Source of the DNA: Opitutus sp.
Lineage (GTDB): Bacteria > Verrucomicrobiota > Verrucomicrobiia > Opitutales > Opitutaceae
Direction: 5' to 3'
NCBI GenBank assembly: GCA_024998815.1
Contig: JACEUQ010000002.1
Span: forward strand, 572,501-636,500
Length of the DNA stretch: 64,000 nucleotides
Positions 1-64,000 of this stretch are shown piece after piece. The number at the start of each line of letters is the position of its first letter. Position 1 is the first letter of the stretch. The notes under the pieces were generated by a model. The model did no database searches, was not told the origin of the DNA, and saw only the letters and a list, made by a program, of their open reading frames with translations. The translations under genes and the position numbers were made by a program.

Positions 1-393
1 GCCGTGCCAATGCCCTGCGAGTTCTCGCAGCACCAACCCGAGCACCTGCGAAGCCAGGTTCGGCTCGGAACCCTTCGGGGTGAGCAGAAGGAATCTCCTG
101 TTCTGCACAATCAGACTGAGCCGCTCCACCCGCGTGGTAGCACTCCAGCCAATCCATAGATCCCGGTCTTTGAGTGCATAGCTCGCCGGGCCCCACACCA
201 ACAGGGCCACCGCCTGCCCGCCTCGTTCGACCACCTGCCTCAGGTAGTCTCCCACCGGCTGCCCTGGCCCTAGATAATGCTTCTCGCGCAGCTGCTGGTC
301 GAACCACTCCTGCTCATCGGTTGTGGCCACCCGCACCTGCAATTGCCGGTCCCCCGTTTTTGCGCTCTTCGCTTCGTCTGGTTCAGAGTTCAT
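1..393 (-). CDS. DUF4338 (DruA-like) protein, 3' end cut by window edge
   Basis: An open frame runs from an ATG at 393 off the left edge, giving 131 codons without a stop. The translation has the pattern I associate with DUF4338: EKHYLG, then GDYLRQVV, LLVWGPASYALKDRD, WIGW, QNRRFLLL and NLASQVLG. DUF4338 is the domain of DruA from the Druantia anti-phage system, but solitary DUF4338 genes are also common in environmental bacteria, where they are often linked to transposase-like elements. The role of DruA is not established. Only the N-terminal part is visible and no other druantia gene lies to its right, so family membership is fairly secure and a defence role is not. The divergent neighbour starts at 548. 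Confidence 0.72.
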   Translation of the reverse strand, partial: MNSEPDEAKSAKTGDRQLQVRVATTDEQEWFDQQLREKHYLGPGQPVGDYLRQVVERGGQAVALLVWGPASYALKDRDLWIGWSATTRVERLSLIVQNRRFLLLTPKGSEPNLASQVLGLVLRELAGHWHG

Positions 394-547
394 CCCACCC
401 AAGCAGAAGCAAAATCGCCTCTTTCGTCTAGCCCAAAGTTACTCCGCTCATCCCCAATCACTTCCAATTGATGAGGAAAAGCCCCTGGGTTACAGCCTGG
501 GCGGAATCAGGTTGTCGTTGAAAATCTTCCGGAACCAAAGTGATTCC

Positions 548-1093
548 ATGTCCAAGTCCCTCCGCCCCTGGATCGCTCTTCTGCTGCTCGGCGTAGTCGG
601 CTCACCACTTCCCCTGGCCTCCGCCGCATCGCCGACGCCGGCCAGTCGACCGCAGATGAACCTGCCGGCCCTCGGCGAGGAGGTGCCGATCGAGCACATT
701 AAGGTGATTTGCGATTTCTATGGTCTCAACAAACTGTGGCGGAAAATCGAACGCGACCCGCCGATTCGTCCGTTCAAAAGCGATGGTTGCACCGGCTGGT
801 TCGACAACTGGAAAGGCGTCAGCCTTTACCCGGCCGGCTTTCTGCACGACCTGAAATATTGGGCCGGTTACCCGGGTGAGGACGTCGAGCGCCTGGCTGC
901 TGATGCCGAACTGATGATCGATGTCGCCCGACTGCTCAACTCGACCAGCATTGCCGAAACGATGTTTCACGGCGTCCGCATCGGCGGTACCGAAACACTC
1001 AACGCATCGTTTTCCTGGGGCTTTGGCCGTAGGCTGCTGATGCCGACCCCGCTCGCCAGCAAGCAAAGCGGCTCGCACCTCCATCCCCGTTAA
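548..1093 (+). CDS. Secreted protein with phospholipase A2-like HD motif
   Basis: This 181-residue protein begins with a signal peptide: MSKSLRPW, a hydrophobic stretch, then ASAASPT near residue 27. The mature part contains DGCTGWFDN followed by FLHDLKYWAGYPGEDVERLAADAEL. A DGC segment, then HD plus an aromatic, then an R..AD pair resembles a family of small exported bacterial proteins distantly related to phospholipase A2, in which the HD pair forms the active site. The cysteine-rich CC..HD version is reduced here. The ATG at 548 is preferred over an upstream in-frame start because it directly precedes the signal peptide. Enzymatic activity is inference only. The next reading frame, a damaged amidohydrolase, starts 64 bases downstream. 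Confidence 0.6.
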   Translation: MSKSLRPWIALLLLGVVGSPLPLASAASPTPASRPQMNLPALGEEVPIEHIKVICDFYGLNKLWRKIERDPPIRPFKSDGCTGWFDNWKGVSLYPAGFLHDLKYWAGYPGEDVERLAADAELMIDVARLLNSTSIAETMFHGVRIGGTETLNASFSWGFGRRLLMPTPLASKQSGSHLHPR

Positions 1094-1157
1094 CGATGTC
1101 GCCTCAGCGTTATGTGGAGTCATTGCCCTTAACCCGATTTACGAACCCTTCACCTCT

Positions 1158-2159
1158 ATGCGCATCGATTGCCACGTCCATGTCATCGGCACGGGAAAAA
1201 ACGGTTCTGGCTGCTGGTACCGACCGCGAGGGCTGACGCGCATCGGCGAACCCATTCTCCTGCGCTCTATGGGCCTCCGTGCGGCAGATTTGCAGGCGAA
1301 CTTCGAGTCGATCTAAGTCGAAGCCCTGCGGGCGCAACTACGCGGGACCGGGCTTAATGCCTTGGTGATTCTCGCCCAGGACGAACCCCACCGCGACGAC
1401 GGCACGGTGATCGCCGACACCGGCTCCTTTTACGTGCCCAATGACTACGTACTCGGGCTCGCCCGCACCCACGCGGAATTCCTGCCCGCCGTCTCGATTC
1501 ATCCCGCCCGGCCGGATGCATTAGCCGAACTGGACCGCTGCTTGGAGGGCGGGGCGGTCATGCTGAAGTGCCTGCCTAATTGCCAAAACATGGATTGGAA
1601 TGACCGGCGTTACCGGCCGTTTTTGGAGCGTATGGCTGAATCCGGACTGATTCTGCTCGCGCACACCGGCAGCGAACGGACCATGCCCGTGCTGCGCCCC
1701 GACCTCGCGGCGCCCCGGGTGTTGACCCAAGCGCTTGAAATCGGCGTCACCTGTATCGCGGCGCACTGTGGCACAGGCATGATCGCGCTTGATCCCGATT
1801 ATTTCGACGAGTTCGTCGCCATGACGAAACGCTACCCGAACCTTTATGGGGATAACAGCGCCCTCGCCGGCCTCAGCCTGCGCTTCCGACCCCGGCAGAT
1901 GCGACGAATTCTTGAGGACGAGGAACTGGCGGCGCGCATCCTTTATGGCAGCGATTTACCCGTGCCCCCGAGCGGACTGGTGATGGCGGCTTTTGGCATG
2001 ATCGAATGGGACGATTATCGGGCCTCGCGCCGCCATGTGAATCCCTTGGCGCGGGATGTGATGTTAAAGCGGGCCCTCGGATTCAGTCCGGAGAGCGAGA
2101 CGCGCTTGGCGACGCTGTTGCGCACGCCACACCTGGCGCCGGGGTTACGTAAAAGATAA
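1158..2159 (+). pseudogene. Amidohydrolase_2-type metal hydrolase with an in-frame TAA
   Basis: Reading from the ATG at 1158 gives MRIDCHVHVIG, the N-terminal HxH metal motif of amidohydrolase_2 (TIM-barrel) enzymes. Codon 53 is TAA (1314-1316), and the same frame then continues without interruption for 280 codons to 2159. The downstream part carries conserved barrel features: LLAHTGSE, IAAHCGTGM, NLYGDNSA and LYGSDLPVPP with the metal-binding aspartate. A single nonsense substitution is the simplest reading; both sides are in one frame, so no indel is needed. A product restarting at TTG 1362 or nearby would lack the HxH ligands and should be inactive. Stop readthrough or a sequencing error remain alternatives. 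The substrate is unknown. Confidence 0.72.
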
Positions 2160-2227
2160 TGAAGGGAGGGCCCGGCGGGCGTCCCCATTCAGGCTGGTCT
2201 ACGGACGGCTGGGAGGAGGGATGGCCA

Positions 2228-2258
2228 TAAAAAGGCCCGACCAGTAACGGTCGGGCCT
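2228..2258 (-). terminator. Rho-independent terminator of gltBD
   Basis: On the minus strand, AGGCCCGACC and GGTCGGGCCT form a perfect 10-bp stem around a 6-base loop, followed by a T run. It lies 36 bases past the gltD stop codon. Confidence 0.85.
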
Positions 2259-2293
2259 ACAACTGACACCGAACTCAATCTTCGGTTACCGGA

Positions 2294-3778
2294 TTACGGC
2301 AGCATGGTCGCGCCCATCAGGTAACGGTCGCACTCGCGCGCGGCCGCACGGCCTTCGTTGATCGCCCAGACCACCAAGCTCTGGCCGCGGCGGCAGTCGC
2401 CCGCCGCAAACACGCCCGGCACACTCGTCGTGTGCACGTTGTGCTCCGCCTTGATGTTGCTGCGCGCATCCGCCTCCAGTCCGAGCGCCTTCAGCACCAC
2501 CTGCTCCGGCCCGAGGAAGCCCATCGCCAGCAGCACCAGTTGCGCCTGACGCGTCTTCTCGGTGCCGGCCTGCTCCTGCGGCACGAACTGGCCATTGTCG
2601 TTCTTGCCCCACTTGATTTCCACCGTGACCAACGACTCAACGTGGCCGTTGGCGTCGGCGCTGAACTTTTTCACCGTGGTCAAATAGACGCGGGGGTCGG
2701 AACCGTAACGGGCGGCGGCCTCTTCCTGGCCGTAGTCCATCTTGTAGGTTTTTGGCCACTCCGGCCAGGGGTTGTCGGCCTGGCGCTCCAGCGCGGGCTT
2801 GGGCAGGATCTCGATTTGGGTAACGCTGCGGCAGCCCTGGCGCAGGGCCGAGCCCACGCAGTCGGTGCCGGTGTCGCCGCCACCGATCACGATCACGTCC
2901 TTGTCCTTGGCGCTGATCGGGCTGGTCGAGGGATCGCCGGCGAGAACCGCCTTGGTGTTGGCCGTGAGGTACTCCATCGCGAAGTGCACGCCGGTGTAGC
3001 TGCGGCCTTCGATCGGCAAATCGCGCGGCAGGGTCGCCCCGGTGGCAAACACCAGCGCGTCGAAACCCTTGCGCAGGTCAGCCACGTCGTGGGTCACGCC
3101 GATGTTGGCGTTGCACACGAAGGTGATGCCTTCCTGCTCCATCAACTGGATACGGCGCAGCACGACGTCCTTTTTATCCAACTTCATGTTGGGGATGCCG
3201 TACATGAGCAGGCCGCCCGGACGGTCGGCGCGTTCAAACACGGTGACGGTGTGGCCGGCGGCATTGAGCTGGGCGGCGGCGGACAGACCGGCGGGGCCGG
3301 AGCCGATCACGGCGACCTTTTTACCGGTGCGACTGCGGGGCGCGGTGGGGACAACCCAGCCCTCGTCCCAGCCCTTTTCGATAATCGAGTACTCGATGTT
3401 CTTGATCGTGACGGGCGGGTTGTTCAGGCCGAGCACGCAGGAGCCTTCGCAGGGCGCGGGGCAGACGCGGCCGGTGAACTCGGGGAAGTTGTTGGTCTTG
3501 TGCAGACGCTCGAGCGCCTCTTTCCACAGGCCGCGGAACACCAAGTCGTTGAACTCGGGAATGAGGTTATTGATCGGGCAACCGGAGGCCATGCCGCCGA
3601 TGAGTTTGCCGGTGTGGCAGAAGGGCACGCCGCAATCCATGCAGCGGGCGCCCTGATTTTTGAGTTTCTTCTCCTCCATGTGGAGGTGGAACTCGTTCCA
3701 GTCGCGCACCCGCTCAAGCGGAGGACGGTCGGCGGGGATTTCGCGCAGGTATTCGAGGAAGCCGGTAGGTTTGCCCAT
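2294..3778 (-). CDS. gltD: Glutamate synthase small subunit
   Basis: This is the 494-residue beta subunit of NADPH-dependent glutamate synthase. It oxidises NADPH on FAD and passes electrons through iron-sulfur clusters to GltB for reductive synthesis of glutamate. The N-terminal cysteines are visible as CMDCGVPFC (residues 46-54), GCPINN (about 66) and CPAPCEGSC (about 106-114). The FAD-binding Rossmann motif is [13 protein letters not shown] (about 158), the NADPH-binding motif is GGGDTGTDC (about 300), and the C-terminal FAD motif is [19 protein letters not shown]. The length is normal for the family. It lies 128 bases downstream of gltB on the same strand; the gap holds an inverted repeat. 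A strong terminator follows. The long open frame on the opposite strand is a codon-bias shadow. Confidence 0.97.
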
Positions 3779-3807
3779 GGGATGTGGAGGTCGGATTTTT
3801 AAATTTT

Positions 3808-3890
3808 AACGCAAAGGCGAGAAGACGCAGAAGACGCGAAGGAATGAACTCGAACTTTACGTGCTTAGCGTCTCGGCGACTTTGCGTTGA
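3808..3890. repeat. Inverted repeat between gltB and gltD
   Basis: ACGCAAAGGCGAGAAGACGC at the left end pairs imperfectly with a right arm containing GCGTCTCGGCGACTTTGCGT. The roughly 83-bp hairpin-forming element sits inside the gltBD transcript. It resembles, but is distinct from, the elements at 37168, 52166 and 63663. It could damp expression of gltD relative to gltB; that is inference. Confidence 0.7.
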
Positions 3891-3906
3891 AGGGTTGTTG
3901 CTGGAC

Positions 3907-8547
<4,641 letters not shown>

Positions 8548-8653
8548 GACAGGAATCGAGCCAGTTAAACGGACGGAAAGGGTGGGTTAAAAACCAGGGA
8601 GGGAGGAGCCTCCAGCGAGCGCCGAACGGTCGAAGCCGTCCGGGTCAGTAAAC

Positions 8654-8686
8654 GAAAAAAACGGCCTCGCGCTAGGAGACCGTTTT
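8654..8686 (-). terminator. Probable terminator of the glutaredoxin gene
   Basis: Read on the minus strand, AAAACGGTCTC and GAGGCCGTTTT flank a short loop and run into seven T residues. The stem has one bulge. It lies just past the stop codon of the glutaredoxin gene and before gltB. Confidence 0.7.
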
Positions 8687-8717
8687 GGGGGAGCGTCGAA
8701 ACGGTAGCCAGCATGCC

Positions 8718-9053
8718 TCAGAAGAAGCGTACGGTCTGGGTCGCCATTTTTGCGTGCTCGGCGTCGGTGCAACCGGCGTTGGTCGGGGCGCTCGCGGGAA
8801 CGTCGGTAGGCTTAACCAAGTTATTGGAAAGCATGTAGTTCTCCACCTCCTCGCCGGAGATGTCGGCCAGCATCACGCCGTCGATTTCGACGCAGGGTGA
8901 GAGGGGCTGACCGGACTTCTGCACCATCTCCGCGTAGTTGGCGCGGTTGTTGATGATGTCGATGTCCTCGAACGGCAGGCTGTACTTGCGCATGATGGTG
9001 CGAACACCGTTGGACCAGCCACAGGAGGGTTTCAGATAGGCTTTGATTTGCAT
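8718..9053 (-). CDS. Glutaredoxin family protein
   Basis: A 111-residue thioredoxin-fold protein beginning MQIKAYLKPSCGWSNGV. The CGWS motif (Cys11) takes the place of the CPYC/CGFS active site, so it has one active-site cysteine in the monothiol style. Later elements fit the fold: the cis-proline region QPLSPCVEIDG and the glutathione-side motif ADISGEEVENYM. The likely role is glutathione- or thiol-dependent disulfide exchange or cluster handling in the cytoplasm; the substrate cannot be read from sequence. The ATG at 9053 is chosen over an upstream one because it begins the first beta strand. It sits alone between gltB and the glycosyltransferase arm, with its own terminator. Confidence 0.85.
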   Translation of the reverse strand: MQIKAYLKPSCGWSNGVRTIMRKYSLPFEDIDIINNRANYAEMVQKSGQPLSPCVEIDGVMLADISGEEVENYMLSNNLVKPTDVPASAPTNAGCTDAEHAKMATQTVRFF

Positions 9054-9225
9054 GCGAAGGATGGGTTGAGCGGAAAAACCAGCCAATTGATACGCCCGAT
9101 TGCGCGACGATCAAGCGAAAGGTTCCCCATTTCCGTCAATTTTCCAGAGGAGGCAAACGGAGGGCCGTGTTCAGGTTCGCCGCAACTGAGATGACGGGAA
9201 GTCTGCGTCTACTTTTCTGAGGTGC

Positions 9226-10983
9226 TCAGGGGCGCACCCACACGCTGAGCGTCTGCCAGCGCGAACGCCCCAAGTTAAACACTTCCACCGTCTGCTGGCG
9301 CTGCGCAACCGCACTTAATCCGCTCGGCGCGGAATACTCGCGCCACTTCAAGCGTCCGGTGAAAAAACCCAGAGGGTCGCATTCGCGTTCCATCACCACC
9401 ACGGCCACCGGGCCGGGCTGGGCCAACATCGCCGCCAGCGCCTCGGGCTGGTCTGAAAAAGTCCACTTCGCGCCGCTGTAAAAAACGATGCTCGGCTCGG
9501 CAAAACGACAGCCCAGAAAACGCGTGCCGGCGGGCATCGCGCGCAACGCCGGCTCGAGCGTCACCCCGGGGCTGACCGACCGCAGCCCGGTGCCCATGCG
9601 CCACGCCCCCGCACTGATCAGCAGCACCCCGAGCACCACCACCGCCGCGCGACGCCCCCACCAGGCGGATGCCACCAGCAAAAAACCGCCCACCGTGACC
9701 AGCAGCCCGACGACGGCATCGCGCAACGGATCCAGCCCGGCGGGCAGTTCCGCGCGCACCACCAAAACCAGCGCCACCGTCGCCACCAGACCGAACACCG
9801 CGAAAAAAACTCCCATGGCCACCCGCGCCCAACGCGCCAGCGCCGCCATGCCCGCCGGCGTTAAGCCCGCGCCCAACAGGAGGAAAAATGCCGGAAATCC
9901 CGGCAGCACGTAGTGGGGCAACTGGGTCAGGTAGGCCGTGAAAATCACATACGGGGCCAGTAACCAGCTCGCCAGCCAAGCACGGCGGGCGTCCCACTCG
10001 CGCCGCGCCGCCACCCAGGCCGCACCGGCAAACACAACCCACGGAAACAGGGTCATAGGCGCGGTCATTAGGTAGAAAAACGGGTTGTAAGAGCGCCCGT
10101 TGAGTTTTTCCAAGCCCCGCTGCACCACGTGTTCACCGATACCTTTTTGCCAAAACAGGCCGTGCGTCGCCACCAGCGCCGGTATCCCCCAAATGGCGAC
10201 GATACCGGTGGCCAGCACCAGCCCGCGCCCCGCCTGCAGCCGCGCCCAGGGCAGCGGTTTGCGCCAAAATACCCAGCGCCACAACATCAGCGCCAGCGCC
10301 GGCACCACCAACGTAATTGGACCCTTGCCCAAAAAACCCAGTCCCAGCGACACCCACAGGCTCCACCACGCGAGCCGCGGGCTCCAGCTAGTCGTGGCCG
10401 AATCGGTCGGCTCCGTGCCGCCCGCAGCGCTCGCCGCCACACCCGTCGCTGCATTCGCAGTCCCGTTCGTAGCCGCCGCACCCGCCAGCGTCGGCGCGAG
10501 CAGCAACTCGGCCAGCGCTACGCAGGCCACCGCCACTGCCAACACCATGGGCATATCGGCCACCGCCAGCCGGCCGTGGATAAAAAACTGCAAGCTCGTC
10601 GCCAGCATGAACCCGGCGGCAAAGCCCGCCCGCGCACCGAACCAGCGCCGCCCTGTGTGCCAGACCAGCAGCACCAGCGCGAGCATGCAGGCCACCGCCG
10701 GCAGGCGCGCCCCCAGCTCATTGATTCCAACCGTCGCGTAACCGGCGTGCATGAGCCAGTAAACCAGCGCGGGTTTATCGAAGCGGTAGTCGCCATTGAA
10801 GGTCGGCACGATCCAGTCGTGGCGCTCCAACATTTCGCGGGCCGCAGTGGCAAAACGCGGCTCGTCGCGGTCCACCAGCGGCAGTTGCGCGGTGCCGGGC
10901 AGGTACACCGCCAGCACCAGCAGCACCAGCAACCAAGGGGCGAACCGGTCCCATTTCCACGTTTTGGCGGCTTCGGAGTTCAT
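9226..10983 (-). CDS. GT39 (ArnT/PMT-type) glycosyltransferase
   Basis: This 585-residue polytopic membrane protein has about a dozen hydrophobic segments. The first periplasmic loop carries LPLVDRDEPRFATAAREML, the acidic DE signature of GT-C enzymes that take a sugar from a polyprenyl-phosphate donor and pass it to lipid A or another acceptor on the outer face of the inner membrane. Further family signatures are YRFDKPALVYWL and the long C-terminal soluble segment. A low-complexity Ala/Thr/Gly loop near residues 165-195 is an unusual insertion. It is the last gene of a minus-strand set (GT2, LAB_N, PAP2, GT39) with gaps of 5-160 bases, so transfer of the sugar made by the GT2 enzyme is the natural inference. 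Confidence 0.88.
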   Translation of the reverse strand: MNSEAAKTWKWDRFAPWLLVLLVLAVYLPGTAQLPLVDRDEPRFATAAREMLERHDWIVPTFNGDYRFDKPALVYWLMHAGYATVGINELGARLPAVACMLALVLLVWHTGRRWFGARAGFAAGFMLATSLQFFIHGRLAVADMPMVLAVAVACVALAELLLAPTLAGAAATNGTANAATGVAASAAGGTEPTDSATTSWSPRLAWWSLWVSLGLGFLGKGPITLVVPALALMLWRWVFWRKPLPWARLQAGRGLVLATGIVAIWGIPALVATHGLFWQKGIGEHVVQRGLEKLNGRSYNPFFYLMTAPMTLFPWVVFAGAAWVAARREWDARRAWLASWLLAPYVIFTAYLTQLPHYVLPGFPAFFLLLGAGLTPAGMAALARWARVAMGVFFAVFGLVATVALVLVVRAELPAGLDPLRDAVVGLLVTVGGFLLVASAWWGRRAAVVVLGVLLISAGAWRMGTGLRSVSPGVTLEPALRAMPAGTRFLGCRFAEPSIVFYSGAKWTFSDQPEALAAMLAQPGPVAVVVMERECDPLGFFTGRLKWREYSAPSGLSAVAQRQQTVEVFNLGRSRWQTLSVWVRP

Positions 10984-10996
10984 CACTTCAATAAAT

Positions 10997-11698
10997 TCAC
11001 GCGGTTAACTTCGCTGGTTCCGTCGCGCGGTTTTCCAGCCAGCGGCGAATCGCCAGCGCCAGCACCGCGCCGACCAGCGTGCCCAGCGCGGCGCCGGCGA
11101 GCACGTCGCTTAGGTAATGGCTGCCCAAATACATCCGCGACCAGGCGACCAACCCCGCCGCCGCCACAAAGCCCACTCCCCAGCGCGGCGCCAGCACGGC
11201 CACCGCCACGGCCACCCCGAAGCAGTGGGTGGCGTGACCGGAGGGAAAGCTTTGAAACCCGGAGGCCCGCGCGAACCAGGTGAACTCATCGACCGCATTC
11301 ATGCTTGGCCGGGGACGGCCCAGTAGGGCCTTAAAAAAGACCGCGATTATCCCGGCAGTTGTCCCGCCCAGCAGCCCAGCGACCGCCGCGAACAGCCAGG
11401 GCAAGCGGCCAGCCCAGGCGCCAAGCCCGCCCAGCGCCAGCAGCGCCACGAACGGGGCCAGGTGCAGCTCGCCCCACTTGGAGGCGCCTTTAGCGAAGGC
11501 GATCATGCCCTCGGGTCGGGCTGCGGTTAACCCGTCGGCAATCGCCCGATCGGTGCCGCTCAGCGCGAGCCCGGCGGCCAACGCCAGCACGCAGGCCGCG
11601 CCCACGCCGATCGACCAAGCACGCCGACGCACGCTCCGGCCCGCCTCGCCGTACCAGCCACCGAGCACTCGCCACCATGCTGTCGTTTCCGCGCCCAT
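10997..11698 (-). CDS. PAP2-family membrane phosphatase
   Basis: A 233-residue membrane protein with the three PAP2 phosphatase motifs: KALLGRPRP, FPSGHATHCFG and SRMYLGSHYLSDVLAG. These supply the phosphate-binding Lys/Arg, the acid-base His of SGH and the nucleophilic His of SHYLSD. Such enzymes dephosphorylate undecaprenyl pyrophosphate, phosphatidylglycerophosphate or lipid A (LpxE/LpxF type) at the periplasmic face. Its place between LAB_N (5-base gap) and GT39 (13-base gap) favours a lipid A phosphatase or carrier-lipid recycling role. A second, clearly different PAP2 protein lies in the divergent arm. Confidence 0.9.
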   Translation of the reverse strand: MGAETTAWWRVLGGWYGEAGRSVRRRAWSIGVGAACVLALAAGLALSGTDRAIADGLTAARPEGMIAFAKGASKWGELHLAPFVALLALGGLGAWAGRLPWLFAAVAGLLGGTTAGIIAVFFKALLGRPRPSMNAVDEFTWFARASGFQSFPSGHATHCFGVAVAVAVLAPRWGVGFVAAAGLVAWSRMYLGSHYLSDVLAGAALGTLVGAVLALAIRRWLENRATEPAKLTA

Positions 11699-11703
11699 CT
11701 CGC

Positions 11704-12039
11704 TTAGAGTTTGGCAGCAGGATGCAGCTCGGGGTTACGGCGCATTTTCACGTCCATCCAAAGGTTGTACGCGCCGGTGAACGCCGGGAACAGGTTGGAC
11801 ATCACGCCCACCGAGTCGCTTTTACCCATCGTGAAATAGCACAGCAACATGACGCTGCCGACCACGCTCATGTACCAAAAAGCGCGCGGCATGACAGGGC
11901 GCCCGGCCGCCCGCGTGGCGATAAACTGCACCACCCAGCGTCCAGCAAACATGAGCGTGCCTAGGTAACCCACAATCTTCCACGCAGTGACGACCACGTT
12001 GATGCCACCCAGCGAGAGGTTAAACAAAACTTCGTTCAT
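11704..12039 (-). CDS. LAB_N (lipid A biosynthesis N-terminal) domain protein
   Basis: A 111-residue protein of about three membrane spans that matches the stand-alone LAB_N domain: FAGRWVVQFIATR, PRAFWYMSVVGSVMLLCYF, and a final NLWMDVKMRR. The domain occurs N-terminally in some lipid-A-disaccharide synthases and as small proteins next to GT2 and GT39 genes, and it is related to PQ-loop proteins. It lies between the GT2 gene and PAP2. A function in moving or presenting a polyprenyl-phosphate sugar, as ArnE/ArnF do in the aminoarabinose pathway, is a reasonable but untested inference. Confidence 0.85.
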   Translation of the reverse strand: MNEVLFNLSLGGINVVVTAWKIVGYLGTLMFAGRWVVQFIATRAAGRPVMPRAFWYMSVVGSVMLLCYFTMGKSDSVGVMSNLFPAFTGAYNLWMDVKMRRNPELHPAAKL

Positions 12040-12080
12040 AAGATAGACTCGTTGATTAATGGGGGGACTCGTTGCCGTAA

Positions 12081-12180
12081 AACGTAGCGCAAACTTCCAG
12101 TCTGCATTCCAGCTCGGAGCAGACTGGAAGTCTGCGCTACGTTTAGGAAATCCAAAACCGACTGAAAGCCCGCGCTACGT
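12081..12180. repeat. Dispersed inverted repeat of the GTAGCGCAGACTTCCAGTC family
   Basis: CGTAGCGCAAACTTCCAGTC and its complement near 12125-12143 form a hairpin of about 62 bp, followed by a decayed third arm ending in CCCGCGCTACG. Related copies are at 20010, 22732, 33203 and 43802. Confidence 0.9.
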
Positions 12181-12199
12181 CATCAAAAACGGCCGTCCC

Positions 12200-12934
12200 T
12201 TAGCGGGGGCCGGAGCCGGGCAGCACGCCTGCCGGGTACCGGATCTGGCGAGCCATGACCCAGCTCACCCCGAACAGGTCGCGCAGGCCGCGCAGCGCGC
12301 GCCCGCCGATGGTGTATTTGGATACGCCGCGGGTACGCGGGCGGTGGTTAACCGGCACTTCCACCAGGGTGAGACCAGCGTTGAGCAAGAGCGCGGGGAT
12401 GTAGCGGTGCAGGCCGTTGAACGGAATCAGGTAACCGACGTGGTCGCGGCGCATGGCCTTGAGCGAACAGCCGGTGTCACGCACCTGATCTTTGAGGAAA
12501 AAGCGGCGGATGTTGTTGGCGAAACGCGAAGCGACGCGGCGGTTAAAACTATCCTGGCGGGTGCGGCGGTAACCGCAGGCAAAGTCGACGCCGTCCATCG
12601 CGGCGACCAGAGCGGGGATGTCGGCAGGATCGTTCTGGCCGTCGCCGTCGAGCATGACGCAAACCCGGCCGGTCGCGTGGGAAAGGCCGGCGTAGAGCGC
12701 GGCGCTTTGGCCGAGGTTGACCGGCAGGGCCAGAGCGGTGACCCCGGGAACGCCTTTGATGCGGGCCAAGGTGGCGTCACGCGAACCGTCGTCCACGGCG
12801 ATGATCTCGGCGTCGGGACAGGCGGCCAACACCTCACGCAGGAGCGGCTCGACGTTTTCGTCCTCGTTGTAGAAAGGGATGATGATGGACAGGTGGGTCA
12901 CGGCTAAAGCCCCATAAACCGAGGGATCAACCAT
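12200..12934 (-). CDS. GT2 polyprenyl-phosphate glycosyltransferase (DPM1/ArnC/RgtE-like)
   Basis: A 244-residue GT-A enzyme with the signatures of dolichyl/undecaprenyl-phosphate sugar transferases: LSIIIPFYNEDENVEPLL at the N terminus, AVDDGSRD (nucleotide site), VMLDGDGQNDPADI (metal-binding DxD region) and GVSKYTIGGRALRGLRDL at the acceptor end. It should move a sugar from a nucleotide donor to a polyprenyl phosphate on the cytoplasmic face. It lacks the two C-terminal membrane spans of ArnC. The ATG at 12934 starts just before the first beta strand; an upstream in-frame extension would run into the divergent gene. It is first in the minus-strand arm, and its start is 67 bases from that of the plus-strand arm. 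Confidence 0.9.
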   Translation of the reverse strand: MVDPSVYGALAVTHLSIIIPFYNEDENVEPLLREVLAACPDAEIIAVDDGSRDATLARIKGVPGVTALALPVNLGQSAALYAGLSHATGRVCVMLDGDGQNDPADIPALVAAMDGVDFACGYRRTRQDSFNRRVASRFANNIRRFFLKDQVRDTGCSLKAMRRDHVGYLIPFNGLHRYIPALLLNAGLTLVEVPVNHRPRTRGVSKYTIGGRALRGLRDLFGVSWVMARQIRYPAGVLPGSGPR

Positions 12935-13001
12935 GGGAGGCAATCTAATTTTCGGGTTGAGCGGGGGTGGGGCGACTGCGACGGTGGCCGTTTTTATCGC
13001 C
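12935..13001. promoter_or_regulatory. Probable shared divergent promoter region
   Basis: These 67 bases separate the starts of two divergent sugar-transfer arms. No clear -35/-10 pair could be assigned, so this rests on gene layout alone. If the upper arm used its other ATG at 12933, the two coding regions would overlap by two bases. Confidence 0.3.
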
Positions 13002-14630
13002 ATGCTCCCCGCCGCCCCGCTTGCCAGCCAGTCCCATCCCGCCGCCCTCACTGCGGACACCGCGTGGGTACGCCGCAGCCTAGGGCTGATCGCTGGGTTG
13101 GCGGTTGTCCGCTTTTTGTGGCTATGGCTGGTGCCGCTCGATCTGGTGCCCGACGAGGCCTATTACTGGGACTGGGGGCGGCAGCCGGATTGGTGCTATT
13201 ATAGTAAGCCGCCGATGATCGCGTGGCTCAACACCGTGACCCAAGCCCTCGGCTTCACCACGGCGCCCCTGATGCGCACCCCGGCGGTGGTTCTCGGCAC
13301 GATCGGGCTGGTGGCAACTTGGCTGCTGTCCCGTCGCCTTTGGGGTGAGCGGGCGGGGTTTGTCGCGGTGGTGCTCGGGGCCACCGCCCCCGGCTCGCTC
13401 GCCCTCAATTCACTGCTGACCATCGACGCCCCGCTGATTGCCTGCTGGAGCGTGGCGCTTTACGCGCTGTGGCGGGCACTCGAACCGGAGGGCGAAATCG
13501 AGCCGAGCGGGCGCGCCGCGCAGGTTGCGCGGAGCACCGTTAACCGCACGGGGTGGTGGGCGCTTTACGCGCTGGCCGGCCTGCTCGGCGTGCTCAGCAA
13601 ACAGATGATGCTGATTTTGCCCCTGCTCGCGCTGGTGTTTGTATTCACCTCGCCGGCACCGGGAGACCGCGCGTGGCGGGGCCGGCTCGCGGTTTATCTC
13701 TGGCTGGCGGTGCCGCTGCTGGCGCTCGTTCCGCTGCTGTGGTGGAACATCCATCATGACTGGATCACGGTGCAACACACCGCCCACCACTTTGAGGCCG
13801 ACTCGTGGCGCCTGGGCAAAGGACTCAACTTCTGCGTCGAGTTTATCGGCAGCCAGCTCGGCGTAATCGGGCCGGTGGCGGCGGTCCTGCTGGTGATTGC
13901 TGCCTGCGGCTGGCGCGAGGTGCGCGCGGACCGCCGCCAGTGGTTTGCCTGGATGATGACGGTGCCGGCGCTGGCCCTGATCCTCGCGATGAGCCTGCGC
14001 CAGCGCATCAACCCGAACTGGCCGGCGGTTTTCCACCTCGGCGGCGTGTTTTTGACGGTCGGCTGGCTGGTCAACGCGCAAGCTTGGCCGCGCCGGCAGA
14101 AGGCGTGGCGCGCGGCCTGGATGAGCGGCGTGGGCATCGTGGCGCTGGGCTACGCGCTGGTGTTGGCCATTGGCCCGCTCGGCCTGACCGGCCACAAGCT
14201 CGATTTCACCCGCCGCCTGCGCGGCTGGGAGCAATTCGGCGCCGACGTCGGCGCGATCAAAGCCAAACTCGAAGCCGACGGCGGCGCGCCCGTGATCGTG
14301 GTGACCTATGGCGGGCGCCAACTGGCCAGCGAACTCGCGTTTTATTTACCCGGGCAACCCATGGTGTGGCGCTGGACCCCGCCCGGACTGGTCGACTCGC
14401 AATACGCCCTGTGGAAAGGCCCACTGCCCAAGTGGCGCGGCGCTCGCGTGCTGTTGGTCACCTCCGCCGACGAATTGCCCGCCGCCCTCACCGAGGGCCT
14501 CGGCCGACTGACCCCGCTGAGTGAGATCAACTCCACGCGCACCACTGCGCTCCCCCCTCACCTGCGCATCCTCGTCGGCGAAAACCTGCAGGCCTGGGAC
14601 CACGGCAAGCCTTTGCAAAACACTCCGTAA
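13002..14630 (+). CDS. Second GT39-family glycosyltransferase
   Basis: A 542-residue polytopic protein with the GT-C acidic motif LVPDEAYYWDWGRQPDW followed by YYSKPPMIAWL. This DEAYYW form is typical of the PMT_2 branch of GT39, different from the DRDEPRF form of the enzyme at 9226, so the two transferases probably act on different acceptors or positions. About ten membrane segments are followed by a C-terminal soluble domain. The ATG at 13002 is preferred to the one at 12933 because it avoids overlap with the GT2 start and removes a Gly-rich leader. It leads an operon with PAP2 (22-base gap) and the epimerase. Confidence 0.88.
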   Translation: MLPAAPLASQSHPAALTADTAWVRRSLGLIAGLAVVRFLWLWLVPLDLVPDEAYYWDWGRQPDWCYYSKPPMIAWLNTVTQALGFTTAPLMRTPAVVLGTIGLVATWLLSRRLWGERAGFVAVVLGATAPGSLALNSLLTIDAPLIACWSVALYALWRALEPEGEIEPSGRAAQVARSTVNRTGWWALYALAGLLGVLSKQMMLILPLLALVFVFTSPAPGDRAWRGRLAVYLWLAVPLLALVPLLWWNIHHDWITVQHTAHHFEADSWRLGKGLNFCVEFIGSQLGVIGPVAAVLLVIAACGWREVRADRRQWFAWMMTVPALALILAMSLRQRINPNWPAVFHLGGVFLTVGWLVNAQAWPRRQKAWRAAWMSGVGIVALGYALVLAIGPLGLTGHKLDFTRRLRGWEQFGADVGAIKAKLEADGGAPVIVVTYGGRQLASELAFYLPGQPMVWRWTPPGLVDSQYALWKGPLPKWRGARVLLVTSADELPAALTEGLGRLTPLSEINSTRTTALPPHLRILVGENLQAWDHGKPLQNTP

Positions 14631-14652
14631 TCCCCCGCCCGCCTCCGCCACC

Positions 14653-15381
14653 ATGAAGAGCCTTTTCCGCATTTTCGCCGCCCTGGCCTTCGCTGCCCTC
14701 GCCGGGATTATCCTGGCGCGCACCGGCGGCGACATCGCGGTGGCACGCCACTATTTTACCCCCGGCGAAGGCTGGACCCACCAAAACGACACGGTGATCC
14801 AATTGCTTTATCGCTACGGCCCGTGGCTGGCCGTGTCGCTCGCGGTCGGCGGACTGGGCCTAGGGCTGCTCAGCACATTTGGACCTAAGCGTGACGCCGC
14901 GATGGCAAGGCGCGCGTGGATCTTCCCGTTGCTCATGCTGCTCGGCCCGGGCCTGCTGGTGAACGCGGTGGGCAAAGACAACTGGGGGCGCCCCCGCCCC
15001 AAACAAATTCAGGAGTTCGGCGGGCCCGACACCTACATCACTGCCGGCGCCATCGGCCCGGTGGCCAAAGACCGCAAATCCTTCCCCTCCGGCCACGCCT
15101 CCATGGGCTTTTACCTGCTGGCCGGCTATTTTGTTTGGCGCGGGCGTCGGCCCCTGCTGGCTCGGGCCAGCCTCGCCGCCGGCGTACTCATGGGGGCAGC
15201 GATTGGCTGGGCTCGCATCGTTCAGGGCGGCCACTTTTTGTCCGACGTGATCTGGGCGGGAGCGGCCGTCTTTATTGCTGGCGAACTGCTCGCTTGGCTT
15301 TTGCTGCGCGAGCGAACCCTTGCCGATCCTGCGACAACCGCCCAGCGTTCCGCGACCCCAACCCCACCCTCCTCCTCATGA
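14653..15381 (+). CDS. PAP2-family membrane phosphatase (lipid A phosphatase-like)
   Basis: A 242-residue membrane protein with PAP2 motifs: KDNWGRPRPKQ, KSFPSGHASMGFY and ARIVQGGHFLSDVIWAG. A hydrophobic first segment and a periplasmic loop containing HYFTPGEGW precede the motifs. The long spacing between the first and second motifs, with GPDTYITAGAIGP between them, and the QGGHFLSD form of the third resemble LpxE/LpxF-type lipid A phosphatases more than the PAP2 protein at 10997. Its stop overlaps the start of the epimerase gene by four bases (ATGA), so the two are translationally coupled. Removing a lipid A phosphate before adding a uronic acid is the inferred role. Confidence 0.9.
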   Translation: MKSLFRIFAALAFAALAGIILARTGGDIAVARHYFTPGEGWTHQNDTVIQLLYRYGPWLAVSLAVGGLGLGLLSTFGPKRDAAMARRAWIFPLLMLLGPGLLVNAVGKDNWGRPRPKQIQEFGGPDTYITAGAIGPVAKDRKSFPSGHASMGFYLLAGYFVWRGRRPLLARASLAAGVLMGAAIGWARIVQGGHFLSDVIWAGAAVFIAGELLAWLLLRERTLADPATTAQRSATPTPPSSS

Positions 15382-16352
15382 AAGTTCTCATCACCGGCGC
15401 GGCCGGCTTCATCGGCTATCACACCGCCCGCCAACTCGCTGCCTCCGGGGAGTGCGAAGTGCTCGGTCTGGATAATCTCAATGACTACTACTCGGTCGCA
15501 CTCAAGGATGCGCGCCTAGCCCAGTTGGCCAAATTTCCCTCCTTCCGCTTTATCGCCGCGGACTTCGCCGACGCCGCCCGTTTTCGCGAAATCTACCTGA
15601 ACTTCGCGCCCGACTACGTGATTCACCTCGGGGCGCAGGCTGGGGTGCGTTACAGCATGGAAAACCCCACGGCCTACGTGCACAGCAACCTGATCGGGTT
15701 TTCCTCGGTGCTGGAAGCCGCGCGGGTGCGCCCGCCGCGCCACCTCGTTTACGCCTCGTCGAGCAGCGTCTACGGCGGCGGAGCGGTGACCCCGTTTCAC
15801 GAAGAGCAGCCCACCGACCGCCCGCTGTCGTTTTACGCCGCGACCAAGAAAAGCAACGAGGTCATGGCTTACAGTTACGCCCACCTTTTCGGGCTGCCGC
15901 TGACCGGCCTGCGCTTTTTCACCGTTTACGGGCCGTGGGGACGCCCCGACATGGCGCCGATTTTATTTTCCAAAGCGATCGCCGAGGGCAAGCCCATCAA
16001 GCTGTTCAACCACGGGCTCAACCGCCGCGATTTCACCTACGTGGACGACATCGTGGCCGGGGTATTGGCGGCCATGCGCAACCCGCCGCAAGCCACCGCC
16101 GAGCTGCCGCCGGCGCGCGTTTACAACCTCGGCCACAATCACCCCGTGGAGGTGGTCGATTTTGTGCGCGAACTGGAGCGCCTGCTCGGGCGCAAAGCGC
16201 AAATCGAGTTGGTCGGCCCGCAGCCTGGCGACATGGTGGAAACCTGCGCCGACCTCACGCGGGTTAACGCCGCGATCGGTTACGCGCCGCGCACCCCGCT
16301 GAGCGAAGGCCTGGGCAAGTTCGTGGAATGGTTCAAAGGCTACTACGCCTGA
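15378..16352 (+). CDS. NAD-dependent epimerase, UDP-glucuronate 4-epimerase-like
   Basis: A 324-residue extended SDR enzyme. GAAGFIGYH (about residues 7-15) binds NAD; the Tyr-Lys pair is in FYAATKKSNE, with the catalytic serine in YASSSSVYGG. The segment FTVYGPWGRPDMA, followed by FNHGLNRRDFTYVDDIV, is characteristic of UDP-glucuronate 4-epimerases (LpsL/CapI), which make UDP-galacturonate. Length is normal. It begins within the stop codon of the PAP2 gene. With the GT2 and GT39 enzymes around it, the set parallels the rhizobial route UDP-GlcA, UDP-GalA, polyprenyl-P-GalA, lipid A-GalA. Substrate assignment by motif is good but not proof; dTDP-glucose dehydratase-type activity is less likely. 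Confidence 0.88.
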   Translation: MKVLITGAAGFIGYHTARQLAASGECEVLGLDNLNDYYSVALKDARLAQLAKFPSFRFIAADFADAARFREIYLNFAPDYVIHLGAQAGVRYSMENPTAYVHSNLIGFSSVLEAARVRPPRHLVYASSSSVYGGGAVTPFHEEQPTDRPLSFYAATKKSNEVMAYSYAHLFGLPLTGLRFFTVYGPWGRPDMAPILFSKAIAEGKPIKLFNHGLNRRDFTYVDDIVAGVLAAMRNPPQATAELPPARVYNLGHNHPVEVVDFVRELERLLGRKAQIELVGPQPGDMVETCADLTRVNAAIGYAPRTPLSEGLGKFVEWFKGYYA

Positions 16353-16366
16353 GGCCTTCCGCAGTA

Positions 16367-16406
16367 ATCGTTCTCGTTCTCATACTCCTACTCGTTCTCT
16401 CGTACT
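16367..16406. repeat. CGTTCTCGTTCTC/ACTCCTACTC repeat, single arm
   Basis: CGTTCTCGTTCTCATACTCC continuing with TACTCGTTCTC matches the arms of the larger inverted repeat at 55151. It lies directly after the epimerase stop. Confidence 0.75.
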
Positions 16407-16425
16407 CTGCCTTTTCGCTTTCCGT

Positions 16426-16486
16426 GGGAGGGCCCACCTCCGTGTGGGCTGGCTCGATCCCAGGACGACACGGAGGTCGTCCCTCC
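16426..16486. repeat. Inverted repeat with GACGACACGGAGGTCGTCC arm
   Basis: GGGAGGGCCCACCTCCGTGT on the left, with GGACGACACGGAGGTCGTCC on the right, gives a hairpin-forming element about 60 bp long. A shorter relative is at 41611. No other function is apparent in the 246-bp gap before the pilT-like pair. Confidence 0.7.
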
Positions 16487-16598
16487 GAACGGGCGCTTGC
16501 TCGCCCGATTGCCGCGGCCCCGAACACCCCCGGTGCGCACATTTAGTCTTCCCAACTGAGCGCACTTGGTTTCGCTCACCACTCATTCTCTACCCCCT

Positions 16599-17981
16599 AT
16601 GAATAAAGAAGTCCCCTGGTTGGCGCTCTTCTGCGTGCACGAAAACCTCCTCGACGCTCAACTGGCCGCCCAGTTGGTCGCCTCGACGCCCCCCGGCTCC
16701 GACGGCCAGGCGTTCGCCCAGGCCGCTCTGGCCAAAGGCCATATCACCGATCGTGCGACCCTCACCGGCCTCGTCGCCAAGGCCAAGATCGTCGCCTCCT
16801 CAGGGGCCGACGCCCCTCCGCTTCCGGTTCCCGCCCCGAACGGTCCCGCTCCAGTCACCGCCAAATTGGGCAACATGGATTTCAGCCGCGTCGACACGCT
16901 CTCCGAGCTCGAACTCAAGGCGTTCATGAACGAGTTGCTCAAGACCGCGCAGGCCGTCGGTGCCAGCGACCTGCATCTCTCCGCCGGCACCGCGCCCTAC
17001 ATCCGCAGCATGCGCGCGCTCCAATATCTCGATACCACGCCGCTCTCCGCCGAACAGGCCCGTAAACTCAACACCTGCCTGCTGTCTGCCGCGCACCAGC
17101 AGATTTTCGCCACCCGCAACGACTTTGACTATGCCTTCGCCATGGACGGCGGACGCCGCATCCGCGTCAACGTCATGCAGCACAAGCAGGGCACCAAGGG
17201 CACCTACCGCATCGTCCCCGAGCGCCTTCGCAGTCTAGCCGAGCTCGGGTTCCCCAACCCCGCCGTCATCCAAAAGCTCCTCAGTTACCACAACGGTCTG
17301 ATCCTGGTGACCGGCCCGGTGGGCTCCGGCAAGACCACCACGCTCAACTCCCTCATCAACGAGATCAACCAGACCCGCGACGACCACATCATCACCGTCG
17401 AGGACCCCATCGAGTTCCTGCACACCAGCCAAGGTTGCAATATCACGCAGCGCCAAGTCGGCCAACACACCGCGACCTTCGGCAGCGCCTTGCGCAGCGC
17501 ACTGCGCGAAGACCCCGACATCATCGTCATTGGTGAATTGCGCGACTTGGCCACCATCGAAATGGCCATCTCCGCCTCCGAAACCGGCCACTTGGTGATC
17601 GGCACCATGCACACCAGCGATGCCACCACCACGCTCAACCGCCTTCTCGACGCCTTCCCCCCCAGCCAGCAGCCGCAGATCCGCGCGATGGTCGCACAGA
17701 GTTTGCGCGGGGTCATCTGCCAGCGCCTGCTGCCCGGTCGCGCCAGCGGCCTGGTCCTCGCCTGTGAGATCTTAATTAACAACACCGCCGTCTCCGCCAT
17801 GGTGCGCGACGCCAAGACCCAGGGCATCCCCAGCGTCATCGAGACCAACCGCCGCGAGGGCATGATCGCCATGGACAACGCCGTACTCGCCCTCTGGCAG
17901 GAGAAAAAAATCTCTGACCAGACCGCCGCCGATAACATCATCAACCGCCTCGTCCGCCAGCAGATCCCCGGCGCCCGCTAA
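16599..17981 (+). CDS. PilT-family twitching/secretion ATPase with N-terminal extension
   Basis: A 460-residue ATPase. Residues 1-110 form a small helical domain plus a Pro/Ala linker absent from ordinary PilT. The PilT core follows: ASDLHLSAG, Walker A GPVGSGKTTTLN, Asp box ITVEDPIEFLH, Walker B DIIVIGELRD, His box GTMHTSDATTTLNR, and the C-terminal GMIAMDN segment. PilT ATPases are hexamers at the cytoplasmic base of type IV pili that drive pilus retraction. The N-terminal domain may dock it to a specific partner. It precedes a second PilT paralogue by 21 bases. The start at 16599 is preceded by CTACCCCCT and no Shine-Dalgarno sequence. Confidence 0.93.
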   Translation: MNKEVPWLALFCVHENLLDAQLAAQLVASTPPGSDGQAFAQAALAKGHITDRATLTGLVAKAKIVASSGADAPPLPVPAPNGPAPVTAKLGNMDFSRVDTLSELELKAFMNELLKTAQAVGASDLHLSAGTAPYIRSMRALQYLDTTPLSAEQARKLNTCLLSAAHQQIFATRNDFDYAFAMDGGRRIRVNVMQHKQGTKGTYRIVPERLRSLAELGFPNPAVIQKLLSYHNGLILVTGPVGSGKTTTLNSLINEINQTRDDHIITVEDPIEFLHTSQGCNITQRQVGQHTATFGSALRSALREDPDIIVIGELRDLATIEMAISASETGHLVIGTMHTSDATTTLNRLLDAFPPSQQPQIRAMVAQSLRGVICQRLLPGRASGLVLACEILINNTAVSAMVRDAKTQGIPSVIETNRREGMIAMDNAVLALWQEKKISDQTAADNIINRLVRQQIPGAR

Positions 17982-18002
17982 CCCCCAAAGCCCCCCCTAC
18001 CC

Positions 18003-19073
18003 ATGCACGCGATCGACAAAATGCTCAGCGCCATGCACGCGCTCAAAGGCTCCGACCTCCACCTGATGATCGGCCAGCCGCCCCGCGCCCGCGCCTCCGG
18101 CTCGCTCGTCACACTCGACCAGTTCCCCTCCATCACTGCCGAACAAATGGAGTCCATCCTGCGCGAAATCTGCCCGCCGGCCCGCTGGAAACATTACCTC
18201 GAACACAACGACCTCGACTTCGCCTACGAGGTCCCAGGCCAGTGCCGCTACCGCGTCAATTACCTACAAAACGCCTGGGGCATGGCCGCCGTGTTGCGCC
18301 AGATTCCCACACGAATCCTCAGTTTCGACGAGCTGGCCCTGCCTGCCTCGCTCAAAAAAATGTGCGCCCTGCGCGAGGGCCTGGTACTCGTCACCGGCCC
18401 GACCGGTAGCGGTAAATCCACTACGCTGGCCGCGCTCATCGACCACATCAACAGCACCTCACGGCGCAACATCATCACCGTCGAGGACCCCATCGAGTTC
18501 GTCCATCAGAACAAGGAGTCCATCGTCATCCACCGCGAGGTCGGCGACCACACCGAAAGTTTTGCCGACGCCCTCAAAGGCGCCATGCGTGCCGACCCCG
18601 ATGTCATCCTCGTCGGCGAGTTGCGGCAGACCGAGGTCATGCGCCTTGCCTTGGGCTGCGCCTCGATGGGCATGCTCGTGTTCGCGACCCTGCACACCAA
18701 CAACGCCCCCAAGACGATCGACCGTATCATCGACGCCTTTCCAGCCGACGAACAGAACCAGATCCGCGTGCTGTTGGCGGGCTGTTTACGCGGCATTGTC
18801 TCGCAGTTGCTGTGCAAAAAGATCGCCGGCGGCCGTGTCGCCGCTCACGAAATCCTACTGCCCCACGACGCGCTCGGCGGCACCATTCGCAGCGGCAACA
18901 TCGCGGCGATTCGCAACATCATCGAAGGCGCCCGCGCCGAAGGCATGGTCTCGATGGACAACACGCTTCGTGAGCTCGTCGAATCCGGAAAAATCAGTGC
19001 TCGCGAAGCCTACATGAAGGCGACCGACAAAACCCTGTTCGATAAACTGCTCGCCGCCGAGACCTCAGCGTAG
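18003..19073 (+). CDS. PilT/PilU-family retraction ATPase
   Basis: A 356-residue PilT-type ATPase of standard length. Motifs in order: GSDLHLMIG, Walker A GPTGSGKSTTLA, Asp box VEDPIEFVHQ, Walker B DVILVGELRQTE, His box TLHTNNAPKTIDRI, and AIRNIIEGARAEGM at the C terminus. The Walker B extension reads RQ where most PilT proteins, including its neighbour, have RD, and the AIRNLIRE motif is changed; both could reduce activity and suggest an accessory, PilU-like subunit. With the gene at 16599 it forms a two-gene unit, so the pair may act as a heteromeric retraction motor. No pilin or pilus assembly genes are in the window. Confidence 0.93.
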   Translation: MHAIDKMLSAMHALKGSDLHLMIGQPPRARASGSLVTLDQFPSITAEQMESILREICPPARWKHYLEHNDLDFAYEVPGQCRYRVNYLQNAWGMAAVLRQIPTRILSFDELALPASLKKMCALREGLVLVTGPTGSGKSTTLAALIDHINSTSRRNIITVEDPIEFVHQNKESIVIHREVGDHTESFADALKGAMRADPDVILVGELRQTEVMRLALGCASMGMLVFATLHTNNAPKTIDRIIDAFPADEQNQIRVLLAGCLRGIVSQLLCKKIAGGRVAAHEILLPHDALGGTIRSGNIAAIRNIIEGARAEGMVSMDNTLRELVESGKISAREAYMKATDKTLFDKLLAAETSA

Positions 19074-19161
19074 GACTGGGCGGATTCACGGCCCCCTAAG
19101 ACCCGCCCAATTCCTAGGCTTGCCAAACCCCTGATCACTCCACAACTTGCACGCCACCCCT

Positions 19162-19419
19162 ATGAAATCGAAGACCCTTCTTGTCCTCGCGATTTGCGCC
19201 GTTGCAGCCTCCCTGACTTCGGGATGCTCCACGCAAAAGACCCGCACCGGCCGTAACAACAGCTTCCTCGGAGGCCTGTTCGTCTACAACACCGGCAGCT
19301 ACCAACCGGTCACGCCCAACACCATCGACATCGACGGAACCCAGTTCCTAGGGCGCGTCAACCCCTCCGGTACCCAGGTGTCCGCTCTCTGGGGCGCCGT
19401 CACCCTGCACGACTACTGA
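19162..19419 (+). CDS. Small predicted lipoprotein
   Basis: An 85-residue protein beginning MKSKTLLVLAICAVAASLTSGC, a signal peptide with a lipobox (LTSGC) at Cys22. The mature part is short and rich in Asn, Thr and Gly (NNSFLGGLFVYNTGSYQPV, then TIDIDGTQFLGRVNPSG) and has no domain I recognise. It would be anchored in the envelope membrane. The ATG at 19162 is chosen over 19147 because it begins the signal peptide. A good terminator follows at 19447, so it is probably the end of the transcript carrying the two PilT genes or a single-gene unit. Confidence 0.8.
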   Translation: MKSKTLLVLAICAVAASLTSGCSTQKTRTGRNNSFLGGLFVYNTGSYQPVTPNTIDIDGTQFLGRVNPSGTQVSALWGAVTLHDY

Positions 19420-19446
19420 GCCGACCGTTCAGTCCCGAACTTCCCG

Positions 19447-19483
19447 ACCCCGCGTCCGGCCCTGCGCCACGCGGGGTTTTTCT
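19447..19483 (+). terminator. Rho-independent terminator after the lipoprotein gene
   Basis: ACCCCGCGT and ACGCGGGGT form a perfect 9-bp stem with a 13-base loop, followed by TTTTTC. It separates the pilT-lipoprotein unit from oleC. Confidence 0.88.
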
Positions 19484-19522
19484 TTGCCTCTGCCCGCCGA
19501 TGCGTGAGGTTTTCCCGAACTC

Positions 19523-21565
19523 GTGCTTCCGGATAACGCCAACATCGCCCGCCACCTCGCCCTCATGGCCGAGCGGCAACCCACCGTCGCCGCGCTAAAA
19601 GTTCCGCGTGGCCGCACCCGCACTGGCGACATCGACTACCTCACGCTATCCTTCAGCGAACTCGCCGCCGAAGTCGCCTCTTGGCAGGCCGATCTGACCA
19701 CCCGTGGCGTGCGCCCCGCCGACCGCGTTCTGGTAATGGTGCGCCCCGGATTGCCGCTGATAGCCGCGGCCTTCGCCCTGTTCAGCCTCGGCGCGGTGCC
19801 CATCGTGATCGACCCCGGCATGGGCCTGACAAGTTTTCTCGCCTGCGTCGCCCGCTCGCAACCGCGCGTTCTACTTGGCATCCCACTGGCGCGCGTCATC
19901 AGCCGGATTTACCGCAAAACCTTCAGCAGCGTCCAAATCCGCGTGCCCGCCAGCGGCTCCGCGACCGCCCGTAAAACTAGCGCCGGCTTCCTGTCTGCAT
20001 CGGGGCAAAGTAGCGCAGACTTCCAGTCTGCTCCGCTCCCAACCAGCAGGCTGGAAGCCTGCGCTACGCTCCAAACCGATCTGGCCGCCATTCTGTTCAC
20101 CTCCGGTTCGACCGGCGCGCCCAAGGGCGTGTGTTACACCCACGGCATGTTCGACGCCCAGGTGGAACTGATCCGCGCCACCTACGACATCCGCCCCGGC
20201 GAAATCGACCTGCCGCTGCTGCCGCTGTTCGCGCTGTTTAACCCCGCTCTCGGCATGACCACCGTGGTACCCGAGATCGACCCCAGCCGCCCGGCCACCG
20301 TCGACCCGCGTAAAATTATCCAGGCTATCCGCCAAGAGGGCGTCACCAGCTCGTTCGGCTCGCCCACGCTGTGGCGCAAAATTGCCGTCCACTGCCAGAC
20401 CCACCACGTCGAATTGCCCACGCTGAAACGCGTGCTTTGCGCCGGCGCACCCGTGCCGCCGGACCTTTGGGATTTGATGACTCCAGTGTTGCCCCACGGC
20501 ACACTGCACAGCCCGTACGGCGCGACCGAGGCGCTGCCCGTGAGCTCGATCAGCGCGGCTGAAGTCCACGCCGGCACGGCTGCGGCTACCGCACGCGGGG
20601 CGGGCACCTGTGTCGGCCGGCCCTTGGCAGCCAACCAAGTTAAAATCATCGCTCTAACCGACGTGCCCCTCGCCACGCTCGGCGATACCCGCGAACTACC
20701 CGCCGGCCAGATCGGTGAAATCATCGTGCGCGGCCCGACCGTCACCCAGACCTACGACGGCCTGCCGGAGGCCACCGCCGCCGCGAAGATCGGAGTCGGA
20801 CACCGTGGAAATCCCATTGGGCAAATCCCAAAGGCCGGACCCGATGAAGGCGAAATCCCCAATGGCCAAACTCCAAATCCCATTGGGCAAATCCCAAATG
20901 CAATTGGGCAAAACCCAAATCCCGACTACGCGGCAGCAGCGATTAAACCCCAAATCCCAAATGCCGATCCCGATGGCGGCGGAATTCCCAAAGGGATAAA
21001 ACCAACTACCAACTACACGGGCGTCGATGCCACCGGTGCTGCCGCAGCCGTCGGGATTTGTGATTTGGAATTTGGGATTTGCGCCCCGGTCGCCGGGGTT
21101 TTGCCGGCGTCGGCGGCGGTTGCCGCCGACGCCGGCTGGCACCGGATGGGCGATCTCGGTTATCTGGATGCCGAAGGCCGCCTCTGGTTTTGCGGACGCA
21201 AAGCCGAGCGCGTTGAAACGCCGGAAGGCCCGCTCTACACCGAGCAAATCGAGCCCCTGTTCAACGCCCACGCCAAAGTTCGCCGCTGCGCCCTTATCGG
21301 GATAGGTGAACGAGGCCGGCAGCGCGCCGCGCTGGTGGTTGAGCCCGACGACTGGTCGCAAGCCGAGACGAGCGATGAGTGCCGCCCCTTCGCCCGCGAA
21401 CTGCGCTTGCTCGCCAAGACCCACCCGCACACCGCGGGAATTAAGACCTTCTATTTCTTAAAAAAAATGCCGGTGGATGTGAGGCACAATGCCAAGATCC
21501 ACCGCCTCTCCCTGGCCCGCTGGGCGTTGACCGCCAAAGGCTACGAATCCGACCCCAAGCGATGA
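19523..21565 (+). CDS. oleC: OleC: AMP-dependent beta-lactone synthetase, with repeat-derived insertions
   Basis: This ANL-superfamily enzyme converts a 2-alkyl-3-hydroxyacid to a beta-lactone with ATP in head-to-head olefin synthesis. OleC-type motifs are strong: ILFTSGSTGAPKGVCYTHG, LPLLPLFALFNPALGMT, DPSRPATVDPRKI, SPYGATEALPVSS, HRMGDLGYLDAEGRLWFCGR and the C-terminal KIHRLSLARW. At 680 residues it is about 120 longer than the usual 540-560. The excess is explained by two repeat-derived segments: residues about 163-182 (SADFQSA...RLEACATL) and about 427-530 (repeated NPIGQIPN units, then VGICDLEFGICA). The second falls between TAAAKI and WHRMGD, adjacent in normal OleC. Start is GTG. It overlaps oleD by four bases. 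No oleA or oleB is in the window. Confidence 0.93.
   Translation: MLPDNANIARHLALMAERQPTVAALKVPRGRTRTGDIDYLTLSFSELAAEVASWQADLTTRGVRPADRVLVMVRPGLPLIAAAFALFSLGAVPIVIDPGMGLTSFLACVARSQPRVLLGIPLARVISRIYRKTFSSVQIRVPASGSATARKTSAGFLSASGQSSADFQSAPLPTSRLEACATLQTDLAAILFTSGSTGAPKGVCYTHGMFDAQVELIRATYDIRPGEIDLPLLPLFALFNPALGMTTVVPEIDPSRPATVDPRKIIQAIRQEGVTSSFGSPTLWRKIAVHCQTHHVELPTLKRVLCAGAPVPPDLWDLMTPVLPHGTLHSPYGATEALPVSSISAAEVHAGTAAATARGAGTCVGRPLAANQVKIIALTDVPLATLGDTRELPAGQIGEIIVRGPTVTQTYDGLPEATAAAKIGVGHRGNPIGQIPKAGPDEGEIPNGQTPNPIGQIPNAIGQNPNPDYAAAAIKPQIPNADPDGGGIPKGIKPTTNYTGVDATGAAAAVGICDLEFGICAPVAGVLPASAAVAADAGWHRMGDLGYLDAEGRLWFCGRKAERVETPEGPLYTEQIEPLFNAHAKVRRCALIGIGERGRQRAALVVEPDDWSQAETSDECRPFARELRLLAKTHPHTAGIKTFYFLKKMPVDVRHNAKIHRLSLARWALTAKGYESDPKR
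20010..20067. repeat. Inverted repeat inside oleC, translated in frame
   Basis: GTAGCGCAGACTTCCAGTCT at the left and CAGGCTGGAAGCCTGCGCTAC at about 20047-20067 form the arms of the element also found in intergenic DNA at 12081, 22732, 33203 and 43802. Here it encodes SSADFQSAPLPTSRLEACAT in OleC. Confidence 0.92.
20803..21090. repeat. Low-complexity ATTGGGCAAATCCCAAAT repeat cluster inside oleC
   Basis: Units of CCCATTGGGCAAATCCCAAA recur near 20812, 20878 and 20899. They continue as CCCCAAATCCCAAATGCC near 20947 and end with the inverted form GGGATTTGTGATTTGGAATT at about 21056. The cluster stays in frame and encodes about 100 residues rich in Pro, Asn, Gly and Ile. Confidence 0.88.
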
Positions 21566-22698
21566 GCCCCCCAGCCCGCAACACCGCCACCCACCCGACC
21601 GCTCATTCCTCCTCCGCCCTGCCCCCGGCCGCGTCTCCACCCCAGTGTCACCTATTAGGTGACACTTCCCCTTCGCTTACCGCACCCGTGCTGGTCACTG
21701 GAGGCACCGGTTTTTTGGGGCGTCGACTGGTCGAACGCCTGCTGGCGCAGGGCCGCCCGGTGGTCGTTCTCGGGCGCACCCCCGCCCCCGACTTGGAGCG
21801 GCGCGGCGTGCGCTTCGTGCGCGCCAGCCTCGACGACGCGGCGGCGGTTAGCGCCGCCTGCCGGGGCATCGGCACGGTTTTTCACGTGGCCGCCAAAGTC
21901 GGCGTGTGGGGACGCTACGATGATTTTTTCCGCGCCAACGTGCTGGGCACCCGCGCCCTGCTCGCCGGCTGCCGTGAACACGGGGTGAAGCGCTTCGTGC
22001 ACACCAGCACCCCCAGCGTGGTCTTTAACGGCAAAAACCTCGCCGGCGCCGACGAATCGCTACCGCTCACCACCGCCTGCCCCAGCCCGTATCCATTAAC
22101 CAAAGCCATCGCCGAACGCGAAGTGTTGGCGGCCCACTCGCCCGGGCTGAGCACGGTGGCGCTGCGTCCGCACCTGATCTGGGGCGTAGGCGATCCCCAC
22201 CTGGTGCCGCGCATTCTGGCGCGCGCACGCGCAGGCCGGCTTCGCATCGTCGGCAACGGCCAAAACCGCATGGACATGGTCCACGTCGAAAACGCCGTCG
22301 ACGCCCACCTCGCCGCCGAATCCGCCCTCGCGGCGCAGTGTCACCTATTAGGTGACACTCGGGCCGCGGCGGCTGGAGGGAGGGCGTATTTTATTACCAA
22401 CGATGAGCCGGTGGTGCTGTGGGACTGGATCAACGGCTTGCTTAGCGCGCTTGGCGAGCCGCCCATCACGCGGTGCGTTTCGCTGGGGGCGGCGTCGGCG
22501 GTGGGGGCGTTATGCGAGGCGGCTTGGCGGGTGCTGCCTTTAAAGGGCGAACCCCCGATGACGCGCTTCATCGCCGCCGAATTGGCCAAAGACCACTGGT
22601 TTTCCATCGCGGCCGCGCGGCGCGACCTCGGTTATGTGCCGCGCATCAGCATGGCCGCCGGCACCGCCGAATTGGTGGCCGCGCTGAGAGCGCAATAG
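21562..22698 (+). CDS. oleD: OleD: 2-alkyl-3-ketoacid reductase, with two palindrome insertions
   Basis: A 378-residue extended SDR enzyme that reduces the beta-ketoacid made by OleA to the beta-hydroxyacid used by OleC. The Rossmann motif is VTGGTGFLGRRLVERL (about residues 45-60), the catalytic Tyr-Lys is YPLTKAIAE, and LRPHLIWGVGDPHLVPRI and NRMDMVHVENAVDAHL are typical of the 3-beta-HSD/OleD group. Two copies of a 23-bp palindrome are translated as CHLLGDT, at residues 29-35 in a disordered N-terminal tail and at 260-266 between SALAAQ and GGRAYFITND. The real translation start could therefore lie further in. The ATG overlaps the oleC stop, showing coupling. Confidence 0.92.
   Translation: MSPPARNTATHPTAHSSSALPPAASPPQCHLLGDTSPSLTAPVLVTGGTGFLGRRLVERLLAQGRPVVVLGRTPAPDLERRGVRFVRASLDDAAAVSAACRGIGTVFHVAAKVGVWGRYDDFFRANVLGTRALLAGCREHGVKRFVHTSTPSVVFNGKNLAGADESLPLTTACPSPYPLTKAIAEREVLAAHSPGLSTVALRPHLIWGVGDPHLVPRILARARAGRLRIVGNGQNRMDMVHVENAVDAHLAAESALAAQCHLLGDTRAAAAGGRAYFITNDEPVVLWDWINGLLSALGEPPITRCVSLGAASAVGALCEAAWRVLPLKGEPPMTRFIAAELAKDHWFSIAAARRDLGYVPRISMAAGTAELVAALRAQ
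21644..21666. repeat. 23-bp palindrome (CHLLGDT element) in oleD, copy 1
   Basis: Perfect 11-bp arms AGTGTCACCTA and TAGGTGACACT around a single T. Translated in frame as CHLLGDT. Confidence 0.95.
22337..22359. repeat. 23-bp palindrome (CHLLGDT element) in oleD, copy 2
   Basis: Identical to the copy at 21644 and in the same reading phase, again encoding CHLLGDT. Confidence 0.95.
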
Positions 22699-22731
22699 CA
22701 CTGACCCGACAGCCGCTAAAGGCTCCACAAG

Positions 22732-22783
22732 AGTTGCGCAGACTTCCAGTCTGCTCATTAAAAATGCAGGCTAGAAGCCTGCG
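22732..22783. repeat. GTAGCGCAGACTTCCAGTC-family inverted repeat after oleD
   Basis: AGTTGCGCAGACTTCCAGTC pairs with AGGCTAGAAGCCTGCGCCT across a short AT-rich loop. It is somewhat decayed compared with the copy at 33203. TGGAGTTTGGCC follows it and recurs near 22900 and, inverted, near 25269. Confidence 0.85.
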
Positions 22784-22827
22784 CCTGGAGTTTGGCCCCT
22801 GACTAGTCGAACGCAGATCAGCCGAAT

Positions 22828-22897
22828 CCTTGAGCTCACGCTCAAGGCCACATGATTCGCGAACACACTCCTTGTGCCCTTGAGCGTGAGCTCAAGG
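22828..22897. repeat. Paired GAGC hairpin element
   Basis: CCTTGAGCTCACGCTCAAGG and CCTTGAGCGTGAGCTCAAGG form the ends of a 70-bp inverted repeat; each arm is itself a hairpin with an 8-bp stem and a TCAC or GTGA loop. Same family as 25286, 45851, 50728 and 59747. Confidence 0.92.
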
Positions 22898-22972
22898 TCT
22901 GGAGTTTGGCCGTTTAGTAGAGTAGAGAGAGCCGCGCGTCGGTAACCCGTCAGCGCGACCCTCCCCCTCGTC

Positions 22973-23005
22973 AAACCGTGCAAGCGGTTTTCCCGCACAC
23001 GGCTT
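22973..23005 (-). ncRNA. Group II intron domain V
   Basis: On the minus strand, AAGCCGTGTGCGGGAAAACC followed by GCTTGCACGGTTT folds into the conserved catalytic hairpin, with an AGC-type catalytic triad near the 5' base and a GAAA loop. Confidence 0.85.
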
Positions 23006-23043
23006 ACCGAGTCCCCATTCTTTCGGTTTGGTTTCAGCGGAGT

Positions 23044-24786
23044 TCATTGCTTCCAAGCCGCCGTAAGCGGCCAGTGCCATAGTTTGTATTGACCATGCAA
23101 ACGGTCGTCGGTGAAGAACTCGAAGAGTCCGTGGGTGCGGCTATACTTTCGCCACAGCCACCGCCGCAACCGGTTGCGCACAAAAGCCTGCTGGTTACTA
23201 AACACGTGCGTGCTGTTGCCGTAATGAAACGCCGTCGCCCAACCGCGAGTGATTTGGTTGACCTTGCGGACCACCGCCACCGCCGGTTGGTTGCGCGTTC
23301 GCACATCTAGCTCCATCCGCACTTTGTCGCGTAACTTGGCCAGACTTTTCGCACTGGGTTCCACGTGCGGATACCTTCGTTTGCTCTTCATGCCTTGCCG
23401 CCATGCGACGGAAAAACCGAGGAACTCAAAGCCTTCCTTTCGTGTATCCACCAGTCGGGTTTTCTCTTCGTTGAGCTTTAACTTACGTGCCTCCAGCCAC
23501 CGTTTCAGTCGCGTTTGCAGCCCCGCCCCTTGACCCGGTTTGCACAGGATCAGGAGGTCGTCGGCGTAACGCACCATCGTCGGCTTTTGTTCGCACTTCT
23601 CATTCACCGCATGATCGAGGTCGTTGAGGTAGAGGTTCGCCAGCAGAGGCGATATAACTCCGCCTTGTGGCGTGCCACACCGGTTCGCGCTCACCTTGCG
23701 GCACCCCGTGTCCCGGTCCTCTTCCACGATGGGTGCGCGCAGCCACGTTTTTATTAAACGCAACACGCTCCCATCGCTCACCCGTTTGGCCACCAATTGC
23801 AGGAGTTCGCGGTGCGGGATCATATCGAAGTAGCTCGATAAATCCGCGTCCACCACCTCCACCTTTCCGCTCAGCATGGCTTCCTTGACCTTATCCATCG
23901 CCTGATGGGTCCGACGTTTCGGCCGGTAGGCGTAGGAATGGTCATGGAAGTCCGCCTCTAGGATTGGCTGCAACACGATCACCGCCGCGCTTTGCACCAC
24001 CCGGTCTTTCACCGTAGGGATGCCCAGCGCACGACGTTTGGTCCTGGCCTGATCCTTCCATATATAGACGCGCAGGACCGGACTGGGTCGGTAGGTTTTC
24101 GTTCGCATTTCCTCCGCCAGCGCAAGCAGCCATGCCGCCCGATAGGCTTCGTTCTTTGCGAGCGTTTCCACCTCGAACCCGTCCACTCCCGGCACGCCGT
24201 CATTGGCGATCACCTGATCGAGCGCATCCGACAGAATGTCCTGCCGATACAGCTCTCCATACAAACTATAGAACCGCCAATGCGGCTCCGCTTTTGCTTT
24301 CCGATATAGCACACGTTGCAGCTTCCGAACCTTCGGTGACGTTTTTATCCAGAGTTCATCACCCCAGCCATCGTCGGGTCCTTTGCCGCTCTGTGATGCG
24401 TGGGAACAAGTGCCCTCCCTTCGCTCCCCGGCGGTTTTAATGTCCGCTAGATCATCACTACTATGGAGGTCTCCGACTCCTGCCACGGCCCGTCCGGCCT
24501 TACGAGGTTTTGCCGCGCTTGTGCCGGTGGTTGAGGCATCGCAAGACGCCCCACCGCCGCAGGTCTCACCACTTAACCTAACGACCTTTCCCACCCCGCC
24601 GCCCCCGCTGACTCCGCCGACGTGTTGATCGGAAATCAACGATTTAGGTCCTACGTCTTTGCGAGACTGCCTTTTCCGATCCTTGCAGGCTTCACCGTTC
24701 AGGTAGCGGCTGGACTCGTCGGTTGTTTCGGTAACGGAGCTCATTGGATGGGGTTCACCTTCGTTGCGGCTGACTGGTTCGGGCAC
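23044..24786 (-). CDS. ltrA: Group II intron reverse transcriptase/maturase
   Basis: The frame covers 580 residues, but roughly the first 140 (Ser/Gly/Lys-rich, no domain) are probably intron RNA read as protein; the RT proper begins around LQRVLYRKAKAEPHWRFYSL. RT motifs are clear: GVPGVDGFEVE, RALGIPTVKDRVVQ, YAYRPKRRTHQA, DADLSSYFDMIPH, GTPQGGVISPLLANLYLND and the catalytic YADD (about residues 406-409), followed by LNEEKTRLVD and FLGF. The C-terminal maturase segment is present (NQITRGWATAFHYG). No HNH endonuclease follows, so mobility would rely on single-stranded or replication-linked targets. Motifs appear intact, so the element may be active. Confidence 0.92.
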   Translation of the reverse strand: MPEPVSRNEGEPHPMSSVTETTDESSRYLNGEACKDRKRQSRKDVGPKSLISDQHVGGVSGGGGVGKVVRLSGETCGGGASCDASTTGTSAAKPRKAGRAVAGVGDLHSSDDLADIKTAGERREGTCSHASQSGKGPDDGWGDELWIKTSPKVRKLQRVLYRKAKAEPHWRFYSLYGELYRQDILSDALDQVIANDGVPGVDGFEVETLAKNEAYRAAWLLALAEEMRTKTYRPSPVLRVYIWKDQARTKRRALGIPTVKDRVVQSAAVIVLQPILEADFHDHSYAYRPKRRTHQAMDKVKEAMLSGKVEVVDADLSSYFDMIPHRELLQLVAKRVSDGSVLRLIKTWLRAPIVEEDRDTGCRKVSANRCGTPQGGVISPLLANLYLNDLDHAVNEKCEQKPTMVRYADDLLILCKPGQGAGLQTRLKRWLEARKLKLNEEKTRLVDTRKEGFEFLGFSVAWRQGMKSKRRYPHVEPSAKSLAKLRDKVRMELDVRTRNQPAVAVVRKVNQITRGWATAFHYGNSTHVFSNQQAFVRNRLRRWLWRKYSRTHGLFEFFTDDRLHGQYKLWHWPLTAAWKQ

Positions 24787-24907
24787 ACGGTCGTGCTTTC
24801 CGGCGAGGCCTCGCGGCCTGCATCCGTGACCGGGCCCTTCGACCGCGAATCGTTAAATTCGGCCGAACAGACTTTCACTGTTATGGTTGTTAGTTTCATG
24901 GTCGCAC

Positions 24908-25084
24908 ACCCGAACTCCGAAGTTCAAACCAACCACAGATTACACAGATTACACAGATACAATCCCTTAGGAGGTAAACGGACTCAGCTTGATCCCTTTT
25001 TTTTCATCCTGTCTTCAAATTCAGTAACACTCTGTTATCTGTGCTCATCTGTGAATTCCGTGGTTAAAACTTCGGCGTTCGGGT
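24908..25084. repeat. Long inverted repeat (CCACAGATTACACAGAT family) at intron 5' junction
   Basis: The outer arms ACCCGAAC and GTTCGGGT are followed inward by CCGAAGTT/AACTTCGG, AACCACAG/CTGTGAATTCCGTGGTT, and CACAGATTACACAGAT opposed by ATCTGTGCTCATCTGTG. The outermost base pairs touch the intron boundary at 24907/24908. The right side is separated from the next repeat by about 200 bases (25085-25285) in which I see no gene. Confidence 0.85.
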
Positions 25085-25285
25085 TTAACTCGTGCCAAGA
25101 ACCATACAGGTGCTGCGCATCATGTATGGCGATCTGAGCTGATCACTCCGGAGAGTTTCGCAGACTTCGCAACAGCCACCCTCACGTCCACGAACGCATC
25201 GAAACCCATGCCGTTGCTACCTGCGGTACGCTTCTACCTTAGCTGGGGGGGGATCTCAACTCGTTTTGGGGCCAAACTCCAGCAG

Positions 25286-25373
25286 CCTTGAACTCACGTT
25301 CAAGGCCACCCCACTTAAGGAAACACTCCCCCGTGAGAACACACTCCCGGTGGCCTTGAGCGTGAGCTCAAGG
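25286..25373. repeat. Paired GAGC hairpin element
   Basis: CCTTGAACTCACGTTCAAGG and CCTTGAGCGTGAGCTCAAGG bound an 88-bp inverted repeat between the intron and a convergent membrane-protein gene. The left hairpin has compensatory changes (GAAC/GTTC instead of GAGC/GCTC) that keep the stem paired. Confidence 0.9.
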
Positions 25374-25420
25374 TGTTTCCCCAAAGACATCCGCTGCCCC
25401 ACGAACCGATTTCATTAAGC

Positions 25421-26638
25421 TTAACTTGAACGCGAATTCATAGGGTGAGCCGCTAGAGTTGCGTTCACCACCGGCAGGTCAGCCACCGCGCCAGCCCGCG
25501 CCTCGCGCTGCGCCGGCACCCACAGCAGCCCCGCCACCGCCAGCAGCAACGGCCGCCGCAGCCGCCGGCCCCTGTGCCGGATCGTCAGCAGACCCGTCAC
25601 CACGGCGCACGCGGCGAGCACAAAGCCCACCGGCAAGCGGTTAAGCTCCTGAGCCATGCCGATGCCCAAGGCTGACCCCAGCCCGCCTGCGATGGTCAGC
25701 AGCACCGCGACCAGCCACGCCCGCCCGCCTCGCGCCGCATAATACACCAACGCCACCGCACAGGCCGAAACGCCCGCTGTATAGAGCACCTCCACACCCA
25801 CGAACGGGCGCATCCGTTCGTCGAGCAGCAGGCACGACCCGGCCAGCGCCGCCCAGCCCGCCAGCACCACCCGCCCAAACCGCCCCCGATCCATCCACAC
25901 CCCCGCGCCCACCGCCACCGCGAGGTGGATCGTCGCGTTGAGCAACAGGCGCAGGCTCCCGCCCCAGGTTTCCGCCCGCAGTACCGGCGTATGCTGGATC
26001 ACGTAAAAAGCCGCCGATTCCATCCACACCAGCGCCAAAAAAATCCCGACCCAAGCGGCCATGCGCACCGGCCTGAAATCATCGTTATGGGAAACCTCCG
26101 CCTCGCCCATTCGCACCCATCGAATCGCCACGGCGGCTACGGCCATTAACACGATCGCCATTCCCGCCTGAACGAGCGGCGCGGCGCTGTGCACTCCTGG
26201 CAGGTTACACGCCGCATAGGCCAGCCCCGTGCCTACGCCCACCGCGCGCCCGAGGTGCTGCATGCCAGCCGCCGCACGCAGGCCCGCGACCAGTGTCACC
26301 GTCAGCCAGCCCACCGACAATCCGACGGCGGCCGCCGCAACCGGCGAAGCGTCCACGCACCCCGCCACCGCCGCGAGCACGCAAGCCATCGCTCCCCCGC
26401 GCAACGCCGTCTGGCACGTCACCAAGCGGAACCGCCACGCCGCCAGACCACTGCCAGCCACCCCGGCCAGCCCCAGCGCGATCATCGACACCTGTAGTTG
26501 ATCGGCCCCGACATGGGCCCGCAGAAGCTCCCAAAAAGCGAACTGCGCAAAAATCAAAAAGTAGCCGCAGGTGCCGGCTATGAGCGTAACGACGGCCCAG
26601 AATTCGCGGCGGCTGGGGATGGGGTTTGCCTCAGACAT
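25421..26638 (-). CDS. Multispanning membrane protein, MFS-transporter-like
   Basis: A 405-residue protein with about twelve hydrophobic segments arranged in two sets of six around a charged central loop (RWVRMGEAEVSHNDDF), as in major facilitator transporters. The N terminus is short and cytoplasmic. No substrate signature could be read, and the canonical loop 2-3 motif GxLaDrxGrk is not present, so membership of the MFS is by shape. The C-terminal segment after the last span (PAQREARAGAVADLPVVNATLAAHP) is unusual. It is transcribed alone, convergent with the ole genes. A role in export or uptake cannot be assigned. Confidence 0.75.
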   Translation of the reverse strand: MSEANPIPSRREFWAVVTLIAGTCGYFLIFAQFAFWELLRAHVGADQLQVSMIALGLAGVAGSGLAAWRFRLVTCQTALRGGAMACVLAAVAGCVDASPVAAAAVGLSVGWLTVTLVAGLRAAAGMQHLGRAVGVGTGLAYAACNLPGVHSAAPLVQAGMAIVLMAVAAVAIRWVRMGEAEVSHNDDFRPVRMAAWVGIFLALVWMESAAFYVIQHTPVLRAETWGGSLRLLLNATIHLAVAVGAGVWMDRGRFGRVVLAGWAALAGSCLLLDERMRPFVGVEVLYTAGVSACAVALVYYAARGGRAWLVAVLLTIAGGLGSALGIGMAQELNRLPVGFVLAACAVVTGLLTIRHRGRRLRRPLLLAVAGLLWVPAQREARAGAVADLPVVNATLAAHPMNSRSS

Positions 26639-26971
26639 CGCCCCGGCCTCCCTGGTGCGTCAACCGATGCGTCGCCCCAACCTGAGGTGGGCGGGTCCGT
26701 GTTAACGTAAAACAAATCATGCGCCTTCTTAATACGCCGCCAGCGCTCGAGGCAACGCTCATGACCAGCCCCGTGCGTGCGACCTCGGGAGCCAGTTAAC
26801 CGCTGTGGGGTCTAAAGCGTTCACGTTCTCGAAAGTCCACTCGTGCGCCCACTCGTCATTCCGCTCGTCCCCCGCCAACGCTCGTTGTGCTCGTCTCGAT
26901 CATGTTTTCGTTTCCTCGGCCTCGCCTAGGGTGGCGCTCTCTGCTTCATCACTCCCGTTAAACTATTCTCC
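26639..26971. other. Gene-free stretch
   Basis: 333 bases between divergent genes (membrane protein at 25421-26638 and the DUF748 gene). It presumably holds both promoters. I see no gene, RNA or repeat family in it; the part near 26810-26930 is rich in CTCGT runs. Confidence 0.4.
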
Positions 26972-29900
26972 ATGTCCTTGCCCAAGCCTGCCTCCGCCAT
27001 CGTTTCCGCCAAAAAATCGCGCCTACGCCCCCGCCTGCGCCGCGCAGCGATCGCACTTGGCGTGGTGATCGGCCTCGTGTTGTTCACCTTTTTCGGCCTG
27101 CCGCCCATCATCCGCGCCCAGGCCGTCAAACACCTCTCCGCCGCGCTCCACCGCGAAGTCACCATCGAGCGCATTCGCCTCAATCCCTTCACCCTCTCGG
27201 TTGCCGTCGAGGGCTTGCAGATAAAGGACCGCGACGGCGCGCCGTTTACCGCATGGAAACGCCTGTTCGTTGATTTCGACGGCTTTTCGCTCTTCGGCAG
27301 CGAGTGGCATTTTGAGGAAATCACCCTCGACGGTTTCTCTCAGCGCGTGGCCATCGCCAAGGACGGTTCATTCAACTTTGCCGACCTGATCCCGCCCGCA
27401 GCCGAACCCGTTGCCGCCGCACCCGCCGCCGCCACCAAACCGCCCCGCCCCCTGCGTATCAGCCAACTCAACGTGTCGGCCGCCGCTTTGGCGTTCACCG
27501 ATGCCAGCCGCGCCCGCCCCTTCGCAACCGCAGTCGGCCCGCTCAGTTTCACCCTGCAAAACTTCGTCACCGCCGGTCACCCCAAGGCCCCGTATGCGTT
27601 TAGCGCTTCCACCGAAGCCGGCGAAACCTTCGCCTGGAAAGGCACCCTCTCCATCGACCCCGTGCGCTCCACCGGCGAGTTCAGCGTCGGCCAGCTTTCC
27701 CTCAAAAAATACGCACCCTACTACGCCGAACTCATCAATGCCGATCTGCTCGACGGCGTGCTCGATGTCAGCGGCCGCTACGTTTTCGATCTGACCGAAG
27801 GCGCGCGCCAACTCGCACTCTCCAAGGGCGCCATAAAACTCTCGCGCTTCCAACTCGCAGCGCGCGGGGCAACCACGCCGCTCATCGATCTGCCCTCGTT
27901 TGCCATCGAGGGGCTCAACGCCGATGGCCTCAAGCCGTCCGCCACCATCGCCCGCATCGCTCTCATTGGCGGCCATATCGCCGTGGTGCGCGAAACCAAC
28001 GGCTCCATTAACTTGCTCAACCTGCTCGCCGCTTCCGCGCCCCTTCCCGCTGCAACGACGACCACTCCTGCCGCAGCCACAGCCTCCATTCCCGCCACGC
28101 CCACAGCGCTGCCCGACGTCAAACTCGGCGAGTTATCCCTCTCCGGCATGGCCATCGATATCGAAGACCGCATTCCGTCCTCCCCCGCCAAAAACGGCCT
28201 CAGCCGACTCGATATCTCGGTTAAAAACTTCTCGTTGTCCGAGGCCGCAGCACCCGTTCAGGTAAAATTCTCCGCGCTCACCGTGCAGGGCGGGGTGATC
28301 GACGTCGCAGGTTCGGCGGTGCGCGAACCGCTGGCCGCCGACCTCGCTCTAAAAATCACCGCGCTGCCCCTTGCTGCGGCCACGCCCTATATCGAGCCGA
28401 TGCTCAACTTACGTATCGCCGGCGGCACACTCTCCGTCGAGGGCAATGCCCGTCTCAACGGCACCGTCGCCACGTTCAAGGGCGATGTGGCGGTGGACAA
28501 ATTCGCCACCGTCGATGGTGCGCAGGGCGAGGACTTCGTCACCTTTAACCAGTTCGCCATTCTGGGGATCGACGCCACGTCGTCGCCGCTCGCCGCCCAC
28601 ATCCGCGAAATTTTACTCGATACCCCCTCCGCCCGTTTGGTGATCAACGCCGACAAAACCACCAACCTCGCCAGTATCCTGCGCCGCGAAACCGCCCCGG
28701 CCTCCGCACCCGATGCGGTGCCCGCCGCGACTCAACCTGGGGTCGCCGTATCGCCTACCGCCGCAGCGCCAACTACGCCGCACGCCGCGCCGACCACCGC
28801 CACCCCGGCCGAGGCCGGCCCGGTCTGGTCGCTCGCCAAGTTCACCTTGAAAAACGGCTCGGTCACCGTGGCCGATCGCTCGATCAAGCCCTCGGCCCGC
28901 CTCTCGCTCGACCATTTCTCCGGCACCATCTCCGGACTGTCTTCGGTCGACCTTCAACGTGCCGACGTCGACATCCGCGGTCAGATCAACAACACCGGCT
29001 CGGTCGCCTTCACCGGAAAACTTGACGCCAAGGCGGCCACGCTCGCCCCCGGCGCGCTGACCGAATTGTTCATCGACGTGAAGCACGTCGACCTGTCGCC
29101 GATTTCCCCCTACGTCGGCACCTATGCTGGTTACGAGTTGGCGCGCAGCGGACTGACCGTCGACGTGAAGGCCCGCCTGACCCAGCGTACGATCACCAGC
29201 AGCAACGTGGTCACGCTTAACCAGTTCACCTTTGGCCCGGCGACGCAAAGCCCGGAGGCAACCAGCCTGCCTGTGCGCCTCGGCGTGGCGCTGCTCAAGG
29301 ACATCGACGGCAACATCATTATCGATCTGCCGATCCAGGGCAGCCTCGACGACCCCGAGTTCAAAATCGGCCGCGTGGTGCTGCGTGTGATCGTGAACCT
29401 CCTGATGAAAGCGGCGACCTCACCGTTCTCGCTTATCGGAGCGGCGTTCGGCGGCGGCGGCGACGAATTGGCCTATCAGGATTTTTCTCCGGGTGCCGCC
29501 CTGCCGCTCGAAGCCGAGCTCAAGAAAACCGACACGCTGCGCAAGGCCCTCAAAGGACGTCCCGCGCTCAACCTTGATATCACCGGCAGCTACGACGCCA
29601 CCGCCGACCTCGCGGCCGTTCGCGAACAGCGGCTCAACCAACAGGTGCGTTTTCGTCTCTGGGAGGAGTTGCGCGTCAAAAACCCGCAAACTCCGCCGCC
29701 CGCCGAAATCGTGGTTTCGCCGGAAGATGAAGCGCGGATCATCGGCCTGTTCCTCACTGAACGCGCCGCCACGACGCCCCAGCTCGCCGCAACCGCGACC
29801 CCGGCAACAGAAATTCCCGCCGTAAAATCGCCGGTGCCCGTCAAGGCGAAGGCCGCCCGTGTGGTTCCCTATGATCGAGACCAAGCCAGGGTGCGCAAAC

Positions 29901-30178
29901 CCAGTCCCACCCCCGTCAAAACGATCGTGCTCGCTCCATCCACAGGGGCCGCCACCGCACCGGGGGCAACCGCTGCACCGACCCTGGCCGAGGCACGCCT
30001 TGCGCTCGCCGCCGCCATTCCGGTGTCCGACGACGACCTGCGCCAACTCGCCGAAAGCCGCGCGCAACAGGTCCGCGACGCCCTTTTAGTTGGAGGCGAG
30101 ATCGACGCCGGCCGCCTGTTCCTGAGCCCGCCCGCCCCCGAAGGCAAAGGCGCGAAGGTGTTCCTGCAACTGCGGTAA
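26972..30178 (+). CDS. DUF748 (AsmA-like) envelope protein
   Basis: A 1068-residue protein with a basic N terminus, a single membrane anchor (residues about 28-50) and a long, repetitive beta-rich periplasmic body. The start of the body, HREVTIERIRLNPFTLSVAVEGLQI, is characteristic of DUF748 proteins, relatives of AsmA/TamB-type lipid-transport bridges. The FTLKNGSVTVADRSIKPSARL and QGSLDDPEFKIGRVVLRVIV segments are also typical. Ala/Pro/Thr-rich linkers occur near residues 350-370 and 585-615, and the C-terminal 200 residues are less conserved. The likely location is inner membrane facing the periplasm, with an inferred role in outer-membrane lipid homeostasis. It appears to be a single-gene unit. 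Confidence 0.9.
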   Translation: MSLPKPASAIVSAKKSRLRPRLRRAAIALGVVIGLVLFTFFGLPPIIRAQAVKHLSAALHREVTIERIRLNPFTLSVAVEGLQIKDRDGAPFTAWKRLFVDFDGFSLFGSEWHFEEITLDGFSQRVAIAKDGSFNFADLIPPAAEPVAAAPAAATKPPRPLRISQLNVSAAALAFTDASRARPFATAVGPLSFTLQNFVTAGHPKAPYAFSASTEAGETFAWKGTLSIDPVRSTGEFSVGQLSLKKYAPYYAELINADLLDGVLDVSGRYVFDLTEGARQLALSKGAIKLSRFQLAARGATTPLIDLPSFAIEGLNADGLKPSATIARIALIGGHIAVVRETNGSINLLNLLAASAPLPAATTTTPAAATASIPATPTALPDVKLGELSLSGMAIDIEDRIPSSPAKNGLSRLDISVKNFSLSEAAAPVQVKFSALTVQGGVIDVAGSAVREPLAADLALKITALPLAAATPYIEPMLNLRIAGGTLSVEGNARLNGTVATFKGDVAVDKFATVDGAQGEDFVTFNQFAILGIDATSSPLAAHIREILLDTPSARLVINADKTTNLASILRRETAPASAPDAVPAATQPGVAVSPTAAAPTTPHAAPTTATPAEAGPVWSLAKFTLKNGSVTVADRSIKPSARLSLDHFSGTISGLSSVDLQRADVDIRGQINNTGSVAFTGKLDAKAATLAPGALTELFIDVKHVDLSPISPYVGTYAGYELARSGLTVDVKARLTQRTITSSNVVTLNQFTFGPATQSPEATSLPVRLGVALLKDIDGNIIIDLPIQGSLDDPEFKIGRVVLRVIVNLLMKAATSPFSLIGAAFGGGGDELAYQDFSPGAALPLEAELKKTDTLRKALKGRPALNLDITGSYDATADLAAVREQRLNQQVRFRLWEELRVKNPQTPPPAEIVVSPEDEARIIGLFLTERAATTPQLAATATPATEIPAVKSPVPVKAKAARVVPYDRDQARVRKPSPTPVKTIVLAPSTGAATAPGATAAPTLAEARLALAAAIPVSDDDLRQLAESRAQQVRDALLVGGEIDAGRLFLSPPAPEGKGAKVFLQLR

Positions 30179-30210
30179 CCCGGATCAACGTCCAACCCAC
30201 CGCAGTTGAC

Positions 30211-30335
30211 CTTCGTCATTGGACCCTCGTCATTGGACCCTCGTCATTGGACCTTCGTCATTGGTCATTGAACCTTGGACATTGGTCATTGGTCATTGGT
30301 CATTGGTCATTGGTCATTGGTCATTGGACATTGAC
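30211..30335. repeat. CATTGGTCATTGG short tandem repeat tract
   Basis: Repeats of CGTCATTGGACC are followed by GTCATTGGTCATTGGTCATT units over about 120 bases, then a CTCCTCC run. It lies immediately upstream of the YkgJ-like gene, so it may overlap its promoter. Confidence 0.9.
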
Positions 30336-30367
30336 CGTCCTCCTCCTCCTCCGACTCCTTCTCCTTC

Positions 30368-30622
30368 ATGAACTGCCGAGCCGAGTGCGGGGCGTGTTGT
30401 ATAGCGCCGTCGATCACCTCGCCGATCCCCGGCATGCCGAACGGGAAAAAGGCCGGTGAGCGGTGCGTGCAGTTATTGCCCGACCTGCGGTGCGCGATCT
30501 TTGGCAAACCGGAGCGCCCCGCCTTTTGCGCCAGCCTGCGACCGTCGCAGGAGATGTGCGGCGCCAGCACGGCAGAGGCGTTCGCCGGGTTAACCGCGCT
30601 CGAACTCGCCACGCGGCCCTGA
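30368..30622 (+). CDS. YkgJ-family cysteine cluster protein
   Basis: An 84-residue protein that begins MNCRAECGACCIAPSITSPI and continues PGMPNGKKAGERCVQL, CAIFGKPERPAFCASL and EMCG. The spacing of its cysteines (CxxxCGxCC, C, C, C, C) matches the small YkgJ/YeiW family (UPF0153), thought to bind a metal, zinc or an iron-sulfur cluster. Function is unknown. Length fits the short YeiW-like members. It ends 20 bases before the zeta-toxin-like gene on the same strand, so the two are probably cotranscribed. Confidence 0.88.
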   Translation: MNCRAECGACCIAPSITSPIPGMPNGKKAGERCVQLLPDLRCAIFGKPERPAFCASLRPSQEMCGASTAEAFAGLTALELATRP

Positions 30623-30642
30623 GGCCGGTTACCTTTACCGAC

Positions 30643-31485
30643 ATGCCCAACCTCTTCGTCATCGCGGGCCCAAATGGTGCCGGCAAAACCACCTACGCCC
30701 GTCGTTTTTTGCCCGAGGAGATGCACACGCGCGAGTTCGTCAACGCCGACCTGATTGCCGCCGGCCTGTCGCCGTTTGCCCCTGACCAAGCCGCGTTCGA
30801 AGCCGGCCGGATCATGCTGCACCGCCTGCGCGACCTCACGGCCCAGCGGGTGGATTTCTCCTTCGAAACGACGCTCTCCGGCCGCACCTATGCACCGCTC
30901 CTGCGCGAGATGCGTGCAGCGGGTTATCGCATCCATTTGGATTTTCTATGGATTCCGCAACTGGACCTAACCCGCCAACGGGTGCGGCAACGCGTGGCCA
31001 AGGGCGGACATGACATCCCCGACGTCGTGCAACAACGCCGCTTCCATCTCGGCATCCGCAATCTCGCCACGCTTTACCGGCCGCTGCTCGACCATTGGAA
31101 CCTTTACGACAACACCTTTGAGAATCCGCACCTTGTGGCGGAAGAGAAAGACGGCGTGCTCACGATCTCCGATGCCAGGATGCTTGCGCATATCGAAACG
31201 GCGGCCAGCGTTTCGTTCATGCCCAAGGGAAATAATGACGGTCTACTTGCAGAGCCGCTGGCGTTCACTCCTGAAGAAGTGACGCGCCGGTCGATGCGGG
31301 CGATGCGCAAGGCCTTTGCCTATGCCGTGTTAGAGAACCTGCGCTTCGGTCTGCCCATCATCCAATGGCGCGACAACCAGGTGGTCGAGGTGCCGGCCGA
31401 AGAGCTCGCGCCGCTGGCCCGCCGCATCCTCGCCGCCAACGGGGAATTCCTCCCCGAGGAAATCGCCGCCGGCAAAACCTTCTGA
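30643..31485 (+). CDS. Zeta-toxin-like P-loop kinase
   Basis: A 280-residue protein beginning MPNLFVIAGPNGAGKTTYAR, a Walker A motif, followed by EFVNADLIAAGLSP and FSFETTLSGRTY, the pattern of zeta toxin/AAA_33 kinases. Zeta toxins phosphorylate UDP-N-acetylglucosamine and block wall synthesis; many chromosomal relatives have other or unknown substrates. No epsilon-type antitoxin gene is adjacent; the only partner is the YkgJ-like gene 20 bases upstream. The C-terminal 60 residues (RRSMRAMRKAFAYAVLENL...) are helical. The ATG at 30643 starts at the first beta strand. Family is confident, toxin activity not. Confidence 0.88.
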   Translation: MPNLFVIAGPNGAGKTTYARRFLPEEMHTREFVNADLIAAGLSPFAPDQAAFEAGRIMLHRLRDLTAQRVDFSFETTLSGRTYAPLLREMRAAGYRIHLDFLWIPQLDLTRQRVRQRVAKGGHDIPDVVQQRRFHLGIRNLATLYRPLLDHWNLYDNTFENPHLVAEEKDGVLTISDARMLAHIETAASVSFMPKGNNDGLLAEPLAFTPEEVTRRSMRAMRKAFAYAVLENLRFGLPIIQWRDNQVVEVPAEELAPLARRILAANGEFLPEEIAAGKTF

Positions 31486-31531
31486 GCGGGAGCTCAGGGC
31501 GCATCAGGACGTATTTCCCCCCGCCCCAGCT

Positions 31532-32476
31532 TCACGCCCGCGGATGCGCTTTGGCGTAAATGTCGCGCAGCCGAGCCACGCTCACGTGGGTGTAAACTTG
31601 CGTCGTATTCAGGCTCACGTGACCGAGCAGCTCTTGCACCAGGCGTAGGTCGGCTCCGGCGTTGAGGAGGTGTGTCGCGTAACTGTGCCGCAACTTGTGC
31701 GGCGTGAGCTCCAGCGGCAGGTCGGCCAGCGCCAGGTAGCGCTTTAACAACAACTGCACCTGGCGCACCGGCAGGCGCTCGTGTTTGGCGTTAACCAGCA
31801 CCGGTGCCGCCGGTCCGCTGTCGCGGGCGAAGTCGGTTTTCCATTTCCCCAGCACCGCCATCGCCAACCGGCCGAGCGGGCACAGGCGTTCTTTTTTGCC
31901 TTTGCCGAGCACCCGGGCCACGCCGCTGCTGAAATCAATCTGCCCGTAGTCGAGCGCGACCAATTCGCTCACGCGCAACCCGCCGCCGTAGAGCAACTCC
32001 ATCGTCAGGCGGTCGCGCCAGGCGGTGAATGCATCTAGCGACTGGTTTTCCAGCAGGCGCTGCGGGCCGGTTAAGAGCAGCGTCATCTGCGTCTCGGTGA
32101 GAAACTGCGGCAGGCGTTTCACCAGTTTTGGCAGCGGCACGCCCAGGAAGGGATTGCGCGCCACTTGCCCGCGCAGCAGCCAGAACTTGAAAAACGCGCG
32201 CAGGCCGGAGACGTGGTTGTGCAGCGTGCGGCGGTCGAAACGGTTCTGCGCCTCGATGACAAAGTCGCGGGTGTTGCGCGTGCCGAGTTGGTCGAACCCT
32301 GCGTCCCACAGGCCGGCGGCGCGCAGCCAGCGGTAGAAGTCGTCGAACGCCTGCCGGTAGTTGCGCAGCGTGTACGCCGAATAGCGGCGCTCCTTTTCGA
32401 GGAAATCCGCAAACGGCGCCCACCAGCGCGTGAGCACCGGCTCAGGTGGCGGCGGTAGCAAGGCGGGCTTCGACAT
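31532..32476 (-). CDS. xerC: Tyrosine recombinase XerC
   Basis: A 314-residue tyrosine recombinase with an N-terminal SAM-like DNA-binding domain (FLEKERRYSAYTLRNYRQAFDD) and a C-terminal catalytic domain. Catalytic residues are visible: Arg in GGGLRVSEL, Lys in GKGKKER, HxxR in HKLRHSYATHLL, His in LLGHVSLNTTQ and Tyr in VYTHV. The length and lack of integrase-type insertions favour a chromosome-dimer resolvase acting at dif with XerD, rather than a phage integrase. Its start lies inside the 3' end of mazG (35-base overlap), so the two genes are coupled. Confidence 0.92.
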   Translation of the reverse strand: MSKPALLPPPPEPVLTRWWAPFADFLEKERRYSAYTLRNYRQAFDDFYRWLRAAGLWDAGFDQLGTRNTRDFVIEAQNRFDRRTLHNHVSGLRAFFKFWLLRGQVARNPFLGVPLPKLVKRLPQFLTETQMTLLLTGPQRLLENQSLDAFTAWRDRLTMELLYGGGLRVSELVALDYGQIDFSSGVARVLGKGKKERLCPLGRLAMAVLGKWKTDFARDSGPAAPVLVNAKHERLPVRQVQLLLKRYLALADLPLELTPHKLRHSYATHLLNAGADLRLVQELLGHVSLNTTQVYTHVSVARLRDIYAKAHPRA

Positions 32477-33113
32477 CGCGCATGACTTGGGTGGCGTGGA
32501 GCCGCAGCGCCCCTTCGGGATCGAGGCCTTTGACGCGCGCGGCGGCGGTCAGCTCGAAGAGCATTTTGCCCAAGGTGGCCTCGTCGAGTTGCGCGCCGAG
32601 CGCCTGAACTTGGGCGAGATCGACTGCGGCGTCGGCGGGCAGGCTCTTTTTTTGAATCTGCTTCCACACGGTTTCGGCGAACATCAGGGCGGGCAGGCGG
32701 GGCGGCAGGTCTTTAAACACGCCCGACTGAACCGGGCCGTTCTTCTTTTCGAGGGCCTTGATTTGCTCCCACTTCACGATGACGTCCTCGGCGGTGCCGA
32801 TTTTGTCGCCGGTGCCGAACACGTGCGGGTGGCGGCGCACCAGTTTTTCGTTGGCCTCGGCCGCGACCGCCTCGAGGTCAAACAGGCCGGCCTCCTCGGC
32901 GAGTTGCGCATGGAAAACCACCTGCATGAGCACGTCGCCGAGCTCCTCGCGCATGTGGGAAAAATCAAGGCGGTCGATGGTGTCGAGCAGTTCGCTGACT
33001 TCGTCGATGAGACAGCGCGTGAGGGAGGCGTGTGTTTGTTCCTGATCCCAGGGACAGCCGCCAGGCGCGCGTAAGGCGGCGATGGTTTTACGAAGGTCGG
33101 CAAGAGCACTCAT
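32442..33113 (-). CDS. mazG: MazG nucleoside triphosphate pyrophosphohydrolase
   Basis: A 223-residue MazG protein that hydrolyses NTPs to NMP and pyrophosphate, a house-cleaning activity linked to (p)ppGpp and damaged nucleotides. The signature GGCPWDQEQTHASL is followed by the metal-binding helices LIDEVSELLDTI and REELGDVLMQVVFH, then RRHPHVFG and VIVKWEQIK. Length is close to the 260-residue E. coli protein, slightly short at the C terminus. The start is set at 33113, where MSALADLRK begins. It overlaps xerC by 35 bases. Confidence 0.95.
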   Translation of the reverse strand: MSALADLRKTIAALRAPGGCPWDQEQTHASLTRCLIDEVSELLDTIDRLDFSHMREELGDVLMQVVFHAQLAEEAGLFDLEAVAAEANEKLVRRHPHVFGTGDKIGTAEDVIVKWEQIKALEKKNGPVQSGVFKDLPPRLPALMFAETVWKQIQKKSLPADAAVDLAQVQALGAQLDEATLGKMLFELTAAARVKGLDPEGALRLHATQVMRDVEARLATAAT

Positions 33114-33202
33114 GCGGCGGAAGTTGCCCTCGGAAGCCACGGAACACACGGAAAAACGTAGAACTCCGGTACCGTAGCGCGCCGGCAACGTAGAACTCCG
33201 TC

Positions 33203-33276
33203 AAAGTAGCGCAGACTTCCAGTCTGCTTCGATTAAGTAAAACCGCACGGAGCAGACTGGAAGTCTGCGCTACTTC
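33203..33276. repeat. GTAGCGCAGACTTCCAGTC-family inverted repeat
   Basis: The best-preserved copy: AAAGTAGCGCAGACTTCCAG at the left is answered by a matching arm ending GTCTGCGCTACTT at the right, with a loop of about 25 bases. It lies between the divergent mazG and trpC. Confidence 0.93.
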
Positions 33277-33344
33277 CCTAATCGGGCCGGCCTCGCACCA
33301 TAAAATCTGGTTTTCATGACCTTGGTGTGTTTCGTGGTGCACAA

Positions 33345-34145
33345 ATGTCCGACAAACTCACCGAGATCATGGCCTGGAAGCGTCAAGAAATCGCCTCGCT
33401 CATCCGCGAGGTTTCGCTGCCCGAGCTGGCCGCGTTCAATGCCATGGCGCCCAAGCCGCCGTCGTTTGCTGCCGCCTTGCGCCGCGACGACGGGAAACTG
33501 GCGGTGATCGCCGAAATCAAGCGCCGCTCACCGTCCGCCGGTGCCATCGCCACTGGCATTGCCGCGGCCGATCAAGCGGTTAACTACCGCGCGGCCGGCG
33601 CCAGCGCGCTGTCCATTCTCACCGACGAGAAATTTTTCGGCGGCACGCTCGAAGACCTGAGCTCCGTCACCACGTTTTTCCGCGAGAACCGCCCGGCCAT
33701 CCCGTGCCTGCGCAAAGACTTCATGGTGCACCCGATACAGGTGCTGCAGGCGCGCGAAGCCGGTGCCAGCGCGATCCTCATCATCGTGCGTGCTCTCAAC
33801 GACGACGAAATCGCCAAGTTGTTCGAAGCCGCCAAGTTCGCCGGTCTCGATACGCTCTTCGAGATCCACAACGAGTCCGAACTGGAGCGCGCCGTAAAGC
33901 ACGGCGCCAAAATCATCGGCGTGAACAACCGCGACCTCGCCATTTTCAAGTGTGATCTCGGCTTGAGCGAGCGACTCATCCCGTTGTTTCCCAAGCACGT
34001 GATCGCCGTGAGCGAGAGCGGCATTTTCACCGGGGCCGATGCGGCCCGCGTGCAAGCCGCCGGTGCCCACGCCATCCTTTGCGGCGAGGCCCTCATGAAG
34101 GCGCCCGACACCGCCGCCCTCATCAGCGAGTTCAGAAATCGCTGA
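33345..34145 (+). CDS. trpC: Indole-3-glycerol-phosphate synthase
   Basis: A 266-residue TIM-barrel enzyme of tryptophan synthesis that closes CdRP to indole-3-glycerol phosphate. Active-site motifs are IAEIKRRSPSAG (catalytic Lys), LTDEKFFGG, CLRKDFMVHPIQV, IIGVNNRDL and SESGIFTGADAARVQAAGA. Length is normal. The ATG at 33345 (MSDKLTEIMAWK) is chosen because the family starts there; an ATG 18 bases upstream adds an unlikely leader. No other trp gene is in the window, so the pathway is dispersed. The next gene, rsmA, starts 73 bases downstream. Confidence 0.96.
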   Translation: MSDKLTEIMAWKRQEIASLIREVSLPELAAFNAMAPKPPSFAAALRRDDGKLAVIAEIKRRSPSAGAIATGIAAADQAVNYRAAGASALSILTDEKFFGGTLEDLSSVTTFFRENRPAIPCLRKDFMVHPIQVLQAREAGASAILIIVRALNDDEIAKLFEAAKFAGLDTLFEIHNESELERAVKHGAKIIGVNNRDLAIFKCDLGLSERLIPLFPKHVIAVSESGIFTGADAARVQAAGAHAILCGEALMKAPDTAALISEFRNR

Positions 34146-34218
34146 TTCTCTCTCAAGTTCAGCTAAAAATTCACCCATTCGTGCCGATGAGTAGTCGGTA
34201 GCGGACCACCGTATTTAC

Positions 34219-35064
34219 ATGCCCCTCTCTCCTTCAGCCACCCGCGACCTGCTCGGCCAACTCGGCCACTTTCCCAAGCGCGCCCTTGGGCAAAACTTTC
34301 TCGTTGATGGTAATATCGTTAACAAATCCCTCGAACTGGCCGGTGTGCGCGCGGGCGACACTGTCGTCGAGATCGGGCCCGGCCTGGGCACTTTAACCAT
34401 CGCCCTGCTCGAAGCGGGCGCCGACCTGTGGGCGGTCGAATTCGACCGTCACCTCCACGCCTACCTGGAGTCCACGCTCGGGCCGCGTTTCCCAGGTAAA
34501 TTCCATTTGCTCGAAGGCGATGCGGTCGAACACCCGCTGGCGGCCCTGCCCGCCGACCGCGCCGCCGCCGGCTTCAAAGTCGTGGCCAACCTGCCTTACG
34601 CCATTTCCACACCGTGGATGGACGCCGTGTTTTCCGGACCGTTGCCAACGAATCTCGTGCTCATGCTCCAGCAGGAAGCCGCGCAACGTTACGCCGCTTC
34701 CCCCGGCACCAAGCTCTTCGGCGCGATTTCGATTTTTCTGCAATCCGCCTACGACATTGCCCCTGGCCACAAGGTCGCGGCGGCGTGTTTCCATCCCCGG
34801 CCCGACATCGAGTCGTACCTGCTCAACCTGGTGCGCAAGCCCGTGCCCTTTGTTTTCGCACCTGAGGTTAAGCTCCTCATTCGTTCCTGCTTTCAGCAGC
34901 GCCGCAAACAGCTTGGAGCGCTCCTGCGCGACAAACTTCCCGACGGCGGTCAGGCCTGGTTTGCGGTGTTGGCCGCCGGCGGCTACAGCCCGCAAAGCCG
35001 CGCCGAAGAAGTCCCCGTGGCACTCTGGCAGAAGTTAACCATCCCGGCCCCCGTTGCCGGCTGA
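34219..35064 (+). CDS. rsmA: 16S rRNA dimethyladenosine transferase RsmA (KsgA)
   Basis: A 281-residue methyltransferase that dimethylates A1518 and A1519 of 16S rRNA during late 30S assembly. Motifs: KRALGQNFLVDGNIV at the N terminus, the SAM site VVEIGPGLGTLT, the acidic residue in AVEFDRHL, and the catalytic NLPYAIS (motif IV). The C-terminal helical domain (RSCFQQRRKQLGALL) contacts rRNA. Length is normal. It is followed after four bases by a small membrane-protein gene and then by the Uma2-like gene, possibly as one transcript. Confidence 0.96.
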   Translation: MPLSPSATRDLLGQLGHFPKRALGQNFLVDGNIVNKSLELAGVRAGDTVVEIGPGLGTLTIALLEAGADLWAVEFDRHLHAYLESTLGPRFPGKFHLLEGDAVEHPLAALPADRAAAGFKVVANLPYAISTPWMDAVFSGPLPTNLVLMLQQEAAQRYAASPGTKLFGAISIFLQSAYDIAPGHKVAAACFHPRPDIESYLLNLVRKPVPFVFAPEVKLLIRSCFQQRRKQLGALLRDKLPDGGQAWFAVLAAGGYSPQSRAEEVPVALWQKLTIPAPVAG

Positions 35065-35068
35065 GCGC

Positions 35069-35305
35069 ATGAACCTCCCGACTTTCATCACGTTGTTAGT
35101 GGTCGGTGTGATTGTCGGTGTCGTCGCTACGTTGGTGGGCAAGGGCCCAAAACTTTCTCTTCCGGTTAACCTAGGCGTGTCCACCGCTGGAGCCTTTCTC
35201 GGCTGGTGGATACTGCGCCAAATCAACCCCGCCGCGATACAAGCGGGCTTCGCACTCGGCGGCAGCGTCACGCTGCTGGTGTTGCTGCGAGCCCTTAAAA
35301 AATAG
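35069..35305 (+). CDS. Small two- or three-span membrane protein
   Basis: A 78-residue hydrophobic protein, MNLPTFITLLVVGVIVGVVA at the N terminus, then a short basic loop (GKGPKLSLP), then NLGVSTAGAFLGWWILRQ and a last span ending LLRALKK. The glycine-rich pattern GxxVGxxxxLV...LGxxGAxxGW resembles the GlsB/YeaQ/YmgE transglycosylase-associated family, though shorter in the first loop. Function unknown. It starts four bases past the rsmA stop. Confidence 0.65.
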   Translation: MNLPTFITLLVVGVIVGVVATLVGKGPKLSLPVNLGVSTAGAFLGWWILRQINPAAIQAGFALGGSVTLLVLLRALKK

Positions 35306-35312
35306 GTATCCC

Positions 35313-35792
35313 ATGGCCGATCCCTATGAAGAAGTTCTCGACGGTCGCCCCCTGATTCGCGGGCCAATAAACGGCCCGCATGAGCTGCTCTGCGACCGCC
35401 TCCACGCCTGGGTGGCGCAAAACCTCCCCCACAACTCCGCGCTCCAACTCCTGCGCCGTCGTTCGCTGGTTAAACTCCGCCCCGATACGGAAATCCGCCC
35501 GGATCTTGCGCTCATTCGGCGCAACGACCCACGCCTCTACCTGGCCGTCGAGGTCCTGCAGAACAGTGACCGACATCCGGATACGGTAATCAAAAAAAAC
35601 ATCCTCGCGTCCTGCTTGGTGCCGCGGCTGTGGATCGTCGACGGCCGCTATCAAAACATAGAGCTCTACGTCACCAACGGCGGGCGCTTCCGCCTGGAGG
35701 CGATTCTTACCGACAACGATCTGCTCAGCGACGCAGCCCTCAGCGGCGCGCGTTACCTGCTCTCCGACCTGTTCGCCCGCCGCACGATTTGA
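35313..35792 (+). CDS. Uma2-family (DUF820) endonuclease-like protein
   Basis: A 159-residue protein with the PD-(D/E)xK-like core of the Uma2/DUF820 family: DTEIRPDLALIRR, YLAVEVLQNSD, then KKNILASCLVPRLWIVD and IELYVTNGGRF. RPDL, the Glu of VEV and the downstream Lys correspond to the nuclease triad. These proteins are abundant in cyanobacteria and scattered elsewhere; their physiological role is unknown. It starts seven bases after the small membrane-protein gene, so it may be cotranscribed. The N terminus is shorter than in many members. Confidence 0.82.
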   Translation: MADPYEEVLDGRPLIRGPINGPHELLCDRLHAWVAQNLPHNSALQLLRRRSLVKLRPDTEIRPDLALIRRNDPRLYLAVEVLQNSDRHPDTVIKKNILASCLVPRLWIVDGRYQNIELYVTNGGRFRLEAILTDNDLLSDAALSGARYLLSDLFARRTI

Positions 35793-35839
35793 GCCGGGCC
35801 GCCCGACATGGATCGCCGCAGGTTTCGCTGGCAACGGAC

Positions 35840-36343
35840 ATGCCGGTGCCTACGTTAGCGCGAATGCAGAAGTCCGCCGTCCGCGACGCGATCGTCGCCC
35901 AACTCCAGCGCGAGCTCGATCTCCAGTCGCGCGCCGCCAACGAAGCCCGCGAGGAGGCCACCAGCGAGGAGAGTAAATCCGAGGGCAAATACGACATGCG
36001 CGGCCAGGAGGCAGCCTATCTGGCCGAGGGCCAAGCCCGCCAAGCCGCCGAGATCGTCGAAGCCCTCACACTTTACCACGGGCTCGATCTGGCCGCCTGG
36101 CCCGCAGGTGCGCCCGCCGGAATCGGGGCCTTCATCACCCTAGAGGCCCGCGGTCGGCCCCACTATTATTTCCTCGGCCCGCGCAATGGTGGCCTGGAGG
36201 CCGAAGTGGACAATGTGGCCTTCACCGTGGTCACGCCGGCCTCGCCGCTGGGGCGCCAATTGGTGGGGCAACGCGTGGGAGCGACCGTGCAATTACCCGG
36301 CCGCGCCGGCCCCGTCAGCCACAAGATCGTCGCGCTGGCCTAA
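35840..36343 (+). CDS. GreA/GreB-like transcription factor
   Basis: A 167-residue protein. The N-terminal half is a charged helical hairpin (ELDLQSRAANEAREEATSEE, then SKSEGKYDMRGQEAAYLAEG), the form found in GreAB-like elongation-factor relatives. The C-terminal half (ITLEARGRPHYYFLGP, SPLGRQLVGQRVGATVQLPG) is the FKBP-like fold of GreA/GreB with its SPLG.AL.G...GD pattern. True GreA has a longer coiled coil with acidic tip residues; here it is shorter, so the protein may bind RNA polymerase without cleavage stimulation. The start is between 35840 and the in-frame ATG at 35864. Confidence 0.72.
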   Translation: MPVPTLARMQKSAVRDAIVAQLQRELDLQSRAANEAREEATSEESKSEGKYDMRGQEAAYLAEGQARQAAEIVEALTLYHGLDLAAWPAGAPAGIGAFITLEARGRPHYYFLGPRNGGLEAEVDNVAFTVVTPASPLGRQLVGQRVGATVQLPGRAGPVSHKIVALA

Positions 36344-36392
36344 GGAGGAGAGTTGAGTTGCCAGCTGCGCGGGCTTCGCATTTCTCGGGCGG

Positions 36393-37088
36393 ATGCGTCT
36401 CTCGCTCCTCCTCGTTTTCGCCTTGGTCACTTGCCGCCTGATGGGCGCCCCCATGCCCGCCGAGTTGGCTGCTGCCCTGAAGGATTTCCGCACCGAGGGC
36501 CCGCGCGGCTGGGGTTTTACCCAAACCTCCACCGCCAGATCCCACAGTCGTGTCGAACAGTTTAACCCCGCAGGACGCGACTCCGTGCAATGGTCGCTGG
36601 TGCAGCAGGACGGGCGCGCCCCAACCGAGGAGGAGGCGGGCAAATACAAGGAGCTCAAGGCGCGTCGCTCATCCAATGAAAACGCCCCCAATGTGAAAGA
36701 CCAAATCAACCCCGATAGCTGCGAGATTTTGAGCGAAAGCGCAGAGCTGGGTGTTTATCGTTTTCAGCTCAAAACCGGCGACAAAGACGACCAGTCCGCC
36801 GCGTTTATGCGGGTAACGTACACGCTGCACCGCCCCACGCAGACCATCGAGAAAATCGAACTGGCCAGCACCGAACCCTTCTCCCCGGTTTTTATGGTGA
36901 AGATTGCGGAGGCACGCACCGTGATGACCTACACCCGGCCCGATTCCGGCCGGCCCTCGTTGCTGAAAGAGGTGGCGGTGAAAATTCGTGGCCGCGCAAT
37001 GTGGGTGAAGTCGCTCGATGAAGACATGACCGTGGCGTATTCGGACTACGTTTACGCAGGCAAGAAGCCTACTCCCGTTTCACCCTGA
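36393..37088 (+). CDS. Secreted protein of unknown function
   Basis: A 231-residue protein with an N-terminal signal peptide (MRLSLLLVFALVTCRLMGAP, cleavage near residue 19). The mature part is mixed alpha-beta with a GWGFTQTSTARSH segment, a charged QQDGRAPTEEEAGKYKELKA stretch, and a final DMTVAYSDYVYAGKK. I do not recognise a domain; the outline resembles periplasmic lipid- or ligand-binding beta sheets. It overlaps no other gene and is convergent with glgA. Confidence 0.7.
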   Translation: MRLSLLLVFALVTCRLMGAPMPAELAAALKDFRTEGPRGWGFTQTSTARSHSRVEQFNPAGRDSVQWSLVQQDGRAPTEEEAGKYKELKARRSSNENAPNVKDQINPDSCEILSESAELGVYRFQLKTGDKDDQSAAFMRVTYTLHRPTQTIEKIELASTEPFSPVFMVKIAEARTVMTYTRPDSGRPSLLKEVAVKIRGRAMWVKSLDEDMTVAYSDYVYAGKKPTPVSP

Positions 37089-37167
37089 AGTAAGACCACT
37101 ATTATGCAGTAACCTTCGAGTTATCGCATAACCACCCATCCCTCATCAGCGTTCCTACATCGAGCCT

Positions 37168-37247
37168 TTAGCCGCGAAAGAACGCAGAGAACGTATAGAA
37201 ATACAGGGCTGGTTCTTTGCGATCCTTGCGCTCTTTTGCGGCTAAAT
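37168..37247. repeat. TTTAGCCGCGAAAGAACGCA inverted repeat, copy 1
   Basis: TTTAGCCGCGAAAGAACGCA at the left and CTTTTGCGGCTAAA at the right bound an 80-bp element with the internal motif TATAGAAATACAGGG. Copies also at 52166 and 63663. It lies between convergent genes. Confidence 0.92.
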
Positions 37248-37286
37248 TGCCGTGGTTTGATCCGAAAAGATCCCTGTTACTGCCCA

Positions 37287-38729
37287 CTAAATCGAGTCGG
37301 TATAAAGATCCTCGTAGGCCAGCGCTGTCTTCGCCCACCCGAAGTCGGTGCGCATTCCGCGAGCCTGGACTTCGGTGTAATGCTGCTTGTCGGCAAACAG
37401 CTTGAGCGCTCGCGTCAAACCGCCGCCCAGCCCCGCCACGCTCGGGCTGAACATCACGCCGGTGCCAGCCGCCGGGTTGGTATCAATATCGATGACCGTG
37501 TCGACCAACCCGCCCACTTGCGTGACCAGCGGAATCGTCCCGTAGGCCTGCGAATACATCTGATTTAACCCGCACGGTTCGAAGCGGGAGGGCATCACAA
37601 AAAAGTCGCTGCCGGCTTCGATCAGGTGGCTCATCGACTCGTCCACCCGACTCGACAAAACCACGTGCGTGGGCACCAACGCCGCGAGTTCACGCAGGCT
37701 CGACTCCAACTGTTTGTCTCCCTTGCCGAGCACGATCAGGCGCACGTCGTTTTTGCGAAAAAAGGCCGCGTTATCCAGAAGCAGATCAACCCCTTTCTGC
37801 TCGGTCAGGCGGCACACCATGCCGAAGATCGGGCCGGCATACTTCGGATCCAATCCCGCCCGGGTAAGCAACTCGGTCCGGCACTTCGCTTTGCCTGCAA
37901 GTTTCCCCACGGAGTAATGCTCGGGAATCAGCGGATCGGTCGCCGGATTCCAGACCGCTGTGTCGATGCCGTTAATGAAGCCGACCAAATCGGCAGCGCG
38001 GCTCAAAATAACGCCGTCAAGACCACAACCGAACTCCGCCGTTTGGATTTCGCGAGCGTAGCGCGGGCTGACCGTGGTCACTCGATCCGAAAACAGGATA
38101 CCCGCCTTCATCATGCTCATCTGTCCGTAAAACTCGACGCCATCGATGCCCATGAGTTCCTCGGGCAGATTGGTGCGGTAAAACGAGCGCATCGGGAACA
38201 CCCCTTGGAAGGCGATGTTGTGAATGGTGAACACCGTTTTCATTGCCAAGGTGATGCCGTAGCGCTGCTCGGCATGACGCAGGAGCAACGGCAGAAATCC
38301 GCATTGCCAGTCGTGGCCGTGGATCACGTCGGCGCTCAGATCGAGAAAGCGCATGGTCTCCACCACGCCTTTGCAGAAGAAAATAAACCGGTGGTGGTTG
38401 TCCTCGTAGTCGCGTTCAGCCGTGCCGTACGGATTGCGGCGATCGAAGAACTCCTCGCGGCAAATCAGATGGATCGTGAGATTCTTAGCCGGAGAAAATG
38501 ACCGGACTTCACCGGTCATGAAGGCATCACCCATTTCGATGCGCAATCCGTGCGTCCTTGTGGCCCCCGTCGCCAGCGGATGATCCACCACCGCCCGGTA
38601 ACCGGGAAGGAACACCGACACCTCGTTGCCGCGTGCCGCCAGAGTACCTGTAAGCGCCGCCACCGCATCGGCCAGTCCGCCAGTTTTAATGTAGGGGAAC
38701 AATTCACTGGCAACGTGCACGATTTTCAT
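37287..38729 (-). CDS. glgA: Glycogen synthase (ADP-glucose)
   Basis: A 480-residue GT5 enzyme that extends alpha-1,4-glucan from ADP-glucose. The N terminus MKIVHVASELFPYIKTGGLADAV carries the KTGGL donor-binding motif. IHGHDWQCGFLPLLL, FTIHNIAFQG, GMVCRLTEQKGVDLLL, and the C-terminal PSRFEPCGLNQMYSQAYG with GGLVDTV complete the GT-B fold. Length is normal. The start at 38729 is chosen from the family N terminus; a longer reading would run into the divergent rnr region. No other glycogen gene is close. Confidence 0.96.
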   Translation of the reverse strand: MKIVHVASELFPYIKTGGLADAVAALTGTLAARGNEVSVFLPGYRAVVDHPLATGATRTHGLRIEMGDAFMTGEVRSFSPAKNLTIHLICREEFFDRRNPYGTAERDYEDNHHRFIFFCKGVVETMRFLDLSADVIHGHDWQCGFLPLLLRHAEQRYGITLAMKTVFTIHNIAFQGVFPMRSFYRTNLPEELMGIDGVEFYGQMSMMKAGILFSDRVTTVSPRYAREIQTAEFGCGLDGVILSRAADLVGFINGIDTAVWNPATDPLIPEHYSVGKLAGKAKCRTELLTRAGLDPKYAGPIFGMVCRLTEQKGVDLLLDNAAFFRKNDVRLIVLGKGDKQLESSLRELAALVPTHVVLSSRVDESMSHLIEAGSDFFVMPSRFEPCGLNQMYSQAYGTIPLVTQVGGLVDTVIDIDTNPAAGTGVMFSPSVAGLGGGLTRALKLFADKQHYTEVQARGMRTDFGWAKTALAYEDLYTDSI

Positions 38730-38811
38730 CGCGGCACCGTAGGCACTTGCGTTGGTTAATACCACTGAAAAACTGGGGCAATTCCCGGTTTCGGCCGCCC
38801 CGCTCCACGCC

Positions 38812-41568
38812 ATGAAATACCGCGACTCGCTCCTCGAATTGCTGCGTCAACCCGACTATCGACCCGCCACCGTTCTGACGCTTTCCCGCGCCCTCGGCCT
38901 CCATAAAAAACTCCGCGCCGTCTTCGCCCACGAGGTCCGCGGCCTGCTCGCCAAGGGCGAACTGGCGCTCGTTCAAGGCGACCGTATCGCCATGCCCTCG
39001 CGAGGCGCTGCGTCCTCTAAGTCAGCCCCCGGTGCCCCCCACACACCCGCCCAAGCACGAGCTCATGGACAGGGCCAGCGGGCCATCTTTCAACCCAACA
39101 CGTCCGCCTTTACGCGTTCTTCCGAGCGCACTCCGGAACGCCACGCCGAGTCCGAGGTGCTCACCGGCCGGCTCAACTTTCGCGCTGGCGGCTCAGCCTT
39201 CGTGGTACCAACCAAAACCGGCTCCGGCCCCGCCCCCGAGGCGATTCAGATTTTCCCCGAGGACACCGGCGTCGCCTTCCACGGTGACACGGTCGAAATC
39301 CACGTTAACCCCGGCATCCGTCAGCGCCGCGATGGCCGTGGCACCGAGCGAACGGGTCGGGTGCTGCGCGTGCTCGAACGCGCCCGCGACACCGTCGTCG
39401 GCAACCTCCAGCGCATCCGCAACACCTACTACGTTAAACCCGACGACCCGCGGATGTTTCACGAGATCGTGGTCGGCGACCCCGCCGCCGGCACGCTCAC
39501 GCCGACTCCAGAAATTGGCGACAAGGTCGTGGTCCGCCTCGGCGAATGGACCCAGCGCAGCCAGCTTATCCAAGGTGAAATCCTCGAGCGCCTCGGTAAA
39601 ACCTTCGAACCCCGCGCCGAACTCGCCGGCATTTACCACAAGTTCAAACTCGATCCCACGTTCCCCGCCGCCGTCGAACGCGAGGTCGCCTCGCTTCCCG
39701 ACACCGTTCAACCCGGTGAACTCGCCGGCCGCCTCGACTACCGGCAGATCCCGACCTTCACCATCGACCCGGACGACGCCAAGGATTTCGACGATGCCCT
39801 CTCACTTGAGTACCTGCCCGAAGGCGAGGTGCGCGTCGGTATTCACATTGCGGATGTTTCCGCCTACGTGAAGGCAGGTACTTTTCTCGACAAAGAAGCC
39901 CAGCGCCGTGGCAACTCGACCTACCTGGTCGGCACGGTCATTCCGATGCTGCCCGAAAAACTCTCCAACGGCCTGTGCTCGCTGGTCGAGGCCCAGGACC
40001 GGCTCACCAAGGCGGTCTTCCTCGTGTTCGACGCCCAGGGCGGCCTCAAGGCCCAAACCTACTCGAACACCGTCATCCGCAGCCGCAAGCGCCTCACCTA
40101 CAAACAGGCCTACACACTCCTGTTTGAGGACAACCTAGATAACATCCGCGCGTTGCCCCTCCCTGCCAAACACCAGACCGGCTCCACCGGGCGCGCGCTT
40201 TCGTCGTTAACCGACCCTGAGTTAACCGACCTGCAGGGCTGGGTTCGCCACCTGTGGAAACTCGCCTCCGGCCTGCGCCTCGATCGCATGGCCAACGGCT
40301 CGCTCGACCTCGACATGCCCGAGACCAAGGTGTTCGTCGACGCCGAGGGCTACGCCGACCGCCTGGAAAAAATCGAGCACGACGAAAGCCACCAGCTCAT
40401 CGAGGAGTTCATGCTCGCCGCCAACGAAGCGCTCGCCCGGCTCACGCGCACCAAAAACCTACCCTCGGTTTACCGCGTTCACGACGAACCCGACTCCGAA
40501 AAACTCAACGAACTACGCGAGTTTCTCGCCACCTACGACATCCGCACCGGCGACCTCACGTTGCGCGCAGAGATCATCGGCCTGCTGGCCGCCCTGGCCA
40601 CGCACCCGCAGGGCTACACGTTGCGCACCCAGTTGCTGCGCAGCCTCAAAAAGGCCTGTTACCGGGGCTCGCCCGACGGCCACTACGGCCTGGCGAAAAA
40701 CGACTACACCCACTTCACCTCGCCCATCCGTCGCTACTCCGACTTGGTCGTGCACCGGGTGTTCGACCACTACCTGATCAAACACGAGGGCCACGCCGAG
40801 CCGGCCAACTACGTTTACGGCTACAACAAGGCGAAGATGGAAAGTATCGGCGAGCACCTCAGCCTCACCGAAATCAACTCCACCGAGGCCGAGCGGGAGA
40901 GCGTCAAAATCAAACTGCTGGAGTTCTTTGAGCGCGAACTGGCCAAGGAAAAAAAGACCTCCTTCGAGGCGGTGATCACCGACGTGCGCGCCAACGGGCT
41001 TTTTATCGAGTTGGTCGAGTCGATGACCTTCGGCTTCATACCGATGAGCGTGCTCACCGACGACGTTTACACGCTCAACAACGCGGGCGACACGTTGGTG
41101 GGCCGCCGCAGCAAAAAAGCCTATGCGCTCGCCTCACGCCTTTTTGTGGCGGTGGCCAAAGTGGACCGCTTCAAGCGCCTGCTCGACTTCCGCCCGTATG
41201 TCGCCGGCGAGGGCAACGCCGCCGCACAACCGCTGGTGCCGTCGCATCCCCACCTGCGCCCCCCTGCGGCGCCTGCCGTGGCCAAGCCCGCCATGTCCAA
41301 ACCTGCGGCCCCCGCAGGTCAACGTTCGACCAAGCCCACGCTTGCCCCCAAGGCCGCGCACCCCGCACACAAGGCCTCGGGAAAGCCGTCAAAAACGGCC
41401 GGCAAGCCCGCTAAAGCCGCCAAGTCAGGTAAACAGGGTAAGTCGGATAAGCCTGCCAAGCAGGGCAAGTCGTCGAAGACCGCCAACGTCAAAAAAGCAC
41501 CGAAGTCCGTGAAAGCCCCCTACAAAAACCCGCCTGGCAACTCGAAGTTTATCCCCACCAAACCTTGA
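38812..41568 (+). CDS. rnr: Ribonuclease R
   Basis: A 918-residue RNase II-family 3'-5' exoribonuclease that degrades structured RNA and takes part in rRNA quality control. Order of domains: a winged-helix N terminus (residues 1-65), a Ser/Ala-rich linker, cold-shock domains, the RNB catalytic domain with IDPDDAKDFDDALSLE (metal-binding aspartates, about residue 325) and YTHFTSPIRRYSDLVVHR (about 645), an S1 domain (AVITDVRANGLFIELVESM), and a tail of about 110 residues rich in Lys, Ala, Pro and Ser. The basic tail is typical of RNase R but longer than usual. Start chosen at MKYRDSLLELL. Confidence 0.96.
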   Translation: MKYRDSLLELLRQPDYRPATVLTLSRALGLHKKLRAVFAHEVRGLLAKGELALVQGDRIAMPSRGAASSKSAPGAPHTPAQARAHGQGQRAIFQPNTSAFTRSSERTPERHAESEVLTGRLNFRAGGSAFVVPTKTGSGPAPEAIQIFPEDTGVAFHGDTVEIHVNPGIRQRRDGRGTERTGRVLRVLERARDTVVGNLQRIRNTYYVKPDDPRMFHEIVVGDPAAGTLTPTPEIGDKVVVRLGEWTQRSQLIQGEILERLGKTFEPRAELAGIYHKFKLDPTFPAAVEREVASLPDTVQPGELAGRLDYRQIPTFTIDPDDAKDFDDALSLEYLPEGEVRVGIHIADVSAYVKAGTFLDKEAQRRGNSTYLVGTVIPMLPEKLSNGLCSLVEAQDRLTKAVFLVFDAQGGLKAQTYSNTVIRSRKRLTYKQAYTLLFEDNLDNIRALPLPAKHQTGSTGRALSSLTDPELTDLQGWVRHLWKLASGLRLDRMANGSLDLDMPETKVFVDAEGYADRLEKIEHDESHQLIEEFMLAANEALARLTRTKNLPSVYRVHDEPDSEKLNELREFLATYDIRTGDLTLRAEIIGLLAALATHPQGYTLRTQLLRSLKKACYRGSPDGHYGLAKNDYTHFTSPIRRYSDLVVHRVFDHYLIKHEGHAEPANYVYGYNKAKMESIGEHLSLTEINSTEAERESVKIKLLEFFERELAKEKKTSFEAVITDVRANGLFIELVESMTFGFIPMSVLTDDVYTLNNAGDTLVGRRSKKAYALASRLFVAVAKVDRFKRLLDFRPYVAGEGNAAAQPLVPSHPHLRPPAAPAVAKPAMSKPAAPAGQRSTKPTLAPKAAHPAHKASGKPSKTAGKPAKAAKSGKQGKSDKPAKQGKSSKTANVKKAPKSVKAPYKNPPGNSKFIPTKP

Positions 41569-41610
41569 GCCCGGAAGCGACCGGGCCCGCCCTCGGCGTT
41601 TGCCTCACCC

Positions 41611-41639
41611 GCAGGGACGACCTCCGTGTCGTCCCTGCC
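41611..41639. repeat. Short perfect inverted repeat after rnr
   Basis: GCAGGGACGAC and GTCGTCCCTGC flank CTCCGT. A perfect 11-bp stem without a T run, so not an obvious intrinsic terminator. Related to the element at 16426. Confidence 0.8.
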
Positions 41640-41719
41640 GCGTGGCGTTTCCAATTTCACGTTCACGCCGGATTCTTTCGTGTCTTTCCGATTTTTAGTG
41701 GTTAACACCCTTCTTTTCC

Positions 41720-42871
41720 ATGTCCGACTCCTCCCTTCTCGCCCGCGCCACACACATCATTGACCAGGTTTCTGCCGACAAACCCGCCGACTACGTCCTG
41801 CGCGGCGACCTCGGCGCCGACAAGGAGCTGCTGCCGGCCGAAAAGCGCGATATCTCCAAGGCCGTTTTCACCTATTTCCGCTGGCTGAGCTGGCTCGACA
41901 AGGCCGCTCCCACCACCAGCCGCGTCTCCTCCGCCCTCGACCTGCAGCGCAAGTTCGAGGCGGACCCGGCCTACTTCAAACCCGAGGCCCTCGCCGCCCG
42001 CGCCGTCCCGGAGTGGGTTAAAAGCGAGATCGACCTCACCCCCGCCTACCTGCACCACCTGCAAAGCGAACCCACGCTCTGGATACGCGTGCAACAGGAA
42101 TTCGCCGCCGCCCTGCCCCGCTCGCTGGGCAACCTCACGCCTTCGCCCTCCCCGCTGGTTCCCTCGCCACACCGCGGCACCACTCTGCGCTACAGCGGCA
42201 ACACCGACCTGTTCCGCACCTCCGAATTCCACCAGGGCGTTTTTGAAATCCAGGACATCGCCTCGCAACTGGTCGGCTACGCCGCCGCACCCAAGCCCGG
42301 CGAGACGTGGTGGGACACCTGCGCAGGCGAAGGCGGCAAAACCCTGCATCTCTCGGCCCTGATGGAAAACAAGGGCCTGATCTGGGCGAGCGATCGCAAC
42401 ACCGGGCGCATCGCCACGCTGCGCAAACGCGCCGGCCGAGCCCAGGCGTTCAACTACCGCGCGGTCACCTGGAATGGCGGCCCCTTCCTGCCCACCAAGA
42501 CCAAGTTCGACGGCATCCTCATCGACGCCCCGTGCAGCGGCGTCGGCACCTGGCAGCGCAACCCCCACGCCCGCTGGACCACCACGCCCACCGACGTGAG
42601 CGAACTCGCCGAGATCCAGATCCAGTTGCTCAACCACGCCGCCCCCGCCCTCAAACCGGGCGGCCGTTTGGTTTACGCGGTCTGCACGCTGACCAAGAGC
42701 GAAACCACGAAGATTGCCGACACCTTCACCGCCGAGCACCCCGATTACATTCCCGATCCGGTGTTCGCCGCCAACGCGACGACCCCTGCGAGCCCGAGCC
42801 AAGTCCACCTCTGGCCCCACGAGATTAACGGCAACGGCATGTTCATCGCCGCCTGGCGCCGGAAGGCCTGA
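41720..42871 (+). CDS. RsmB/NOP2-family RNA m5C methyltransferase
   Basis: A 383-residue SAM-dependent RNA cytosine methyltransferase. The SAM motif is WDTCAGEGGKTLHLSALM, followed by WASDRNTGR (motif II) and the catalytic cysteines of DAPCSGVGTWQRNP (motif IV) and AVCTLTKSE (motif VI). The N-terminal RsmB-like helical domain (ISKAVFTYFRWLSWLD) is shorter than the NusB-like domain of E. coli RsmB, so the exact target (16S C967 or another site) is unclear. RYSGNTDLFRTSEFHQGVFEIQDIA is typical of the N1 region. It starts 151 bases after rnr on the same strand. Confidence 0.92.
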   Translation: MSDSSLLARATHIIDQVSADKPADYVLRGDLGADKELLPAEKRDISKAVFTYFRWLSWLDKAAPTTSRVSSALDLQRKFEADPAYFKPEALAARAVPEWVKSEIDLTPAYLHHLQSEPTLWIRVQQEFAAALPRSLGNLTPSPSPLVPSPHRGTTLRYSGNTDLFRTSEFHQGVFEIQDIASQLVGYAAAPKPGETWWDTCAGEGGKTLHLSALMENKGLIWASDRNTGRIATLRKRAGRAQAFNYRAVTWNGGPFLPTKTKFDGILIDAPCSGVGTWQRNPHARWTTTPTDVSELAEIQIQLLNHAAPALKPGGRLVYAVCTLTKSETTKIADTFTAEHPDYIPDPVFAANATTPASPSQVHLWPHEINGNGMFIAAWRRKA

Positions 42872-42931
42872 GTTTTAACGCAACAGTCGCCACGTTCATG
42901 GCGGGCCTAACGCCCTTCGATGTCGTGGTGA

Positions 42932-43789
42932 ATGCTGCGATTTTTTTCGGTGAAAACCTCCGACGCAAAAATCTCCTCCGCCACGGTCCGTGACGATTTC
43001 AACGATCCGGTTGCGGTCGTGCACTATGCCCGTGCAGCGCACAGCCTCGGCCTGTGGAAATCCGAGCAGTTGCTCATTGAACGGTTTTTCACCGACAAAA
43101 CTGCCCGTCTGCTGGAAGCCGGATGCGGAGCCGGTCGGGTGACCCTCGGCCTTTGGCAGCTGGGTTACCGCCAGCTCGTCGCCTTTGATTTCGCCGAGGA
43201 ACTGGTCGAGCAAGCCCGCTACCTCGCCGAAGAGCGCGGTGCCGCCATCCCCATCCACCACGCCGACGCGACCCAGCCAATCCAGTGTCACCTATTAGGT
43301 GACACTGTCGTTGTCGCCCCGTCGGAAAACGCACCTCAAACCAATCCTAACTGTCACCTAATAGGTGACACTGGATTTGGGGGCGCGCTGTTTATGTTCA
43401 ACGGGCTGATGCAGATCCCGGGCCGCGAAAACCGGCGGGCGGCCCTCGCCAACCTCGCCGCGGTTTGCCGGCCGGGGGCGCCGTTGTTGTTCACCACGCA
43501 CGATCGCGATCACTCGCGTGTCGAACGCGCGTCTTGGAAACTGGAAACGCTGCGCTGGGAAAGTGGCAAGCAGGACCCGCGTCTCGTCGAGTTTGGCGAC
43601 CGGTACTTTTCCGACGACGTGGGGCGCACGTTTATGCACCTGCCCGACCGCGCCGAAATACTCGCCGACCTCGCCGCCACCGGCTGGACGCACACCTACG
43701 ACGTCATGCGTAGCGACCTGTGCCACGAATCGAGCGCGGTGCATGACTTTTCCGACGAATGCCGCTTCTGGGTCTCCCACCGGGCTTGA
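42932..43789 (+). CDS. Class I SAM methyltransferase carrying two palindrome insertions
   Basis: A 285-residue methyltransferase. The SAM motif LLEAGCGAGRVTLGLWQLGY and the acidic end of beta-2 (AFDFAEEL) are intact; HADATQP is the beta-3 region and GALFMFNGLMQIPGREN the beta-4 region. Between these strands two copies of the 23-bp palindrome are translated as CHLLGDT (residues 119-125) and CHLIGDT (141-147), separated by 15 residues. Related enzymes normally have only a short turn there, so about 30 residues are added in a surface loop. The rest is uninterrupted, so the enzyme may still work. Substrate unknown. It starts 60 bases after the RNA methyltransferase gene. Confidence 0.82.
   Translation: MLRFFSVKTSDAKISSATVRDDFNDPVAVVHYARAAHSLGLWKSEQLLIERFFTDKTARLLEAGCGAGRVTLGLWQLGYRQLVAFDFAEELVEQARYLAEERGAAIPIHHADATQPIQCHLLGDTVVVAPSENAPQTNPNCHLIGDTGFGGALFMFNGLMQIPGRENRRAALANLAAVCRPGAPLLFTTHDRDHSRVERASWKLETLRWESGKQDPRLVEFGDRYFSDDVGRTFMHLPDRAEILADLAATGWTHTYDVMRSDLCHESSAVHDFSDECRFWVSHRA
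43284..43306. repeat. 23-bp palindrome (CHLLGDT element) in methyltransferase, copy 1
   Basis: Identical to the copies in oleD, with perfect 11-bp arms AGTGTCACCTA and TAGGTGACACT around a T. Read in frame as CHLLGDT. Confidence 0.95.
43350..43372. repeat. 23-bp palindrome (CHLIGDT element) in methyltransferase, copy 2
   Basis: The centre base is A, so the element is in the opposite orientation to copy 1 at 43284. One arm base differs (ACTGTCACCTA). Read in frame as CHLIGDT. Confidence 0.93.
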
Positions 43790-43801
43790 GGCCGCGATTC
43801 G

Positions 43802-43910
43802 AAAAGTAGCGCAGATTCCAGTCTGCTCCGGTGAGCGGAGCGCGCAGACGAGCACGCCGTTCAGGTTAATTTTACGGCCAAATGCAGACTGGAAGTCTGC
43901 GCTACTTTTT
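43802..43910. repeat. GTAGCGCAGACTTCCAGTC-family inverted repeat, long-loop copy
   Basis: AAAAGTAGCGCAGATTCCAG at the left and GACTGGAAGTCTGCGCTACT at the right end, with a loop of about 60 bases, between the methyltransferase and hemX/ccsA genes. One base is lost in the left arm. Confidence 0.93.
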
Positions 43911-43940
43911 CATCCCCTCAACGGCTCATCCCTTTTCGAC

Positions 43941-44750
43941 ATGTTCACTTTCACCGATCGCACCTGGCTCTGGCTCGCCTCCGCGCTGTACCTGGCGGGC
44001 TTCGGGCTCGGCACCTTGGCGGTCCTGCGCGAACGTAAGCTCTCGCGGCTGTTGATGTACTTTATCATCGCCGCCGGTTTCACCGTACAAACCTTCGGGC
44101 TCTACCTGCGCGGCCTCGAAGTCAAAGGCTGTCCGTTGGGCAACACCTTCGAGCTGTTCCAGTTCATCGCCTGGTCAGCCATGGCGCTTTACCTGGTCAT
44201 CGGCACCACCTTTCGCTTCAGCCTGCTGGGCTATTTTACCTGCCTGCTGGGGGCCGCACTCACCGCACTCTCGCTTGCCTTCCCAGCCTGGGATGCCACC
44301 CGACGCATCGGCATTTTTGGCGGCAATGCGTGGATCGAATTCCACGCCGCCATCGCACTGCTGAGCTATGGCGTGTTCGCGCTGCTGTCGCTGACCGCCG
44401 CCATGTACGTGCTGCAGGTTTTCAGCCTCAAACGCCATCACCTCCACGGCCTGTTTTCCTTCCTGCCGTCGATTCGCGAACTCGACCACATTTGCCTGCG
44501 CCTGCTCGCGGCCGGCGCCGTTTTGCTCACCGCATCACTGCTCGTTGGGGCCGTTCATTGGAGCCAAGACTGGGCCTCGGTTAACGCCACTAAACTCGCC
44601 GTAACCGTGCTGATCTGGGCGGCCTACTCCACCGCACTTGGACTGCGTCTGCGCAGCCAGTTGGTCGGCAAGCGCCTCGCCTGGCTCCTGCTCGCCCTGT
44701 TCGGCCTGCTCCTGATTTCACTTCCGCTGGTCAGCGGCAGCGCCTCATGA
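43941..44750 (+). CDS. CcsA/HemX-type cytochrome c assembly or heme-pathway membrane protein
   Basis: A 269-residue protein with about eight membrane segments that matches the CcsA/CcmC/HemX family: RGLEVKGCPLGNTFELFQF (the PLxNxYE region), WIEFHAAIALLSYGVFAL (His in a transmembrane helix) and VGAVHWSQDWASVNATKL (Trp-rich periplasmic loop). Direct coupling to hemA, with stop and start overlapping as ATGA at 44747, matches the hemX-hemA arrangement; HemX affects HemA levels in other bacteria. A cytochrome c heme-delivery role is the alternative. No other cytochrome c assembly gene is nearby. Confidence 0.85.
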   Translation: MFTFTDRTWLWLASALYLAGFGLGTLAVLRERKLSRLLMYFIIAAGFTVQTFGLYLRGLEVKGCPLGNTFELFQFIAWSAMALYLVIGTTFRFSLLGYFTCLLGAALTALSLAFPAWDATRRIGIFGGNAWIEFHAAIALLSYGVFALLSLTAAMYVLQVFSLKRHHLHGLFSFLPSIRELDHICLRLLAAGAVLLTASLLVGAVHWSQDWASVNATKLAVTVLIWAAYSTALGLRLRSQLVGKRLAWLLLALFGLLLISLPLVSGSAS

Positions 44751-45769
44751 CGCCCCCCGTGCTTTTCCTTCTGGGCGCGAGTCATCGCACGACCCCGCTC
44801 GAGCTGCGCGAAAAACTCGCGCTAAGCCCCGAGCGGTTGCCGCTTTTTTACGCCGCCGCCGCCGCGCTCCCCGGCCTGCGCGAGTTCGCCGTGCTCAACA
44901 CCTGCAACCGCGTGGAGTTTTACGGCAGCGCCGACTCGCCCGCCGTTGTCCAAAACCTGCACGCCGTCTTCTGCGCTTTCCAGCAACTCCCCGCCGAGGT
45001 TTTCACCTCCATCAGCCACCAAGCCGCCGACTTGGCGGCGATCGAACACTTGCTGAGCGTCGCCTCGGGGCTGGATTCGCAGATGCTCGGCGAGACCGAG
45101 ATTTTAGGGCAAATCAAGACCGCCTACGCCACCGCCCAAAGCCGCAAAACCACCGGGCCGGTGCTCAACCGCCTGTTTCAAAAAATCTTTCAGCACGCCA
45201 AATACGTGCGTACCCACAGTGCAATTACCGAAGGTCAGATCAGCGTGGCCAACGTGGCCGTGGACCTAGCGCTGAAGATTTTTGGCGACCTGTCCAACAC
45301 CCGCATCCTGCTGCTGGGTGCGGGCGACATCGGTGAGAAAACCGCCAAAGCGTTCCAAAGCCGTGGGGCAGAATCGCTCACCATCGCCAGCCGTACACAC
45401 GGCCGGGCGATGGAGTTGGCTACCACCCTCAATGCCACCGCGTTGCCCTGGGAGCACGTGCCCACCCACCTCGGTGACTACTCCATTGTGGTTGGCTCGA
45501 CCTCAGCGCCCGATGTGGTGGTAACCGTCGCGCAAGCGGAGGCGGCGATGCGCAAGCGCCGCGCCGAACCGCTGTTCTTCATCGACCTGGCGCTGCCCCG
45601 CGACATCGACCCGGCGGTCACCGAATTGGACAACGTGTTCCTCTACAACCTCGACGACCTAGCTAAAATCGCCGACGAAAACCTCGCCGCTCGCACGGCC
45701 AAAGTGACGCATGCCCGCCAGCTGGTGGCTGAAAAAGCCTCGGCGCTCTGGACTCAGCTCGCGCCATAG
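44747..45769 (+). CDS. hemA: Glutamyl-tRNA reductase
   Basis: A 340-residue GluTR that reduces glutamyl-tRNA to glutamate-1-semialdehyde, the first committed step of C5 heme synthesis. LGASHRTTPLELREKL and the catalytic Cys in VLNTCNRVEFY mark the N-terminal domain. GLDSQMLGETEILGQIK and RTHSAITEGQISVANVAVDLA follow. LLLGAGDIGEKTAKAF is the NADPH-binding motif, with FIDLALPRDID after it. The protein ends soon after the spinal helix, so most of the C-terminal dimerisation domain of standard 410-430-residue enzymes is missing. Similar short forms occur in other PVC-group bacteria. Its stop is followed by the large tandem array. Confidence 0.95.
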   Translation: MTPPVLFLLGASHRTTPLELREKLALSPERLPLFYAAAAALPGLREFAVLNTCNRVEFYGSADSPAVVQNLHAVFCAFQQLPAEVFTSISHQAADLAAIEHLLSVASGLDSQMLGETEILGQIKTAYATAQSRKTTGPVLNRLFQKIFQHAKYVRTHSAITEGQISVANVAVDLALKIFGDLSNTRILLLGAGDIGEKTAKAFQSRGAESLTIASRTHGRAMELATTLNATALPWEHVPTHLGDYSIVVGSTSAPDVVVTVAQAEAAMRKRRAEPLFFIDLALPRDIDPAVTELDNVFLYNLDDLAKIADENLAARTAKVTHARQLVAEKASALWTQLAP

Positions 45770-45850
45770 TCCGGAGCCCATGCCGGTCGGCGCGCAATGC
45801 TGGGCGGAGCACGGTTTCATGATATCCACGTGTGGCTCATGCAAACTCGC

Positions 45851-46881
45851 GCTCAAGGTGGGGATGACGCCATTCCCTGAGCTCACGCTCAGGGCCACAT
45901 TCCGCTCTGCTTTGCAGCATGTCCGCGTGGCCTTGAGCGTGAGCTCAAGGTGAAGATGACGCCTTTTCCCTGAGCTCACGCTCAGGGCCACATTCCGCTC
46001 CGCTTTGCAGCATGTCCGCGTGGCCTTGAGCGTGAGCTCAAGGTGAAGATGACGCCTTTTCCCTGAGCTCACGCTCAGGGCCACATTCCGCTCCGCTTTG
46101 CAGCATGTTCCCGTGGCCTTGAGCGTGAGCTCAAGGTGAAGATGACGCCTTTTCCCTAAGCTCACGCTCAGGGCCACATTCCGCTCTGCTTTACAGCATG
46201 TCCGCGTGGCCTTGAGCGTGAGCTCAAGGTGAAGATGACGCCTTTTCCCTGAGCTCACGCTCAGGGCCACATTCCGCTCTGCTTTACAGCATGTCCGCGT
46301 GGCCTTGAGCGTGAGCTCAAGGTGAAGATGACGCCTTTTCCCTGAGCTCACGCTCAGGGCCACATTCCGCTCTGCTTTACAGCATGTCCGCGTGGCCTTG
46401 AGCGTGAGCTCAAGGTGAAGATGACGCCATTTCCCTAAGCTCACGCTCAGGGCCACATTCCGCTCTGCTTTACAGCATGTTCCCGTGGCCTTGAGCGTGA
46501 GCTCAAGGTGGGGATGACGCCTTTTCCCTAAGCTCACGCTCAGGGCCACATTCCGCTCTGCTTTGCAGCATGTCCGCGTGGCCTTGAGCGTGAGCTCAAG
46601 GTGAAGATGACGCCATTTCCCTAAGCTCACGCTCAGGGCCACATTCCGCTCTGCTTTGCAGCATGTCCGCGTGGCCTTGAGCGTGAGCTCAAGGTGAAGA
46701 TGACGCCATTTCCCTAAGCTCACGCTCAGGGCCACATTCCGCTCTGCTTTACAGCATGTTCCCGTGGCCTTGAGCGTGAGCTCAAGGTGAAGATGACGCC
46801 TTTTCCCTAAGCTCACGCTCAGGGCCACATTCCGCTCTTCTTTGCAGCATGTCCGCGTGGCCTTGAGCGTGAGCTCAAGGT
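45851..46881. repeat. Tandem array, eleven 93-bp units of paired GAGC hairpins
   Basis: Unit starts fall at 45859, 45951, 46044, 46137, 46230, 46323, 46416, 46509, 46602, 46695 and 46788, an exact 93-bp period except the first unit (92). Each unit carries CCCTGAGCTCACGCTCAGGG and CCTTGAGCGTGAGCTCAAGG about 31 bases apart. Each is a perfect 8-bp-stem hairpin, and the two can also pair with each other through 24-base arms. The loop of one is GTGA (GNRA-type in RNA), so each strand offers one such hairpin per unit. Variation among units is limited to a few positions (CTGAGC/CTAAGC, TTTGCAG/TTTACAG, TCCGC/TTCCC). It lies between the convergent hemA and a coiled-coil protein gene. The multiple-of-three period keeps frames open, but no protein is likely. 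Confidence 0.96.
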
Positions 46882-46957
46882 GTTTCCTTCAACGGTATCG
46901 CCCCCCCCCGCACCAACCGATTTCGTGATGCTCAACCTGCTGAAAGGATCGAGTTTC

Positions 46958-48340
46958 CTACTGGAGGCGCTGGGGGAGTTTGCGCAGGCGCTGGCTGAGG
47001 TCTTCCAGCGACTTGCCCGTCGGCCGGGCGGCAAGGTCTGCGCCGGTGCGAATCACCTGCGAGGGCAAAAAGTTGTTCACCAGCGCGCAATAATTGCTGG
47101 TCACCATGATCCCGAGTAGCTCGCCGGTCTTGCTCAAAACGAGGTCGCCGCGCGAGGATGAGAAATCGCCAAATAATTTCCGAACCAGCCGGTTATCCAT
47201 GTGCACGTAACTCGGATTGCTCGGATCGAGTTTGAAGGGAACCTCGCCATAACCGGTGCCCCCGTTGGCGATGATCAGCGCCTCGGTGAACTTAAACGGC
47301 TCCAGCGCGATCGGGTAACTCTTCACCCCAAGCGCCGTCATCTGCGCCGGGGTGACCGGCAAAACCGCCACGCGCGGGTCGATGGCCAAAAACACCAGGC
47401 GGTCCACCGCGATGCGTTGTGCTCCTTTGCGGAACTCGGCTTTGAGCGAGGCCCAGTTCCAGGGCGGGTCGATCAGGGAAAAGGGCGTGTCGCCCACGTG
47501 GAGCAACGCCACGGTGTCGCGGCCGTCGGTCACGAACACCGTGTTGGTATCGCGTTTGTCGGTGCGCGAGCTGAGCAAAAACGGGCGGGTACCTTCCAGC
47601 GCGGTTTGCACGCGGTTGGCCAAAAACTCGTTGAAGAGAACGTTGATGTTAATCGGCCGATTTTCGCGGATTTCCTTGGTCAGCGCCACTGAGCTGTCGG
47701 CGAGTTGGCCCACGCCTTGGGCGAGCTGGGTGGTGGTTTCCTGCACCTTGATGCGCTCCTGACGCTCGGCCTCGACCTGAGTTTTCAACGTTTCGGCGGT
47801 GGTGCGCAGGAGCTGTTTTTCCTGCTCCACGACGCGCACCGTCACACTGAGATCCTCGATCTTGGCGCGGGCTTCGGTCTGGGCCTTTTCGAGGGTGGCG
47901 AGCGCCTGGGACTGGCGCGCGGCCTCGGCCTGGCGTTGTTCCAAATCGCGTTGAAGCTGGGCGAGGCGCGCCTTGGAAATCGTGGCCTCGGCGGCGGCCG
48001 AGTTAACCTGCGCGGTGAGCGTTTCAGCTTTTTGACGGGTGGCGTCGAGGGAGCTGGCGGTGTCGGCGAGGGCTTTTTCACGCTCGCTCAGGGTGCTTTG
48101 GGTGGACTGGAGCTGCTGGGCAACCTGGTCGCGTTGGCTGCGTTCGTCGGCCAGCGAGAGCTTCATGACCGCGACGAGGTCGTCGTCCTGGGTGGCTGCG
48201 CCGTTGGCGGCACGCACGGCGGCGGCCGGCGGCGGAGGCGGCACGGGCTTGGCGGGCGGGGCGGCTTTCTGCCAGTCGGTGAGCGCGAGCAGCGTCAGCA
48301 ACAGGAAGTCGCAAAGGATGAGGAGGAGCGTGCGATTCAT
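46958..48340 (-). CDS. Membrane-anchored coiled-coil protein with C-terminal globular domain
   Basis: A 460-residue protein with an N-terminal membrane anchor (MNRTLLLILCDFLLLTLLAL), a Pro/Ala linker, a long coiled coil (residues about 60-215, Gln/Ala/Glu/Lys-rich heptads) and a globular C-terminal domain of about 230 residues. The latter contains VFVTDGRDTVALLHVGD and, near its end, SSSRGDLVLSKTGELLGIMV, which loosely recalls the end of trypsin-like domains but without a convincing catalytic triad. I do not recognise the family. It lies 18 bases downstream of a large membrane protein on the same strand, with which it probably forms a complex. Confidence 0.72.
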   Translation of the reverse strand: MNRTLLLILCDFLLLTLLALTDWQKAAPPAKPVPPPPPAAAVRAANGAATQDDDLVAVMKLSLADERSQRDQVAQQLQSTQSTLSEREKALADTASSLDATRQKAETLTAQVNSAAAEATISKARLAQLQRDLEQRQAEAARQSQALATLEKAQTEARAKIEDLSVTVRVVEQEKQLLRTTAETLKTQVEAERQERIKVQETTTQLAQGVGQLADSSVALTKEIRENRPININVLFNEFLANRVQTALEGTRPFLLSSRTDKRDTNTVFVTDGRDTVALLHVGDTPFSLIDPPWNWASLKAEFRKGAQRIAVDRLVFLAIDPRVAVLPVTPAQMTALGVKSYPIALEPFKFTEALIIANGGTGYGEVPFKLDPSNPSYVHMDNRLVRKLFGDFSSSRGDLVLSKTGELLGIMVTSNYCALVNNFLPSQVIRTGADLAARPTGKSLEDLSQRLRKLPQRLQ

Positions 48341-48358
48341 GGCGCGGGGGCGCGGCGG

Positions 48359-50035
48359 TTAAGCGGCGACGACGGCCGGGGTGGACTTGGGCTCGGCGGA
48401 GTGGCCGTCGAGGATGAGGCGGCGTTTGTAGGGGCGCACGTGGCGGATTTTGATGATCGCGACGCAACAGATGCCGAACAGGTTGGAGGAATAAGCGGCG
48501 AGCAGGTTGGGCTGAATCACGCCGAGGACTTGCAGCACGAGCGCGGTGGCGGTGCCGGCGATGCCGATGTACAGGCCGCCGTCGAAGAGGTTTTCCTCGT
48601 TCTCCATGAGGCGGAGTTTCAGCAGGGCGGACAGGGACTGGCGCTCGATTTCGCGGATTTTCGAGAGGCAGAACAGGTACATGCCGATCTGCAGCGCGGC
48701 GAAAAAGCCGATGCTGATAAGGGTGGAGATATCCATGGTGAGTGTGGGTGCCGTGGGCGTGAGGGAGGCGGGATCGGAAAGGTTGGAGAGAACGGGAATG
48801 GTTAACTTGAGCTGAAATTCGGAGGGCGCGGTCGGTTTTAACAAAAAGGGTTCGGTGCCCAGCACGAGCAGGGCGGCGGTGAGCAGCGCGAGGAGCCCGC
48901 TCTTCGCACGGAACAGGCCCGGGTCACCGTCGGTGTCGTCGTCAAACAGCACCCGCTCCAGGCCGAGGAATAGGCAAAACGCCCCAAGGAGAAACCCCAT
49001 GTACTTGGCGGCTAGGGCGAGTTTGGGAAACAGCAGGGCGGCCAGGGTTAACGGGCCGAAGGACGGGGCTGGCTGGTGGTTGACGGGCACTTGGCGGGAG
49101 AGCAACTGCTCGACGGCGCCTTGGCCAAAGCCGAGCGCGAGGCGCAGGTCGGCCAGGCCCGTGCGGCCGAATTTCAGCAGGTAGGTCGCCACGCGATCGG
49201 CCGAGCCGGAGAGCTGCGCAGCGCTGTAAATGAGCGGCAGGTCGTCGGGCGCAACACGGGCGAGCTGGGCGAATTCGCCGAGGGTTTTCACGCTGCCGGT
49301 CAGGCGAAGCAGTTCGCACAGTTGGACCCAATCGAGGCGTTTACCGAGGGAAAGCAGATCGCCGAAAACCGGCCCCAGGTCGCCGAGCTGATTGGCCGCC
49401 ACGGCAGCTCCAGCAAGGTCGCGCAGCTCGCGCTGAAGCGCGTGGCTGAGGTGATCGCCCTGATAAAGCAGGGCGGAGAGCAAAATCACGGCGTCGAGGG
49501 CTTGGCCGCCGGGTTGGGTGGCGGGCGCGAAGCGCTGGGTGCCGGTGACGGTGCGCAGGCGCAACAGCTCCAGCACGCCCTGCGAGCGGGAATTCCCGAG
49601 GTAGGCGAGCAGTTGGGCGCGCGCCTTTTGGGTGATAAAAAAGGTGAGCACCGGCGTGCTCTGGGTGCGGCCGGTGTTTTCCTTGAGGTTAAACAGCGGA
49701 TCGAGAAACGGATCCCAGCCGCCCCAGGCGATGAGCTCGGGCTGGCGGTGAGCGGTGTTGTCGAGCGCGGTGGCAAGCGGGGCGGCCTGCGGATCGCCCA
49801 AGGTGCGTGCGGCGGCGATGGCGAGGGCAGCAGGGCCGGGTTTCTCGCGGTCAAGCCACTGGCGCCCGAGCTGGGCCACCGTGGGCGTGGCCTCGCCGGC
49901 GCGCTCCAGCAGCGGCGGGGTAACCGACTGGAGGTTAACCGGCACGCTCCACGCCGCCGCCAGCAAGCCGAGGCCCAGGCCGACGATCCACCCGGTCGGC
50001 ACGGAGCGGGGAAAAGCGGGGCGGGACGACGTCAT
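48359..50035 (-). CDS. Large membrane protein of unknown function, partner of the coiled-coil protein
   Basis: A 558-residue protein. One membrane span near the N terminus (WIVGLGLGLLAAAWSVP) precedes a helical, presumably periplasmic domain of about 300 residues. Then come spans near YMGFLLGAFCLFLGLE and SGLLALLTAALLVLG, and a C-terminal block with spans at ISIGFFAALQIGMYLF and LYIGIAGTATALVLQVLGV separated by a charged helix (KIREIERQSLSALLKLRLMENEENLF). That block is reminiscent of MotA/TolQ/ExbB proteins, which pair with a single-span partner like the downstream gene product; this is inference. The start at 50035 avoids an extension into the divergent def promoter. Confidence 0.7.
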   Translation of the reverse strand: MTSSRPAFPRSVPTGWIVGLGLGLLAAAWSVPVNLQSVTPPLLERAGEATPTVAQLGRQWLDREKPGPAALAIAAARTLGDPQAAPLATALDNTAHRQPELIAWGGWDPFLDPLFNLKENTGRTQSTPVLTFFITQKARAQLLAYLGNSRSQGVLELLRLRTVTGTQRFAPATQPGGQALDAVILLSALLYQGDHLSHALQRELRDLAGAAVAANQLGDLGPVFGDLLSLGKRLDWVQLCELLRLTGSVKTLGEFAQLARVAPDDLPLIYSAAQLSGSADRVATYLLKFGRTGLADLRLALGFGQGAVEQLLSRQVPVNHQPAPSFGPLTLAALLFPKLALAAKYMGFLLGAFCLFLGLERVLFDDDTDGDPGLFRAKSGLLALLTAALLVLGTEPFLLKPTAPSEFQLKLTIPVLSNLSDPASLTPTAPTLTMDISTLISIGFFAALQIGMYLFCLSKIREIERQSLSALLKLRLMENEENLFDGGLYIGIAGTATALVLQVLGVIQPNLLAAYSSNLFGICCVAIIKIRHVRPYKRRLILDGHSAEPKSTPAVVAA

Positions 50036-50108
50036 TTGCGGCGAAGTATTCGTTTGCCGCGCGGTGTTGGCAAATACAGGTTGCACGGCCTCATCCCTCA
50101 TCCGACCT

Positions 50109-50684
50109 ATGGCCCTGCGAATTGTTCATTATAACGACCCGGTGCTCCGTAAAAAAGGCGACCCCGTAACGGTCTTCGACTCCGCCCTCACGCTGCTTTC
50201 CGCCCAAATGGTGGCGACCATGAACACCGCCGCCGGCATCGGTCTGGCGGCTCAGCAGGTCGGACGCGCGCTCCAATTTTGCGTGGTCGACATGCTCGGC
50301 ACCGACCGCGACTTCAGTTGGGAGCTCGACGGCGGTCGCCCGCCATTGGAGTTGTTTATGCCACTCACCCTGGCCAACCCCGTTGTCACCGTGCTGCCGT
50401 CGGAGAAGACCGTTTACGAGGAAGGCTGCCTGTCGTTTCCGGAAATCCGCGGCGACGTGATTCGCGCCGACGTGATTCGGGTGACCTTTCAGGATTTGCA
50501 GGGGACGGCGCACACGCTGCTGTGCGACGGGTTGTTTTCGCGCTGCATCCAGCACGAAGTCGACCACCTCAACGGCACGCTTTTTATCGACCGCATGGAG
50601 AAAAAAGTCCGCGCCAAGCTGGAGAAGGACATCAAGGAGCTCGGCCAAAAGACCCGCGACGCCAGCCAGCCGCCGGTGGTGTAG
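50109..50684 (+). CDS. def: Peptide deformylase
   Basis: A 191-residue metalloenzyme that removes the formyl group from nascent N-terminal methionine. All three motifs are intact: GIGLAAQQVG, EGCLSFPE (metal-binding Cys) and QHEVDHLNG (HExxH). MALRIVHYNDPVLRKKGDPV is the standard N terminus and sets the start at 50109. The ALRIV/LFID spacing is normal, with a moderate insertion (TDRDFSWELDGGRPPLELFM) between motifs 1 and 2. It stands alone, divergent from the membrane-protein pair, and is followed by a GAGC hairpin element. Confidence 0.96.
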   Translation: MALRIVHYNDPVLRKKGDPVTVFDSALTLLSAQMVATMNTAAGIGLAAQQVGRALQFCVVDMLGTDRDFSWELDGGRPPLELFMPLTLANPVVTVLPSEKTVYEEGCLSFPEIRGDVIRADVIRVTFQDLQGTAHTLLCDGLFSRCIQHEVDHLNGTLFIDRMEKKVRAKLEKDIKELGQKTRDASQPPVV

Positions 50685-50727
50685 GCTGATTGGAGAGGGG
50701 GCGGGGAGATATACCTTTGGGCAAACA

Positions 50728-50827
50728 CCTTGAGCTCACGCTCAAGGCCACGGGGAGTGAGTTCGCGAAGCGGGTGTTAGTGGAAACGTGTGTTCGCAAA
50801 GCGGTGGCCTTGAGCGTGAGCTCAAGG
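50728..50827. repeat. Paired GAGC hairpin element
   Basis: CCTTGAGCTCACGCTCAAGG and CCTTGAGCGTGAGCTCAAGG bound a 100-bp inverted repeat with an unrelated centre (TTCGCGAAGCGGGTG region). Single-copy form of the unit arrayed at 45851. Confidence 0.93.
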
Positions 50828-50971
50828 ATGCCCTAAACCTCAACTTGAACGCTAATTAGCATAACCGGCGAACCGTTCGCGTGTTCGCGTGTCCGTGCGA
50901 TGGACCCGAACAGCATTCAGCTAACCCATTGCGCGTCCGCTTAACCCGAACGCGTCAGTCTAAAACCCATA

Positions 50972-51601
50972 ATGAAATCCCTTAAGTCTCTATCCGCCTT
51001 AGCCGTAGCCAGCAGCTTGGCCATCTCGGCCCACGCCCAAATGGCCACCGAGCCCATGGCACCCGAGCCGGCCGTTTTCCAGGCCTCGCTGTGGGCCCCC
51101 TCGCCCCAACTTGTGCCCGCCACCGACGACGTTTCCGGCGTCCGCCTGCAGGTTTACGGCGAGAACCGTAACATGCGCGGCGTCGACATCGGCTTCGCCC
51201 ACTCGACCACCGGCGACTTTGTCGGTTTTGGCGGTCTCTTCACCCTCTACAATCATGTCGGCGGAACGACCACAGGCGTTCAGTGGGGCTTAGTTAATTA
51301 CACTGAGGGCGAGGTCACCGGCTGGCAGTCAGGCTGGATCAACATCTCGACCGCCAAGGTCAAAGGCTTACAAAGCGGCCTGATTAACTACAACGATATG
51401 ACCTCAGCTGACGTTTCCGGCGTGCAACTCGGCTTCGTCAACACCGCCAAACATGTGCACGGCGTGCAGCTCGGCTTCATTAACTACGCCGAAACGCTCA
51501 AAGGCGTTCAGCTCGGCCTGTGGAACCAGGTCAACTCGCGTGATTGGGATCAGTTTGACCCGTTGCCTAAGGTTTTCCCCTTCATCAACGTCGGCTTCTA
51601 A
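50972..51601 (+). CDS. Exported protein with GxQxGxxN repeats
   Basis: A 209-residue protein with a signal peptide (MKSLKSLSALAVASSLAISA, cleavage after AHA). The mature part is built from about six imperfect repeats of the type G-V-Q-x-G-h-x-N-Y: GVQWGLVNYTEGEVTG, GWQSGWINISTAKVKG, GLQSGLINYNDMTSADVSG, GVQLGFVNTAKHVHG, GVQLGFINYAETLKG and GVQLGLWNQV. This recalls surface-repeat proteins such as the leptospiral LA_2272 group and suggests a beta-solenoid or small barrel on the cell surface. Function unknown. A strong terminator follows directly. Confidence 0.78.
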   Translation: MKSLKSLSALAVASSLAISAHAQMATEPMAPEPAVFQASLWAPSPQLVPATDDVSGVRLQVYGENRNMRGVDIGFAHSTTGDFVGFGGLFTLYNHVGGTTTGVQWGLVNYTEGEVTGWQSGWINISTAKVKGLQSGLINYNDMTSADVSGVQLGFVNTAKHVHGVQLGFINYAETLKGVQLGLWNQVNSRDWDQFDPLPKVFPFINVGF

Positions 51602-51632
51602 GACGCAGCGCGCTAGCTAAAGCGCAGCGTTT

Positions 51633-51662
51633 GCCCCGCAGTGCCCACTGCGGGGCTTTTTT
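51633..51662 (+). terminator. Rho-independent terminator
   Basis: GCCCCGCAGT and ACTGCGGGGC form a perfect 10-bp stem with a 4-base loop, followed by six T residues. It lies 32 bases past the stop of the GxQxGxxN repeat protein gene. Confidence 0.95.
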
Positions 51663-51694
51663 GCGCCCGCTTGGTTTGGATACCCGCCCCTCGA

Positions 51695-52069
51695 TCAGGA
51701 GATGAAGCGGATGCAGAGCGGGTAGCGGTAGGCGAAGCCGTCGGAGGCCTTGATCGCCGCGACAATCGCCAAAACAATGGCTGCGACCGCAAGGATCGGC
51801 AGCAGGATGAACCCCACAAAAACGAAGCACAGCGGGGCGATGCACAACGCGTAGATCAGCAGGGAGAGGTGGAAGTTAAGCACCTCCTTGGCCTGCACCG
51901 CCACAGGACCACCCTCGGCTTTTTTGATCAAAAACACCACCAGCGGGAGGATAAACCCCACACCCAGAAAGCCCGAGAGGTGGCAAAGAATGATGAGGGC
52001 CTTTTCGTCGCCGCTAAGGCGCGGAAGCGACGGGGGAGTGTTGGAGGAAGGCAGGGTGACCGTGGCCAT
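51695..52069 (-). CDS. DUF4870 membrane protein
   Basis: A 124-residue protein with two or three membrane spans. The N-terminal DEKALIILCHLSGFLGVGFILP and PVAVQAKEVLNFHLSLLIY match DUF4870 (Tic20-like) proteins, small membrane proteins of unknown function. The start at 52069 (MATVTLP) gives a usual length; a longer reading adds 20 residues without conservation. It converges on the terminator at 51633-51662 from the other side. Confidence 0.85.
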   Translation of the reverse strand: MATVTLPSSNTPPSLPRLSGDEKALIILCHLSGFLGVGFILPLVVFLIKKAEGGPVAVQAKEVLNFHLSLLIYALCIAPLCFVFVGFILLPILAVAAIVLAIVAAIKASDGFAYRYPLCIRFIS

Positions 52070-52165
52070 ATTGGGGCCGAAACCAAGCGCCAGTTCGGCC
52101 GAACCGCAAGTCACGCGATTACTCAGCACGCTGTAACGTTATTTTAAGGATAAATCCACGCCCAG

Positions 52166-52243
52166 TTAGCCGCGAAAGATCGCAAGGATCGCAAAGATAA
52201 AAACCTGAATTTCTATGCGCTCTCTGCGTTCTTTCGCGGCTAA
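52166..52243. repeat. TTTAGCCGCGAAAGAACGCA inverted repeat, copy 2
   Basis: TTAGCCGCGAAAGATCGCAA at the left and TGCGTTCTTTCGCGGCTAA at the right, with the shared interior TTTCTATGCGCTCT, between DUF4870 and cinA. Very similar to the copy at 63663. Confidence 0.93.
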
Positions 52244-52307
52244 ATTGACCGAGGATTGTTTTATTATTCGCCTCCGGACTCTGCCACCGCCCAACGCCCT
52301 GCGCCGG

Positions 52308-53630
52308 TCACTCCCGCCCGCCGGCCTGCGCCCCGGTAGTCACGCCGCTTTGCGTGCGGACCAACTCGCGCCGCAACCAGTCCAGCGCGGCAATCACCGC
52401 GCGCCGGTTCACCGTCGCTCGCGGGCCGGGATAATGGAGCTTTTTCGACCACATGCCCTGAGGCGAATACAGCGCCAGGTACATCGTGCCGACCGGGTTT
52501 TCGTGGGTGCCGCCGCAAGGGCCCGCAAAGCCCGTGATCGCCAGCGCGTAGTCGGCGCCCAGCCGCTCGGCCGCGCCGACGGCCATCGCCACCGCGTTTT
52601 CCGCCGACACCCCGCCGTGCTGCTCCAGCAGGCATTCGGGTACGTCGAGCAACTGCATCTTCGACTCGTTGGAGTAACACACGCAGCCGCCCGCAAAAAA
52701 CTTCGTGGCCCCGCAGATTCCCGTGAACTCGCTGGCCAGCAGCCCGCCCGTGGCGGTCTCGGCCACCGCCAGCATGCACTCCTGCGCTCGCAACAGGTCG
52801 CCGACGACTTGCGCCAACGAAGCGCTCCCGTACCCCATAAAATCCTCCCCCAAGAGGCGCTCGCACTCGCCGGCCACCTCGTCGAGTTGCCCAAACGAGA
52901 GCTGCCCACTGGGGGAACTCAGGCGCACGTCCACCTGCCCTTGATGCGCACAGTAGGCGATGCTCAGACCGTCACCGTAATCGGCAAAAACAGGCTGCAG
53001 TTTGGTCTCCAGCGCCGACTCGCCGATGCCCGCCGTGCGCAGCTGCACGTAGGCTTGTCGGTCGAGTAGGAGCCCACGCTGCGCCAGCCGAGGAATCACC
53101 TGTTCGGTAAACATCGGTTGCAACTCGTTGGGCGGGCCCGGCAGCATGATCAGCACCTTGCCGTCTTGCTCCACCCACAGGCCTGGCGCGGTGCCGTTGG
53201 CGTTGGGCAACACCTCGCCGCGCTCAAAACGGTAGGCCTGCTTGAGGTTGTTCTCCGTCATGATCCGGCCTCGACTGGCGAAAAACGCCTCGATGCCCGC
53301 AGCGATTTCGGGCTCGAAAACCAGGCGTTGCCCCAACACCCCGGCGACCGCCTCGCGCGTGCGGTCGTCGCAGGTCGGCCCCAGCCCGCCGGTGGTGATG
53401 ACCACGTCGGCGCGCGCCCAGCTCTCGCGAAATTGTTCGGCGATCGCGTCAGCCTCGTCGGTCAACGTCACGTTGCGCTGGAGCAGCACCCCGCGCTGCC
53501 CGAGCTGGGCGCCGATGTAGGTGAGATGACCGTTGGCGGTCAGGCCCAAAAGCAACTCATCCCCCAGGGTGAGGAGTTCGTAACGTTTGGAGGCGACCGA
53601 GCCGGGAGGGGCGATGTTTTTGGAAACCAT
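52308..53630 (-). CDS. cinA: CinA-family protein (MoCF domain plus C-terminal amidase)
   Basis: A 440-residue two-domain CinA. The N-terminal MoCF/ADP-ribose pyrophosphatase domain shows LLTLGDELLLGLTANGHLTY, VITTGGLGPTCDDRTREAVA and MLPGPPNELQPMF. The C-terminal NMN deamidase-type domain shows AETATGGLLASEFTG, FFAGGCVCYSNESK and GFAGPCGGTHENPVGTMYLAL. The common AESCTGG is AETATGG here, changing Ser and Cys residues, so deamidase activity is uncertain. The role in other bacteria is pyridine-nucleotide recycling. The start at 53630 gives the standard N terminus. It is divergent from uvrC with a 37-base gap. Confidence 0.93.
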   Translation of the reverse strand: MVSKNIAPPGSVASKRYELLTLGDELLLGLTANGHLTYIGAQLGQRGVLLQRNVTLTDEADAIAEQFRESWARADVVITTGGLGPTCDDRTREAVAGVLGQRLVFEPEIAAGIEAFFASRGRIMTENNLKQAYRFERGEVLPNANGTAPGLWVEQDGKVLIMLPGPPNELQPMFTEQVIPRLAQRGLLLDRQAYVQLRTAGIGESALETKLQPVFADYGDGLSIAYCAHQGQVDVRLSSPSGQLSFGQLDEVAGECERLLGEDFMGYGSASLAQVVGDLLRAQECMLAVAETATGGLLASEFTGICGATKFFAGGCVCYSNESKMQLLDVPECLLEQHGGVSAENAVAMAVGAAERLGADYALAITGFAGPCGGTHENPVGTMYLALYSPQGMWSKKLHYPGPRATVNRRAVIAALDWLRRELVRTQSGVTTGAQAGGRE

Positions 53631-53667
53631 ACTTGCGAAGCGCGAAACTAGGTTAAACTCAGCCAAA

Positions 53668-55149
53668 ATGCCAGCGCCTCACTCCATTAACCTCAAAGAG
53701 AAGGTCCGCCAGCTGCCCGAGAAGCCGGGGGTTTACCTGATGAAGGACCGCTTGGGGCGCATCATTTACGTCGGCAAAGCCAAGGCGTTAAAAAAGCGGG
53801 TCTCGTCGTATTTCACCCCGGCGCGGGCGATGACGTTGCACCCGAAAATCCGCGCCTTGATCGAGATGATCGCCGACTTCGACACCATCGAGGTGAAGTC
53901 CGAACCCGAGGCGCTGCTGCTGGAGGGCAAGCTGATCAAGCAGTGGAAACCCAAGTACAACACCGACTTCACCGACGACAAACGCTTCCCGCTGGTGCGC
54001 GTCGACCCGGCCCAGGAGCTGCCGCGCTTCGCCGTCACGCGCTTCAAAAAGGACGACCGCTCGCGCTACTTTGGGCCGTTCGCCCACAGCGGGCTGTTGC
54101 GCAAAACCCTCGCCCAGATGCGCCGCCAGTTCGGCATTTTGCTAAGCGACGCCACGCCCCAGCGCCTGCCCGACGGCCGCTGGCAACTCTACGACGACGT
54201 GCGCCAGGAGCTCTACGGCTTCGCCAACGAAACCACCGCCGAGGACTACCGCCAACGCGTGGCCGAGGCCTGCGAGTTTCTGGAGGGCAAGTCGCGCGAA
54301 TGGCTCGAAACCCTGCGCGCCGAGATGCTGGAGGCCGCCGGCAAAAAGGAATTCGAGAAAGCCGCCGAGTTGCGCGACGTGGTGTTTGCCCTCGAAAAAA
54401 CCCTGGCCCGCACGCGCAATTTCGAGCGCTTCGACCCCACGCACCCCGCCGCCGACGAGGAGGCCATGCGCCTGCTCGGCGAGGCCCTTGGGCTGGAAAA
54501 AATCCCGCGCACGCTGGAGTGCTTTGATATTTCGCACATCAGCGGCACCTTCGTGGTGGCGTCGATGGTGCACTTTAACGAGGGGCGGCCCGACAAGGAC
54601 CGTTACCGGCGGTTTCAGATTAAGAGTTTTATTGGCAACGACGATTACCGGGCGATGGAGGAGGTGGTCGGCCGCCATTACCGGCGGATGCGCGACGAAC
54701 AAAAGCCGTTGCCCGACCTGATCGTGATCGACGGTGGGCGCGGCCAGATTGGCGCGGCGCTCAAGGCGTTTGCCGCGATCGAAGTGGAGCCGCCGCCGCT
54801 GATCGGTTTGGCCAAAAAGCACGAGACGATCATTTTTCCCGACGAACGCGCGCCGCTGAACCTCCCGCTCAACTCGCCCGCGCTCAACCTGCTCCAGCGC
54901 CTGCGTGACGAAGCCCACCGCGTCGCCAACACCTACAACGCCGACCTGCGCTCCAAGAAAATCCGCGAGTCCGTCCTCGATGACTTCCCCGGGCTGGGTG
55001 CGGTACGACGGACCGCGTTGTTGGCCCACTTCGGCAGCATCGAGCGGTTGAAGGCGGCCAGCGAAGCGCAACTGGCCGAAGTCGAAGGCCTCGGCCTGCG
55101 CCTGGCCGCCGAGCTGCACGCCTACCTGCACGCCCCGCTGCCCTCTTAA
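53668..55149 (+). CDS. uvrC: UvrC excinuclease subunit, cysteine-poor short form
   Basis: A 493-residue UvrC, the dual-incision nuclease of nucleotide excision repair. Domains in order: GIY-YIG (PGVYLMKDRLGRIIYVGKAK, 3' incision), UVR motif (KKEFEKAAELRDVV, UvrB binding), RNase H-like 5' nuclease (LECFDISHISGT...DGGRGQIGAAL), and helix-hairpin-helix (DDFPGLGAVRRTALLAHFG). It is about 100 residues shorter than E. coli UvrC. The region after GIY-YIG that normally carries four cysteines reads RRQFGILLSDATPQRLPDGR with no cysteine. The start at 53668 begins the conserved N terminus. Confidence 0.94.
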   Translation: MPAPHSINLKEKVRQLPEKPGVYLMKDRLGRIIYVGKAKALKKRVSSYFTPARAMTLHPKIRALIEMIADFDTIEVKSEPEALLLEGKLIKQWKPKYNTDFTDDKRFPLVRVDPAQELPRFAVTRFKKDDRSRYFGPFAHSGLLRKTLAQMRRQFGILLSDATPQRLPDGRWQLYDDVRQELYGFANETTAEDYRQRVAEACEFLEGKSREWLETLRAEMLEAAGKKEFEKAAELRDVVFALEKTLARTRNFERFDPTHPAADEEAMRLLGEALGLEKIPRTLECFDISHISGTFVVASMVHFNEGRPDKDRYRRFQIKSFIGNDDYRAMEEVVGRHYRRMRDEQKPLPDLIVIDGGRGQIGAALKAFAAIEVEPPPLIGLAKKHETIIFPDERAPLNLPLNSPALNLLQRLRDEAHRVANTYNADLRSKKIRESVLDDFPGLGAVRRTALLAHFGSIERLKAASEAQLAEVEGLGLRLAAELHAYLHAPLPS

Positions 55150-55150
55150 T

Positions 55151-55282
55151 CGTTCTCGTTCTCTTACTCCTACTCCTACTCCATCCAGTAGAGCTGCACT
55201 CCCCGCCCCCCGCCCTGCCGAACGAGAACGAGTAGGAGTAGGAGTAAGAGAACGAGAACGAGTATAGAGGTAGGAGAACGAT
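55151..55282. repeat. CGTTCTCGTTCTC/ACTCCTACTCC inverted repeat
   Basis: CGTTCTCGTTCTCTTACTCC and following TACTCCTACTCC at the left are answered by a right arm containing AGTAGGAGTAGGAGTAAGAG and AACGAGAACG, with a further partial arm. The loop contains CCCCGCCCCCCGCCC. It lies directly after uvrC. A single arm occurs at 16367. Confidence 0.92.
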
Positions 55283-55394
55283 TGCGGAAACGCGGCGGAC
55301 TGGGCGCTGCGCTTTGAGGAATTCCGCCAACGCCACTGTTAAAAAAGACATAACGCTTGCCCACCCCGCCGCTCTGCGTATGACTGCGCCTCCC

Positions 55395-56909
55395 ATGCGT
55401 AAACCCCTCCTCTGCCTGGCCCTGTTCAGCTTCGGCGCCGCCGCGCACGCCAACGTCGTGCTCGCGCCGCTGTTCACCGACAACGCCGTTTTTCAACGCG
55501 ACAAGCCGGTCCCCGTCTGGGGCACGGCCGACGCCGGTGAAAAGGTCACCGTCACCTTCGCCGGGCAATCGCTCGCCACCACCGCCGATGCCGCCGGCAA
55601 GTGGAGCGTTGCCCTCGCCGCGCTGCCCGCCAATGCCACGCCCGCCGACTTGGTGGTGAAGGGCAACAACACGGTTACCCGCACCAACGTCGTCGTCGGC
55701 GAGGTCTGGATCGCCTCCGGCCAATCCAACATGGAGTGGAAGTTGTCCAAAACCTACGACGCCGCCCTCGACATCGCCGGCTCGGCCTCCAACCCACTGA
55801 TTCGCCACATCAAAATCGCCAAAAAGGTCTCGGATGCGCCACTCACCACCGCGACCGGCACGTGGCAAGTCGCCAGCCCCTCCACCGCCGCCGAATTCAC
55901 CGCCGTCGGTTACTACTTTGCCCTCGATCTCTACCGGGTGCTCAACGTGCCCATCGGCATCATTAACAGCAGTTGGGGCGGCACACCCATCGAGTCGTGG
56001 ATGTCACCCGCTTCGCTTAAGTCAGATCCTGAATTCGCGATTGTGGGTGAGCGTTGGGCGAAAGTCCTCGCCGAATACCCGGCTAAAAAAGCCGCTCACG
56101 AAAGCGCCCTCGCCGTGTGGAACACGGAGGCGGCCACCGCCAAGGCAGCAGGCCAACCGTTCACTAAACCCGAACCCAAACTTACGTGGCCTAGCATCGC
56201 AGGGCCTGGCCACTTTTCCACCCCCTCCGGCCTTAACAACGGCATGATCGCCCCCCTCGCACCCTACGCCCTGCGCGGCACCATCTGGTATCAGGGTGAG
56301 GCCAACGTCGGTAAGGCCGCCGAATACCGCGCCCTGTTCTCTGCCATGATCAAAGGCTGGCGCACCCAGTTCGGCCAGGGCGACTTCCCCTTTTATTGGG
56401 TGCAATTGGCCAACTTCGCCAGCGCCACCGACACCACCTGGGCCTTCCTGCGCGAAGCCCAAACCCAGACCCTCGCTCTGCCCAACACCGGCCAGGCCGT
56501 CACTGTCGACATCGGCGACGTCAGCGACGGCCACCCGCGCAACAAAAAGGACGTCGGCCGCCGTCTCGCCCGCGTCGCTCTGGCCCGCACGTATGGCCAA
56601 AAGATCGTCGCAAGCGGCCCGGTGTTCGCCAAGGCCGAACGCGACGGTGCCGGCTTCCGCGTGAGCTTCACCGAGGTCAACGGCGGCCTGATTGCCCCGC
56701 TCAACACCCTGGTCGGCTTCGAACTCGCCGGTGAAGACAAGGTTTTCAAACCGGCCACCGCCAAGATCGAAAAAGACACCGTGCTCGTGACTAGCGCCAA
56801 GGTGCCCGCGCCGGTGGCGGTGCGCTACGCCTGGCGCAACGCCCCGCTCGCCGGGTTGTTCAACGTCGACGGCCTGCCCGCGGTGCCTTTCCGCAGCGAT
56901 ACCTGGTAA
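55395..56909 (+). CDS. Sialate O-acetylesterase-like SGNH hydrolase
   Basis: A 504-residue exported esterase. The signal peptide is MRKPLLCLALFSFGAAAHA. A beta-sandwich segment (residues about 25-110, with FTDNAVFQRDKPVPVWGTAD) precedes the catalytic domain: Ser in IASGQSNMEWKL, SSWGGTPIESW, IWYQGEANVGKA, and the Asp/His-type region DVSDGHPRNKKDVGRRLA. This order is characteristic of SASA (DUF303) sialate or acetylxylan esterases of polysaccharide-degrading bacteria; the true substrate could be acetylated xylan or pectin. The start at 55395 is set by the signal peptide. A terminator follows at 56979. Confidence 0.93.
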   Translation: MRKPLLCLALFSFGAAAHANVVLAPLFTDNAVFQRDKPVPVWGTADAGEKVTVTFAGQSLATTADAAGKWSVALAALPANATPADLVVKGNNTVTRTNVVVGEVWIASGQSNMEWKLSKTYDAALDIAGSASNPLIRHIKIAKKVSDAPLTTATGTWQVASPSTAAEFTAVGYYFALDLYRVLNVPIGIINSSWGGTPIESWMSPASLKSDPEFAIVGERWAKVLAEYPAKKAAHESALAVWNTEAATAKAAGQPFTKPEPKLTWPSIAGPGHFSTPSGLNNGMIAPLAPYALRGTIWYQGEANVGKAAEYRALFSAMIKGWRTQFGQGDFPFYWVQLANFASATDTTWAFLREAQTQTLALPNTGQAVTVDIGDVSDGHPRNKKDVGRRLARVALARTYGQKIVASGPVFAKAERDGAGFRVSFTEVNGGLIAPLNTLVGFELAGEDKVFKPATAKIEKDTVLVTSAKVPAPVAVRYAWRNAPLAGLFNVDGLPAVPFRSDTW

Positions 56910-56978
56910 AAACCAGCGCTGTACGCGGCCACAGCCCGTCCCCGCTCCTTCGAATCCTGTCCCGGCTCCCTTGTTTCC

Positions 56979-57010
56979 GGCGGCGCCCCATTGTGGGTGC
57001 CGCCTTTTTT
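56979..57010 (+). terminator. Rho-independent terminator of the esterase gene
   Basis: GGCGGCGCCC and GGGTGCCGCC pair with one G-U step around a 6-base loop, followed by six T residues. Confidence 0.88.
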
Positions 57011-57025
57011 ATGCCCCTCGCCCCC

Positions 57026-57080
57026 CCCCGCCCCAACCCAAAGTGTCACCTAATAGGTGACACTTTGGGTTGGGGCGGGG
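57026..57080. repeat. 55-bp perfect palindrome containing the CHLLGDT element
   Basis: The 23-bp palindrome (57042-57064, A-centred) is extended on both sides by CCCCGCCCCAACCCAA and its exact complement, making 27-bp perfect arms around one base. Intergenic, 166 bases before muiA. The remainder of this 337-bp gap holds the terminator and a C-rich stretch. Confidence 0.95.
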
Positions 57081-57246
57081 CCTTGGAGGGGAACCACCTT
57101 GAGCCCCTGCTCCGCCGCCCCCCGGCCCACCGCTCCTCCGGCCATCCCCGCCCTTCGCCACCGTCGTCCGCCCCTTCCGCCTTATTTTTTCCGCCCTTGG
57201 ATCGTTTCCCGATTCTTGCAGTCTCACACAGCTCACTCCCACCCCT

Positions 57247-58989
57247 ATGCACCTACTCCGCCTGCCCCTGGTCCTTGTCGCGTTGGTTTGCACCTCCGCG
57301 CTCGCCGCCCCGATTCCCGCCGAATCTACCCTCACCGCCGCCACCATTTACCCAGACCGCGCCGTGGTCACCCGCACCGCCTCGCTCATCGACGTGCCCG
57401 CCGGCACCACCGAAATCAGTTTTGGGCAACTGCCCGCCGCGCTCCTCGACGAATCGGTGCAGGTCTCCGCCAAGGGCACCACCGCCGCCGCCCTTTTGGA
57501 CATCACCACGCGCATCGCCTACGTCACCGCCGAGCCCGACGCCCGCGTTAAAACCCTCGAAGACCAACTGCTCGCCCTGCGCCGCGACGAACGCGCCCTC
57601 AACGACCAGGGCAGCGTGCTCGAATCCCAGCGCGCGTTGCTCACCAGCATTGAAAAAGTCTCCACCACACCCGTGACCTCGCGCCCCGGCGAAACGCCCC
57701 CGGCCCGCCCCGCGCTCGACGATTACGAGAAACTCCTCGGCTTCTCCGCCTCCCAGCGCGCGCGCTTCGACGCCGCCGCCCAAAAACTCGATCTCGACCG
57801 CACTGCTCTCGCCGAAAAAATCGCCGCCACCCAGGCGCAGCTCAACGAACTGCGCGGCAAACAACCCTCCCGCCGCGCCCAAAAAACCGTCACCGTGCGC
57901 CTCGCCACCGAGGCCGCCGGCAAACTCGACCTGACCCTCAGTTACGGCCTGCCCGGCGCCTCCTGGGCACCCGCCTACGACGCCCGCCTGCGCTCGGAAA
58001 AACGCCAGGTGCAACTCGACGCGTTTGGCCTGGTGCGCAACGGCACCGGCGAAGACTGGAAGGCCATCACCCTGACCCTGTCCACTGCGCGCCCCGGATT
58101 GGGTGGCGCCGCGCCCGAGATCGCCCCGTGGCTGGTCGATGTCGCCCGCGTGGTAAATTATTCCCGGGCCGAAGGCAGCTCGATGGCCTTCGACCACGGC
58201 CTCGGTAGCGCCAAGCGCAAGTCACTCGAATCATCCTTGGCCCCGACCGCCGCCTTGGCCGACAACTTTGCCGCCGCCCCTGAGCCGATCGCCGCCGTCA
58301 ACGCCAGCGCACAAATCGAGACCGCCGCCACCAGTGCCAGTTTCAAGATCGCCACGCCCGTCACCTTGGCCAGCGACAACACCCCGCAGCGCCTGCCACT
58401 CGGCGCTGTCACGCTGGCCGCCGAGCTCAGTTACCAAGCGACCCCCAAACTTCAGGAAACCGCGTACCTGGCCGCCGCTGTGGTTAACCGCAGTGAACTT
58501 CCCCTGCTCGCCGGTGCGCTCAACGTGTTCCTCGACGACACCTTTGTGGCGACCGCGCGTTTGGCCACCACCATGCCCGGCGAAAAGTTCACCCTCAACC
58601 TCGGGGCGGACGAGGGCATCGCGATCAAGCGCAAGATCGTTTCCCGCTTCACCGAAGACACCGGTTTCACCACCAAGAGCCGCCGCACCACCTACGACAT
58701 TCTGGTGACGCTCACCAACAACAAGCGCACCACCGAACGCGTCGTAATCCAGGATGTCGCGCCAGTTTCGCGCGATGAGAAGATTGTCGTCGAACTGATC
58801 GCGCCCGCCGCTCGCGAGCTGCTCAAGCCCGAAGACGCCGCTGCGCAACCGCCCAAAGCCGGCATCGCCCGTGACGCGACGGGGAAAATCACCTGGCGCC
58901 TCGACCTGAAGCCGGGCGAGAAGCGCGAGATCCCGCTGAAGTTCTCCATCGAGCATCCCGCCGACCTGCCCGTGACCGGCGTTGAGTAA
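57247..58989 (+). CDS. MuiA-family (DUF4139) exported protein
   Basis: A 580-residue protein with a signal peptide (MHLLRLPLVLVALVCTSALAA). The N-terminal DUF4140 part (ESTLTAATIYPDRAVVTRTA, EISFGQLPAALLDESVQV) is followed by a coiled coil (residues about 95-215) and the DUF4139 beta domain (YGLPGASWAPAYDARLRSEK, VRNGTGEDWKAITLTLSTARP, PGEKREIPLKFSIEHP). The family is named for the mucoidy inhibitor MuiA; biochemical function is unknown, with a periplasmic or cell-surface location likely. The middle has an Ala/Ser-rich insertion near residues 300-365. It is a single-gene unit. Confidence 0.9.
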   Translation: MHLLRLPLVLVALVCTSALAAPIPAESTLTAATIYPDRAVVTRTASLIDVPAGTTEISFGQLPAALLDESVQVSAKGTTAAALLDITTRIAYVTAEPDARVKTLEDQLLALRRDERALNDQGSVLESQRALLTSIEKVSTTPVTSRPGETPPARPALDDYEKLLGFSASQRARFDAAAQKLDLDRTALAEKIAATQAQLNELRGKQPSRRAQKTVTVRLATEAAGKLDLTLSYGLPGASWAPAYDARLRSEKRQVQLDAFGLVRNGTGEDWKAITLTLSTARPGLGGAAPEIAPWLVDVARVVNYSRAEGSSMAFDHGLGSAKRKSLESSLAPTAALADNFAAAPEPIAAVNASAQIETAATSASFKIATPVTLASDNTPQRLPLGAVTLAAELSYQATPKLQETAYLAAAVVNRSELPLLAGALNVFLDDTFVATARLATTMPGEKFTLNLGADEGIAIKRKIVSRFTEDTGFTTKSRRTTYDILVTLTNNKRTTERVVIQDVAPVSRDEKIVVELIAPAARELLKPEDAAAQPPKAGIARDATGKITWRLDLKPGEKREIPLKFSIEHPADLPVTGVE

Positions 58990-59026
58990 GCCCCTTTCGC
59001 CCTCAAACGCAGCCCAACGCACCGTT

Positions 59027-59114
59027 TTAACCGCTAATGGCCGCCAACGGACGCTAATAAAACAAAGATTCAGCGCCCGCGAATTAGCGTATCTTAGCGT
59101 TTATTAGCGGTTAA
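59027..59114. repeat. TTAACCGCTAAT inverted repeat
   Basis: TTAACCGCTAATGGCCGCCA at the left and TTAGCGTTTATTAGCGGTTAA at about 59094-59114 bound an 88-bp element with further internal AGCGT/ACGCT pairs. It lies between muiA and the peroxiredoxin gene. Confidence 0.93.
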
Positions 59115-59199
59115 TTATTCAGTCGCCTGGTCTTCGGCCCACTTCACGCGGCGGCTTGCGAAGCGCGCCATCCCGACCATCCTCCCTCGTTTCTCGCCC

Positions 59200-59712
59200 A
59201 TGAAAACCCTCCGCACCCTGCTCACCCTCACCGCATTCCTCGCCATGTTTTCCATTTCCCAAGCTGCCGATCGGCCCAAGGTCGGCGATCCTGCACCCGT
59301 CGCCACCGCCACCACCGAACAGGGCGTCGAACTGAACCTCGCCGACGTCTACACCTCCAGCCCGTACACGCTGGTGTTTTTCTACCCTAAAGCCTTCACC
59401 CCCGGCTGCACCGCCCAAAGCTGCTCACTGCGCGACGGCTACGAGGCGCTCACCAAACTCGGGGTGACCATCATCGGCGTCAGCACCGACACGGTGGAAA
59501 AACAGAAGAGTTTTAAGGAGGAATACAAACTGCCTTACACCCTCCTCGCCGACATCAACAAAGTGATACTTAAAGCGTTTGGCCAAAACGCGTTAATGTT
59601 CGCAAGCCGCCAAGCCTTCCTGATCCACGACGGCAAGGTGGTGTACGCCGACACCAAGGGTTCAACCAAGCAGCAAGCCGCCGATATCATAAAGTTCATC
59701 GAAGCGAAGTAA
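59200..59712 (+). CDS. Exported BCP-type peroxiredoxin
   Basis: A 170-residue thioredoxin-fold peroxidase with a signal peptide (MKTLRTLLTLTAFLAMFSIS, cleavage after QAA). The active-site segment FYPKAFTPGCTAQSCSLRD has the peroxidatic Cys in PGCT and a second Cys five residues on, the atypical 2-Cys pattern of bacterioferritin comigratory protein. GVTIIGVSTDTVEKQKSF and a C-terminal strand with AFLIHDGKVVYAD complete the fold. The usual peroxidatic threonine is present. It would reduce hydroperoxides in the periplasm with an unknown electron donor. Confidence 0.92.
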   Translation: MKTLRTLLTLTAFLAMFSISQAADRPKVGDPAPVATATTEQGVELNLADVYTSSPYTLVFFYPKAFTPGCTAQSCSLRDGYEALTKLGVTIIGVSTDTVEKQKSFKEEYKLPYTLLADINKVILKAFGQNALMFASRQAFLIHDGKVVYADTKGSTKQQAADIIKFIEAK

Positions 59713-59746
59713 GCCTAATCAGCTTTAGAGTTGAGGGTTACGGCAT

Positions 59747-60135
59747 CCTTGAGCTCACGCTCAAGGCCACATTCAAGAGCCACTCAAGGCCAAGCTCACG
59801 ACCACGCTCGTTTTGAACACACGCCTTGTGGCCTTGAGCTAACGCGCAAGTTGCCCTCCGTGGCCTTGAACGTGAGCTCAAGGTGTTTGCGCAAGAGAGC
59901 CACTCAAGGCCAAGCTCACGACCACGCTCGTTTTGAACACACGCCTTGTGGCCTTGAGCTAACGCGCAAGTTGCCCTCCGTGGCCTTGAGCGTGAGCTCA
60001 AGGTGTTTGCGCAAGAGAGCCACTCAAGGCCAAGCTCACGACCACGCTCGTTTTGAACACACGCCTTGTGGCCTTGAGCTAACGCGCAAGTTGCCCTCCG
60101 TGGCCTTGAGCGTGAGCTCAAGGTGTTTGCGCAAG
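59747..60135. repeat. Tandem array, three 120-bp units of the GAGC hairpin family
   Basis: A first CCTTGAGCTCACGCTCAAGG hairpin (59747-59766) is followed by units at 59776, 59896 and 60016, each 120 bp. They are identical except for the start of unit 1 and one A/G difference (TTGAACGTG versus TTGAGCGTG). Each ends in TGGCCTTGAGCGTGAGCTCA. The interior differs from the 93-bp array: here CCACTCAAGGCCAAGCTCAC and TTGTGGCCTTGAGCTAACGC recur. It lies between a peroxiredoxin gene and a convergent kinase-like gene, and fills this 436-bp gap. Confidence 0.95.
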
Positions 60136-60148
60136 GTATCCGCGCTCC

Positions 60149-61084
60149 CTACAACTCGTCGTCGTGGACGGGGCGCAACAACGCGGCAGTCGGGTCAAGC
60201 CGAGCCCGCGCCAGCCAGTCAACCAGCAGCGGTTCCTTGGCTACCAAGTCGGCTGGCAGCGGGGCCGCAAGCAGATCGATCGCGCGCAACACCCCGTCGG
60301 CGGCGCGAACCAAGTTCTTCGAATGCAAGTCCGCTATCAGCCAGGGCTTTCCATCCAAAAAATAAAGCCGGGGGTGATCGCGGTAGGCGCGCAAAAATCG
60401 CGACGGAATCGGGATGAGCGGCGCGGGTTGGACCTGCGAGGTGTCGGCGCCTTCGGCGAGGAGCTTGCCCAGGGTTTGTTTGGTCACCAGCACGCCCTCG
60501 TTTTTGGTCACGCCGAGCACTTCAGTGGGCATGCCGTCGAGGTGCACGATGAGGTTAAACTTCTCCAGCATAGCCCGATAACTACCGTCGGAGGCATCGG
60601 CGATCAGGGCAACATCGTCGCTGCGGCGAAACGCGAAGGTGCCGCCGATGCGCCCGTTGGTGCGCGGCATGAAAAACTTGTAGATCGAGTGGTCCTTGGC
60701 CTCGAAGGCCGTCGCCTCAACCCCGCTGCTGATCGGCCGCAGGCTAGGTCCACATTCGGCCAACAGGTCCTCGACGCCGGAGGGAAACCCAAAATCTTCC
60801 AACGAGATGAGCGGCAGCAAGGTGCGGAACCCTTGGGCCGCCTCGTACAATTCGTGCCAAAGCGGGCCGGCTAAGGCCAGCAGGGCTATTTCGTCGGATT
60901 CCCAGAGGATGAGGTCATCGTCCGGATCCGTTCCGATGCCGACGCGCGCCGCTGCCGCGCTGAGACGAGCGAGCGCTTCCAGTCGCAGCCGGTGATCGTG
61001 TTGAAGCGCGCGTCGCTTTTCGGCTGTCGGGAGCCGGCCGCCATGGATGCAGGTGGGTTTTCCAGTGAAGGGATCAAGGTGCAT
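60149..61084 (-). CDS. Uncharacterised protein, possibly kinase-like fold
   Basis: A 311-residue protein. The N terminus reads MHLDPFTGKPTCIHGGRLPT. The centre has GVEATAFEAKDHSIYKFF, which could be a glycine-rich loop with Lys on the next strand, and FNLIVHLDGMPTEVLGVTKNEG, which resembles a hinge. Further on, LIADLHSKNLVRAADGVLRAIDLL has the D-h-x-x-x-N...h-D order of a kinase catalytic loop and metal site. The combination suggests a divergent protein- or small-molecule-kinase fold, but no family name can be assigned. Its 3' end lies only 14 bases from the 120-bp array. Confidence 0.6.
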   Translation of the reverse strand: MHLDPFTGKPTCIHGGRLPTAEKRRALQHDHRLRLEALARLSAAAARVGIGTDPDDDLILWESDEIALLALAGPLWHELYEAAQGFRTLLPLISLEDFGFPSGVEDLLAECGPSLRPISSGVEATAFEAKDHSIYKFFMPRTNGRIGGTFAFRRSDDVALIADASDGSYRAMLEKFNLIVHLDGMPTEVLGVTKNEGVLVTKQTLGKLLAEGADTSQVQPAPLIPIPSRFLRAYRDHPRLYFLDGKPWLIADLHSKNLVRAADGVLRAIDLLAAPLPADLVAKEPLLVDWLARARLDPTAALLRPVHDDEL

Positions 61085-61300
61085 GCGTCGCTCATGGCGG
61101 TGTGAAAATCGGCCGCGTTGGGCACAAAAGCAACCGGAAGTTCCCGTCTGTTGCCAACACGTTATTCACACGATGGGTAACGTTAAATTTAGCGGATTTA
61201 CCCAAGTCGGTCTTTCGGGTTTAAACGATGCTCGGGTTGCTTACCTTTGCAGCTAAACGGCCGAGTATTCGTCCGCCACCCATTATTGCTGCCGAAGGAG

Positions 61301-61459
61301 TTACCTTCGTTTTCCGAGAATGAACGAGGCGATGAACAAGATCAGAAAGACCAGAAAAAGGATTTTGGCGATGGTCGCCGCGGTGCCGGCGATCACCCCA
61401 AATCCGAGCACTGCTGCGATCAGGGCGATGATGAGAAACAAGAAGGCGTAATTAAGCAT
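61301..61459 (-). CDS. DUF1328 small membrane protein
   Basis: A 52-residue protein of two membrane spans: [40 protein letters not shown] and a basic tail FILGKRR. It matches the DUF1328 (YtjA) family exactly in length and in the GFGVIAGTA...AKILF pattern. Function unknown; it often sits with stress-related envelope genes, as here beside DUF3185 and BON genes on the same strand. The start is ATG at 61459, preceded by CGCCCCC and no Shine-Dalgarno sequence. Confidence 0.9.
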
Positions 61460-61477
61460 GGGGGCGATTAGTTTGAA

Positions 61478-61681
61478 TTAGTCCCGAGGAAACCGCAGCA
61501 CCCCGACTAACCCGACCACTGCAAGCGCGGCGCCCCCGATGAGCAGCCAGATTGATTTATCCGTTGGGGTGCCGGTAAATAGTCGGGAAAAACCCGAACC
61601 GATCGAGTCGGAGGCTTGGAAGCCGAAGACGACCATAATGATGCCTCCGACGAGCAGGCTGATGGAGATGATTTTGTTCAT
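61478..61681 (-). CDS. DUF3185 small membrane protein
   Basis: A 67-residue protein with two hydrophobic segments around a short loop: MNKIISISLLVGGIIMVVFG, FQASDSIGSGFSRLFTGTPT and DKSIWLLIGGAALAVVGLVG. The DS.GS..SR.FTG.PTDK...LL.GG pattern is that of DUF3185. Function unknown. It ends 18 bases before the DUF1328 start, so the two form a pair; the upstream region holds an 11-bp inverted repeat. Confidence 0.9.
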   Translation of the reverse strand: MNKIISISLLVGGIIMVVFGFQASDSIGSGFSRLFTGTPTDKSIWLLIGGAALAVVGLVGVLRFPRD

Positions 61682-61701
61682 GGTGGGGCACTTTCGGCGA
61701 A

Positions 61702-61741
61702 GACAGGGCCGCAGCGGGCTAACGCTCGAAGCGGCCCTGTC
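61702..61741. promoter_or_regulatory. Perfect inverted repeat upstream of DUF3185
   Basis: GACAGGGCCGC and GCGGCCCTGTC separated by 18 bases, 20 bases upstream of the DUF3185 start. It may be an operator, an RNA hairpin in the leader, or part of a terminator for the BON gene; no T run is present. Confidence 0.45.
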
Positions 61742-61786
61742 CTCAGCGGGGAGCGGAGGTGGGGTTACTCCAGCAGCAGAATACGT

Positions 61787-61880
61787 TTAGACTCAAATCC
61801 CACGGGCGAGACGCCCGTGCCACGTCGAGCAGTTCCGAGCGTGGCCTGGGCGTCTCGCCCATGTCGGGGATAAGTCTAAA
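61787..61880. repeat. ACGGGCGAGACGCCCGTGCC inverted repeat
   Basis: TTTAGACTCAAATCCCACGG at the left is answered by a right arm ending GGGATAAGTCTAAA. The inner hairpin is GGGCGAGACGCCC on one side and GGGCGTCTCGCCC on the other. A 94-bp element just past the 3' end of the BON gene. Confidence 0.92.
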
Positions 61881-61898
61881 CTGATTCCGTCGTTGGCA

Positions 61899-62639
61899 TT
61901 ACTCCTTTACGGTCATGTTGTTGGTAACCTCTTTCACGCCTCGGACGTCTTGCGCGAGTTTGGAGACCAGGGATTTTTCGGCATCGGTGGCGGCCTCGCC
62001 GGTGATTACCACAACACCATCGGTTGTGCTCACTTTGGTTTTGAGCGCGCTGGTCGATTTGTGGCTGATGAGCGCGTACTTCACTTGGCTGGTGATGGAC
62101 GCGTCGTCGATTTTCTCGCCGAGGGTCAGATCGCTGGCGGGCTTCGGTTTGATAACGAGGTTGTTTTTAACCGATTTCACCCAGTCGATTTCCTTGGCGT
62201 AAGCCTCAGTGAGTTCCTTTTGCGCGGCGTTATCTGCTGTGCCCGTCAAGGTGACGATGCCGTCATTCACCGCGACCTTGGTGGTGGCGGCGCTGACGTT
62301 GGCCTTCATCAGCAACCGGCCGCGAATCTTGAAGGCGATCCAAGCGTCGGAATGTTCAGGATAGGGGGCCTTGACGACGATTTCGTTTTTAACGCCGGTC
62401 ACGCCGGGGATTTTCTCGACCGTGTCGGAGGCAAGCGCCTTGTCGTCTTTATCTTGAACGGTGCCGGTGAGGGTGACCACGCCATCCTTGGCCTTCACCT
62501 TCACTTTATCTTCGAGGACCGTGCGGTAGTTGTACGACTCCTTGGCCGTGTCTTCGATCTTCCGATCCGTTTCGGAGGATGCGAAAGCCAGAAGGGGGCT
62601 GAGCGCGAATAATGAGAGGGCGAGTATGTTTTTTTTCAT
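61899..62639 (-). CDS. Periplasmic protein with three BON domains (OsmY-like)
   Basis: A 246-residue protein with a signal peptide (MKKNILALSLFALSPLLAFA) and three BON domains. Domain 1 has VKVKAKDGVVTLTGTVQD and IPGVTGVKNEIVVK. Domain 2 has ATTKVAVNDGIVTLTGTADN and IDWVKSVKNNLVIK. Domain 3 has LKTKVSTTDGVVVITGEAAT and VRGVKEVTNNMTVK. BON domains bind phospholipid and support the envelope under osmotic or other stress, as in OsmY, which has two. With the DUF3185 and DUF1328 genes downstream it makes a small stress-type cluster on one strand. Confidence 0.93.
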   Translation of the reverse strand: MKKNILALSLFALSPLLAFASSETDRKIEDTAKESYNYRTVLEDKVKVKAKDGVVTLTGTVQDKDDKALASDTVEKIPGVTGVKNEIVVKAPYPEHSDAWIAFKIRGRLLMKANVSAATTKVAVNDGIVTLTGTADNAAQKELTEAYAKEIDWVKSVKNNLVIKPKPASDLTLGEKIDDASITSQVKYALISHKSTSALKTKVSTTDGVVVITGEAATDAEKSLVSKLAQDVRGVKEVTNNMTVKE

Positions 62640-62799
62640 TGGGTTACTCGCCCACTTTACGCGGATGGCGTGCGTCTGGGCATGGGATAGCCGCCCGCTT
62701 AAGAGCGCCCCCTGGGCCTCGTTTATTGCAGTAGCTTGACCCTATACGGGTTGTTCCGCGTGTGGGTGGACCGCCACCGTCCGACGCCGGAACTCAGGC

Positions 62800-63546
62800 T
62801 TAAAGCCCCAGCAGCGAGCCGTTGCGTTTGAGCCAGTACTCGGCCTCGCGCCAGCCCGGGCAGACCTCTTCAACGCGGGCCCAGAACCGGTCGGAGTGGT
62901 TCATCTCCTTCAGGTGCATCAGCTCATGGTAAATGATGTAATCACGCACCAGATCAGGTGTCTGGATCAGGCGCCAGTTCAGCGAGATGCCGCCGTCGCT
63001 GGTGCAGGAGCCCCAGCGGGTGCGCTGGTTACGCACCGACACGGCGCTCACCGCCATACCGGTCACGGCGGCCAACTCCCAGGTGCGCCCGGATAATTCG
63101 GCCTTGGCCATGCGCAAGAAGTGGGCTTCCAAGGTCGGCCGCAGGTCGCCTTCGAGCTTGAGGACGCGGAACACGTCGGCGGCCAGGCAGACCTGGGGGC
63201 GTTCACCGTCGACGGCTTTGCGCACCTCGGTGAGTTCGCCGCGCCAGAGCACATGGGTGCCGAGCGTCCAGACGGTGGCACCGCGCGGTTTGCTTTTTTG
63301 GCGTTCACGGGCGCGCTCGAGCCAATCGCTCTGCTGCTCGACGAAGGCGCGGGCCTCACGCTCGTTGCCGCGTAGGGGAATAATGGCGACGGCGGTGCCG
63401 TCCTTTTTGAGGGTGAGCCGGTAGCGGGTGGCCTTGGCGCTGCGCTCGAAGATCAGGTCGGGGCGCGCGGGTGCCGCCTCGACGCCTGCGGTCGCGGGTG
63501 TGTCGGCGAAAAAATCAAACAGGCTGGATGGCTCGGATGCGCTCAC
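62800..63546 (-). CDS. YgjP-like (DUF45) M48 metallopeptidase
   Basis: A 248-residue protein with the YgjP/SprT-like zinc-peptidase signature: the HELMH motif in IIYHELMHLKEMNHSDRFW, where the third ligand follows in the HSDRFW region, and the preceding RNQRTRWGSCTSDGGISLNWRL, diagnostic of the DUF45 family. The N terminus has a Phe-rich SSLFDFFAD tail and a beta-rich segment (RYRLTLKKDGTAVAIIPLRG). It is cytoplasmic, probably acting on unknown protein substrates; such genes are widespread single units. Confidence 0.92.
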   Translation of the reverse strand: MSASEPSSLFDFFADTPATAGVEAAPARPDLIFERSAKATRYRLTLKKDGTAVAIIPLRGNEREARAFVEQQSDWLERARERQKSKPRGATVWTLGTHVLWRGELTEVRKAVDGERPQVCLAADVFRVLKLEGDLRPTLEAHFLRMAKAELSGRTWELAAVTGMAVSAVSVRNQRTRWGSCTSDGGISLNWRLIQTPDLVRDYIIYHELMHLKEMNHSDRFWARVEEVCPGWREAEYWLKRNGSLLGL

Positions 63547-63662
63547 GGGTTAGCGGCGAGTAAACGCATCGCGATGCGCGGCGCCAGAGCGATGTTTGCG
63601 GTGCCGGGCGGGAGTACCCTGTTAGGCAGTAACATTGAACTTGCCGGATAAAACCAAGGCCG

Positions 63663-63740
63663 TTTAGCCGCAAAAGAACGCAAGGAGCACAAAGAACAAA
63701 CCCTGTATTTCTATGCGCTCTTTGCGTTCTTTCGCGGCTA
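63663..63740. repeat. TTTAGCCGCGAAAGAACGCA inverted repeat, copy 3
   Basis: TTTAGCCGCAAAAGAACGCA at the left and TTGCGTTCTTTCGCGGCTA at the right, with the interior TATTTCTATGCGCTC as in copy 2 at 52166. Confidence 0.93.
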
Positions 63741-63781
63741 CAAGGATCGAAGTATTTCGTTGGTTTGGCAGTAACGGCAGA

Positions 63782-63804
63782 TCTGTCACCTAATAGGTGA
63801 CACT
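63782..63804. repeat. 23-bp palindrome element overlapping the argD stop codon
   Basis: A-centred copy with two arm mismatches at the distal left end (TCTGTCACCTA). Its right end includes the outermost base of the aminotransferase TAA, so the element begins exactly where the gene ends. Confidence 0.88.
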
Positions 63805-64000
63805 TAGGCTTTGGCGGCGAGCACGCTGCGGATGATGTCCACGCTACTTGCCAGTTCCTCGGCGCTCGCGGTGAGCGGGGGGAGTAGGCGCACGACGTTG
63901 CCGCCGGCCATAGGTGCCAACAATCCGGCTTCGCGCAGCGCCGTCACGTAGGGGACCGGGTCGCTGGCGAGCTGGAGACCGAGCATAAAACCGCGCCCGC
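63804..64000 (-). CDS. argD: Class III aminotransferase, acetylornithine type, C-terminal part
   Basis: Only the last 65 residues are in the window, read from the right edge. RGRGFMLGLQLASDPVPYVTA, then REAGLLAPMAGGNVVRLLPP and a final EELASSVDIIRSVLAA match the small C-terminal domain of acetylornithine/succinyldiaminopimelate aminotransferases (usual VRGKGLMIGIEL and NVLRLLPPL patterns). ArgD transfers the amino group of glutamate to N-acetylglutamate semialdehyde in arginine synthesis. Other class III aminotransferases (ornithine, 4-aminobutyrate) share these segments, so the name is probable, not certain. Confidence 0.75.
   Translation of the reverse strand, partial: GRGFMLGLQLASDPVPYVTALREAGLLAPMAGGNVVRLLPPLTASAEELASSVDIIRSVLAAKA

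Follow-up and report, generated by a model that had tools for sequence, protein, structure and literature searches.

A tandem array of inverted REP pairs beside hemA in an Opitutus genome, and its likely cognate RAYT gene

What is the long, regular run of hairpin repeats that separates hemA from a convergent reading frame in Opitutus sp. (assembly GCA_024998815.1), and how could it have arisen? We examined this question in the window, the whole 64,000-nucleotide stretch of contig JACEUQ010000002.1 that was analysed, and extended the comparison to the remainder of the genome and to related genomes. A first-pass annotation had described a tandem array of 11 units, each with two inverted hairpins, and this description is confirmed by TRF, by comparison of the units and by folding.

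Structure and location of the array

TRF places the array at 45851-46882 with a period of 93, 11.1 copies, 96% matches and 0% indels. Units 2-11 are 93 nt each and unit 1 is 92 nt, so the period is exact, as first described, for ten of the eleven units. As also noted in the first-pass annotation, the units differ at few positions, namely nine substitution columns and one single-base gap, and adjacent units are not significantly more similar than distant ones (permutation p 0.14). Within each unit, a 28-bp inner spacer separates a minus-oriented REP from the plus-oriented REP that follows, and a 17-bp outer spacer completes the unit. The features of the locus are as follows.

44747..45769, + strand: hemA, glutamyl-tRNA reductase, left neighbour (GlutR_N and Shikimate_DH)
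45851..46882, no strand assigned: tandem array read as a BIME, 11 units of 93 bp (unit 1, 92), from TRF and unit comparison
45851..45860, + strand: left edge of the array, 10-bp GCTCAAGGTG, the 3' end of a plus REP followed by TG
45875..45898, - strand: first minus-oriented REP, GTGG-CCCTGAGC-GTGA-GCTCAGGG, 11 copies in 93-bp steps, the last at 46805
45927..45950, + strand: first plus-oriented REP, GTGG-CCTTGAGC-GTGA-GCTCAAGG, 11 copies in 93-bp steps, the last at 46857
46958..48340, - strand: convergent ORF, right neighbour, 460 aa, no Pfam match

The array hairpin, GTGG-CCYTGAGC-GTGA-GCTCARGG, combines a foot of the GTRG type with a palindrome of 8 bp that closes a GTGA loop. In the available text of PMC2817692 and PMC6006769, REPs are described as a palindrome headed by GT(A/G)G. 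Both hairpins, each with its 8-bp stem and GTGA loop and one readable per strand, are seen in every unit; GTGG precedes the hairpin on both strands, and some of the minus-oriented copies carry one stem change. The 22 REPs alternate strictly, minus then plus, at regular spacing, as in a BIME. The earlier emphasis on a GNRA-loop RNA becomes secondary, since loop, GTRG foot and palindrome together make up the usual REP anatomy. Folded alone, the single hairpins of a unit reach -13.2 and -15.6 kcal/mol (z about -4). A complete unit, whichever strand is folded, makes an extended arm containing both REPs (-45.4 and -47.4 kcal/mol, z about -5), in agreement with the proposal that transcripts of either strand can fold into long arms. 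A 20-mer of the hairpin has 35 matches in the window at up to three mismatches, compared with 0.01 expected from shuffles, which excludes a chance origin of the hairpin repeats; 22 of the 35 lie in the array.

The same hairpin occurs at four more places in the window, which the first-pass annotation had not listed.

22828..22897, no strand assigned: single inverted REP pair, GTGG facing inward
25286..25373, no strand assigned: single inverted REP pair, one copy with the paired stem change CCTTGAAC/GTTCAAGG
50728..50827, no strand assigned: single inverted REP pair
59747..60135, no strand assigned: another array of this family, three copies at a period of 120, other spacers (TRF and hairpin scan)

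Parts of a group II intron are located at 22917-24786, between the pairs at 22828-22897 and 25286-25373; they comprise an Rfam match at 22917-23007 and an RT-maturase ORF at 23044-24786 on the minus strand (RVT_1, GIIM). A REP may have been the target of this intron. The window also holds short tandem repeats, GTCATTG heptads and a 21-bp repeat inside a 680-aa ORF (30208-30333 and 20853-20923), and a second dispersed palindrome, TGTCACCTAWTAGGTGACA, with the following starts.

21646, 22339, 43286, 43352, 57044 and 63784: starts of TGTCACCTA (second palindrome) in the window

Four of these six window copies lie inside ORFs, where they encode CHLLGDT or CHLIGDT. The palindrome TGTCACCTAWTAGGTGACA has 53 exact copies in its own genome (control 0) and 2 to 16 copies in six of 12 other genomes of the genus, and is absent from 15 genomes outside the genus. 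It may be a mobile palindrome or a protein binding site; both are candidate readings.

The array lies between two convergent genes, as had been recognized, with hemA on the plus strand and the ORF at 46958-48340 on the minus strand. To compare this locus among relatives, we searched 18 genomes for hemA; G012 was outside this set and G007 gave no match. Thirteen loci could be judged, nine from the same genus and four from the same order, and a 14th (L205) ends inside hemA. None of the 13 carries this REP on the 3' side of hemA (up to five mismatches, 1.5 kb past hemA), and the convergent ORF is missing within 1.5 kb in all of them. The ORF is also missing at 80 further named hemA loci, for which the length past hemA varies; a single three-mismatch match to the 20-mer is present at two of the 80, and none at the remainder. 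The prospect of uniform single-unit loci in all relatives, raised in the first-pass annotation, is therefore not borne out by the 13 loci.

The REP family and its other arrays

Across the genome (4.24 Mb, 3 contigs), the 24-mer REP pattern has 498 copies at up to two mismatches, 248 forward and 250 reverse, and its reversed-pattern control has 0 copies. In an even 400-kb sample at up to four mismatches, 55 copies were found compared with 0 in a Markov control. These are dispersed, since 15 of the 20 stretches of the sample hold copies, and 46 of the 55 lie within 150 bp of another; the grouping is 9 singles, 12 pairs, 3 triples, 2 quadruples and 1 quintuple. Regarding orientation, REP neighbours in the sample and window are inverted in 49 of 55 cases (31 '-+' with GTGG inward and 18 '+-'), the others being 4 '++' and 2 '--'. 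Of 229 copies, 210 have GTGG as the foot and 5 have GTAG; two copies enter this count twice because stretches overlap, and the search, at up to six mismatches to a GTGG-containing consensus, favours GTGG.

The stem has 8 bp, where at least seven are expected of a REP, closes a short loop of 4 nt and shows paired changes. Among 49 distinct sequences, both bases have changed with pairing kept in 18 cells, one base has changed with pairing kept in 22, and pairing is broken in 33; the corresponding means over 1000 shuffles are 5.6 (maximum 13), 29.1 and 51.3. A sister stem with the paired change GCGC for GAGC has at least 35 exact copies among the matches listed. The 8-mer REP arm, scanned for half-REPs as a sign of hairpin-loop breakage, is common by chance.

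To describe the genomic context, 61 REP clusters were classed by gene positions from a crude hexamer caller: 25 lie in convergent, 23 in co-directional and 5 in divergent regions, 3 overlap a gene, and 5 are located at the edge of a stretch. This set covers 692 kb in 37 stretches (the window, the sample and chosen stretches), 16 of which were picked for REPs or transposases, and a 5-kb overlap of L139 and L193 causes one cluster and two REP copies to be counted twice. Intergenic bases are 19% convergent and 27% divergent. The 24 clusters of the even sample alone divide into 8 convergent, 8 co-directional, 2 divergent, 3 genic and 3 edge clusters. REP copies mostly lie outside genes, and few are found between divergent ones.

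The array at hemA is one of several in this genome, each with its own period and spacers. Other periods are 88/87 (10 units), 169 (5), 120 (3), 190 (2-3), 139 (4 units and one REP, ending at the candidate RAYT gene described below), 114 (about 3.5) and 78 (about 2); the list is a minimum, drawn from about 16% of the genome. Direct, non-inverted arrays of single REPs were also observed, with six copies each, at L130:3329-3512 in 32-bp steps and at L137:8205-8483 in 51-bp steps. The first-pass remark that the period is a multiple of three is correct for 93 and does not extend to the family: periods of 51, 78, 114 and 120 agree, and those of 32, 88, 139, 169 and 190 do not. Among the 40 of 234 own-genome candidates that were scored, matches of 94-100% to the complete 93-bp unit are confined to the 11 units of the array itself, which points to local duplication of the pair with its neighbourhood. 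Full or near-full matches elsewhere among these 40 reach 74-76%, in the 88/87 array and at two other places, and the remaining ones cover two paired REPs or just one, in some cases together with spacer sequence.

A candidate cognate RAYT gene and its relatives

A search for a RAYT-type transposase elsewhere in the genome had been suggested, and one was found among the same REPs. Six places in the genome resemble Y1 at E 0.01, five of them above the Pfam cut-off, and the candidate is the weakest of the six.

G000:C1:1720214-1720756, outside the window: candidate RAYT gene, 180 aa, in stretch L130

In the coordinates of L130, the gene (7215-7757) is enclosed by inverted REPs at 7157 (-) and 7849 (+). 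These REPs, 34 bp downstream of the stop codon and 91 bp upstream of the start codon, belong to the array family, and the gene stands at one end of the array with the 139-bp period. The protein matches the NCBIfam model NF047646 (REP_Tyr_transpos) at E 2e-14 with 53.7 bits, below the 80-bit cut-off, and Pfam Y1_Tnp with 17.9 bits, below the 23-bit cut-off; all nine of the aligned RAYT homologues match NF047646 at E 0.001 or better. Searched against the PDB at E up to 10, the single sequence returns only the TnpArep structure 4er8 (4.9e-4), and a nine-row profile returns 4er8 at 9.3e-10 with the next best at 0.099. H69, H71, Y128 and N132, which include an HxH motif and Y128, are invariant in the nine aligned sequences, and we take the two histidines and the tyrosine to be the catalytic residues. 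Judged by sequence and position, the gene is likely the cognate RAYT of the array REP, with a predicted product of the Y1 HUH TnpAREP kind. Of the other Y1-like places, L125-L128 have no REP in their 12-kb stretches, and L129 shows a weak RAYT-like match (E 5.9e-5) in an 833-aa frame with REPs about 1.2 kb away.

We also compared the distribution of the REP with that of RAYT homologues. At up to two mismatches, the REP pattern occurs in 7 of 56 genomes, this one included. Within the genus, 55 copies are found in G007, 18 in G012, 14 in G003 and 5 in G001, and 0 in eight others; two other genera have one two-mismatch match each. No RAYT homologue was detected at E 0.001 in G007 or G012, both of which hold the REP, and the homologues in G003 and G001 reach only 36% and 31-35% identity, with no close one. 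The assemblies of these four genomes consist of 170 to 350 contigs, so the missing close RAYT may reflect a gap or a loss. A Y1 gene in G007 (L141) has no REP within 8 kb around it. In G007, an array at L142:2371-3112 contains minus REPs of the array family, and the plus partners have other stems, for example CTCTGCGC/GCGCAGGG.

Nine RAYT homologues of other genomes share 44-63% identity with the candidate. In a strict scan, GTRG palindromes lie within 400 bp on both sides of five of these nine, with different stems (shuffle mean 0.05-0.4 per locus). For the other four, the strict scan finds palindromes on one side of L152 and none at L147, L148 and L170; L147 has imperfect GTRG palindromes. 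Counting the own locus, six loci are flanked on both sides, and three of them have the GTGA loop. The cognate REP of the homologue in G022 was found 41 times in that genome and not in four others; its copies show many paired stem changes. In G013, whose homologue is the closest (63%), the REP type of that homologue occurs only eight times at up to two mismatches, three of these at the gene. Because copy numbers within the genus range from 0 (8 of 13 genomes) to 498 and the stems at the homologues differ, this group is suited to tests of RAYT/REP co-change and of array origin.

Interpretation and comparison with known systems

Taken together, we regard it as very probable that the array is a BIME, in which inverted REP pairs of a genome-wide family, presumably spread by a RAYT, were amplified locally in tandem. 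The comparison with BIMEs made in the first-pass annotation is correct by the features tested, with a RAYT among the same REPs. The genome has hundreds of REPs besides those of the array, together with a transposase gene that matches, so the array is essentially ordinary. Most likely, a mobile REP pair was amplified passively at a site, between two 3' ends, where it is tolerated. In this account, extragenic sites would have received REP pairs through the RAYT, or a relative of it, which would recognise the REP hairpin as single-stranded DNA. One REP pair with 17 bp of adjoining DNA would then have been duplicated in tandem by slippage or unequal exchange, the first time possibly via the 10-bp GCTCAAGGTG that is present at the left edge of the array and at each unit end, and repeated duplication would have led to 11 units. 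Located between the 3' ends of two genes, the array is probably tolerated, and by analogy any effect would be one of the REP roles reported elsewhere, mRNA 3'-end hairpins or gyrase sites. The transcription block, gyrase or nucleoid site and structured RNA named in the first-pass annotation are candidate roles. It is quite improbable that the RAYT/REP system of this lineage also drives local tandem amplification, through repeated copying of REP pairs and adjoining host DNA in place to give arrays of up to 11 units, as a second product beside dispersed transposition, with the array length tuning convergent or co-directional 3' ends.

Selection could alternatively keep the array as a two-way buffer between the convergent genes, in which each unit offers a stable hairpin on either strand that would stop read-through, protect both mRNA 3' ends or hold gyrase at the point of colliding transcription. 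Stable hairpins on both strands make an influence on RNA 3' ends plausible, and the convergent position is in line with such a role; E. coli BIME-2 attract gyrase and serve as its sites (PMC6379681, available text). Intergenic REP clusters are also convergent in 25 of 53 cases, compared with 19% of bases, and divergent in 5 of 53, compared with 27%; however, promoter avoidance alone would give the same bias. A terminator-like scan marks a single site in the array, at the last REP, fewer than the 1.6 that shuffles give on average. The REP and the neighbour ORF are missing on the 3' side of hemA in all 13 judgeable genomes, so nothing conserved depends on the array, and we consider selection for a buffer rather unlikely. 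Assembly error is highly improbable: long near-identical tandem repeats are error-prone, but the units differ and do not form simple blocks, the array lies inside a 1.68-Mb contig of a 3-contig assembly, and several other arrays have their own period and spacer.

The regular spacing of the palindromes recalls other palindromic repeats, such as CRISPR, attC or a small element moved by another transposase. However, the spacers within an array are identical, a RAYT lies among the same REP, and Rfam at gathering thresholds gives a single match over the window and none at the array, which makes this class extremely improbable; CRISPR is ruled out, as the spacers repeat along with the units. A reading frame of 389 aa stays open on the minus strand through the array, and the 93-bp period preserves it, as a repeat protein would require. 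Nevertheless, five of the nine substitution columns alter a residue in units 2-11, several sister arrays break the frame (32, 88, 139, 169 and 190), and the Pfam matches (two exceed the cut-off) sum weak repeats, with no single stretch passing alone. The probability of a repeat protein is close to negligible, and the ORF is unsupported as a gene, given its residue-changing columns and weak summed Pfam matches.

Amplification of REP pairs has counterparts in known systems, which we cite here from the parts of the papers that are available. E. coli BIME-2 share with the array alternating inverted REPs, several tandem units, an extragenic location and a genomic RAYT (PMC2817692), but have GTAG and a bulged stem (PMC8266576), whereas GTGG, a perfect 8-bp stem and a GTGA loop are found here. 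The ordered REPIN clusters of Pseudomonas fluorescens SBW25 likewise consist of tandem near-identical REP pairs with flanking DNA, one cluster lying beside each of three RAYTs, and two sets of twelve REPs are described (PMC3116915). These ordered clusters and twelve-REP sets speak against the first-pass statement that the array is far longer and more regular than BIMEs; in its favour, the largest ordered cluster in the available text contains four REPINs and one REP (PMC3116915), compared with 11 units (22 REPs) here. The BIME part of the first-pass interpretation thus stands, and its wording on length and regularity was overstated.

To our knowledge, REPs in Verrucomicrobia have been little studied, although this is an impression; Opitutus terrae belongs to the Opitutaceae. 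REPs were reported in Opitutus terrae in 2013, with REP dimers reiterated in tandem together with flanking DNA (PMC3733652, available text), so the REP and tandem-dimer type was already known from the same phylum. Its GTAG-17, -19 and -20 families resemble the present one in belonging to Verrucomicrobia and, for the majority of GTAG-20, in the GTGG foot (PMC3733652). Literature on RAYT and Verrucomicrobia led only to this paper, no publication on the very sequence of the array was found, and the main text of a 2025 REP survey, as available, contains no 'verrucomicrob', 'opitut' or 'tandem' (PMC12306157). The stem sequence, as far as could be checked, the likely cognate RAYT and the array length are new. 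The Group 3 TnpAREP systems of S. maltophilia are similar in having a foot, a perfect 8-bp palindrome and a tyrosine transposase; their REPs have a 3-nt loop and another sequence (PMC8266576, available text), whereas the loop here is a 4-nt GTGA. To these systems the present locus adds a well-defined REP family, a likely RAYT and a regular REP array longer than the published ones with which it was compared, as far as their available text describes them.
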